NCBI GenBank assembly: GCA_028866435.1
Contig: JAGWIC010000027.1
Location: 1 to 36,480 of the forward strand
DNA from: Lysobacteraceae bacterium
GTDB lineage: Bacteria > Pseudomonadota > Gammaproteobacteria > Xanthomonadales > Rhodanobacteraceae
Length of the DNA: 36,480 nucleotides
Direction: 5' to 3'
In this document: positions 1 to 36,480 of the stretch, piece after piece
Position numbering within the stretch: the stretch's first letter is position 1
How the letters are laid out: every line of letters begins with the position of its first letter
Made by a program: the position numbers and the translations under genes
Notes under the pieces: model-generated
What the model was told of the DNA's origin: nothing
The model's input: only the letters and a program-made list of their open reading frames with translations
Database searches by the model: none

Positions 1-1247
1 TGGACCAGGATGCCGGCATCGCGTGCCAGCGAGGCGGGATGGCAGGAGACGTAGACGACGCGGCGGGTCTGCTTGTGCGGCAGGTAGTCCAGCACCTTGT
101 CGGCGCCCGCGCGCGGCGGATCGAGCAGGATCTTGTCCCACGGCTGCCGCGCCCAGTCGCTGCTGCGCTGGTCCTCGAACAGGTTGGCGACGTGGAACCG
201 GGCGTTGCCGATGCCGTTGCGCGCGGCGTTCTGCGCGGCGCGCTCGACCAGGCCATGCTCGCCCTCCACGCCGACCACTTCGGCCACCCGGCGGGCGATC
301 GGCAAGGTGAAATTGCCCAGCCCGCAGAACAGGTCGAGCACCCGGTCGCCCGGTTGCGGGTCGAGCAGCTCCAGCGTGCGCGCCATCATCAGCCGGTTCA
401 TGCCGGCGTTGACCTGGACGAAATCCAGCGGCTCGAATTCCAGCTCGACATCATCCACGCGCGCATCGTCGCCGCCGATGCGGAAGGCCAGCCGCGGCTG
501 CTCGGGCCACAGCGGATGCACGCTGCTGTTGCCGCCGGGCTGCAGGTAGATCGCCAGGCCGTGTTGCTGGCCGAAGCCGGCAAGCGCCGCCCGGTCGTGC
601 TCGCTCAACGGTTGCATGTGGCGAAACACCAGGGCCATGGTGTCGTCGCCGGCGGCGAATTCGATCTGCGGCATGGTGTCGACGGCCTCGAGGGTGCTGA
701 GCAGTTCGGCCAGCAAGCCCACCTTGGGGCCGAGCGCCGGGTGCATCACCTCGCAGTGCTGGATGTCGGCGACGAAACGCGGGTTCTGCTCTTCGCGGAA
801 GCCGACCAGCACGCGGCCCTTCTTCATCACGTTGCGCACCGACAGGCGGCCCTTGCGGCGATAGCCCCAGGGCTCACCGGTCAATGGCGCCAGCCAGCTG
901 GCCGGCTCAACCTTGCCGATGCGCTCGAAATTGTCGGCCAGCACCCGCTGCTTGGCCGCGATCTGCGAGGCCGCGTCCAGATGCTGCAGCGAGCAACCGC
1001 TGCATTGTTCGAAATGCCGGCAGCGCGGCGCCACCCGATGCGGCGAAGGCGTGAGCACCTCGACCACCTCGGCCTCGTCGAAATGGCGATGCCGCTTGCG
1101 CAGCCGCGCGATCACCTGCTCGCCGAGCAATCCACCGCTGATGAACACCGTCTTGCCATCGACGCGGGCCACGCCGCGACCGTCATGACCGAGGTCGGTG
1201 ACGGTCGCCTCGAAGGGCTTCGGGGAAACGCTGTTGGATCGGGACAT
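1..1247 (-). CDS. rlmD: 23S rRNA (uracil-1939-C5)-methyltransferase RlmD, partial (3' end beyond window)
   Basis: This enzyme methylates U1939 of 23S rRNA at carbon 5 using S-adenosylmethionine. About 415 codons are visible; the C-terminal few tens of residues lie left of the window. The start is the ATG at 1247, giving MSRSNSVSPKPFEATVTDLG, the beginning of a TRAM RNA-binding domain. About 70-80 residues in, a C-x5-C-x2-C pattern (CRHFEQCSGC) forms part of the 4Fe-4S site of the RlmD/RumA family. Near the left edge the frame reads YVSCHPASLARDAGIL, the signature containing the catalytic cysteine of TrmA/RlmD methyltransferases. The gene points the same way as the following lipoprotein gene, 82 bases away. 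An unbroken minus-strand frame and three family signatures make the call firm; RlmC is less likely given the TRAM domain and cluster. Confidence 0.95.
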   Translation of the reverse strand, partial: MSRSNSVSPKPFEATVTDLGHDGRGVARVDGKTVFISGGLLGEQVIARLRKRHRHFDEAEVVEVLTPSPHRVAPRCRHFEQCSGCSLQHLDAASQIAAKQRVLADNFERIGKVEPASWLAPLTGEPWGYRRKGRLSVRNVMKKGRVLVGFREEQNPRFVADIQHCEVMHPALGPKVGLLAELLSTLEAVDTMPQIEFAAGDDTMALVFRHMQPLSEHDRAALAGFGQQHGLAIYLQPGGNSSVHPLWPEQPRLAFRIGGDDARVDDVELEFEPLDFVQVNAGMNRLMMARTLELLDPQPGDRVLDLFCGLGNFTLPIARRVAEVVGVEGEHGLVERAAQNAARNGIGNARFHVANLFEDQRSSDWARQPWDKILLDPPRAGADKVLDYLPHKQTRRVVYVSCHPASLARDAGILV

Positions 1248-1329
1248 GGCGCACGATGGGCAAGGATTGGCCGCCGATTATCACAGATCGGCCGACGCTC
1301 CGCCGCGGCGAGGGTGCCGACGCCGGCGA

Positions 1330-1938
1330 TCATTTTTGCTGCCAGGCGCCCGCGGCGTTCTGGTAGTACCAGCCTGGGTGCGCCTTCTCGATCCAGCCCT
1401 TGGCGAAGGTGGCGCGGATCTGCGCCTCCCACTCGGGATGGTTGTTGGCATTGGCGACCTCGCGATACAGCTCGGTGCGATCGCGGTTCTCGTCGGCCAC
1501 CGTGGCGTTGGCCTGCGCACGCTCGCTCAGCGGCACCTTGGCGGCATCGCGCATGGCGACCATGCCGTCGCGGGTAAAGCCCACCGCGCCACTGTCGAGC
1601 AACCGGCCCAGCGACCCCTGGAAGCGCTCCTGCATGCGGCGGCTGATGGCGGCGGTGGCGCTGGTCTGGATGCGGATGTCCGGCACGTCGGCCGCCTGCG
1701 CGGCGGGAATCAGCAGGTCGAGCAGCATCGCCGAGGGCTGCGAGCCCGCGTTGCCGGGCGCGGGCTTGTGCTCTTTCACCGTCGGGGCGGCCTCGGCGCC
1801 CGCCGGACCGATCACGTTGCCGATGAACTGGTCGGCGGCCTTCTGCGCGGCGGCCTCGGGAAAGTACACGTTGATGGTGACGCAACCGACCAACGCCATC
1901 GCCAGCGAGGTCAGAAAGACATAGGCGAGCTTGCGCAT
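1330..1938 (-). CDS. ydbL: YdbL-family (DUF1318) lipoprotein
   Basis: A 202-residue predicted lipoprotein. The N-terminus MRKLAYVFLTSLAMALVGC is a signal peptide ending in lipobox LVGC (Cys19), followed by VTINVYFPEAAAQKAADQFI. The C-terminal half carries the DUF1318 pattern, ending in an AHPGWYYQNAAGAWQQK-type tail as in E. coli YdbL. The ATG at 1938 was chosen because it begins the signal peptide and has GGAG upstream; a longer frame to 2010 adds 24 non-signal residues. It follows the YdbH-like gene after 49 bases, so the two are probably co-transcribed. In E. coli the operon is ydbH-ynbE-ydbL, where YnbE is a separate small lipoprotein and YdbL a soluble periplasmic protein. Here no separate ynbE frame fits between the genes, and the DUF1318 protein itself carries the lipid anchor. 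Confidence 0.85.
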   Translation of the reverse strand: MRKLAYVFLTSLAMALVGCVTINVYFPEAAAQKAADQFIGNVIGPAGAEAAPTVKEHKPAPGNAGSQPSAMLLDLLIPAAQAADVPDIRIQTSATAAISRRMQERFQGSLGRLLDSGAVGFTRDGMVAMRDAAKVPLSERAQANATVADENRDRTELYREVANANNHPEWEAQIRATFAKGWIEKAHPGWYYQNAAGAWQQK

Positions 1939-1987
1939 GATGTACTCCAGCTGGTGATCGGGTTGAAAGGGTCGATGCGGTGCGGAC

Positions 1988-4012
1988 TCAATGGATTTGC
2001 GGCGGCGCACCGTTCACCGCATCGCGCAGGCGGCGCACCAGGGTCGACCAGTCGACCTGGGTCTGGTGGCCGATCACCTGCAATCGCGGCAGGCCGCTGC
2101 CTTCGACAATGGTGTAGCCATCGCCGGCGGGCTCCAGCCCGCCCATCTTGCATACGGTACCCTGCAACCGGCAGCTGAGGCCAATCTGCTTGTAGCCGAA
2201 GGTCTTGAAGAACTTCAGCATCACCCCCTGCAGGCCGCCGGCGATGCCGCCGCCACCGACCGAGGTGAGGTTGTTCACCGCGCGCTGGCTGATGCGGCCG
2301 CCGCTGCCGGCCAGCAGGCTGGCGTTGAACGCGACCGGGCTCCAGTCGACCAGGCGCAGGTCGTTGATCGAGCCGTCGAGACGGCCGGTGATGCTGCCGA
2401 AATCGAACACGCTGGTGATCGCGGCGAGATCGAGCTGGCTCAGCGCGATGTCGCCGCTCAGCACCGGGCTGGCGCCGAACGGGTTCTGCACCGAAAGCCG
2501 GGTGATGTCCGCGAAACCACCGAACAGGCTGGCCGAAAGGCCGCCGTCCAGTTCGAAGTGGTCGCCGACCCAGCGCAGCGAAGGAATCGCCCCGCCCAGC
2601 GTGCCCGGGAACGCCGGCCAGCCCATGGCCTGGCTGAAGGCCGCCATGTCGACCCCGGTGACCACCAGCGACGTCGCCAGCCGCTCGCCTTTCACCGCCG
2701 CCGGACGCCAATCGAGCGTACCGATGCGCAACTGCCCCTTGAATACCGGCACCAGCAGCGGCTGCTGCAGGCTGAGCGTGCCGTCGCGGCTCTTCCAGCG
2801 CGACTGCGCCGCGCCATTGTCGACGTGGTAGAACTGCAGGCTGCGCCAGCCGAGGCTGGTCGGCGGGCGCTCGCCCTGGGCCGACCAATCCAGCCCACCG
2901 ACCAGGCCATCGACCGCCAGGTGGCCATCGGCATCGGCGAGATCCAGCCCGTCGGTATTGAATTCGAAGCTGCGCGGGCCATCGGCGCGCAGGTCCAGGC
3001 GGCCGCTCAGGTCGCCCGCGGTGCGCATGTCGCGCAGCCCCAGCGCACTCAGCCAGGCTTGCCCATAACGCTCGTAGGCCGCCGGGAAGCTCGCATGCAG
3101 GTGCTCCAGGCGCAACGATTTCAGTTGGTTCCTGGCGTCGAACGCGAGGGCGCCATCGAGCTGCAGCGCATCCGGATCGTTGACCCGCAGCCGACTGAGT
3201 TCGACCGCGCCGTCCTTGACGCCGGCATGCAGGCCCAGTTGCACCGCATGGGCGGGCAGCTTCGCGTAGATCGGTCCGAGCAGCAGTTCGCCGCCCCGCA
3301 GGCTGCTGTCCAGATCGACCTGGGCCGAGCCGCTGGTGGTGTCCAGGTCGAAGCGGCCGCTGCCGCCCAGCTGCTGCCCGGCCAGGGTGCCGCTGGGCGT
3401 ATCGAAGCCGAGGCCGGTCAGGCTGAATTGCCCGGACGACTGCAGCCCGCTGCTGCGAACGTCCAGCGCCAGCTCGGCATCGAGCTTGCCGCCGGTGGCA
3501 TGGCCCGACCACACCGTGCCCAGCAAGCCCTGCAGCCAGGTGGCGGGCAGGTTGTCCAGCTTGATCTGGGCATGGGTCGGCTGATCCAGCGGCAACGCCG
3601 CGCTGGTCAGCGCGCTGCCCTGGCTCAGGTCGATCTGCAGCGTATTGGAAGCTTCGCTCACCACCACCCGGACCTGGGCATTGCTGAACGCCGCGCCGGG
3701 GGCACCGGCCAGGCGCGCCTTGGCATCCAGTATCCAGCGCAGGCGTTCGTCGCGCTGCAGGTCGCCGCTGAGGCTCAGGCCCAGCCGCCGCCACCCCATC
3801 GCCGGCACATCGACCTGCCCCGCGTGCAACTGCACGTGTACCGCGCCGGCCGCGCCGTCGCCGAGGGTGACCGTCACCGCCTGCAGATGCACGCCAGGCA
3901 GGCTGATCGACCTGGCCGCCAGCACCATGTCCGCCCGCGCGGCCGGTATCCGCACGATGGCGAGCAGCAGTGCACAGCACGGCAACAAAAGATGGCTTGA
4001 AGTCAGGCGCAT
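1988..4012 (-). CDS. ydbH: YdbH-like AsmA-family envelope protein
   Basis: A 674-residue protein starting MRLTSSHLLLPCCALLLAIV, an N-terminal signal or anchor of hydrophobic residues ending near ARA (about residue 27). The remainder is rich in alternating polar/apolar strands with repeated D-x-L-D and L-x-G-x-L-x-x-D patterns, typical of AsmA-like beta-structured lipid-transport proteins. The C-terminus contains LSCRLQGTVCKMGG, a two-cysteine segment resembling the conserved end of YdbH (PF11739, named dicarboxylate transport in older databases). In E. coli YdbH works with TamB and YhdP in moving phospholipids to the outer membrane. An in-frame TTG at 4030 would add six residues, but the ATG at 4012 starts the signal sequence directly. 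The protein is shorter than the 879-residue E. coli YdbH. It is paired with the downstream DUF1318 lipoprotein, which supports the assignment. Confidence 0.82.
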   Translation of the reverse strand: MRLTSSHLLLPCCALLLAIVRIPAARADMVLAARSISLPGVHLQAVTVTLGDGAAGAVHVQLHAGQVDVPAMGWRRLGLSLSGDLQRDERLRWILDAKARLAGAPGAAFSNAQVRVVVSEASNTLQIDLSQGSALTSAALPLDQPTHAQIKLDNLPATWLQGLLGTVWSGHATGGKLDAELALDVRSSGLQSSGQFSLTGLGFDTPSGTLAGQQLGGSGRFDLDTTSGSAQVDLDSSLRGGELLLGPIYAKLPAHAVQLGLHAGVKDGAVELSRLRVNDPDALQLDGALAFDARNQLKSLRLEHLHASFPAAYERYGQAWLSALGLRDMRTAGDLSGRLDLRADGPRSFEFNTDGLDLADADGHLAVDGLVGGLDWSAQGERPPTSLGWRSLQFYHVDNGAAQSRWKSRDGTLSLQQPLLVPVFKGQLRIGTLDWRPAAVKGERLATSLVVTGVDMAAFSQAMGWPAFPGTLGGAIPSLRWVGDHFELDGGLSASLFGGFADITRLSVQNPFGASPVLSGDIALSQLDLAAITSVFDFGSITGRLDGSINDLRLVDWSPVAFNASLLAGSGGRISQRAVNNLTSVGGGGIAGGLQGVMLKFFKTFGYKQIGLSCRLQGTVCKMGGLEPAGDGYTIVEGSGLPRLQVIGHQTQVDWSTLVRRLRDAVNGAPPQIH

Positions 4013-4036
4013 GTCGGGCCATTCTGCCAAATTACG

Positions 4037-4813
4037 ATGAACGATACGGATTTCGTCATGACCAGCCCCCCCTGCGGTTCAGGACCGTTGCCGGCCAGGC
4101 CGATTTTCCCGCGCGTGCTGGTCGCCGACGACGACCCCACCAGTTGCCGCTTCCTGTGTGACGGCCTGCGTTCGCTGGGCGCCGAGGCGGAGGCCAGCTC
4201 GAGCAGCAGCGGCGCGCTGGAGCGGGCGCGCCGGCAGGCATTCGACCTGCTGCTGCTGGATTGCCGCATGCCCGGTGGCGGCGCGCTGCACATCCTCGAC
4301 GAGCTGCGCCGGGACAGGCGCGCTGCGTCCGCCGGCAGTACCGCGGTGGCGACCAGCGCCGAGCTGGAAGCGGATGATCGCCGCCGGCTGCTGCGCGCCG
4401 GTTTCAGCGACACCCTGCTCAAACCCTGCCAGCTGGCCGATCTGCAGCGCGTGCTGGCCATCGTGCGGGGGGAGGTCCCGGCGCAGGCGATGCTGGACGA
4501 CCGGGCGGGGCTCAGCAGCAGCGGCGATGCCGCCACCATGCGGGCGCTGCGCGGCTTGCTGCGCGACGAGTTGCTGCTGCTGCAGCGCGAGCTGGATGCA
4601 CTCGCCACCGACCGCGCCGGCTTCGCCGAGCGACTGCACCGCCTGCGCTCGTCATGCGGCTTCTGCGGCGCCACCGCGCTGGCGGAACAAGCCGCCGCCC
4701 TGCAGCAGCCGCTGTCGCAGCACGCACCGGCGCCGGCGGCGCTGGAACGCTTCCGCCAGACGCTGCAGGCGACGCTGCAGGCGCTGAATGGCCAGCAGCA
4801 GCCCGGGCGGTAG
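4037..4813 (+). CDS. Response regulator receiver protein with C-terminal HPt-like domain
   Basis: A 258-residue protein with two modules. Residues about 26-143 form a receiver domain: acidic pocket D31-D33, phosphoacceptor D75 in LLLLDCRMPGGG, a Thr/Ser position at T106-S107, and K129 in LLKP. Residues about 165-250 are helical and contain RLHRLRSSCGFCGA, which matches the histidine phosphotransfer pattern H-x-L-(K/R)-x-S-x-x-x-G with H201 as likely phosphohistidine. No output or kinase domain is present, so it is probably an intermediate in a phosphorelay whose kinase is elsewhere. The ATG at 4037 is used; a second ATG at 4058 is possible since neither has a clear ribosome binding site. It is divergent from the YdbH-like gene (24 bases between starts) and convergent with recO. 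The receiver call is sure; the HPt call is good but rests on one motif. Confidence 0.85.
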   Translation: MNDTDFVMTSPPCGSGPLPARPIFPRVLVADDDPTSCRFLCDGLRSLGAEAEASSSSSGALERARRQAFDLLLLDCRMPGGGALHILDELRRDRRAASAGSTAVATSAELEADDRRRLLRAGFSDTLLKPCQLADLQRVLAIVRGEVPAQAMLDDRAGLSSSGDAATMRALRGLLRDELLLLQRELDALATDRAGFAERLHRLRSSCGFCGATALAEQAAALQQPLSQHAPAPAALERFRQTLQATLQALNGQQQPGR

Positions 4814-4887
4814 CCAGGACAGTATTCCGGCCCATCCTGGCGCCGGGGACGACGAAGCGGCGGACGGGTCGGGCGCCGGCACGATTT

Positions 4888-5613
4888 CTAGCGCTCAGGC
4901 TCCTGCCGCCGCGACACCGCCATCGACAGCACCCGCCAGGCGCGCAGCTCGGCGCCGCCGAGGTGGAAGCGGATGACCTCGCGCATCATGTCGCGCAACG
5001 CCTTCAGGCCGACGTTGTCGGGCATCACGTCCCGATCCAGCGCCAGCAGGTCCGCGCCACGCAAGGCACCGGGGTGGCCGGCGGCACAGGCCACCGCTCC
5101 TTGCTCGACCCGGTAGCGATAGCTGCCTTCGGGCGACAGCGGCTCGCCGCTGTCGGCGTCGTGGCCCAACTGCAGGGCGTAGCCGTTGGCCGCCAGCAGG
5201 TCGCGCTCGAAGCGGCGCAGGCTCCATCCCAGCGACGCGCCGGCGGCCAGACGCTGCAGCGTTCGCGCATAGGCGTCGAACAGCGCGGTCGACGGGTCCT
5301 GCCGCTCGGTCAGCCGCACCACCAGTTCGTTGAGATAAAGCCCGGCGAGGCTGACATCACCGGTCAGCCGCAGCGTGTTGCCGGTCGCCTCGACCGCCGT
5401 GAGCGTGGCCATCTCGCCACGCAGCAGCAGGTCCATCGCCAGCGGCTGGAACGGCTCGAGCTGGGCCCGCCGCAAGCGCGCCCGCTCGCCCCTCACGCCG
5501 CGCGCCACCACGCCCAGCCGGCCGTGTTCGCGGGTCAGGCATTCCAGCAGCAGCGAGGTCTCGCGATAGGCTCGCGCGTGCAGGACGAAGGCGGCTTGCT
5601 GTTCGATGCGCAT
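4888..5613 (-). CDS. recO: DNA repair protein RecO
   Basis: A 241-residue protein, the normal size for RecO, which with RecR loads RecA onto SSB-coated single-stranded DNA in the RecFOR pathway. The N-terminus, MRIEQQAAFVLHARAYRETS, starts the OB-fold; the following segment, LLLECLTREHGRLGVVARGVRG, is the family signature around residues 23-44. The C-terminal part is helical, ending in LRAWRVLSMAVSRRQEPER. The ATG at 5613 is chosen because the frame upstream (to 5772) is built from the intergenic GAATCCC repeat and the end of era, not family sequence. It lies just downstream of era, as in many gammaproteobacteria (rnc-era-recO), and is probably the last gene of the lepA/lepB operon. No zinc-binding cysteine cluster is evident, as is common in proteobacterial RecO. 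Confidence 0.94.
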   Translation of the reverse strand: MRIEQQAAFVLHARAYRETSLLLECLTREHGRLGVVARGVRGERARLRRAQLEPFQPLAMDLLLRGEMATLTAVEATGNTLRLTGDVSLAGLYLNELVVRLTERQDPSTALFDAYARTLQRLAAGASLGWSLRRFERDLLAANGYALQLGHDADSGEPLSPEGSYRYRVEQGAVACAAGHPGALRGADLLALDRDVMPDNVGLKALRDMMREVIRFHLGGAELRAWRVLSMAVSRRQEPER

Positions 5614-5632
5614 GGCTTGATGGGCGGGATGG

Positions 5633-5698
5633 GGGATTCGTAACAGCCTTGAGGCCTGGCGCGCTCCTGCGAATCCCGAATCCCGAATCCCGAATCCC
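5633..5698. repeat. Heptanucleotide tandem repeat (GAATCCC)x4 with upstream inverted copy
   Basis: Between era and recO there are four perfect tandem copies of GAATCCC at 5671-5698. The reverse complement of the unit, GGGATTCG, occurs once at 5633-5640, so the transcript of either strand can fold a short stem with a loop of about 30 bases. Similar GGGATTC runs are remembered from intergenic regions of Xanthomonadaceae; this is recall and was not searched here. Confidence 0.9.
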
Positions 5699-5702
5699 GG
5701 CT

Positions 5703-6635
5703 CTAATCGGTATAGCCGAATTTCTTCAGCATGTTCTCGTCGTCGACCCAGCCCTCGCGAACCTTGACCCACAACTTCAGGAACACCTTGCGCTCGAACA
5801 TGCGCTCCATGCGCCGGCGCGCGCTGCTGCCGATCGACTTCAGCTGGGCGCCGCCATGGCCGATCACGATGGCCTTCTGGCCGTCGCGTTCCACCCAGAT
5901 GACCGCGTGGATCTCGGCAATGCCGTCGGGGCGATCGTTGAACTGCTCGATCTCCACCGTGGTGGCATAGGGCAGTTCCTGGTCGAGCCGCAGCATGAGC
6001 TGCTCGCGCACCATTTCGGCGGCCAGGAAGCGTTCGCTGCGATCGGTGATCTCGTCCTCGCCATAGACCGGCGCCTGCACCGGCAGCCGCGCCAGGATGG
6101 CCTGCTCCAGATCCTTCAGGCCCTGCTCCTTGAGCGCACTGACGTAGTGGATTTCGTCATACGCATGCGTCGCCACCAACTCGGCCACGAACGGCAGCAT
6201 CACGGTCTTGTCCTTGTTCAGGTCGACCTTGTTGATGACCAGCAGGCGCGGCGACGATTGCTCGAGCAGGGCGCTGTAAAGCACCTCGTCCTCGTCGGTG
6301 AACCGGCCGGCCTCGATCACCTGCACCACCAGGTCCACGTCGCTGATCGCCGAGCGCGCCGCGCGGTTGAGGCTGCGGTTCATCGCGCGCTTGGCGCCGC
6401 GGTGCAGGCCCGGCGTGTCGACATACATGACCTGCCCGGCCTCGCTGGTGCTGATGCCGAGGATGCGGTGCCGGGTGGTTTGCGGCCGCGGGCTGATGAT
6501 CGACAGGCGAAAGCCGATCAGCGCGTTGAGCAGGGTCGACTTGCCGACGTTCGGGCGGCCGGCGATGGCCACCGTGCCGCAACGGAAATCTTCATGCGGC
6601 AAGATGCCGGTCGCGGGGTCCAGGGGGGTATGCAT
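5703..6635 (-). CDS. era: GTPase Era
   Basis: Era is an essential GTPase that binds 16S rRNA near its 3' end during 30S maturation. The 310-residue protein has G1 GRPNVGKS (residues 26-33), switch region SPRPQTTRHR, G3 DTPG, G4 NKVD, and a C-terminal KH domain with the motif IVIGHGGAQLKSIGSSAR before the RKVFLKLWVKV strand. The ATG at 6635 gives MHTPLDPATGILPHEDFRCG, a slightly extended N-terminus; a longer frame to 6713 is intergenic in character. It follows rnc by about 115 bases and precedes recO, the conserved rnc-era-recO arrangement linking rRNA processing with ribosome assembly. Nothing is missing from the family's functional motifs. Confidence 0.97.
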   Translation of the reverse strand: MHTPLDPATGILPHEDFRCGTVAIAGRPNVGKSTLLNALIGFRLSIISPRPQTTRHRILGISTSEAGQVMYVDTPGLHRGAKRAMNRSLNRAARSAISDVDLVVQVIEAGRFTDEDEVLYSALLEQSSPRLLVINKVDLNKDKTVMLPFVAELVATHAYDEIHYVSALKEQGLKDLEQAILARLPVQAPVYGEDEITDRSERFLAAEMVREQLMLRLDQELPYATTVEIEQFNDRPDGIAEIHAVIWVERDGQKAIVIGHGGAQLKSIGSSARRRMERMFERKVFLKLWVKVREGWVDDENMLKKFGYTD

Positions 6636-6749
6636 GACGTCGGCTGCTCGGCAAGTCGGATGGCAAGTGTAGTGCTTCGGCGCGACCGGCATGCCCGTCG
6701 CCGGCGCGCTCACCGCCCCCGCGCCGGCGCCGTCGGCGGAGCCGGGGCT

Positions 6750-7409
6750 TCAAGGTTTGCGCTGCTGTTCCAGCAATTGGCCCAGTACGGTCTCGGCGGC
6801 GTCCTGCTCGGCGGCACGACGGCTGACGCCACTGGCCTCGGCCGACAGCGGCAACGGCTCGCTGATGCTGCAGCTGACGTCGAAGGTCTTGGCGTGATCC
6901 TCGCCATGGCTGGCGGTGAGCTCGTACTGCGGCAGCGGCCAGCCTCCCCCCTGCAAATGCTCCTGCAGCCGGGTCTTGGCGTCCTTGGAGGAGCGCCGCA
7001 ACGCCACGATGCGCTCGCCGAACAGCTCGCGCACAACCCGCCGGCAGGCGTCAAAGCCGCTGTCCAGGTAGATCGCCGCCAGCAACGCCTCGAACGCATC
7101 GGCCAGGATCGAGTCGCGCCGGAAGCCGCCGGTCTTCAGCTCGCCGGCACCGAGCTTGAGGTCGTCGCCCAGCTCGAGGTCGCGCGCCACCACCGCCAGC
7201 GCCTGGCCATTGACCAGCTGCGCCCGCAGCCGCGAGAGCTCGCCCTCGTTCGACTTCGGATGCGCCTCGTACAGCATCTCGGCGACGATCACCCCCAGCA
7301 GGGCATCGCCGAGGAACTCCAGCCGCTCGTTGTTTGGCTTGCCGATGCTGCGGTGGGTGAGCGCCAGTTGCGCCAGCGCCGGGTCGCGGAAACCATAGTT
7401 CAGCTTCAA
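6750..7409 (-). CDS. rnc: Ribonuclease III
   Basis: RNase III cleaves double-stranded RNA, including the rRNA precursor. The 219-residue protein has the catalytic signature ERLEFLGDALLG (residues 28-39), with the metal-binding acidic residues E31 and D35, and a C-terminal double-stranded-RNA-binding domain beginning near DAKTRLQEHLQG and ending in a basic helix with GVSRRAAEQDAAETVLGQLL. The start is a TTG at 7409: the frame upstream holds only one sense codon before a stop, so no ATG alternative exists without losing the first helix. That stop is the TAA of the upstream DUF4845 gene (7413-7415), three bases before the TTG, which suggests translational coupling to it. It precedes era as usual. 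Confidence 0.96.
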   Translation of the reverse strand: MKLNYGFRDPALAQLALTHRSIGKPNNERLEFLGDALLGVIVAEMLYEAHPKSNEGELSRLRAQLVNGQALAVVARDLELGDDLKLGAGELKTGGFRRDSILADAFEALLAAIYLDSGFDACRRVVRELFGERIVALRRSSKDAKTRLQEHLQGGGWPLPQYELTASHGEDHAKTFDVSCSISEPLPLSAEASGVSRRAAEQDAAETVLGQLLEQQRKP

Positions 7410-7412
7410 GAA

Positions 7413-7796
7413 TTACTGGCCCACGTTGCCCGCCAACGGCACGCTCTTGTTGAAGTGCAGCAGGAAGTCGATGTTGTACATGAACGGAATCTGCTTGTCG
7501 TAGCTGACCTGCAGCGTGCTGCCGCCGCCCGGTTCGCGCTGGATCGTGATGTCGCTGGGCTTGATGGTGGCGTCATCGACGTACTGGAAGCCCATCTTGA
7601 ACATCAGGTCGCGGCGGATGTCGTCCAGTGACTTGCCATTGGTCCCTTCGGTGGCAATCTGGTTCATCGCCTTGCTCACCCCCATGTATTCGGAGTACGA
7701 AGGCAACAGCTTCATCGCCATGAAGACGAAAAAGCCGACGACGACCATGATGATCAGGAACCCGATCAGGGTGACGCCCGTCTGCTTCGATTTCAT
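7413..7796 (-). CDS. DUF4845 family membrane protein
   Basis: A 127-residue protein with a single N-terminal transmembrane segment (about residues 8-28: TLIGFLIIMVVVGFFVFMAM) preceded by basic residues MKSKQ, resembling a type IV pilin-like signal anchor without a clear prepilin cleavage glycine-glutamate. The rest is a small soluble domain, probably periplasmic. The gene sits between lepB and rnc, the conserved place for DUF4845 proteins in gammaproteobacteria; the function is not known. GAGGGAC upstream of the ATG at 7796 is a good ribosome binding site. Its stop lies three bases ahead of the rnc TTG start. Family assignment rests on position, size and the N-terminal pattern. Confidence 0.88.
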   Translation of the reverse strand: MKSKQTGVTLIGFLIIMVVVGFFVFMAMKLLPSYSEYMGVSKAMNQIATEGTNGKSLDDIRRDLMFKMGFQYVDDATIKPSDITIQREPGGGSTLQVSYDKQIPFMYNIDFLLHFNKSVPLAGNVGQ

Positions 7797-7945
7797 AGTC
7801 CCTCGCTATGCCGCCGCAGCGGCTTGCCTGTGTGCTGGTGGATCGTGGCGATTATGCCCGCGCATGCTCGCCATGTTGAATCATTTGTGCGGGTCGGCGC
7901 AATCCGCCGCCGCTGGCCCGGCCGCCCCGTCCCGGTGCCACGAAC

Positions 7946-8857
7946 TCAGTGGATGATGCGGCCGATCCGGGAGAAGTCGACCCCGCCGGTACCCCAGCCT
8001 TTCCAGCTCATCCAGATCAGGAACGCCTTGCCGGCGAGATTCCTCTCCGGCATGCAGCCCCACCAGCGGCTGTCCAGGCTGTCGTTGCGGTTGTCACCCA
8101 TCACCAGGTAGCAGCCTGCCGGCACTTTGGAAGGCACGCGGTCGTTGGGAATCGAGTTGGGGGTGTTGTACTCCGGCATACGCGCAATCGTGTGGTTGAT
8201 CATGCGGCCATCCTCCCGCGGCAGGTGCTCGGTCCAGACGGTGGCGCCCATGTTCAACATGAGATCGTCCACCGTGCGCTCCGGGTTGCCCTGGTAGGGC
8301 CCGACCTCGTCGGCGCTCACCCGCTTGCCGTTGACGAACAGGTCGGAACCGTGCACCTCGACGCTGTCGCCGGGCAGGCCGATCACCCGCTTGATCCAGT
8401 TCTGCTGCGGCACCGGCGCATTCGGGTTGGCGCAGCTCATGTCGCCGCTGCGGACCATCTTGCTGCCGTCGAAGCACAGGTAGCCGGGAAAGCGGAACAC
8501 CACCACGTCGCCCCGCCGGGGCTCGCCCAGGTTGAGGATCTTGGTGTTGAACGCCGGCAGGCGCAGGCCATAGGCGAACTTGTTCACCAGGATGAAATCG
8601 CCCACGTCCAGGGTCGGCATCATCGAGCCGGAAGGGATCCGGAACGGCTCGGCCACGAAGGTGCGCAGCAGCAGCACCACCAGCACCACCGGAAACAGGG
8701 AACGAGCCCAGTCCACCGGCATCGGGTCGCGATACTCGTCGCCGGCGGCGTCCAGGCGGGCCTTGCGCTTCCTGTACAGGAACAGACGATCCAGCGCCCA
8801 CACCACGCCGAACAGCACGGTGAGGCCGAGCAGAATCGCCGAAAAATCAAATTCCAT
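7946..8857 (-). CDS. lepB: Signal peptidase I
   Basis: This inner-membrane serine protease removes signal peptides from secreted proteins at the periplasmic face. The 303-residue protein has two N-terminal transmembrane segments (about residues 6-28 and 53-66) separated by a basic cytoplasmic loop (YRKRKARLD). The catalytic serine lies in IPSGSMMPT (S78) and the catalytic lysine in NWIKRVIGLPGD (K156). The C-terminal box GDNRNDSLDSRWWG is the family signature. The ATG at 8857 lies downstream of lepA with a 42-base gap, the classic lepA-lepB arrangement. A 149-base stretch between lepB and DUF4845 holds nothing I can recognise. Like E. coli LepB it includes the insertion between the catalytic residues and the C-terminal box. 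Confidence 0.97.
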   Translation of the reverse strand: MEFDFSAILLGLTVLFGVVWALDRLFLYRKRKARLDAAGDEYRDPMPVDWARSLFPVVLVVLLLRTFVAEPFRIPSGSMMPTLDVGDFILVNKFAYGLRLPAFNTKILNLGEPRRGDVVVFRFPGYLCFDGSKMVRSGDMSCANPNAPVPQQNWIKRVIGLPGDSVEVHGSDLFVNGKRVSADEVGPYQGNPERTVDDLMLNMGATVWTEHLPREDGRMINHTIARMPEYNTPNSIPNDRVPSKVPAGCYLVMGDNRNDSLDSRWWGCMPERNLAGKAFLIWMSWKGWGTGGVDFSRIGRIIH

Positions 8858-8899
8858 GCCTTAACTCCAGGTTACTCGCCAGATCATCGCTGATCGCGC

Positions 8900-10693
8900 T
8901 TATTTGTCCACTCGCAAGACGGCGAGGAAAGCCTCCTGTGGAATTTCCACCCGGCCGACCTGCTTCATGCGCTTCTTGCCTTCCTTCTGCTTCTCCAGCA
9001 ATTTTTTCTTGCGACTGACGTCGCCGCCGTAGCACTTCGCCAGAACATTCTTGCGCAGGGCTTTCACGGTGGAGCGGGCAATGATCTGCGCGCCGATCGC
9101 GGCCTGGATCGCCACGTCGAACTGCTGTCGCGGGATCAGGTCCTTCATCCGCTCGACCAGTTCGCGGCCACGCCGCTCGGCATGCGTGCGATGCATGATC
9201 AGGCTCAGCGCGTCCACCCGTTCGCCATTAATCAGCACGTCGGTGCGCACGAACGGGCCGACCTCGAAGCGGTCGAAGTGGTAGTCCATCGAGGCATAAC
9301 CGCGCGAGACGGATTTGAGGCGGTCGAAGAAATCCATCACCACTTCGGCCAGCGGCATCTCGTAGCTGATCTGCACCTGGGTCGCCAGATACTGGATCGA
9401 GCGCTGTACCCCGCGCTTTTCCTCGCACAGGGTGATCACGTTGCCGATGTAGTCCGGCGGGGTGAGGATGTTGGCGATGATGATCGGCTCGCGGATTTCC
9501 TGCACCAGGCTGGAGTTGGTCGGCAGCTTGGCCGGATTGTCCAGCAGCATGGTGCTGCCGTCGCTTTTCAGCACCTCGTAGACCACGGTCGGCGCGGTGG
9601 TGATGAGATCGAGGTCGTATTCGCGCTCCAGCCGCTCCTGCACGATCTCCATGTGCAGCATGCCGAGGAAGCCGCAGCGGAAGCCGAAGCCCATCGCCTC
9701 GGACGACTCCGGCTCGAAGAACAGCGCGGCATCGTTCAGCCGCAGCTTGTCCAGCGCCTCGCGCAGGGCCGGATAGTCGTCCGACGACACCGGGAACAAG
9801 CCGGCGAAGACCCGTGGCTGCATGTGCTGGAAACCGGGCAAGGCCTTGTCCGCGGGCTTGCCGGCATGGGTCAGCGTGTCGCCCACCGGCGCGCCATGCA
9901 CATCCTTGATCGACGCGTTGATCCAGCCCACCTCGCCGGCGCCGAGCCTGGCCAGCTTCTTGCGCTTGGGCGTGAACACGCCGACGTCGCCCACTTCATG
10001 GGTGCGCCCGGTGGACATCACCAGCAGCTTGTCGCCGGATTTGATCTCGCCCTGCATCACCCGCACCAGCGACACCACGCCCAGGTAATTGTCAAACCAG
10101 GAATCGATGATCAAGGCCTGCAACCGGTCGGTATCGCGCGGCTGCGGCGGCGGAATGCGCGCCACGATCGCCTCCAGCACGTCGACCACGTTGAGGCCGG
10201 TCTTGGCGCTGATCGCCACCGCATCGGTGGCGTCGATGCCGATCACCGCCTCGATCTCGCCCTTGACCTTTTCGATGTCGGCGGTCGGCAGGTCGATCTT
10301 GTTCAGCACCGGCACCACTTCCAGCCCCATCTCCACCGCGGTGTAGCAGTTGGCGACCGACTGCGCCTCGACGCCCTGGGCGGCATCCACCACCAGCAGC
10401 GCACCCTCGCAGGCGGCGAGCGAGCGGCTGACCTCGTAGGAAAAGTCCACGTGGCCGGGCGTATCGATGAAATTGAGCTGGTAGGTCCTGCCGTCGCGCG
10501 CGGTATAAGGCAGGGACACCGATTGCGCCTTGATGGTGATGCCGCGCTCGCGCTCGATCGGATTGTTGTCCAGCACCTGCGCCTCCATCTCGCGCTCGGC
10601 CAGGCCGCCGCAGATCTGGATGATCCGGTCGGCCAGGGTGGACTTGCCGTGATCGATATGGGCAATGATGGAGAAGTTGCGGATCAATTCCAT
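8900..10693 (-). CDS. lepA: Elongation factor 4 (LepA)
   Basis: LepA is a ribosome-associated GTPase acting in translation elongation and 30S biogenesis. The 597-residue protein has near-standard length (599 in E. coli). It begins [19 protein letters not shown] with the G1 loop AHIDHGKST, then the EF-4 switch [15 protein letters not shown]3 DTPGHVDF and G4 NKID. The C-terminus contains the LepA-specific [20 protein letters not shown] and the basic tail [21 protein letters not shown]. The ATG at 10693 is preferred over upstream ones (frame to 10759) because it gives the conserved start. It heads the lepA-lepB-DUF4845-rnc-era-recO run, 198 bases after mucD with a strong terminator-like hairpin between, so it probably has its own promoter. 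Confidence 0.98.
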
Positions 10694-10819
10694 GGAACGC
10701 GGGCGACCTGTCGGGCTTGGACCTGCTGCCACACACCATGCAGGGCAGCGCATCACCAATGAGCGACGCTAACCTCGCATTGTCGCATGGAACCGGCTGC
10801 CGCCATACCGCGCCACGCA

Positions 10820-10852
10820 CAAGGGAGTTGCCCCGCTGGGGCAACTCCCTTG
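10820..10852 (-). terminator. Perfect 15-bp hairpin downstream of mucD
   Basis: CAAGGGAGTTGCCCC at 10820-10834 and its exact reverse complement at 10838-10852 are separated by a 3-base loop. The hairpin lies 40 bases beyond the stop codon of the protease gene on the minus strand and 127 bases ahead of the lepA start. There is no T-tract on either side, so it may act as a weak terminator or a 3'-end stabiliser rather than a classical intrinsic terminator. Confidence 0.75.
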
Positions 10853-10891
10853 GCCTGACCCGCCTCGATGGCGCCTGGCTGTGCGCGCGCC

Positions 10892-12361
10892 CTACTTGGC
10901 GGCCGGCACCGTCAGGCCGACGAAGTTGCTCTGGTCGCCACGGCGCACCAGCAGCAGCACCGTGCTGCCTGGCTTCACGTCGCGGGTCGCCGCCTTGAAT
11001 TCGGCCACGCTGCCGATGTTGCGCTGGTTGACCATCAGGATCACGTCACCGGCCCGCAGGCCCGCCTGGGCCGCGACCGGGCCGGTGATGCTGCCGATCA
11101 CCACGCCCTGCCCCGGCTTCAGGCCCAGCTGGCTGCGGGTATCGTTGTCCAGCGACTGCACCGTCAGCCCCAGCGCCGCCGAACCACCATGCGCTGCAGG
11201 CGACGTGCCGGCCTGGTTGTCTACCGCATTGCCGTCGCGCTTGGCTGCGCCAATGGTCACTTCAAGCGTTTGCCGCTTGCCGTCGCGAAGTATTTCCACC
11301 GGCACCTTGCTGCCTGGCTTGGTCATGCCGACCAGGGGCGGCAGGTCGGCCGCCTGCAGCAGCGTCTTGCCGTTGTAGGAGAGGATGATGTCGCCCGGCT
11401 GGATTCCGGCCTTGGCCGCGCCGGTGCCCGGATTCACCTCGACCACGGCCGCACCGACCCCGTTGTCCAGCTTGAACGCCTTGACCATGTCGTCGCCCAC
11501 CGGCTGCACGGTGACGCCGAGCAGGCCGCGCGATACATAACCCTTGGTCTTGAGCTGCTCCACCGCGTTCATCGCCACGTCGATCGGGATCGAGAACGAC
11601 ACGCCCATGTAGTCGCCGGTGTTGGAGTAGATCTGCGAGTTGATGCCGACGACCTGGCCTTGCAGGTTGAACAGCGGGCCGCCGGAGTTGCCGCGGTTGA
11701 TCGGCACGTCGGTCTGGATGAACGAGGTATAGGGCTGATCGCGCGCGCCCAGGTTGCGCCCGACCGCGCTGACGATGCCCTGGGTCACGGTGTAGTCGAA
11801 ACCGAACGGCGAGCCGATCGCCAGCACCCACTGGCCCGGCTTCAGGCTGCGCGAGTCGCCGATGGTCACCGTTGGCAGCTTGCCGCCCGCATCGACCTTG
11901 AGCAGGGCGATGTCGTAGGTCGGGTCGGTACCGACCACCTTGGCGGTGAGGGTGCGCCGGTCCTGCAGCCGCACGGTGACCTTGTCCGCGTGATCGACCA
12001 CGTGATTGTTGGTGAGGATGTAGCCGTCGGAGGAAATGATGAACCCCGAACCCAGCGAGATATGTTTCTGCTGTTCGGGCGAAGGCATCATCGGCATGCC
12101 GAAGAAGCGGCGGAATATCTCCGCCCCCGGGTCGCCCGGCGAGCCCTGGCCGGGCATCGCCTGGGTGATTTGCGGCACGCTCTGCGGCGTGCCCGAATAC
12201 TTGGCCTCGACATGCACCACGGCGGCGGCATTGTTCTGCACGATGCCGGTGAAGTCCGGCAGCGTCGCCGTCGTCGCCGGCTGGGCATGGACTGCCGAAC
12301 CCAGGCCGGCAACCGCCAGCACGGCAAGGCAGGCCAGATTACGCAAGATGGATTGACTCAT
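10892..12361 (-). CDS. mucD: Periplasmic serine protease Do/MucD (DegP family)
   Basis: A 489-residue HtrA-family protease and chaperone that degrades misfolded envelope proteins. A Sec signal peptide (to about residue 26, AVHA-QP) is followed by a trypsin-like domain with catalytic triad H120 (TNNHVVDHA), D150 (TYDIALLKVD) and S226 (NRGNSGGPL), then two PDZ domains (about residues 285-375 and 395-480). The ATG at 12361 has a very strong ribosome binding site, AAGGAGGAG, five bases upstream. Gene order rpoE-rseA-mucD matches Xanthomonas and resembles Pseudomonas algU-mucA-mucB-mucC-mucD without mucB and mucC. It is expected to belong to the sigma-E response. I saw no separate sigma-E promoter in the 173 bases before it. 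Confidence 0.95.
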   Translation of the reverse strand: MSQSILRNLACLAVLAVAGLGSAVHAQPATTATLPDFTGIVQNNAAAVVHVEAKYSGTPQSVPQITQAMPGQGSPGDPGAEIFRRFFGMPMMPSPEQQKHISLGSGFIISSDGYILTNNHVVDHADKVTVRLQDRRTLTAKVVGTDPTYDIALLKVDAGGKLPTVTIGDSRSLKPGQWVLAIGSPFGFDYTVTQGIVSAVGRNLGARDQPYTSFIQTDVPINRGNSGGPLFNLQGQVVGINSQIYSNTGDYMGVSFSIPIDVAMNAVEQLKTKGYVSRGLLGVTVQPVGDDMVKAFKLDNGVGAAVVEVNPGTGAAKAGIQPGDIILSYNGKTLLQAADLPPLVGMTKPGSKVPVEILRDGKRQTLEVTIGAAKRDGNAVDNQAGTSPAAHGGSAALGLTVQSLDNDTRSQLGLKPGQGVVIGSITGPVAAQAGLRAGDVILMVNQRNIGSVAEFKAATRDVKPGSTVLLLVRRGDQSNFVGLTVPAAK

Positions 12362-12534
12362 GACTCCTCCTTGGTTTGACTACAGCCAGCAATATTCGAG
12401 CTGACGAATGATCTGGTCCGGCCTCGCTCGGGAGCGACCGCCATGGACGCGCACGCCGCTGCCACCCGGACAGCGGGGGACCCACGGCAAGCCGGTACGG
12501 AGGGTCGCGGCGATCACACGCGACCTATCCGGAT

Positions 12535-13218
12535 TTATTGCGCGACGGCGCCAGGCCGACGCGCGCCGACGACACGCTGCCGTTGCTGCACGGGCTCGAG
12601 CAGCAGCAAATAGGTGCCGTCATTGTTGTCGAGCGTGCGGTAGCCACGCATCGCCTGGTTGGGCGACACCTGCTGCGGATACAGCGGGCTGTTGCTGCCG
12701 AAGGATGTCTCGCCGAAGGTGGCCGACGCCTGCTGGCTGAGCAGTCCCGCGGAGTTTCCGCTCAACCATGGCGGCACGGCGGCGGGCACGGTCGGCATCG
12801 CCGTCACCGGCGCCGGCCCGGCCAGGCTGCCCTTGGCTTGCGCGGAACTGGACGTCGCCGCCATGCGGTCGGCGTCGCCGCCGGGCTGGGAAATCATCAG
12901 CGCCGCCGCGGCGACACTGGCGGCAATCGCGCCGCCGGCCGACCAGCGCAACCAGTGGTTGCGCCGGCCCCTGGCCACAGGACCGGATTCGCGCTCGATG
13001 GCCAGCATCACCCGCTCGGAAAACCCCGCGCCGGCCAATGGCGGCAGCTTTCGACGCAGGCCGTCACGGGCGACGTGATAGCGATCCCAGGTGTGTTGCA
13101 GCGAAGCGTCGTGATCGAGCCGGCGCAAGAGAAAACGCAGCTCATCCTTCGACAGCTCGCCATCGACGCCGGCGGAGAGGGTCTCCTGGATATTCTGATT
13201 CATGCCTGCCTGGTTCAT
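12535..13218 (-). CDS. rseA: Sigma-E factor negative regulatory protein RseA
   Basis: A 227-residue single-pass inner-membrane anti-sigma factor. The N-terminal cytoplasmic domain (residues 1-80, with ETLSAGVDGELSKDELRFLL and HDASLQHTWDRYHVARDGL) is the RseA/MucA sigma-binding fold. A transmembrane segment follows at about residues 93-109 (SAGGAIAASVAAAALMI), after the basic GRRNHWLRW stretch, and then a periplasmic Pro/Ser/Gln-rich tail. The first ATG (13218) is two bases past the rpoE stop; a second in-frame ATG at 13203 is possible. By family knowledge it sequesters sigma-E until cleaved by DegS/AlgW-like and RseP proteases. No rseB/mucB gene follows; the next gene is mucD after 173 bases. 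Confidence 0.92.
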   Translation of the reverse strand: MNQAGMNQNIQETLSAGVDGELSKDELRFLLRRLDHDASLQHTWDRYHVARDGLRRKLPPLAGAGFSERVMLAIERESGPVARGRRNHWLRWSAGGAIAASVAAAALMISQPGGDADRMAATSSSAQAKGSLAGPAPVTAMPTVPAAVPPWLSGNSAGLLSQQASATFGETSFGSNSPLYPQQVSPNQAMRGYRTLDNNDGTYLLLLEPVQQRQRVVGARRPGAVAQ

Positions 13219-13220
13219 GT

Positions 13221-13838
13221 CTAGTCCTCGCGATCCGGCAACAGGGGCCGCAACTTTTCGTCAATCGCCTCTCGTGCCCGAAAGATACGCGAACGCACCG
13301 TACCGATCGGACAACCCATCGCCAGCGCGATTTCGTCGTAGCTGAGGCCATCCACTTCACGCAATGTAATGGCGGTCCGCAGCTCTTCGGGCAACGCTTG
13401 GACAGTGGAAAACACGGATTGTTCAACTTCCTGGCGCATCAGTTCCCGCTCGGGTGTCGCGCTGTCATGCATGCGTTCGCCACCGGACATGAACTCGGCG
13501 TCGTCGACATCGATGTCACCGGAGGGCGGCCGCCGCCCCTGCGCGACCAGATGGTTCTTCGCGGTGTTCACCGCGATTTTGTACAGCCAGGTATAAAACG
13601 CGCTCTCGCCTCGAAACGAACCGATGGCCCGCCAGGCGCGGATGAAGGACTCCTGCGCGATGTCCTCGCACTCGGCATGACTCCTCACATAACGGGAGAT
13701 CAGCCCGATCAGCTTGTGCTGGTATTTGCGCACGAGCAGGTCGAAGGCGTGCTTGTCGCCGCCCTGCACCCGCTCGACCAGCGCGCGATCCAGTTCATTT
13801 TCGCCCAGTCGGGCCGTATCCGTCGTCAATGCCATCAT
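13221..13838 (-). CDS. rpoE: RNA polymerase sigma factor RpoE (AlgU-type sigma-E)
   Basis: A 205-residue ECF sigma factor directing the envelope-stress response. Region 2 reads VRKYQHKLIGLISRYVRSHAECEDIAQESFIRAWRAI and continues with FRGESAFYTWLYKIAVNTAKNHL; region 4 contains LPEELRTAITLREVDGLSYDEIA followed by MGCPIGTVRSRIFRARE, the helix-turn-helix that reads the -35 element. Two adjacent ATGs occur (13838 and 13835); the first is given, the second gives MALTTDTARLGENELD and is equally plausible. It is followed directly by rseA. A sigma-E type promoter (13879-13905) lies 41 bases upstream, so it is probably autoregulated. Confidence 0.96.
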   Translation of the reverse strand: MMALTTDTARLGENELDRALVERVQGGDKHAFDLLVRKYQHKLIGLISRYVRSHAECEDIAQESFIRAWRAIGSFRGESAFYTWLYKIAVNTAKNHLVAQGRRPPSGDIDVDDAEFMSGGERMHDSATPERELMRQEVEQSVFSTVQALPEELRTAITLREVDGLSYDEIALAMGCPIGTVRSRIFRAREAIDEKLRPLLPDRED

Positions 13839-13878
13839 CCCGCTGCGGGTGCTGCTTGTTTTGAACTGAACGCGCCGC

Positions 13879-13905
13879 TCAGACCACTTCCGTACGCCCG
13901 AGTTC
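13879..13905 (-). promoter_or_regulatory. Sigma-E promoter of rpoE (autoregulatory)
   Basis: On the minus strand GAACTC (13905-13900) is followed after 16 bases by TCTGA (13883-13879). The consensus for sigma-E/AlgU promoters is GAACTT, a spacer of 16-17, then TCTGA or TCAAA. The predicted transcription start is about 35 bases before the rpoE ATG. Only the last base of the -35 element departs from consensus. Confidence 0.78.
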
Positions 13906-13996
13906 AGTCGGCGTGAATATCGCACGCCGCAAGGGTGCGGCGGCGGTCCGGACGCCCCATCCGGCGAGGGCAGTCATGGGGGCGCCAACCACCGTC

Positions 13997-16570
13997 TCAA
14001 GCGGGCACGGCCGGCCGCTCGTCCAGCAGCCGCCTGCGCTCGGCCAACAGTTTCTCGAAACTGACGGGCTGCAGCGGCCGGCAGAACAGATAGCCCTGCA
14101 GCACGTCGCAGGCGTGCTCGCGCAGGAACTCCAGGTGCTGTTCGATCTCCACGCCCTCGGCCACCACGGCGCGTTTCAGCCGATGCGCCATCTCGATGGT
14201 GGCGCGCACGATCGCCTCGTCATCGGGGTCCACGCCGATATTGCGCACGAAACTCTGGTCGATCTTGATGCGGTCCGCCGGCAACCGGCGCAGGTAATCC
14301 AGCGAAGCCGCGCCCGTGCCGAAATCGTCGATCGCGATATGGCAGCCCAGTCCGTGCAGCGCATGCAGGTTCTCGACCAGATTGGGCGCCTCCTTGATGC
14401 TGATGCTCTCGGTGATTTCCATTTCGAGCAGGGCCGGGTCCAGCCCCGTCTCGCGCAATACCGTCGCCACCGTGTCCACCAGCTGCGGTTCCATCAGCTG
14501 GACCGCGGAAAGGTTCACGCCCAGGCGCAGGCGCAAGCCATAGCGCCGCTCCCAGTCCCTGGCCTGGTGGCAGGCGGTGCGCATCACCCACTCGCCGATC
14601 GACACGATCAGGCCGGTCTCCTCGGCCAGCGGGATGAAAACCGCCGGGCTGATCACCCCCAGCTCGGGGTGCTCCCAGCGCACCAACGCCTCCATGCCGA
14701 CGATATCCTCGGTCTCGGCACTGACCTGGGGCTGGTAGACCACCCGCAGCTCGCCGTTGCCCTCGGCATGCCGCAGCCGCGTCTTCAACGCCATGCCGTG
14801 CTGCTGGGCGTACTCCGGACTGACTTCGTAGACCTGGAAATTGTTGCGCCCCTTGTGCTTGGCCGCATACATCGCCTCGTCGGCGTGCTTGAGCAGGGTC
14901 TCGGCGTCCCCGGCGTCATCGGGGAAAAAGCTCAGCCCCATCGATACCGTGGCCCGCAGCTCGGTACCGTCGTCCAGGTACAGCGGCAGTTCCATCACCT
15001 GCACGATCTTTTCGGCGACACGTATCACGTCGTCGTTCTTGACGATATGCCGCAGGATGATCGTGAACTCGTCGCCGGCGTAGCGAGCCACCGTATCGGA
15101 CGCCCGGATGCTGCCGCCCAGCCGCTGCGTGACCATCCGCAGGACCTGGTCGCCGGCGGCATGGCCATGGGTATCGTTGATGGCCTTGAAGCGGTCGAGG
15201 TCGATGAACATCACCGCGAAGCATTCGCCGTTGCGCACGGCCTCGCGAATGATCGTCTCCAGGCGGTCGTAGAACAGCAGCCGGTTGGGCAGCCCGGTAA
15301 GCGAATCCACCAGCCCCTCGGCGCGGCCCTGCTCGCGCGTCCGCCCCAATTCCAGTATCTGGCTGAAGCGGGCCGCCGCGCAGCGCAGTACCGGCTCGAT
15401 GATGCTCATCTCGCCGAAGCCCCGGCGGCTGCCGGCGAGCATGCCGCCGATGACGGTGTGACGCTCATCGTACAACGGCAAGCCGGCAAACCCGTCCAGA
15501 TCGAGTTGCTGCAGCAGCGGGTCGGCGATGCCCAGGCGCCTGGCATCGGCCCGATACAGGATGCTCTTGCCGGCCAGGACGAGTTGCAGCGAACTCTGCG
15601 ACTGCGCCGGTGGCCAGGCACATTCCTCGCCGTTCCACAATTGCAGCAGCTGCGCCGGCGCCTCCGCGCCGTCCTGGCGAACCGACCACACCGACAGGTA
15701 GTCCAGGCCCAGCTCGTCGACCAGCAACCGCCCGGCGGCGACCTGCGGGTCCACGCCGCTGCTGGAGACGAATATCCGCGACAGCAGCGACAACGCCGCC
15801 TCGGCGCGCAGGTCGGCGCGGTCGCTGCGAAACATCAATGCCAGCGCCGGACGGCCGGCGTGCTCGACACGGCGGACATTGGCCTGGCCGACGTCAACGC
15901 CCTGCGCCGACTTGCGCTGGCAGGGGTACCAGTGGCGATCCGCATCGACCAGCACCTGGCTGATCCCGATGCCCTCGAAGCGCAACACCTCGGTCAGCGG
16001 CAGGCCTTCCCACTGGCTGGCGTGCAGACGACTGTGCCTGGCCAGCATCGGGCTGACCTCCAGCACCCGGGTGGTCTGCGCATCGACGATCAGCCATTCG
16101 CTGTCGCCCTCTTCGAAAACGTAGCGGTAATCGCATTGCGCCCCCCCGGCAGCGACCGCCGCCGTCGTGGCCGTCTTGCAGTAATCCACACTGGTGGCCT
16201 GCGACCGGCGCCAGCGAGCCACCAGCTCGGTGCCAATCTGCGCGGCGCTCAGCCAGTCGGCGATACCCGGCGGCAGGTCAGCCGGATTGAGCGGCGAGCC
16301 CTCCGGCAACACCACCATCAACGGCGTCCCCGCCGCTGCCGGCAAACGGCGCAGTTGCTCGAAGCTGCCCTGCGCCTGCTGCTCATCGCCGGACAGCACC
16401 ATCACGATCAACTGCAGCGCAAGCGGTGTCGACTGCCCCTCCAGCAGGATCGCCGCGTGGACCAGATCGCGTGCGCTGTGGACCTGCGAATAGCCCGCGT
16501 GATCGAACGCATCGAACAGGTTGCGGCGCAACTCGCGCTCGGCGGCGACAAGCAAGATACCGGGTTTCAT
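13997..16570 (-). CDS. Composite c-di-GMP protein: REC-like, PAS, GAF, GGDEF and EAL domains
   Basis: An 857-residue soluble protein. Residues about 1-120 look like a receiver fold (KPGILLVAAERELRRNLFDAF) but lack the acidic pocket and phosphoacceptor Asp (LQLIVMVLSGD), so it is probably a non-phosphorylated pseudo-receiver. Residues about 150-250 are PAS-like, and 255-410 GAF-like. The GGDEF domain (about 420-580) has AGDEF at 498-502 and an intact product-inhibition site RASD at 489-492, five residues upstream. The EAL domain (about 595-850) keeps EAL 627-629, VNLS, EITES, DDFGTG 748-753, KID and AEGVE, so it should hydrolyse c-di-GMP. Cyclase activity is uncertain because the first glycine is Ala. 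The start is the ATG at 16570, 13 bases after the stop of the upstream small gene; the two form an operon. No membrane segments are seen. Confidence 0.9.
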   Translation of the reverse strand: MKPGILLVAAERELRRNLFDAFDHAGYSQVHSARDLVHAAILLEGQSTPLALQLIVMVLSGDEQQAQGSFEQLRRLPAAAGTPLMVVLPEGSPLNPADLPPGIADWLSAAQIGTELVARWRRSQATSVDYCKTATTAAVAAGGAQCDYRYVFEEGDSEWLIVDAQTTRVLEVSPMLARHSRLHASQWEGLPLTEVLRFEGIGISQVLVDADRHWYPCQRKSAQGVDVGQANVRRVEHAGRPALALMFRSDRADLRAEAALSLLSRIFVSSSGVDPQVAAGRLLVDELGLDYLSVWSVRQDGAEAPAQLLQLWNGEECAWPPAQSQSSLQLVLAGKSILYRADARRLGIADPLLQQLDLDGFAGLPLYDERHTVIGGMLAGSRRGFGEMSIIEPVLRCAAARFSQILELGRTREQGRAEGLVDSLTGLPNRLLFYDRLETIIREAVRNGECFAVMFIDLDRFKAINDTHGHAAGDQVLRMVTQRLGGSIRASDTVARYAGDEFTIILRHIVKNDDVIRVAEKIVQVMELPLYLDDGTELRATVSMGLSFFPDDAGDAETLLKHADEAMYAAKHKGRNNFQVYEVSPEYAQQHGMALKTRLRHAEGNGELRVVYQPQVSAETEDIVGMEALVRWEHPELGVISPAVFIPLAEETGLIVSIGEWVMRTACHQARDWERRYGLRLRLGVNLSAVQLMEPQLVDTVATVLRETGLDPALLEMEITESISIKEAPNLVENLHALHGLGCHIAIDDFGTGAASLDYLRRLPADRIKIDQSFVRNIGVDPDDEAIVRATIEMAHRLKRAVVAEGVEIEQHLEFLREHACDVLQGYLFCRPLQPVSFEKLLAERRRLLDERPAVPA

Positions 16571-16583
16571 CGGCCTGGGCGCC

Positions 16584-17078
16584 TCAAACGAGCCAGCGGC
16601 CATCGCGCAGGCGCAACCGGCGCGGCTGGCTGTCCGCCCCGCAAAGATGCGTCGCCAGATCGCCCAGGTGCTCGGCCAGTGCCGCAGGGGCATCGATCAG
16701 CACGACCCGGCGCAGATGCTCCTTGGGTGAACGCGACAATTGCCGCAGCAGCGTCGCGTCCATCGCCGACAAGGGCAATTCCAGCCCCAGCAGAAAATAG
16801 ACCCCGAAATGCATGCTCTGCTGCATGTAGCGCAGGGCGTTGCCCAGTCGCTGGCAATCCGGCACGCGCACATGCATGTCCCGCAGGCTGCCCAACCCGG
16901 TATCGGGCTGCCACAGGTAGATGGCCTGCCCGGTATGACGCGCGATGGCGCGGAACTGGTCGATCAGCCCGTGGACGTCCTTGCTGTCCAGCATGACCAG
17001 GCCACTTGGGGCCGCCACGATCCTGTCGAAAATCTCGGCACCTGCCTGCGGCGGAGCGGAGGCCATTGCGGAATTCAT
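16584..17078 (-). CDS. Uncharacterised 164-residue protein co-transcribed with the c-di-GMP enzyme
   Basis: I do not recognise a named family. The ATG at 17078 is chosen for the GGAG eight bases upstream; an ATG at 17102 would add eight residues. The sequence has alternating hydrophobic strands and helices: IFDRIVAAPSGLVMLDS, GQAIYLWQPDTGLGSL, GVYFLLGLELPLSAMD and EHLRRVVLIDAPAALAEHL. The pattern of a response fragment, an acidic strand and a strand reading RRVVLIDAP resembles the degenerate N-terminal ATPase-like domain of Ycf46-type AAA proteins, but no Walker A motif is present; this similarity is only an impression. No signal peptide or membrane helix is seen. It lies 13 bases upstream of the GGDEF/EAL gene, so a role as its partner or sensor is a reasonable inference, not shown. 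Confidence 0.75.
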   Translation of the reverse strand: MNSAMASAPPQAGAEIFDRIVAAPSGLVMLDSKDVHGLIDQFRAIARHTGQAIYLWQPDTGLGSLRDMHVRVPDCQRLGNALRYMQQSMHFGVYFLLGLELPLSAMDATLLRQLSRSPKEHLRRVVLIDAPAALAEHLGDLATHLCGADSQPRRLRLRDGRWLV

Positions 17079-17367
17079 TGCGTCTCCACCGTGCGGTGTC
17101 ATGGCGATTGCTGCGGCTTCACCGGCCGGTCATTGACAGCTTGCGCCTCCGTTGGCCAACCGAGGCATCATGCATCCTCCGATTGCCGATCGGCAACTGG
17201 CCGCGTGCCGCCGTTTGTCGCGGCAACCGGTCAAGATCCTGCCGTCCTTCAGCGGCCATCCGATTTCACACCTGCGCCCCGCCCCGGTCAAGCGAGCCGG
17301 TCACATCTCGCAATCAGGGCGATGGAAAGGTATGGTTCAATGCCTCGGCCACCACCCCTGCGCAAGC

Positions 17368-19425
17368 ATGTTTGAAGGACTTCGTTTCAACCACTGGAAG
17401 ACGCACGAAGACGACGGCGTGGTCGTGCTGACCCTCGACCGCGCCGACAGCACGGTCAACGCGATCTCGCGCACCGTGCTGGACGAGCTGGAGCAGATCG
17501 TCGAACGGCTGGCGATCGACAGCCCGGCGGGCGTCGTCATCCACTCGGCCAAGGCGTCCGGGTTTGCCGTCGGCGCCGACATCAAGCAGTTCGTCGAATA
17601 CGCCAGGCAGGATTCGGTGCTGGAGAACATCGAGCACGGCCAGCGGGTCTATGAGGCGCTGGCTGCCCTGCCCTGCCCGACGGTCGCCGCGGTGCACGGC
17701 GCCTGCATGGGCGGTGGCGCGGAGCTGGCGCTCGCCTGCCGGCAACGCATTGCCGCCGACGATGACAATACCCGCATTGGCCTGCCCGAGGTCATGCTGG
17801 GCATCCACCCCGGCTGGGGTGGCACCGCGCGGCTGCCCCGGCTGATTGGCGCCACCGCAGCGCTGCCCCTGATGCTTGCCGGCAACGCCCTTTCGGCGAA
17901 ACGCGCGCTGGGCATCGGTCTGGTCGACCGGATAGCACGCCGGGAAGACCTGCTGGTCGAAGCGCGCCTGCTGCTGCGGTACCCCGCCAGCCGCCCGCTG
18001 TTCCGTCGCGTCAAGGCGTGGGCGAGCAACACCTGGCTGGCGCGACAGCTCATCGCACCGATGGTGGTCAAGCAGACGTCCGCCAAAGTGCGCAGGGAAC
18101 ACTATCCCGCGCCTTTCGCCCTGATCGACGTATGGAAGCGCGGCAACGCCGACATCCGGCAGCGGCTGAAACTCGAGGCGCGCTCGGTCGCGACGCTGGC
18201 AACTACGCCCACCGCGCACAACCTGATCCGCATCTTCTTCCTGCGCGAGCGCCTCAAGGGCCAGGGCGGCGGCATCGACGCGGCCATCAAGCACGTCCAT
18301 GTCGTCGGTGCCGGCGTGATGGGCGGCGACATCGCCGCCTGGACCGCCCTCAAGGGCTTCGACGTCACCTTGCAGGATCGCGAGATGGCCTTCATCCAGC
18401 CTGCGCTGGATCGCGCCCGGGCGCTGTACGAGAAAAAACTGAAGACGCCGGAGAAGGTTGCCGCGGCGCTGCACCGCCTGCGTGCCGACGTCGACGGCAA
18501 CGGCGTCGCCCTGGCCGACCTGGTGATCGAGGCGATTTACGAAAACGCGCCGGCCAAGCGCGAGCTCTACGGCCGGATCGGACCCGGCCTGCAGGCCAAC
18601 GCGATTCTCGCCAGCAACACCTCGAGCATCCCGCTGGATCAGCTGCGCGAAGGGCTCGAGGCGCCCGGGCGGTTCCTCGGCCTGCACTTCTTCAACCCGG
18701 TGGCGCAAATGCCCCTGGTCGAGGTGGTCCGTCACGACCAGCTCGACCCGCTGGTCGAGAAGCGGGCGCTGGCCTTCTGCAAGGCTCTCGGCAAGTTGCC
18801 CGTCGCGGTGAAGGGTACGCCGGGCTTTCTGGTCAACCGCATCCTGATGCCCTACCTGCTCGAGGCGCTGCGTCTTTTCAGCGAAGGCGTGCCGGGCGCG
18901 GTACTGGACCGCGAAGCCCGGAAATTCGGCATGCCGATGGGGCCGATCGAATTGGCCGACACGGTCGGCCTGGATGTCTGCGCTTCGGTGGGCAGGGAGC
19001 TGGCGCCCTTTCTCGGCCTGCAGTTGCCGACGGGCATCGAGGACAAGCTCGACGCCGGCAAGCGCGGCAAGAAGGATGGCCAGGGCCTGTACGTATGGCA
19101 GGACGGCAAGCCGCAGAAACCGCAGGTCGAAGCGGACTACGCGATACCGCCGGACCTGCAGGAGCGGATGATCCTGCCGATGGTCAACGAGGCAATCGCC
19201 TGCCTCGCCGACGGCGTCGTCGACGACGCCGACCTGCTCGATGCGGGCGTGATCTTCGGCACCGGCTTCGCGCCGTTCCGCGGCGGCCCGATCCAGTACG
19301 CGCGCAGCGAAGGCGTCGACAGGCTCAAGCGGACATTGCAGCGGCTGGCCGAGCGCCACGGCGAACGCTTCCGTCCGAAAAACGGCTGGGACAACCCCGC
19401 GCTGAGATCAGGAGGCGAGGCGTAA
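17368..19425 (+). CDS. Bifunctional enoyl-CoA hydratase / 3-hydroxyacyl-CoA dehydrogenase (FadB/FadJ-like)
   Basis: A 685-residue beta-oxidation protein that hydrates enoyl-CoA and then oxidises 3-hydroxyacyl-CoA with NAD. The crotonase domain (about 1-200) has the oxyanion-hole segments SGFAVGADIKQF and GACMGGGAELAL and the catalytic acids E119 and E141 (GLPEVMLGIHPGWGG). The dehydrogenase part has the Rossmann loop GAGVMGG (314-320), SNTSSIPL, and the catalytic-histidine segment GLHFFNPV (H440), then two C-terminal helical domains. The start at 17368 (MFEGLRFNHW) is chosen because it begins the crotonase fold; no ribosome binding site is obvious, and an ATG at 17332 or a frame open to 17152 exists. 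The 288 bases before it hold only the divergent upstream regions. FadJ and FadB cannot be told apart from the sequence alone. Confidence 0.92.
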   Translation: MFEGLRFNHWKTHEDDGVVVLTLDRADSTVNAISRTVLDELEQIVERLAIDSPAGVVIHSAKASGFAVGADIKQFVEYARQDSVLENIEHGQRVYEALAALPCPTVAAVHGACMGGGAELALACRQRIAADDDNTRIGLPEVMLGIHPGWGGTARLPRLIGATAALPLMLAGNALSAKRALGIGLVDRIARREDLLVEARLLLRYPASRPLFRRVKAWASNTWLARQLIAPMVVKQTSAKVRREHYPAPFALIDVWKRGNADIRQRLKLEARSVATLATTPTAHNLIRIFFLRERLKGQGGGIDAAIKHVHVVGAGVMGGDIAAWTALKGFDVTLQDREMAFIQPALDRARALYEKKLKTPEKVAAALHRLRADVDGNGVALADLVIEAIYENAPAKRELYGRIGPGLQANAILASNTSSIPLDQLREGLEAPGRFLGLHFFNPVAQMPLVEVVRHDQLDPLVEKRALAFCKALGKLPVAVKGTPGFLVNRILMPYLLEALRLFSEGVPGAVLDREARKFGMPMGPIELADTVGLDVCASVGRELAPFLGLQLPTGIEDKLDAGKRGKKDGQGLYVWQDGKPQKPQVEADYAIPPDLQERMILPMVNEAIACLADGVVDDADLLDAGVIFGTGFAPFRGGPIQYARSEGVDRLKRTLQRLAERHGERFRPKNGWDNPALRSGGEA

Positions 19426-19433
19426 AGCTTCTT

Positions 19434-19463
19434 CCGGCGGGCGCGCCGCGCGCGTCCCGCCGG
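19434..19463. terminator. GC-rich hairpin between convergent genes
   Basis: CCGGCGGG (19434-19441) pairs with CCCGCCGG (19456-19463), with a further CGCG/CGCG pairing inside. It sits directly after the stop of the beta-oxidation gene and 34 bases before the stop of the oppositely oriented DUF2058 gene, so it could serve both. It lacks a T-tract. Confidence 0.6.
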
Positions 19464-19496
19464 CAATCCCTTCGGCCCAGGTCGCCGGTGAGCCGG

Positions 19497-20084
19497 TTAC
19501 CACATCAGGTCGTCGGGAACCCCGTCATCGGCCACCCCGGCGGCCGCGCCCGGCTCGACCAGCAGCGCGAGCGGCTGCGGATCGATCGCCCGCACCTGTT
19601 CGGCGACCTGGCGACTGACCAGCAGATAGCGACCGCCCATCTGCACCACGCCCAACTCTCCGGCATTGAGCGCGGCCAGTTGCGCGGCATCCACATGCAC
19701 CCGACGAATCTTGCCGCCGTATTCGAAATTGCGAACCTGATCGGCATCGGCCTTGTTCAAGGCCCTGCCATCGAGCAACTGCTGCAGCTGCAACTTGCGC
19801 TCGCGCCTGCGCCGCGCCTGCTCGGCCGCCTCCTGCTCGGCCAGCCTGCGCTCACGAACCTCAGCCTGCGCGCGAATCGCGTAGGCCTTGGCCAGGTCGA
19901 TCTCCTCGCGGCTTCGCGGGCCCGGAACCGGTCCTTTCGACGCCTTCGCCCCGCCCTTGGCACGGCCCGGACGGGCGTCCGCCTTGCCTGGCGGCGGCGG
20001 GCGCCTGGGCTCGCGGACGCGTTCCTGTTGAACCTGTTTGACGATGCCGCTCTTGAGCAGCTGATCGCGCAAGGACTCGGCCAT
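19497..20084 (-). CDS. DUF2058 family protein (YaiL-like)
   Basis: A 195-residue, highly charged cytoplasmic protein. The N-terminus MAESLRDQLLKSGIVKQVQQERVRE is the conserved start of the DUF2058/YaiL family. A basic, proline-rich linker (about 27-65) is followed by a long charged helix, likely coiled coil (about 70-115: AYAIRAQAEVRERRLAEQEA and on). A C-terminal domain has KIRRVHVDAAQLAALNAGEL and GGRYLLVSRQVAEQVRAIDP. The family is described as nucleoprotein or polyribosome-associated, with no established biochemical role. It is downstream of slyX by 51 bases on the same strand and may be the last gene of the ugd-slyX unit. Confidence 0.9.
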   Translation of the reverse strand: MAESLRDQLLKSGIVKQVQQERVREPRRPPPPGKADARPGRAKGGAKASKGPVPGPRSREEIDLAKAYAIRAQAEVRERRLAEQEAAEQARRRRERKLQLQQLLDGRALNKADADQVRNFEYGGKIRRVHVDAAQLAALNAGELGVVQMGGRYLLVSRQVAEQVRAIDPQPLALLVEPGAAAGVADDGVPDDLMW

Positions 20085-20135
20085 GCTGGTATTCCGTGAT
20101 CGTGCGGGGTGTCGGGAGGGATCGGTAAGGACAGC

Positions 20136-20360
20136 TCAGTAATGCGGCGGCGGTGGCTCGCTTTGCGGGTCATCGACCTGCGCCGTGCGCATCGCGGACA
20201 GCTCGCGGAACATGTCACGCAAGGCGCGCTCGAGCACGGCTATCCGCTGCGACTGTTCGGCGTCGGCCGAAGTCAGCGCCTGCACCGCATCGTCGATAAA
20301 GGTCAGCTTGACCTCCATCTCGTCGAGCCGTTGCGCGAGGGCGGCGTCGGTGGCGCTCAT
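20136..20360 (-). CDS. slyX: SlyX family protein
   Basis: A 74-residue, almost fully helical protein. The heptad pattern [20 protein letters not shown], then [19 protein letters not shown], is the SlyX coiled coil, and the C-terminal PPPPHY is the hallmark SlyX tail. The function of SlyX is not established (the name comes from a neighbour of slyD in E. coli). The ATG at 20360 overlaps the TGA of the upstream ugd gene in an ATGA junction, so translation of the two is probably coupled. Confidence 0.95.
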
Positions 20361-21700
20361 CCGGATACCCTCAGGCTGCGGCCACGACCCACGCCGTAAT
20401 AGGCCAGGCCGGCCTCCTCGACGGTGGCCGGATCGTACAGGTTGCGGCCATCGAAGATCGCCGGTTCCGTCAACGCGGCTCGAACCGCTGCAAGATCGGG
20501 GCTGCGGAAGGCCTTCCACTCGGTCACCACGGCCAGCACATCGGCGCCCCGCAGTGCCTCGTCGGCCTGCTCGCACAGCACCAGGTCGGCGCGGTCGCCA
20601 TACAGCCGGCGGGTCTCCTCGCGCGCCTCGGGGTCGAACGCCCTCACCCTGGCGCCCACCGCCCACAGCGCCTCGATCAGTTGCCGGCTCGGTGCCTCAC
20701 GCATGTCATCGGTATTCGGCTTGAACGCCAGGCCCCAGAGCGCGATCGTCTTGCCGGCCAGCTGGCCGTTGAAATGGCCGGAAATCAGTTCGAACAGCTT
20801 GTTCTTCTGCTGCCGGTTGACCGCCTCGACCGCACCGAGCAAGCGCGCCTCGTAGCCATGGTCGTGCGCGGTGCGTTCGAGTGCCTGCACGTCCTTGGGA
20901 AAGCACGAGCCGCCGTAGCCGGCACCGGGATAGATGAAGTGGTAGCCGATACGCGGGTCCGAGCCGATACCCTGGCGCACCCATTCCACGTCGGCGCCGA
21001 CCCGCTCGGCGATGTTCGCGATCTCGTTCATGAAGCTGATCTTGGTCGCCAGCATCGCATTGGCGGCGTACTTGGTCAGCTCGGCGGAGCGCTCGTCCAT
21101 CACCACGATGCGCTCATGGTTGCGGTTGAACGGCGCGTACAGCTTGCGCAACACCGCCACCGCCCGCTCGCTGGAGGCGCCGATGATGATGCGGTCGGGC
21201 CGCAGGCAATCCTCGACCGCCGCGCCTTCCTTCAGAAACTCCGGGTTGGACACCACGTCGAACGGCACCGGGTTGCCGCGCGCCGCCAGCTCGGTCGCCA
21301 CGGCCTCGCGCACCCGGTCGGCGGTACCCACCGGCACGGTCGACTTGTTGACCACCACGGCATAACGATCGAGATGGTGGCCGATGGACCTTGCCACCGC
21401 CAGCACGTACTTCAGGTCGGCGCTGCCATCCTCGTCGGGGGGCGTCCCCACGGCGATGAAGATCAGCTCGCCATGCGCGATGGCCGGGGCGGCTTCGGTG
21501 GTGAAATCCAGCCGCCCGCTGGCGTGATTGCGCCGCACGATCGCTTCCAGCCCTGGCTCGTAGATGGGGATCGCGCCACGTTTGAGGCTCTCGACCTTGG
21601 CCGTATCGACATCGACGCAAAGCACCTGGTTGCCCATTTCGGCCAGGCAGGCGCCGGTGACCAGGCCGACATAGCCGGTGCCGAATATTGTGACCTTCAT
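20357..21700 (-). CDS. ugd: UDP-glucose 6-dehydrogenase
   Basis: This enzyme oxidises UDP-glucose to UDP-glucuronate in two NAD-dependent steps, supplying exopolysaccharide and lipid A or capsule precursors. The 447-residue protein starts [20 protein letters not shown] with GxGxxG at 7-12. It keeps [21 protein letters not shown], the central helix with K220 and N225 ([13 protein letters not shown]), and the catalytic cysteine C266 in [10 protein letters not shown]; the C-terminal domain has [19 protein letters not shown]. Its stop overlaps the slyX start. No polysaccharide synthesis genes are nearby, so the target polymer cannot be told from this window. Confidence 0.97.
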
Positions 21701-21766
21701 GAATGCGATGCCATTGTCCGTAACGTCAGCGGCACATTCTAACCGCCAGCCAGGGCCGAATCCCGC

Positions 21767-21799
21767 AAAAAGCGAAAGGGCGCGAATCGCTTCGCGCCC
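21767..21799 (-). terminator. Rho-independent terminator of the FKBP gene
   Basis: On the minus strand a 9-bp stem (GGGCGCGAA, + coordinates 21778-21786, with TTCGCGCCC at 21791-21799) and a 4-base loop are followed by TTTCGCTTTTT. It lies 47 bases past the FKBP stop codon and 67 bases before the ugd start. Confidence 0.82.
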
Positions 21800-21845
21800 C
21801 CTTGCCCTGGATCACCGCCGGCCGAGGCCGCCGATGGTTTCCGTC

Positions 21846-22610
21846 TTACTGACCGCCGGGCGCACCGGGAGCGGCACCGGCTGGCGTCGGACCGGTCTTG
21901 ACCAGGGTCACGTCGAACACCAGGGTGGCATTCGGCGGCATCGGCGGCTGCGGCTCGGCGCCATAGGCCAACGAAGAGGGGATGAACAGCTTGTAGTGCC
22001 CACCCACCTGCATCAACTGCAGACCTTCGCGGAAGCCCGGGATCACTCCCTCGAGCGGAATCGACGCCGGCTTCGGACCATGCTTGGCCGAGGCATCGAA
22101 CACTTCGCCGTTGAGGAAGCTGCCGGTGTAGTTGATTTCAACCGTGTCGTTCGGGCCGGGACGCGCACCCGTACCCTGCGCGATCACCTTGTACTGCAGG
22201 CCCGAGGCCGTGGTCTTCACGCCGGGGGCCTTCTTGTTCTTGGCCAGGAATGCTTCGCCTTCGGCCTTGTTCTTGGCCGCCAGCTTGATCATCTCGGCGC
22301 GGTACTTGGCCTGGACGTTGGTCATGAAGGCTTCGTACTGCTGCTTGGCTTCCGCCTCGCTCACCGTCGACTTCTGGCCCGACAGCGCCGCCTGCACGCC
22401 GCGCGCAACCGCCGCCGGGTCCAGCTCGTCGCGCACGATCGGCGGAATGCTCTCGCCCATCTTGTAGTAGCCAAACACATAGCTGGCCTTGGCCTTGTCG
22501 ACTGGCGCTGCCGCCCCGGCCTTCGCGGTCTGGGCGCACACGCTCGCCGTCATGCCAAGCGCAACGGCCAGTGCAACGGCCGTCAGCGTGGGACGCAGAA
22601 AATGCTTCAT
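21846..22610 (-). CDS. FKBP-type peptidyl-prolyl cis-trans isomerase, periplasmic (FkpA/Mip-like)
   Basis: A 254-residue exported foldase. The signal peptide MKHFLRPTLTAVALAVALGM continues to about residue 26 (VCAQ). A helical N-terminal dimerisation domain (about 35-130, YVFGYYKMGESIPPIV and a long charged helix) precedes a single FKBP domain (about 140-240) with DTVEINYTGSFLNGEVFDAS, VIPGFREGLQLMQVGG, KLFIPSSLAYG and NATLVFDVTLV. A low-complexity Pro/Ala/Gly tail ends it. GGAG upstream of the ATG at 22610 supports the start. It is expected to act on outer-membrane and periplasmic proteins. It is separated from the antiporter gene by 165 bases. Confidence 0.94.
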   Translation of the reverse strand: MKHFLRPTLTAVALAVALGMTASVCAQTAKAGAAAPVDKAKASYVFGYYKMGESIPPIVRDELDPAAVARGVQAALSGQKSTVSEAEAKQQYEAFMTNVQAKYRAEMIKLAAKNKAEGEAFLAKNKKAPGVKTTASGLQYKVIAQGTGARPGPNDTVEINYTGSFLNGEVFDASAKHGPKPASIPLEGVIPGFREGLQLMQVGGHYKLFIPSSLAYGAEPQPPMPPNATLVFDVTLVKTGPTPAGAAPGAPGGQ

Positions 22611-22775
22611 TCGGAACTCCCTCGTATATTGGATATGCCGGCGCTGCCGGCCGGGCCCCCCCAATGGAGGCAGGCCACGCATTGTGCGGTGCTTGTCCGG
22701 TCTTGGCAACGATCCCATCCCACGACCGTCAGTTGGGATAAAGGTTCAACGGCGCGTCGGTTGCGGACCCGCCGT

Positions 22776-24539
22776 TCAGCCGTGGCCATCGGCCGGACCG
22801 GGCTTTTCCAGCGTCTCCTTCAGTACCGCCTGCAGCCGCGCATGCATCTTGACCAGCCCGCGCCAGAGCACGACCGCGAGCACCGCCAGCACCAGCAGCA
22901 GCGAAAGCACCACCCCGCGCGGCGGCAGGATCGCCGAGCCCAGCGCGCTCACCAGCAAGGCCAGCACCAGCAGGGTCGCCAACGGGATCAATCGCGCCAG
23001 CACATTGCGGATGGCGACCGTATAGGCGCCGGCAATACGCTCGCGTATACCGATCTCGGCCAGCACCATGCCGAGCGCCTCGGCCTTGCGATAGACCGCG
23101 ATAAGCATCGGCAGCGACAAAAACAGCGCGCCGGCCCAGATCAACGTGTGGCGAAGATCGCGGCCCACGCCCAGCATCGAAAACCAGTTCCAGCTGCGGG
23201 CATTGATGTACGCCCCGATCATGAAAAGGGTGACCACCAGCAGGATGTTGACGGCGATATGCCACAGCAATCGCCGAAAGATCGCCGCGATCGCGGCGTT
23301 CTCGTTGACCGGCTTCAGGTTTTCCAGCCAGCCGCTGTAGCTGGTCGCCAGCAAGCGCAGCGACCGAGGCGTGACCCGGCGCAGGCCATCGGCCAGCCCG
23401 TCGGCGGAACGCCCCAGATAGGGTGAAGTCGCCATGCACAAGACGGACACGGCGACGGCAACGGGATAGATGAAGTCGCTGATGACGCCGAGCGAGAGCC
23501 CCAGGGTGGCGATGACGAAGGAGAACTCGCCGATTTGCGCCATCCCCAAGCCCGCCCGCAGCGAGGTCCGCGGATCGTGTCCCACGACGAATATGCCGAG
23601 GCTGCAGGCCAGCGTCTTGCCGACGATCACCGCCAGCGCGATCACCAGGGCCGGCACACCGTATTGCCACAGCATCAGCGGATCGATCTTCAGGCCGATG
23701 GCCACGAAAAACAGCGCGGCGAACATGTCGCGCAACGGCTCCACCAGATGGGTCACCCGCGCCGCACTGCGCGACTCGGCCACCACGGCGCCGGCCAGGA
23801 AAGCGCCCAGCGCCACGCTGAAACCCATCCATGCGGCCAGCAGGCTGGCGCCGAAACATATCCCGAGCACACTGACCAGCAAGGTCTCATTCCGGCCGAA
23901 TCCCGCCACGTAGTCGACCAGCCGCGGCAACAGGAGCAGGCCGAGTATCGTGCCGACCACCACGAACAGGCCCAGGTGACCGATCAGGGTGAAGGCCGCC
24001 CCCGCCTGCACCGAGCCGCCGATGGCGACGGCGGTCAGCAGGGTGAGCATGATCACCGCGAGCATGTCTTCGGCCACCAGCAGGCCCACCACCAGCCGGG
24101 CGAATGCCTGGCGCCGCTGGCCGCCCTCGGCCAGCGTCCGGGTGGCGACCATGGTGGAGGAAAGCGAGATGATGGCGCCCAGGAACAGCGCGTCGGTACC
24201 CTTCCAGCCGAACAACCTGCCGATGCCGATGCCGATCCACAGCATCAGGCCGACTTCGGCGACCGCCACCGCCAGTACGCCGATGCCCACCTCGCGCAGC
24301 TTGCGCACGCTGAACTCCAGGCCCAGGGTGAACATCAGCAGGACCACGCCGAGGTTGGAGATGTCGGCGATCGCCTGCGGGTCGCCCACCAGCACGCCGG
24401 GCGTGTGCGGGCCGATCAGCACACCGGCGAGGATGTAGCCGAGCAGCACCGGCTGGCGCAGGCGCTGAAACAGGATCGTGGTGGCGCCGGCCACCAGCAT
24501 CACCACCGCCAGATCGCGAACGAAGCCTATCTCGTGCAT
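22776..24539 (-). CDS. Kef-type monovalent cation:proton antiporter (CPA2) without RCK domain
   Basis: A 587-residue inner-membrane protein. About a dozen transmembrane segments of the Na/H exchanger fold run from residue 5 to about 380, with LGYILAGVLIGPHTPGVLV, LGVVLLMFTLGLEFSVRKLR, SLSSTMVATRTLAEGG and ALGAFLAGAVVAES all matching Kef/CPA2 antiporters. In place of the usual TrkA-N/RCK nucleotide-binding domain, the C-terminal 200 residues hold four or five further hydrophobic segments (for example ILLVVTLFMIGAYINA and LIPLATLLVLALLVSAL) and end in a short charged tail. The ATG at 24539 has GGAGGG just upstream. It is probably a K+ or Na+/H+ exchanger for pH or osmotic control. The substrate cannot be read from sequence. 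Confidence 0.88.
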   Translation of the reverse strand: MHEIGFVRDLAVVMLVAGATTILFQRLRQPVLLGYILAGVLIGPHTPGVLVGDPQAIADISNLGVVLLMFTLGLEFSVRKLREVGIGVLAVAVAEVGLMLWIGIGIGRLFGWKGTDALFLGAIISLSSTMVATRTLAEGGQRRQAFARLVVGLLVAEDMLAVIMLTLLTAVAIGGSVQAGAAFTLIGHLGLFVVVGTILGLLLLPRLVDYVAGFGRNETLLVSVLGICFGASLLAAWMGFSVALGAFLAGAVVAESRSAARVTHLVEPLRDMFAALFFVAIGLKIDPLMLWQYGVPALVIALAVIVGKTLACSLGIFVVGHDPRTSLRAGLGMAQIGEFSFVIATLGLSLGVISDFIYPVAVAVSVLCMATSPYLGRSADGLADGLRRVTPRSLRLLATSYSGWLENLKPVNENAAIAAIFRRLLWHIAVNILLVVTLFMIGAYINARSWNWFSMLGVGRDLRHTLIWAGALFLSLPMLIAVYRKAEALGMVLAEIGIRERIAGAYTVAIRNVLARLIPLATLLVLALLVSALGSAILPPRGVVLSLLLVLAVLAVVLWRGLVKMHARLQAVLKETLEKPGPADGHG

Positions 24540-24664
24540 TCCCTCCACTCCGTCCATCCGCCAGGTCGTTGCAGCTTAAACGAGGGCGCGACAGGAACAT
24601 CGTCCGTCGGCGGATCCGATCGCGCATCGCCAGCCACGCGATCGCGCCTATTTGCAAAAAAGGC

Positions 24665-24693
24665 TTGACGGATATCCACCTCACGCCTATTCT
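24665..24693 (+). promoter_or_regulatory. Sigma-70 promoter of the tRNA operon
   Basis: TTGACG (24665-24670) and TATTCT (24688-24693) are separated by exactly 17 bases, 17 bases before the first tRNA nucleotide. The stretch after the -10 element is moderately GC-rich, as in stringently controlled stable-RNA promoters. Confidence 0.82.
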
Positions 24694-24710
24694 TCTCGGC
24701 TTCCAGCGGC

Positions 24711-24786
24711 GGGGCCATAGCTCAGCTGGGAGAGCGCCTGCATGGCATGCAGGAGGTCGGCGGTTCGATCCCGCCTGGCTCCACCA
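24711..24786 (+). tRNA. tRNA-Ala (GGC)
   Basis: A 76-base cloverleaf with encoded CCA. The acceptor stem GGGGCCA pairs with TGGCTCC, with one G-T pair. The anticodon loop ATGGCAT between CCTGC and GCAGG gives anticodon GGC, and the T-arm is GGTTCGATCC. It is the first gene of a three-tRNA operon. Confidence 0.97.
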
Positions 24787-24796
24787 ACTTGAATCC

Positions 24797-24872
24797 GTCC
24801 CCATCGTCTAGAGGCCTAGGACATCACCCTTTCACGGTGGCGACCGGGGTTCGAATCCCCGTGGGGACGCCA
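24797..24872 (+). tRNA. tRNA-Glu (TTC)
   Basis: A 76-base cloverleaf with GTCCCCA/TGGGGAC acceptor stem and encoded CCA. The anticodon loop CTTTCAC gives TTC, and the T-arm is GGGGTTCGAATCCCC. It lies ten bases after tRNA-Ala. Confidence 0.97.
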
Positions 24873-24898
24873 GGTTGGCTCGCAAAGCTGGAAAATGC

Positions 24899-24975
24899 GG
24901 AGTGGTAGTTCAGTTGGTTAGAATGCTGGCCTGTCACGCCGGAGGTCGCGGGTTCGAGTCCCGTCCACTCCGCCA
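24899..24975 (+). tRNA. tRNA-Asp (GTC)
   Basis: A 77-base cloverleaf with GGAGTGG/CCACTCC acceptor stem and encoded CCA. The anticodon loop CTGTCAC gives GTC, and the T-arm is CGGGTTCGAGTCCCG. It is 26 bases after tRNA-Glu and is followed by the operon terminator. Confidence 0.97.
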
Positions 24976-24989
24976 CTATTGATGCAAAC

Positions 24990-25010
24990 AGCCCGCCTTG
25001 CGGGCTTTTT
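24990..25010 (+). terminator. Rho-independent terminator of the tRNA operon
   Basis: AGCCCGC (24990-24996), loop CTT, GCGGGCT (25000-25006), then a run of T residues. It lies 14 bases after the CCA of tRNA-Asp. Confidence 0.9.
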
Positions 25011-25036
25011 GTTGCCCGCCGTTCGCCGCAGCAGCC

Positions 25037-25498
25037 TCAATCGTGGCGAATCAGCGTATGGGTGGAATGCCCCTGCTCGGCCAGATATTCCAGCCAGCGG
25101 CAGAGGAAGCTGTTCATGCGCAGGCGATGCTGGAACACGCTCGAGGCTGGCGTAAAAGGCCCCAGCACCTGCCACAGGTGCCGACCGGGGTGGCAGTGCT
25201 GCGCCTCGGCCACATGCGCATCGGTGTACAGGCGCAATTGCGCCGCCGGGGTACGCTCTCCCGTATGCGCGTCGACGAAGCCGTAGGTGAGCTCGAGCTC
25301 CAGCGTGTAGGGGTGGCACTGTTGCAGGTGCAAATGCACATCCAGGCCGTCGTCCACCACCGACACAAAACGACCGGGCACCAGCTGCTGCGGCGCGAAC
25401 AACCGCGTCAGCCGATGATAATTCTCCGCATACAAGCCCATCAGGAACTCGAATCGCCCCGGCAACAGGCTGCTGCGGTCGTCCAGTACGGCACTCAT
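25037..25498 (-). CDS. DUF1249 family protein (YqiB-like)
   Basis: A 153-residue soluble protein. The start ATG at 25498 gives MSAVLDDRSSLLPGRFEFLM, followed by GLYAENYHRLTRLF, the conserved N-terminal motif of DUF1249/YqiB. Later come a Tyr/Glu-rich strand (CHPYTLELELTYGFVDA), LRLYTDAHVAEAQHC, and a C-terminal helix with RMNSFLCRWLEYLAEQGHS. The family has no established function. A longer frame to 25576 overlaps the end of ppsR and was not used. The stop is 28 bases upstream of ppsR's stop side, so ppsR and this gene may be one transcript. Confidence 0.88.
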   Translation of the reverse strand: MSAVLDDRSSLLPGRFEFLMGLYAENYHRLTRLFAPQQLVPGRFVSVVDDGLDVHLHLQQCHPYTLELELTYGFVDAHTGERTPAAQLRLYTDAHVAEAQHCHPGRHLWQVLGPFTPASSVFQHRLRMNSFLCRWLEYLAEQGHSTHTLIRHD

Positions 25499-25526
25499 GG
25501 TGAACGCCAAAACTCCGGCTGGTAAC

Positions 25527-26342
25527 TCAGAACAGGGTCCGCTCGATACCGAAGCGGTCGAAAATCTTGCTGGCAATTTCCTCGATCGACACGTGCGTGG
25601 TGTTGAGGCTGGGAATGGCCGCCTGACGCATCAGCCGGTCGGCCTGCTCCAGCTCCCAGCGGCATTGTTCGATCGTGGCATAACGGCTACCCGCCCGGCG
25701 CTGCTCGCGAATCTGCGCCAGCCGGGTGGCGTCGATCGTCAAACCGAACAGCCTGTTCTTATAGGGGCGCAGCCGCGCAGGCAACTCGAGCTTTTCGAGG
25801 TCTTCCTCGGTCAGCGGATAGTTGGCGGCGCTGACGCCGTAATGCAAGGCCATGTACAGGCAGGTCGGCGTCTTGCCCGAGCGCGACACCCCGACCAGGA
25901 TCAGGTCGGCGTCGGCGTAGTTCACATCCAGGCCATCATCGTGGGTGAGTGCATAGTTGGTCGCATTGATGCGCTCCTCGTACTTCTCGAAATTCACCAT
26001 TCCATGCGAGCGGTTGACGGCGCCGGAGCGGCGCGCCTTCAGCTCGTCCTCCAGCGGACCGATGAAGGGAGCGAACACGTCCAGCATCAACGCGCCGCTG
26101 CCGGCGACGATGTCGCACAGCGCGCGTTCGGCCATCGTGTTGACCACGATCGGCCGCTGACCCGATTTCGCATAGTGGGTCTTGATCCGCAACGCGGCCA
26201 CCTCGGCCTTCTGCGGGCTGTCGACGAATGGCAATCGATGCTTCTCGAACTGCACCCCCTCGAACTGCGCCAGGATGCTGTTGCCGATCGTCTCGGCGGT
26301 AATACCAGTGGAGTCGGAAATGAAAAAAACCGTTCGCTGCAT
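25527..26342 (-). CDS. ppsR: PEP synthetase regulatory protein (bifunctional kinase/pyrophosphorylase)
   Basis: A 271-residue DUF299-family protein that inactivates PEP synthase by ADP-dependent phosphorylation of an active-site threonine and reactivates it by Pi-dependent dephosphorylation. The N-terminus MQRTVFFISDSTGITAETIG is the family signature. The nucleotide-binding loop GVSRSGKT lies at 151-158, and RLFGLTID and RYATIEQCRWELE follow. The ATG at 26342 begins the conserved strand; a frame to 26711 reads through the intergenic region. It is divergent from ppsA, its substrate, with 229 bases between starts, which supports the assignment. Confidence 0.97.
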   Translation of the reverse strand: MQRTVFFISDSTGITAETIGNSILAQFEGVQFEKHRLPFVDSPQKAEVAALRIKTHYAKSGQRPIVVNTMAERALCDIVAGSGALMLDVFAPFIGPLEDELKARRSGAVNRSHGMVNFEKYEERINATNYALTHDDGLDVNYADADLILVGVSRSGKTPTCLYMALHYGVSAANYPLTEEDLEKLELPARLRPYKNRLFGLTIDATRLAQIREQRRAGSRYATIEQCRWELEQADRLMRQAAIPSLNTTHVSIEEIASKIFDRFGIERTLF

Positions 26343-26571
26343 GGGAAATCCTGCTCGCCCGAATGCGTATGTCCGCACCTTAGCGCATGCGTGAAATGCT
26401 GTCGCGGGTTGAGCGCGCGCTGACTGGTATGCGGTTGGAATGACGACGGCCGGCAGTGGTCTTCTTGTGCTGCGCACCATCGGCAGCGGACAATACCAGT
26501 TTCCCGCCGCCCGTTTCCGGCGGCGCGCAGCATCCCTTCCGTTACCTTTTGTGCTTACCGAGGAGACACCC

Positions 26572-28944
<2,373 letters not shown>

Positions 28945-28989
28945 GCGATGGCTCGGTCGACCTGAACGAGCACTCGCACTGCAGCGCAA

Positions 28990-29022
28990 CAAAAGGGCCG
29001 GAGCCATCCGGCCCTTTTGTTT
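28990..29022 (+). terminator. Rho-independent terminator of ppsA
   Basis: A 13-bp perfect stem, CAAAAGGGCCGGA (28990-29002) and TCCGGCCCTTTTG (29007-29019), with loop GCCA, ends in TTTTGTTT. The A-rich left arm would let it act in both directions. Confidence 0.88.
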
Positions 29023-29177
29023 GCGCCACCATCCGGAAAAACCTCTTGCGGCGCTTGCCAGGCAACGGTTCCGGCATGTCCGGGCGCTCCTGTCCCGACC
29101 CGCTCTTCCATCCGCTTTGCACGCCTTGCGCTGCAGCTTGCCCGGCAGCGTCTGCGAAGGTAGCGTTCATACACATG

Positions 29178-29196
29178 TTTAAATCTTCGATTTGAA
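29178..29196. promoter_or_regulatory. Possible TetR-type operator upstream of the PsrA-like regulator
   Basis: TTTAAATC (29178-29185) and GATTTGAA (29189-29196) form a near-perfect inverted repeat (7 of 8 pairs) around TTC. It lies about 45 bases before the regulator's start codon in a locally AT-rich patch. TetR proteins usually bind such palindromes in their own promoter. It does not match the Pseudomonas PsrA motif GAAAC-N4-GTTTC, so the assignment is by position only. Confidence 0.4.
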
Positions 29197-29240
29197 GCAC
29201 GCGTCGGGCCGCTGAAGCCACGCGTCCAGGTGATGAACTC

Positions 29241-30032
29241 TTGAACAAGACCCAGCGCACTGGCTCAGGCGATACCCGCAAGCGCTTGCTCGAGGCCACC
29301 GAGTGGCTGTTTATCGAGGGTGGTTACGACGCCATGTCGCTGCGCCACATCACGGCGCGTGCCGGCGCCAATCTGGCGGCGGTGAATTATCACTTCGGCA
29401 GCAAGGAGGCCCTGATGCAGGAGTTGCTTTCGCAACGCCTGGATCCCCTCAACCGCGACCGCCTGCACCTGCTCAGTGCCTGCGAACGGCAGCACCCGGA
29501 AGGACTGGGCGCCGCCGCGGTGCTGGGCATGCTGTTCATTCCCGCATTCCGGCTCAACCGCGACGAAAGCTGCGGCCCCGCCTACATGCGGCTGCTGGGG
29601 CGCGTCTACAGTGACCCGTCGCTGTTCATCCGCAACTACCTGCAGCAGCACTACCGGCCGATCTCCGGGCGCTTCTTCGAGGCATTCTCGCGCGCGCTGC
29701 CGGCGCTGTCCCGCCAGGATCTCGGCCTGCGGCTCCACTTCGCGCTCAAGGCCCTCTCCGGCATGCTGGCCGGCGAGGACATGCGGGTACTGGTCACCAG
29801 CATCAACCAGGGGACGACGATCACCGATGCCGAACTGCTCGCACGGCTGATCTCCCTGCTGTCGCCCATCCTCACCGCCCCTTTCGGCACCCCGGCGCAA
29901 GTCAAGGTGATCGAACAGCTGCTGCAGCTCGACGGCTCAACGGCCCGCAGCGGAGGCGCGGCGGACACCGCACAGGTCAGCGACGAATCGACCGCGCCGC
30001 AATGGATCAAGGAAGGGGGGCTGGCCTCCTGA
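29241..30032 (+). CDS. TetR-family regulator, PsrA-like
   Basis: A 263-residue regulator. The helix-turn-helix domain (about 10-60) reads RKRLLEATEWLFIEGGYDAM then SLRHITARAGANLAAVNYHFGSKEALMQELL, close to Pseudomonas PsrA, a fatty-acid-responsive regulator. The C-terminal ligand domain (about 85-220) includes YMRLLGRVYSDPSLFIRNYLQ, again PsrA-like. The start is a TTG at 29241 with AGGTG about ten bases upstream; the next in-frame ATG (29334) would cut into the DNA-binding domain. The next gene, 115 bases downstream, encodes a FadL-type fatty-acid channel, so control of fatty-acid uptake or oxidation is likely (inference). The gene for the beta-oxidation enzyme at 17368 is in the same neighbourhood. 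Confidence 0.88.
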   Translation: MNKTQRTGSGDTRKRLLEATEWLFIEGGYDAMSLRHITARAGANLAAVNYHFGSKEALMQELLSQRLDPLNRDRLHLLSACERQHPEGLGAAAVLGMLFIPAFRLNRDESCGPAYMRLLGRVYSDPSLFIRNYLQQHYRPISGRFFEAFSRALPALSRQDLGLRLHFALKALSGMLAGEDMRVLVTSINQGTTITDAELLARLISLLSPILTAPFGTPAQVKVIEQLLQLDGSTARSGGAADTAQVSDESTAPQWIKEGGLAS

Positions 30033-30147
30033 AAAAAACATTCCAGCCGATACCGTCATTCCGGCAACGCCGGCCATCCAGTCCACGCGAAAGCAACCGC
30101 CCGTTGCGACCAACGTACACCATGGGCTTTGTCACAGGAGAACCAAC

Positions 30148-31542
30148 GTGAACCACCATCATTCAAAACGCTTCAGCAGACTAGCCACCCCTGCCAGCCT
30201 CGCCCTGGCCGTCGCCGCCGCCCTGGCGATACCGCTGCGTGCCGAGGCCGGCTCGTTCCAGTTGCCCACCGACAACGCCGCCGGCTGGGCGCGTGCCAAC
30301 GCGGGCGGCTCGCTGTTCGCCAACGACCCCACCGCGGTCTACAACAACCCGGCGGCAATGGCTTTCTTCACGGGTTCAGTGCTGCAGGTCACCGCCACCG
30401 GCATTCGCCCCAGCGCCGAATTCCAGGGCCAGGTCAGGGATTCGCAGGGCAACCCGGTCAGCGGCGACAACCCGAACGGCTTCGGCAAGTTCGTGCCGTT
30501 TCCCAACATGGCATTTGCCGCCCCGATCAACGATCGCCTGACCATCGGCGGCAGCGTCACGGTTCCCTACGGCCTGGCCAGCGAATACAACCCCACCTGG
30601 CAGGGTCGCTATTTCGGTACCAAGACCAGCGTGCAGTCGATTGCGGTCAGCCTCTCGGCCGGCTTCAAGGTGAACGATCAATTCGCCATCGGCGCGGGCA
30701 TCGTCGGCCAGCGCACCAAGGCGCAATTGAACACGGTGCTGGATACCACCGGCACCGCCGCCGCATTGACCGGCGGAGCCACCATTCCCCTGTATGGCCC
30801 GCCGCAAAGCGCCGACGCGCAGCTCAACGTGAACGTCAAGAAGAATGCGGTCGGCTACTTCTTCGGCTTCGAGTACAAGCCCACCTCGGCCGACTCGATC
30901 GGCTTGAGCTACCACTCGCGGATCGGCCAGGTACTCGGCGGCAACTACAAGCTGTACGGCGGCGCCACCGCCATGGCCCTGATCCAGGGCGGACCGCTGC
31001 AGTTCCCGACCGCCGGCTTGCCGCTGCTCAACCCCGCCGGCGGCCAGGCCAGCGCCACGCTGAACATGCCCGCCTTCGCCAGCCTCGACTGGCTGCACGC
31101 GTTCAACGACAGGCTGAGCATCGCCGGCTCCATGAAGTGGACCCAGTGGTCCAACTTCCAGAACCTCACCCTGACCTCCAATGGCCAGACGCTGGTCAGC
31201 TTGCCCGAGCGGTACAAAAACAGCATGGCCTACTCGATCGGCGGCGACTACAAGCTCAATGACCAGTGGACCGTGCGTGCAGGCATCGGCTACGACGAGA
31301 CCCCGACCAACATCATCAGCCGTGATCCGCGCATCCCCGACGGCTCGCGTCGCCTGATCGGCGTCGGCTTCGGCTACCAGGCCAGCCAGCACCTGGCGAT
31401 CGACCTGGGCTACCAGCACCAGTTCGTCAGCGACGCGCAGGTCAACCTGACCAACCCGGTAAGCCTCGGCGCCGGCACCATGGTGGGCAAGTTCAAGGAC
31501 CACGGCGACGTGCTCAGCATGACCGGCACCTACCGGTTCTGA
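30148..31542 (+). CDS. fadL: FadL/OmpP1-type long-chain fatty acid outer-membrane channel
   Basis: A 464-residue outer-membrane beta-barrel protein. The GTG at 30148 has CAGGAG nine bases upstream. The signal peptide runs to about residue 34 (RAEA-GSF). The mature N-terminus, GSFQLPTDNAAGWARANAGG, followed by NDPTAVYNNPAAMAFF with the NPA motif, is the FadL plug/hatch signature. FVPFPNMAFAAP then begins the barrel, which shows regular amphipathic strands and ends in DVLSMTGTYRF with the terminal Phe needed for BAM-dependent insertion. By family it carries long-chain fatty acids or other hydrophobic molecules across the outer membrane. It follows the PsrA-like regulator and has its own strong terminator. 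Confidence 0.95.
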   Translation: MNHHHSKRFSRLATPASLALAVAAALAIPLRAEAGSFQLPTDNAAGWARANAGGSLFANDPTAVYNNPAAMAFFTGSVLQVTATGIRPSAEFQGQVRDSQGNPVSGDNPNGFGKFVPFPNMAFAAPINDRLTIGGSVTVPYGLASEYNPTWQGRYFGTKTSVQSIAVSLSAGFKVNDQFAIGAGIVGQRTKAQLNTVLDTTGTAAALTGGATIPLYGPPQSADAQLNVNVKKNAVGYFFGFEYKPTSADSIGLSYHSRIGQVLGGNYKLYGGATAMALIQGGPLQFPTAGLPLLNPAGGQASATLNMPAFASLDWLHAFNDRLSIAGSMKWTQWSNFQNLTLTSNGQTLVSLPERYKNSMAYSIGGDYKLNDQWTVRAGIGYDETPTNIISRDPRIPDGSRRLIGVGFGYQASQHLAIDLGYQHQFVSDAQVNLTNPVSLGAGTMVGKFKDHGDVLSMTGTYRF

Positions 31543-31564
31543 GTTCCGGCCGGCATGCGTTCAG

Positions 31565-31598
31565 AACGGGGGTCGCCTGCGCGGCCCCCGTTTTTTTT
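31565..31598 (+). terminator. Rho-independent terminator of fadL
   Basis: AACGGGGGTCGC (31565-31576) pairs with GCGGCCCCCGTT (31581-31592), with one T-G pair, and is followed by TTTTTT. The stem starts 22 bases after the stop codon. Confidence 0.92.
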
Positions 31599-31740
31599 GA
31601 CGCAGCGGCAAGATGCAGCCGCCCCTCTCCACCGGGGAAAGGCGTCCCCGGCACCCGCCTTCCCGCGGCACTGCGCCTTCGGCCCGTCTTCCCCGTGCCG
31701 AGCAGATCGTCTCCCCGGATGCAAGCCGGAAACCGGCAAC
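31599..31740. other. Intergenic stretch without recognised content
   Basis: This part of the 375-base gap between fadL and the MHYT protein shows no convincing frame, repeat or RNA structure. Open frames crossing it have proline- and arginine-rich translations typical of random high-GC DNA. Confidence 0.5.
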
Positions 31741-31756
31741 TGTGGACCAGGTCACA
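31741..31756. promoter_or_regulatory. CRP/Clp-like binding site
   Basis: TGTGGACCAGGTCACA contains TGTG and CACA half sites with the standard 8-base spacing; the CRP consensus is TGTGA-N6-TCACA, and only the fifth base differs. It is centred about 130 bases before the predicted sigma-54 transcription start and 170 bases before the start codon of the MHYT-GGDEF-EAL gene. In Xanthomonadaceae the CRP-like protein Clp binds such sites and is released by c-di-GMP. Confidence 0.6.
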
Positions 31757-31858
31757 AAATGTCGTTCGCAGTCAATTCCGCGCAAGTCGCGGCCTGTATC
31801 GTGCTGGCGAGCGCGTGCCGTACGCCCTGCACCGGGCGTCCCCGTTGCCGTGCCTGCA

Positions 31859-31874
31859 TGGCATGAATGTTGCG
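31859..31874 (+). promoter_or_regulatory. Sigma-54-like promoter of the MHYT-GGDEF-EAL gene
   Basis: TGGCATGAATGTTGCG fits the RpoN consensus TGGCACG-N4-TTGCW, with invariant GG (31860-31861) and GC (31872-31873) exactly ten bases apart. It lies 44 bases before the ATG, giving a predicted leader of about 30 bases. Confidence 0.6.
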
Positions 31875-31917
31875 GTAGCCCAAGCTCATCCCCCAAAAAA
31901 ACCGGCACGCCCTGGAA

Positions 31918-34023
31918 ATGATCGGCACTTACGACTACGGACTGGTTGCGATTTCGTACCTGGTGGCCTCGCTCGCCTCCTACGTCGCCCTGGACATGGC
32001 CGGCCGCATCACCGCCAGCCAGGGCAGCACCTCGCGCTGGTGGCTGTTCGCCGGCGGTACCGCCATGGGCGTCGGCATCTGGTCCATGCATTTCATCGGC
32101 ATGCTCGCCTTCACCCTGCCGATCCCGCAGGGCTACGACCTGGCGATCACGCTCTATTCGCTGCTGATCGCCATCGCCGCCTCGACTTATGCGCTGTGGC
32201 TGGTGTCACAGCCGACGCTGCCGCACCGGCGCCTGCTGGGCGGCGCGCTGGTGCTGGGCGCCGGCATCGCCGCCATGCACTACACCGGCATGGCCGCCAT
32301 GCGCATGGTGCCGGGCATCGACTACGACCCGTGGTGGTTCACCCTGTCCATCGTCGTCGCCATAGCCAGCGCCGGTGCCGCCCTGTGGATTGCGCACCAC
32401 CTGCGCAGCGAAGGCCGGCGCATCCACCGTATCCGCGCGCTGGCGGCACTGGTGATGGGCCTGGCCGTGGCCGGCATGCACTACATCGGCATGGCCGCTG
32501 CCCGCTTCCCGGCAGGCAGCTACTGCGGCGCGGCGCTGGGCCACGGCGTCTCCTCGCAATGGCTGGCCTGCCTGGTCGGGGTCAGCAGCTTCGCCATCCT
32601 CGGCATGGCGATCGTGGTCTCGCTGCTGGACCGGCGCATGCAGGAGCGCACCACCGAGCTCTCCCTTTCCCTGCAGCAGGCCAACGACAAGTTGACCTAC
32701 CTCGCCCTGCACGACCCGCTGACCGTCCTGCCCAACCGTTTCCTGCTGGAGGATCGCCTCAACCAGGCGGTGGAGAAGGCCCTGCGCTCGACCTCGCGCC
32801 TCGCCCTGCTGATCATGGACCTGGACGGATTCAAGTCCATCAACGATGCCTACGGACACCCGGTCGGCGACCGCCTGCTGGTGCACGTGGCCGCCGGCAT
32901 CCGCGAAGTCGCCCGCGCGCAGGACACCGTGGCCCGGCTCGGCGGCGACGAGTTCGTGCTGCTGATGGAAGTGGACGGGCCCGATGACGCCGCCCTGATG
33001 GCGGACAAGCTGCTGCGGCAGGCCCGCGTGCCGCTGGACCTCGGGCATGGCCTGGTCCAGGTCAGCGCCAGCATCGGCATCGCCCTGTTCCCGGACGACA
33101 GCAGCAGCGCGCGCGAACTGCTGGCCTATGCCGACGCGGCCATGTACCACGTCAAGGATCAGGGCCGCAACGCCTATGGATTCTTCAAGGCCTCGATGAA
33201 CCTGGGCGCGCAGGAGCACCTGGCACTGATCCAGGACCTGCGCAAGGCGCTGGCCCAGAATCAGCTGATGCTGCACTTCCAGCCGAAATTGAAGGCGCCG
33301 GAAGGCCCCCTGCTGGGGGTGGAGGCGCTGCTGCGCTGGCAGCATCCGCAGCGCGGCCTGATCATGCCGGATGTGTTCATTCCGCTGGCCGAGCGCAATG
33401 GCCTGATCATCGAGATCGGCGATTGGGTGCTCGACGAAGCCTGTCGCCAGCTGGCCGTGTGGCACCGCGAAGGACATGAGATCCCGAGCATGGCGGTGAA
33501 CCTGTCGGCCACGCAGTTCCGCTACGCCGGCCTGACCGGCCGGGTCCGCGACACGCTGCGGCGGCATGGCATCGCCCCCGGTGCGCTGACCCTGGAAGTC
33601 ACCGAATCCACCGCGATGCACGATCCGGAAGCCAGCCTGCTGATCCTGCAGGAACTGGTCGACATCGGCGTGCACATCTCCATCGACGATTTCGGCACCG
33701 GCTATTCCAGCCTGATGTACCTGAAGAAGCTGCCCGCCAGCGAATTGAAGATCGACCGCGGCTTCATCAAGGACCTGCTGGAAGGCAGCGAAGACGAAGC
33801 CATCGTCACCGCGATCATCGCCCTGGGCAAGACACTCAACCTGAACATCATCGCCGAAGGCGTGGAAACCCGGCAGCAACAGCTCCTGTTGACGCAACTG
33901 GGCTGCACCGCCCTGCAAGGCTTCCACCTGGGTCGGCCGGTCGGCGCCGACCAGCTGGTACTGGACTGGGACAGCGCCGGCAACAACGCGGAGTCGCGTG
34001 CCGCGCAGAAAAAACACGACTGA
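31918..34023 (+). CDS. MHYT-GGDEF-EAL integral membrane c-di-GMP protein
   Basis: A 701-residue membrane enzyme. About seven transmembrane segments (5-235) hold three MHYT motifs, MHFIGM (57-62), MHYTGM (120-125) and MHYIGM (187-192). MHYT domains are proposed to bind copper and sense O2, CO or NO. The GGDEF domain (about 260-420) has an intact GGDEF (342-346) and inhibition site RAQD (333-336). The EAL domain (about 435-690) keeps EAL 469-471, VNLS, EVTES, DDFGTG 590-595, KID and AEGVE. Both cyclase and phosphodiesterase sites look intact; by comparison with NbdA/MucR of Pseudomonas one may dominate depending on the signal. Only a weak GGA precedes the ATG at 31918. A sigma-54-like promoter and a CRP/Clp-like site lie upstream. 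Confidence 0.94.
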   Translation: MIGTYDYGLVAISYLVASLASYVALDMAGRITASQGSTSRWWLFAGGTAMGVGIWSMHFIGMLAFTLPIPQGYDLAITLYSLLIAIAASTYALWLVSQPTLPHRRLLGGALVLGAGIAAMHYTGMAAMRMVPGIDYDPWWFTLSIVVAIASAGAALWIAHHLRSEGRRIHRIRALAALVMGLAVAGMHYIGMAAARFPAGSYCGAALGHGVSSQWLACLVGVSSFAILGMAIVVSLLDRRMQERTTELSLSLQQANDKLTYLALHDPLTVLPNRFLLEDRLNQAVEKALRSTSRLALLIMDLDGFKSINDAYGHPVGDRLLVHVAAGIREVARAQDTVARLGGDEFVLLMEVDGPDDAALMADKLLRQARVPLDLGHGLVQVSASIGIALFPDDSSSARELLAYADAAMYHVKDQGRNAYGFFKASMNLGAQEHLALIQDLRKALAQNQLMLHFQPKLKAPEGPLLGVEALLRWQHPQRGLIMPDVFIPLAERNGLIIEIGDWVLDEACRQLAVWHREGHEIPSMAVNLSATQFRYAGLTGRVRDTLRRHGIAPGALTLEVTESTAMHDPEASLLILQELVDIGVHISIDDFGTGYSSLMYLKKLPASELKIDRGFIKDLLEGSEDEAIVTAIIALGKTLNLNIIAEGVETRQQQLLLTQLGCTALQGFHLGRPVGADQLVLDWDSAGNNAESRAAQKKHD

Positions 34024-34117
34024 GCGCGGCGGATCGACGAAAGCGTCGAAAACTTCGCTGCAAGCGTTCTCCGCCGGAATGCCCTGGGCCCACGCACAAA
34101 CAGTCTGCCGGGATGAC

Positions 34118-34146
34118 AAAAAAAGGCCCCGCATCGCTGCGAGGCC
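34118..34146 (-). terminator. Terminator left from the interrupted tRNA-Ser gene
   Basis: On the minus strand GGCCTCGC and GCGGGGCC form an 8-bp stem (one U-G pair) around AGCGAT, followed by TTTTTTT. The wobble pair works only in the minus-strand RNA. It lies 10 bases beyond the CCA end of the tRNA-Ser remnant, so it is the original tRNA terminator. It may also stop the convergent MHYT transcript. Confidence 0.75.
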
Positions 34147-34156
34147 CTGGTGCCAC

Positions 34157-34171
34157 TGGCGGAGAGGGTGG
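34157..34171 (-). other. Attachment site: 3' end of a tRNA-Ser gene
   Basis: Read on the minus strand the 15 bases are CCACCCTCTCCGCCA, that is, four T-stem bases, the 7-base acceptor arm of a tRNA starting GGAGAGG, discriminator G and CCA, as in tRNA-Ser. Beyond this the sequence departs from any T-arm (no TTCGAATC), so the gene body is missing here. With an integrase gene 170 bases away, this is the left attachment site of an integrated element. Confidence 0.8.
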
Positions 34172-34340
34172 CTGTCCGCCCAACTTACCTAGATATCCCT
34201 GCGCGTACCTACACGCACGCAACCGCCCATATCCATTGGTGCACATGGTTTCCTGACGTACCTAATCATCCCTTGACAACCCCGTGCAGCGCGCGCATTG
34301 TGTATGGCATGGAGAATGGAACGGGAAGTTAGGCGGACAG
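34172..34340. repeat. Inverted repeat pair bracketing the integrase control region
   Basis: CTGTCCGCCCAACTT (34172-34186), touching the attachment site, is repeated in inverted orientation at 34326-34340 as AAGTTAGGCGGACAG, with 14 of 15 positions matching. The second copy ends one base before the integrase ATG and covers its ribosome binding site. Three direct copies of TACCTA lie within or beside this interval (34186-34191, 34206-34211, 34259-34264). Confidence 0.8.
34273..34301 (+). promoter_or_regulatory. Possible sigma-70 promoter of the integrase gene
   Basis: A perfect TTGACA (34273-34278) is followed after 17 bases by CATTGT (34296-34301), a poor -10 match (3 of 6). The expected transcript starts about 34 bases before the integrase ATG and would carry the right-hand inverted repeat in its leader. 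Confidence 0.5.
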
Positions 34341-34341
34341 T

Positions 34342-35592
34342 ATGCCCAAGCACGTCAAGCCCCTCACCGCAGTGAGCATCAAGACCAAGCCGCCGGGCAT
34401 GCACGGCGACGGCGGTTGCCTGTATCTGGCGGTGAAGCAGAAGGGCGAGATCGGCTCATGGGTTTTTCGCTACCGCGACCGCGTGACAGGCAAGCTGCGC
34501 GACATGGGGCTGGGCCAGGCGCTCGGCAGGCACTCCCCGGTGACGCTGGCCGAGGCGCGCGCACTGGCAGAGCAAATGCGGCGCATGCTGCGCGAAGGCA
34601 GAGACCCCCTCGCTGAAAAGCACAGCGCGCGCGCCAAGGCAAAGACCGAGCACGCCAAGCGGATGCCGTTCGGGCGCTGCGCCGAGCTGTACATCGAGGC
34701 GCACCGCAGCGGCTGGCGCAACCCGAAGCACGCCGCGCAATGGGATGCCACCCTGCGCACGCACTGCGAGCTGATATGGGCCATGCCGGTGGACGCCATC
34801 GACACCGCGCTGGTGATGCGCTGCCTTGACCCGATATGGACCACCAAGACCGAGACCGCCAGCCGCCTGCGCGGGCGCATGGAGTCCGTGCTGGCCTGGG
34901 CGACCGTGCGCGGTCTGCGCACTGGCGATAACCCGGCAGCGTGGCGAAATCACCTGGATCAACTGCTACCCGCGCGCAACAAAGTTCAGAGGGTCGAGCA
35001 CCGCGCAGCTCTGCCCTACGCCGAGGCTGCAACGTTCATAGCCGAGCTGCGCCAGCGGGACACCCTCGCTGCCCGCGCGTTGGAGCTGCAGATTCTGACC
35101 GCGACACGGCCTGGCGAAGCTGCCGGCGCGCAATGGCCCGAGTTCGACCTGGACGGCGCTATCTGGACGATACCGGCCGACCGGATGAAGGCAGGCAAAG
35201 AACATCGGGTGCCGCTAGCGCCTGCCGCGGTGAAGCTGCTGCAGGCCTTGCCGCGGGTCTCTGACAACGTATTCCCCGGTGTCAAGGGCAAACCGATAAC
35301 CACCGATGCCGCCATGAAGCTGTTGAAGCAATTGCGCCCCGGCCTGACCGCGCACGGCTTCCGATCGACCTTCCGCGACTGGGCTGCCGAAGTCACCAAC
35401 CACCCGCGTGAAGTCATTGAACAGGCCATGGCGCACCGCCTGAAGGATGCCGCCGAGGCCGCCTATCAGCGCGGCGACCTGCTGCAGCGCCGGGCTGTGC
35501 TGATGAAGGACTGGGCCGGCTACTGCGGCACCGTGCGAACCACTGGCGACAACGTGATGCCCATCCGGGCGTCTGAAAAGAATCGGGCCTAG
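34342..35592 (+). CDS. int: Tyrosine-type site-specific integrase (P4/DUF4102 family)
   Basis: A 416-residue phage-type recombinase. The N-terminal arm-binding domain (DUF4102-like, about 1-95) contains SIKTKPPGMHGDGGCLYLAV and VFRYRDRVTGKLRDMGLG. A core-binding helical domain follows (about 105-205). The catalytic domain has R256 (ILTATRPGEAAGAQW), K283 or K286 (DRMKAGKEHRVPL), H338 and R341 (LTAHGFRSTFRDWA), H365 (MAHRL) and the nucleophile Y375 (AAYQRGDLLQRRAVLM). All residues are present, so it should be active. The ATG at 34342 follows AGGCGG. Elements with this integrase class commonly use tRNA 3' ends, in accord with the tRNA-Ser remnant 170 bases upstream. Confidence 0.95.
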   Translation: MPKHVKPLTAVSIKTKPPGMHGDGGCLYLAVKQKGEIGSWVFRYRDRVTGKLRDMGLGQALGRHSPVTLAEARALAEQMRRMLREGRDPLAEKHSARAKAKTEHAKRMPFGRCAELYIEAHRSGWRNPKHAAQWDATLRTHCELIWAMPVDAIDTALVMRCLDPIWTTKTETASRLRGRMESVLAWATVRGLRTGDNPAAWRNHLDQLLPARNKVQRVEHRAALPYAEAATFIAELRQRDTLAARALELQILTATRPGEAAGAQWPEFDLDGAIWTIPADRMKAGKEHRVPLAPAAVKLLQALPRVSDNVFPGVKGKPITTDAAMKLLKQLRPGLTAHGFRSTFRDWAAEVTNHPREVIEQAMAHRLKDAAEAAYQRGDLLQRRAVLMKDWAGYCGTVRTTGDNVMPIRASEKNRA

Positions 35593-35610
35593 CCCGGTAA
35601 CGCGCCGGCA

Positions 35611-35630
35611 CCGGGTGTAGCAGCACCCGG
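35611..35630. terminator. Hairpin downstream of the integrase gene
   Basis: CCGGGTG (35611-35617) and CACCCGG (35624-35630) form a 7-bp perfect stem with loop TAGCAG, 18 bases past the integrase stop. There is no T-tract, so it is at most a weak terminator. Confidence 0.5.
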
Positions 35631-35668
35631 GCCGACTTCCAAAAACCGCTCTACAGAGGAGAGCAGCA

Positions 35669-36052
35669 ATGGCAAACGCAGCATACAACCCCACCACCAC
35701 ACGCGTTCCGCCCTCCATGGTTACCGGGCCGAACTGCATTACTGTGCCAATTGGCAACGATTTCACCCGGGGCCGGCATAGCTTCCAAGCCGGTGATCTC
35801 ATGGTGGTTGATCTGGACGCCGTGCCGAAGCACGACGACTTTGTCATCGTCATGGCGCAACGTGGCCCATTTGGTAGGGTTTGCGACGTGCCCCCAGCAG
35901 ACGGGCAGTCGCGTGATCGCATGGTTATGGGGGTGCTTGATTCTGATGGCGAGACCATGCACTTCATCGATCTCGGCGCAGGTGGACGCGCGTTCGGGGT
36001 GGTGACTGGCGTCATTGCTGGCGACAAGTCCAGCAGGAGGTTGGCGGCATGA
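35669..36052 (+). CDS. Small element protein, distantly S24/LexA-like
   Basis: A 127-residue protein of unknown function. The ATG at 35669 has GAGGAGAG eight bases upstream. The middle and C-terminal parts, FQAGDLMVVDLDAVPKHDDFVIV then MVMGVLDSDGE and FGVVTGVIAG, are reminiscent of the beta-rich S24 peptidase fold of LexA and phage repressors (GDLvlVd, then G-vvgv). The usual Ser-Lys pair is not evident and there is no helix-turn-helix, so any link is structural at best. It is the first gene of a packed run in the element: its TGA overlaps the next start codon in an ATGA junction. Confidence 0.72.
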   Translation: MANAAYNPTTTRVPPSMVTGPNCITVPIGNDFTRGRHSFQAGDLMVVDLDAVPKHDDFVIVMAQRGPFGRVCDVPPADGQSRDRMVMGVLDSDGETMHFIDLGAGGRAFGVVTGVIAGDKSSRRLAA

Positions 36053-36231
36053 CCACGGAAACCCAGAAGTCGGACCAGTTGGACGCGTTCTTCCTGGGCT
36101 GGGTGGCGCGCATGGAACGGCTGCGGTACCGGCCACCGACAACTGAGGAGTTGCTGCGCGCTGCCGAGCTGCGCGGGCCGACGCCGGACACTCTGGTCGG
36201 CGACCTTCCGCTGGCTGGCGCCGCGCCGTAA
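36049..36231 (+). CDS. Small hypothetical protein of the integrative element
   Basis: A 60-residue protein, MTTETQKSDQLDAFFLGWVA followed by a basic helix and a Pro/Leu-rich end. No family is recognised. The start overlaps the stop of the upstream gene (ATGA), and its TAA overlaps the next ATG (TAATG), which supports real translation as part of an operon. Confidence 0.6.
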   Translation: MTTETQKSDQLDAFFLGWVARMERLRYRPPTTEELLRAAELRGPTPDTLVGDLPLAGAAP

Positions 36232-36308
36232 TGGCCGGACGCAATCGCAAGGATGGAACGGGCGCCCTGGTGGCGCCCGAGGCGATTGAGGGCATGAGGC
36301 ATGGCTAA
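36231..36308 (+). CDS. Possible 25-residue peptide gene
   Basis: The frame starts at the ATG overlapping the previous stop (TAATG at 36229-36233) and ends in TAA at 36306-36308, inside the start of the next gene. The peptide is MAGRNRKDGTGALVAPEAIE plus GMRHG. It could be a true micro-gene or only a coupling leader that carries ribosomes to the next ATG at 36301, which it overlaps by 8 bases. Confidence 0.35.
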   Translation: MAGRNRKDGTGALVAPEAIEGMRHG

Positions 36309-36480
36309 GCTACCGGCATTCGATGAGAGGCTATCCGAGGCGATCTTGCATGCGCCGAGCGATCCCGAAGCCGCCGCTAGGGTGCTCAAGGAGATCGCCG
36401 GATACCTGCGCCGCATGTCCGAGTGGACGAAAAGCGGTCACGTAGAGCTGCCGGTGGACGCCGCCGAATACCTGGCCGAT
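36301..36480 (+). CDS. Hypothetical element protein, partial (3' end beyond window)
   Basis: Sixty codons are visible without a stop, beginning MAKLPAFDERLSEAILHAPS and continuing with DPEAAARVLKEIAGYLRRMS, an amphipathic helical stretch, then VELPVDAAEYLAD. No family is recognised. A GAGG sequence lies just before the ATG at 36301. It overlaps the 25-codon frame and continues the compact gene run of the element. Confidence 0.55.
   Translation, partial: MAKLPAFDERLSEAILHAPSDPEAAARVLKEIAGYLRRMSEWTKSGHVELPVDAAEYLAD

Follow-up and report, generated by a model that had tools for sequence, protein, structure and literature searches.

How a sequence lying directly against the tRNA scar of an integrated element comes to stand again, inverted, at the start of that element's own integrase gene is the question raised by this locus. 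In the window, by which we mean the whole 36,480-nt stretch of Lysobacteraceae DNA analysed here, a repeat search found inverted arms at 34172-34189 and 34323-34340 (18 nt, 89% complementary). The 15-mer part of this repeat (Table 1) is matched at 14 of 15 positions, and a single T (34341) separates the end of the second arm from the int ATG at 34342, exactly as the first-pass annotation had it. None of 3,000 dinucleotide shuffles of 34172-34345 gave an inverted repeat of equal edge-to-edge quality, and none of 400 gave any inverted repeat of such quality in the region; the whole inverted repeat is real and no product of chance. Besides the two arms, the window holds no match to the 15-mer with fewer than three mismatches, the single match with three lying at 2135, while the genome's contigs hold four other matches with two mismatches, none of them on C27, the contig that carries the right end of the element. 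The analysis below leads us to regard the inverted repeat as two separate features, not as a single device with covarying arms: on the best reading, the scar-side arm would lie inside the tRNA-Ser attachment core, and the ATG-side arm would be a separate recurrent motif, a half-site of the tRNA-Ser end (TNGGCGGA).

Table 1. Features at the left end of the element, in window coordinates unless C27 is named
Feature	Position	Strand	Basis or remarks
attL scar, tRNA-Ser(CGA) 3' end, TGGCGGAGAGGGTGG	34157-34171	+	identical 15-mer at intact tRNA-Ser on C27
Parts of the attL scar	34157-34163; 34164-34170		half-site TGGCGGA; probable 7-bp crossover GAGGGTG; then G
First arm, CTGTCCGCCCAACTT	34172-34186	+	inner flank of core; TCCGCC at 34175-34180, inverted to TGGCGGA, 11-bp spacer
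Predicted int promoter	34273-34301	+	TTGACA 34273-34278, 17-nt spacer, CATTGT 34296-34301; by eye, window and aligned relatives
Direct-repeat pair, 12-bp period, ATGGCATGG / ATGGAACGG	34302-34323	+	putative P' arm-type Int sites, at about +1
Second arm of inverted repeat, CTGTCCGCCTAACTT on - strand	34326-34340	-	repeat search, mismatch scan, shuffles
Core-type half-site motif, TTAGGCGGA	34329-34337	+	GGCGGA enrichment at int starts; spacing to direct repeat
P4-type tyrosine integrase gene, 416 aa	34342-35592	+	Pfam domains
Left part of ~9.7-kb integrated element	34157-36480	+	continues on C27:1-7398; attR C27:7384-7398

The integrase has three Pfam domains, all scoring above cut-off (Arm-DNA-bind_3 PF13356, 59.8 bits; Phage_int_M PF22022, 94.8 bits; Phage_integrase PF00589, 48.1 bits), and the scar upstream of its gene has one other perfect match in the genome's contigs, the 3' end of the intact tRNA-Ser(CGA) on C27. 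The window's contig ends at 36480. Because record L016 overlaps both the last 1,569 nt of the window (99.94%) and the first 2,113 nt of C27 (100%), the element most likely continues from one to the other, running from 34157 to C27:7398 over ~9.7 kb. L016, near-identical to the window and C27, comes from a MAG labelled Acidobacteriota; probably one or other genome was binned wrongly. The cargo consists of int, an AAA_25 protein and terminase-like frames (terminase being named by eye); the one piece of these frames that was scanned gave no Pfam match. Related elements measure about 6 to 14 kb from scar to scar, and in the other eight elements the left and right ends agree, by eye, over TGGCGGA plus 7 nt.

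A tyrosine recombinase core is expected to consist of two half-sites in inverted orientation, separated by 7 bp. We compared related integrase loci, beginning with the 145 of 146 that had a usable match; loci with less than 60 nt upstream or with short proteins were dropped to leave 137, and dereplication at 90% identity left 126, the window included. Start codons throughout are calls made in this analysis. In 98 of the 126 loci the + strand carries TGGCGGA at a distance of 100-300 nt before int, and CCGCC follows just inside the + strand scar in 42 of those 98, at 7-bp spacing in 35 and at 11-bp spacing in three. The inverted half-site pair at the scars of relatives therefore identifies the window's first arm as the inner flank of the core, with an unusual spacing: its inner TCCGCC lies at 11 bp, as in L141 and L114, where 7 bp is usual, which makes the core half-site label less sure for this arm.

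The motif in the ATG-side arm recurs at the integrase starts of relatives. Between -30 and +20 of the int start, GGCGGA is present on the + strand in 25 of the 126 dereplicated loci and on the - strand in one, compared with 12 of the 536 starts of other ORFs at these loci (Fisher p = 3e-11, shared descent ignored); background 50-nt windows carry it on the + strand in 1.2-4.6% of cases, depending on region. Plotted by position along the + strand, its matches are most numerous at the scar and form a second peak from -20 to +10, with two between -130 and -30. In a 6-mer scan over -30 to +20 it ranked fourth, behind three arm-repeat words of the TGGGTA type, and in the 30 upstream nucleotides alone it ranked eighth (13 of 126 vs 4 of 536). 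Among other P4-type integrases it is found at the int start in 1 of 69 loci, taken from among the matches listed (30 given and 39 chosen largely for their frame length and the completeness of the match); 43 of the 69 have a tRNA beside the integrase, none of them Ser. A second, class-wide sample gave 1 of 25, the 25 remaining from 30 after the window's own paralog L301 and L305, L309, L312 and L313 were dropped; some start codons in it look doubtful (e.g., L289). The start motif reads TTTGGCGGA in the near relatives L115, L116, L119, L120, L123, L125, L127 and L128, TTCGGCGGG in the own-genome paralog L141 (80%) and TTTGGCGGT in L148. The matches in L085 and L158, 11 nt into the ORF, are probably due to chance; both were kept in the counts and dropped from the anchored alignment, which holds 23 of the 25 motif loci.

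Between the core and int the window carries the direct repeats ATGGCATGG and ATGGAACGG, which match at 7 of 9 positions. A direct-repeat pair whose period is 11-13 bp, in most cases 12, and whose match is at least 7/9 lies upstream of the int start in 76 of the 126 loci, compared with 2.5% of shuffles. The start motif begins a median of 14.5 bp (IQR 14-16, SD 3.9) after the second direct repeat, and its distance to the ATG in the same 20 loci has a median of 9 bp (IQR 3-14, SD 9.2; Levene p = 0.003). This statistic includes L158 and leaves out L018, L091 and L127, whose direct repeat falls below 6/9, as well as L161 and L085, in which no repeat was found; spacings of 18 to 28 bp returned by the repeat finder for L028, L158, L155 and L070 were kept. 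In L021, L022, L024 and L160 the motif starts within or after the called start codon, and the distance of 13-14 bp to the repeat is retained. A distance kept to the direct repeats, and not to the ATG, points to a bound protein and argues against a ribosome-binding site.

These distances bear on the alternative that the ATG-side motif is ribosome-binding and start-codon context only, its likeness to the tRNA-Ser end being accidental. We consider this unlikely, although it remains a live rival because in six loci (L026, L127, L128, L028, L043 and L091) the final A of the motif doubles as the first base of the called ATG. The bias toward the + strand and the closeness to the ATG would also follow from it, and some versions of the motif contain GGAG or GGAGG; however, GGCGGA is rare at other ORF starts of the same loci, the spacing is tighter to the direct repeats than to the ATG, the motif starts in or beyond the called start codon in L021, L022, L024 and L160, and the window's version is, by eye, a poor Shine-Dalgarno match.

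The direct repeats themselves are most likely arm-type sites of Int, a reading by analogy, since the phage P4 record annotates the same plan. RDF sites may be direct repeats too, according to the portion of PMC7498355 consulted, and the pairs described here may be RDF sites instead. Repeat words of 8-19 nt recur in like orientation 59-77 nt inside the distal end in six of nine elements, the window among them (L113, L141, L120, L123, L125 and L148); for the window these are the 8-nt words GTGTATGG and GTATGGCA, found on C27 at 76 and 62 nt inside the right end. As 8-nt words are near chance over 200 nt, the shuffle control was confined to the 40 nt concerned. Of 1,000 right-end shuffles, none was as good for L120, L125 or L148, one for L141, 10 for L123 and 14 for the window, so that the distal recurrence beats at least 98.5% of shuffles in six of nine elements; L114 (71), L116 (83) and L115 (317) did no better than shuffles. 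The distal-repeat score averaged 10.2 for own pairs and 6.0 for mixed pairs. For the window by itself the distal recurrence is of moderate strength, resting as it does on 8-nt words. In place of distal recurrence, L114 has an inverted word that is also found near the core, and in L116 CCGTTGGG and CGGAGACA are shared but placed differently.

The two arms do not behave as one unit. In 11 loci, own pairs of arms scored 6.00 and mixed pairs 5.43 (p = 0.05; p = 0.18 without the window), and the covariation that the first-pass annotation had proposed to look for is not borne out. The 75%-identical relative L114 (the same gene as L013) keeps the core-side arm and lacks the ATG copy, making it the kind of homologue that the annotation had itself named as evidence against linked arms; the exact start motif is absent from 101 of the 126 loci, this one among them. 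Nor was the anticipated copy of the 15-mer found at the right end, GGCGGA or its complement being present in none of nine elements within 200 nt inside that end. On the integrase tree the start-motif label takes 20 changes (shuffled mean 23.1), at least 12 of them forced by starred branches, a count that suggests frequent gain and loss and that is inflated, near-variants of the motif having been scored as absent; clustering on the tree is weak, with 16 of 500 shuffles as low. This patchy presence, together with the missing covariation, favors a reading by chance or history, in which 6-7 bases of the leader motif happen to agree with the tRNA end and the 14/15 match arose by local coincidence or by a conversion event that serves no function. 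Such an origin is likewise unlikely in view of the enrichment, position and group specificity of the motif and of the shuffles, which the whole inverted repeat in the window surpasses.

Both arms might instead be excisionase (RDF) sites, comparable to the TorI sites GTTCG, GATCG or GTCCG of KplE1, where RDF sites near -35 are described, in the part of PMC2951348 available to us, as repressing int. GTCCG is contained in CTGTCCGCC in both arms of the window and occurs at the start motif of L115, L119 and L125 as well. The part in common is nevertheless TNGGCGGA, since L116, L120 and L123 keep TCCGCC without GTCCG at the start, and a few Pfam scans identified no RDF gene, so we hold this reading to be quite improbable. 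Control at the RNA level, by pairing of the arms in read-through transcripts that hides the int start, is very improbable: both arms do pair in the predicted fold of 34150-34360, and stem-loops in the int 5' UTR of ICEKp1 attenuate int according to the excerpted PMC13023037, but the fold is unremarkable (z -1.08, with 27 of 200 shuffles folding equally well; leader alone, z +1.79), the arms do not covary, and a leader transcribed from the predicted promoter would carry one arm only, which also tells against the leader RNA pairing suggested at the outset.

The idea that both arms couple recombination to repression of int is therefore supported only in part: there is no covariation, L114 does without the second copy, none is found at the right end, and RNA pairing is unremarkable. 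What stands of it is the ATG-side site at the leader. This arm had been read as a recombinase-like site covering the int start, and it does resemble a recombinase site, recur in relatives and overlie the int leader.

A site of attP type at the start of int has a precedent. In the phage P4 record (GenBank X51522), attP arm repeats are annotated as a direct pair upstream of int, two more beyond the core and an inverted copy spanning the int start, so this layout, for which the first-pass annotation knew of no standard description, is in general terms already on record. The window resembles P4 in having a pair of putative 12-bp direct arm repeats closely upstream of int, repeated distally, and an attP-type repeat at the int start; it differs in the identity of that last site, which in P4 is the inverted arm repeat GTGCCCCCA, whereas the window and part of its relatives have the core-type half-site. 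The P4 arrangement is common elsewhere: the ATG carries an inverted copy of the upstream, promoter-proximal repeat in 35 of the 69 other P4-type loci vs 7.3% for mixed pairs (29 of 55 after dereplication), and in 11 of 25 loci of the second sample vs 7.4% (p = 6e-7). Across these loci (L179-L247 and L288-L317, with various tRNA targets) the inverted motif varies between elements and is consistent within each. A score of at least 8 for an inverted arm repeat at the int start is reached by 8 of 126 loci but not by the window, and an inverted repeat from promoter to ATG was rejected as a rule of its group (8 of 126 vs 4.7% by chance). Copying of an element's own tRNA end to the start of other P4-type integrases was likewise rejected for the loci whose tRNA lies on the int strand (2 of 41 direct and 0 of 41 inverted; chance 1.4-1.5%). 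The core-type half-site in the int leader is best read as a real and recurrent variation on the known P4 layout.

Anatomy, recurrence, spacing and enrichment in this group of integrases are matters of observation; function is a matter of interpretation. The reading that we prefer, with somewhat better than even confidence, is that the ATG-side arm would be an extra core-type half-site beside the P' arm repeats, acting as an operator for repression of int by Int. Its sequence would be that of the tRNA-Ser 3' end which the integrase recombines, and it would lie ~14 bp downstream of two P' arm-type repeats, over the leader and start of int. Int would hold arm sites by its N-terminal domain and core sites by its C-terminal part, so that the two arms may look alike because both resemble the half-site recognised by the catalytic domain. 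Int that binds the arm repeats and the half-site on the leader could block transcription or translation of int, in negative autoregulation. A site downstream of the transcription start would fit a roadblock or blocked translation, and the section of PMC6237814 at hand reports an elongation roadblock by a bound regulator for Kpn2I. More tentatively, and at odds that we would put clearly short of even, the site may be a decoy core half-site that derives from the target tRNA end, has been repeatedly gained or lost among tRNA-Ser integrases, and replaces the inverted arm site of P4, the grip of the recombination complex itself serving as the operator.

Repression of int from attL sites has been described for KplE1. 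In the available portion of PMC2951348, the tRNA-linked attL of KplE1 overlaps the int promoter, with P'1 at -10, and IntS represses its own gene in vivo; negative autoregulation is reported for IntS, IntC, IntF and IntL and not for IntD and IntH. The same portion states that mutation of the main core of attL left IntS repression unchanged, and puts repression down to sites near -35 and -10. The window is alike in being tRNA-linked and in that its int promoter, predicted from sequence alone, lies between core and ATG, overlaps the attL-site region and adjoins the direct repeats; it differs in having a leader half-site, which that portion does not mention for KplE1. The promoter of intI of PAI I536, a P4-like integrase, is said in the extract of PMC7286903 that we used to be autorepressed; this system differs in its IHF dependence, and the extract describes no core-like start motif.

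The amount of integrase determines whether islands and satellites remain or depart. The attP-type site at the start of int, already known from P4, is of arm type in about half of the sampled P4-like genes and of core type in a share of those at tRNA-Ser, the core-type half-site being what is new here. It offers a concrete operator for mutation and a means of finding out whether, when the target changes, the regulatory site changes with it.

Some further features of these elements were noted. A search for the right ends of three tRNA-Leu elements by their tRNA end gave one match per genome and was abandoned. At the right ends of the tRNA-Ser elements, a crude pattern search found an A-run and a GC stem, terminator-like, just before the tRNA 3' end in six of nine elements (L250, L253, L248, L254, L276 and L259 being among those checked), as if the element gave the tRNA a new terminator. 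The terminase-like protein at L283:5835-7306, named by eye, is apparently split over two reading frames, by a frameshift or an assembly error. Between core and promoter, L120, L123 and L125 carry GTCCG/GTTCG words near -35 that by eye resemble the TorI sites of KplE1 and are possible excisionase sites. In L125 the ATG of int is preceded by the half-site motif twice in tandem (GGCGGACGCTAGGCGGAGG).
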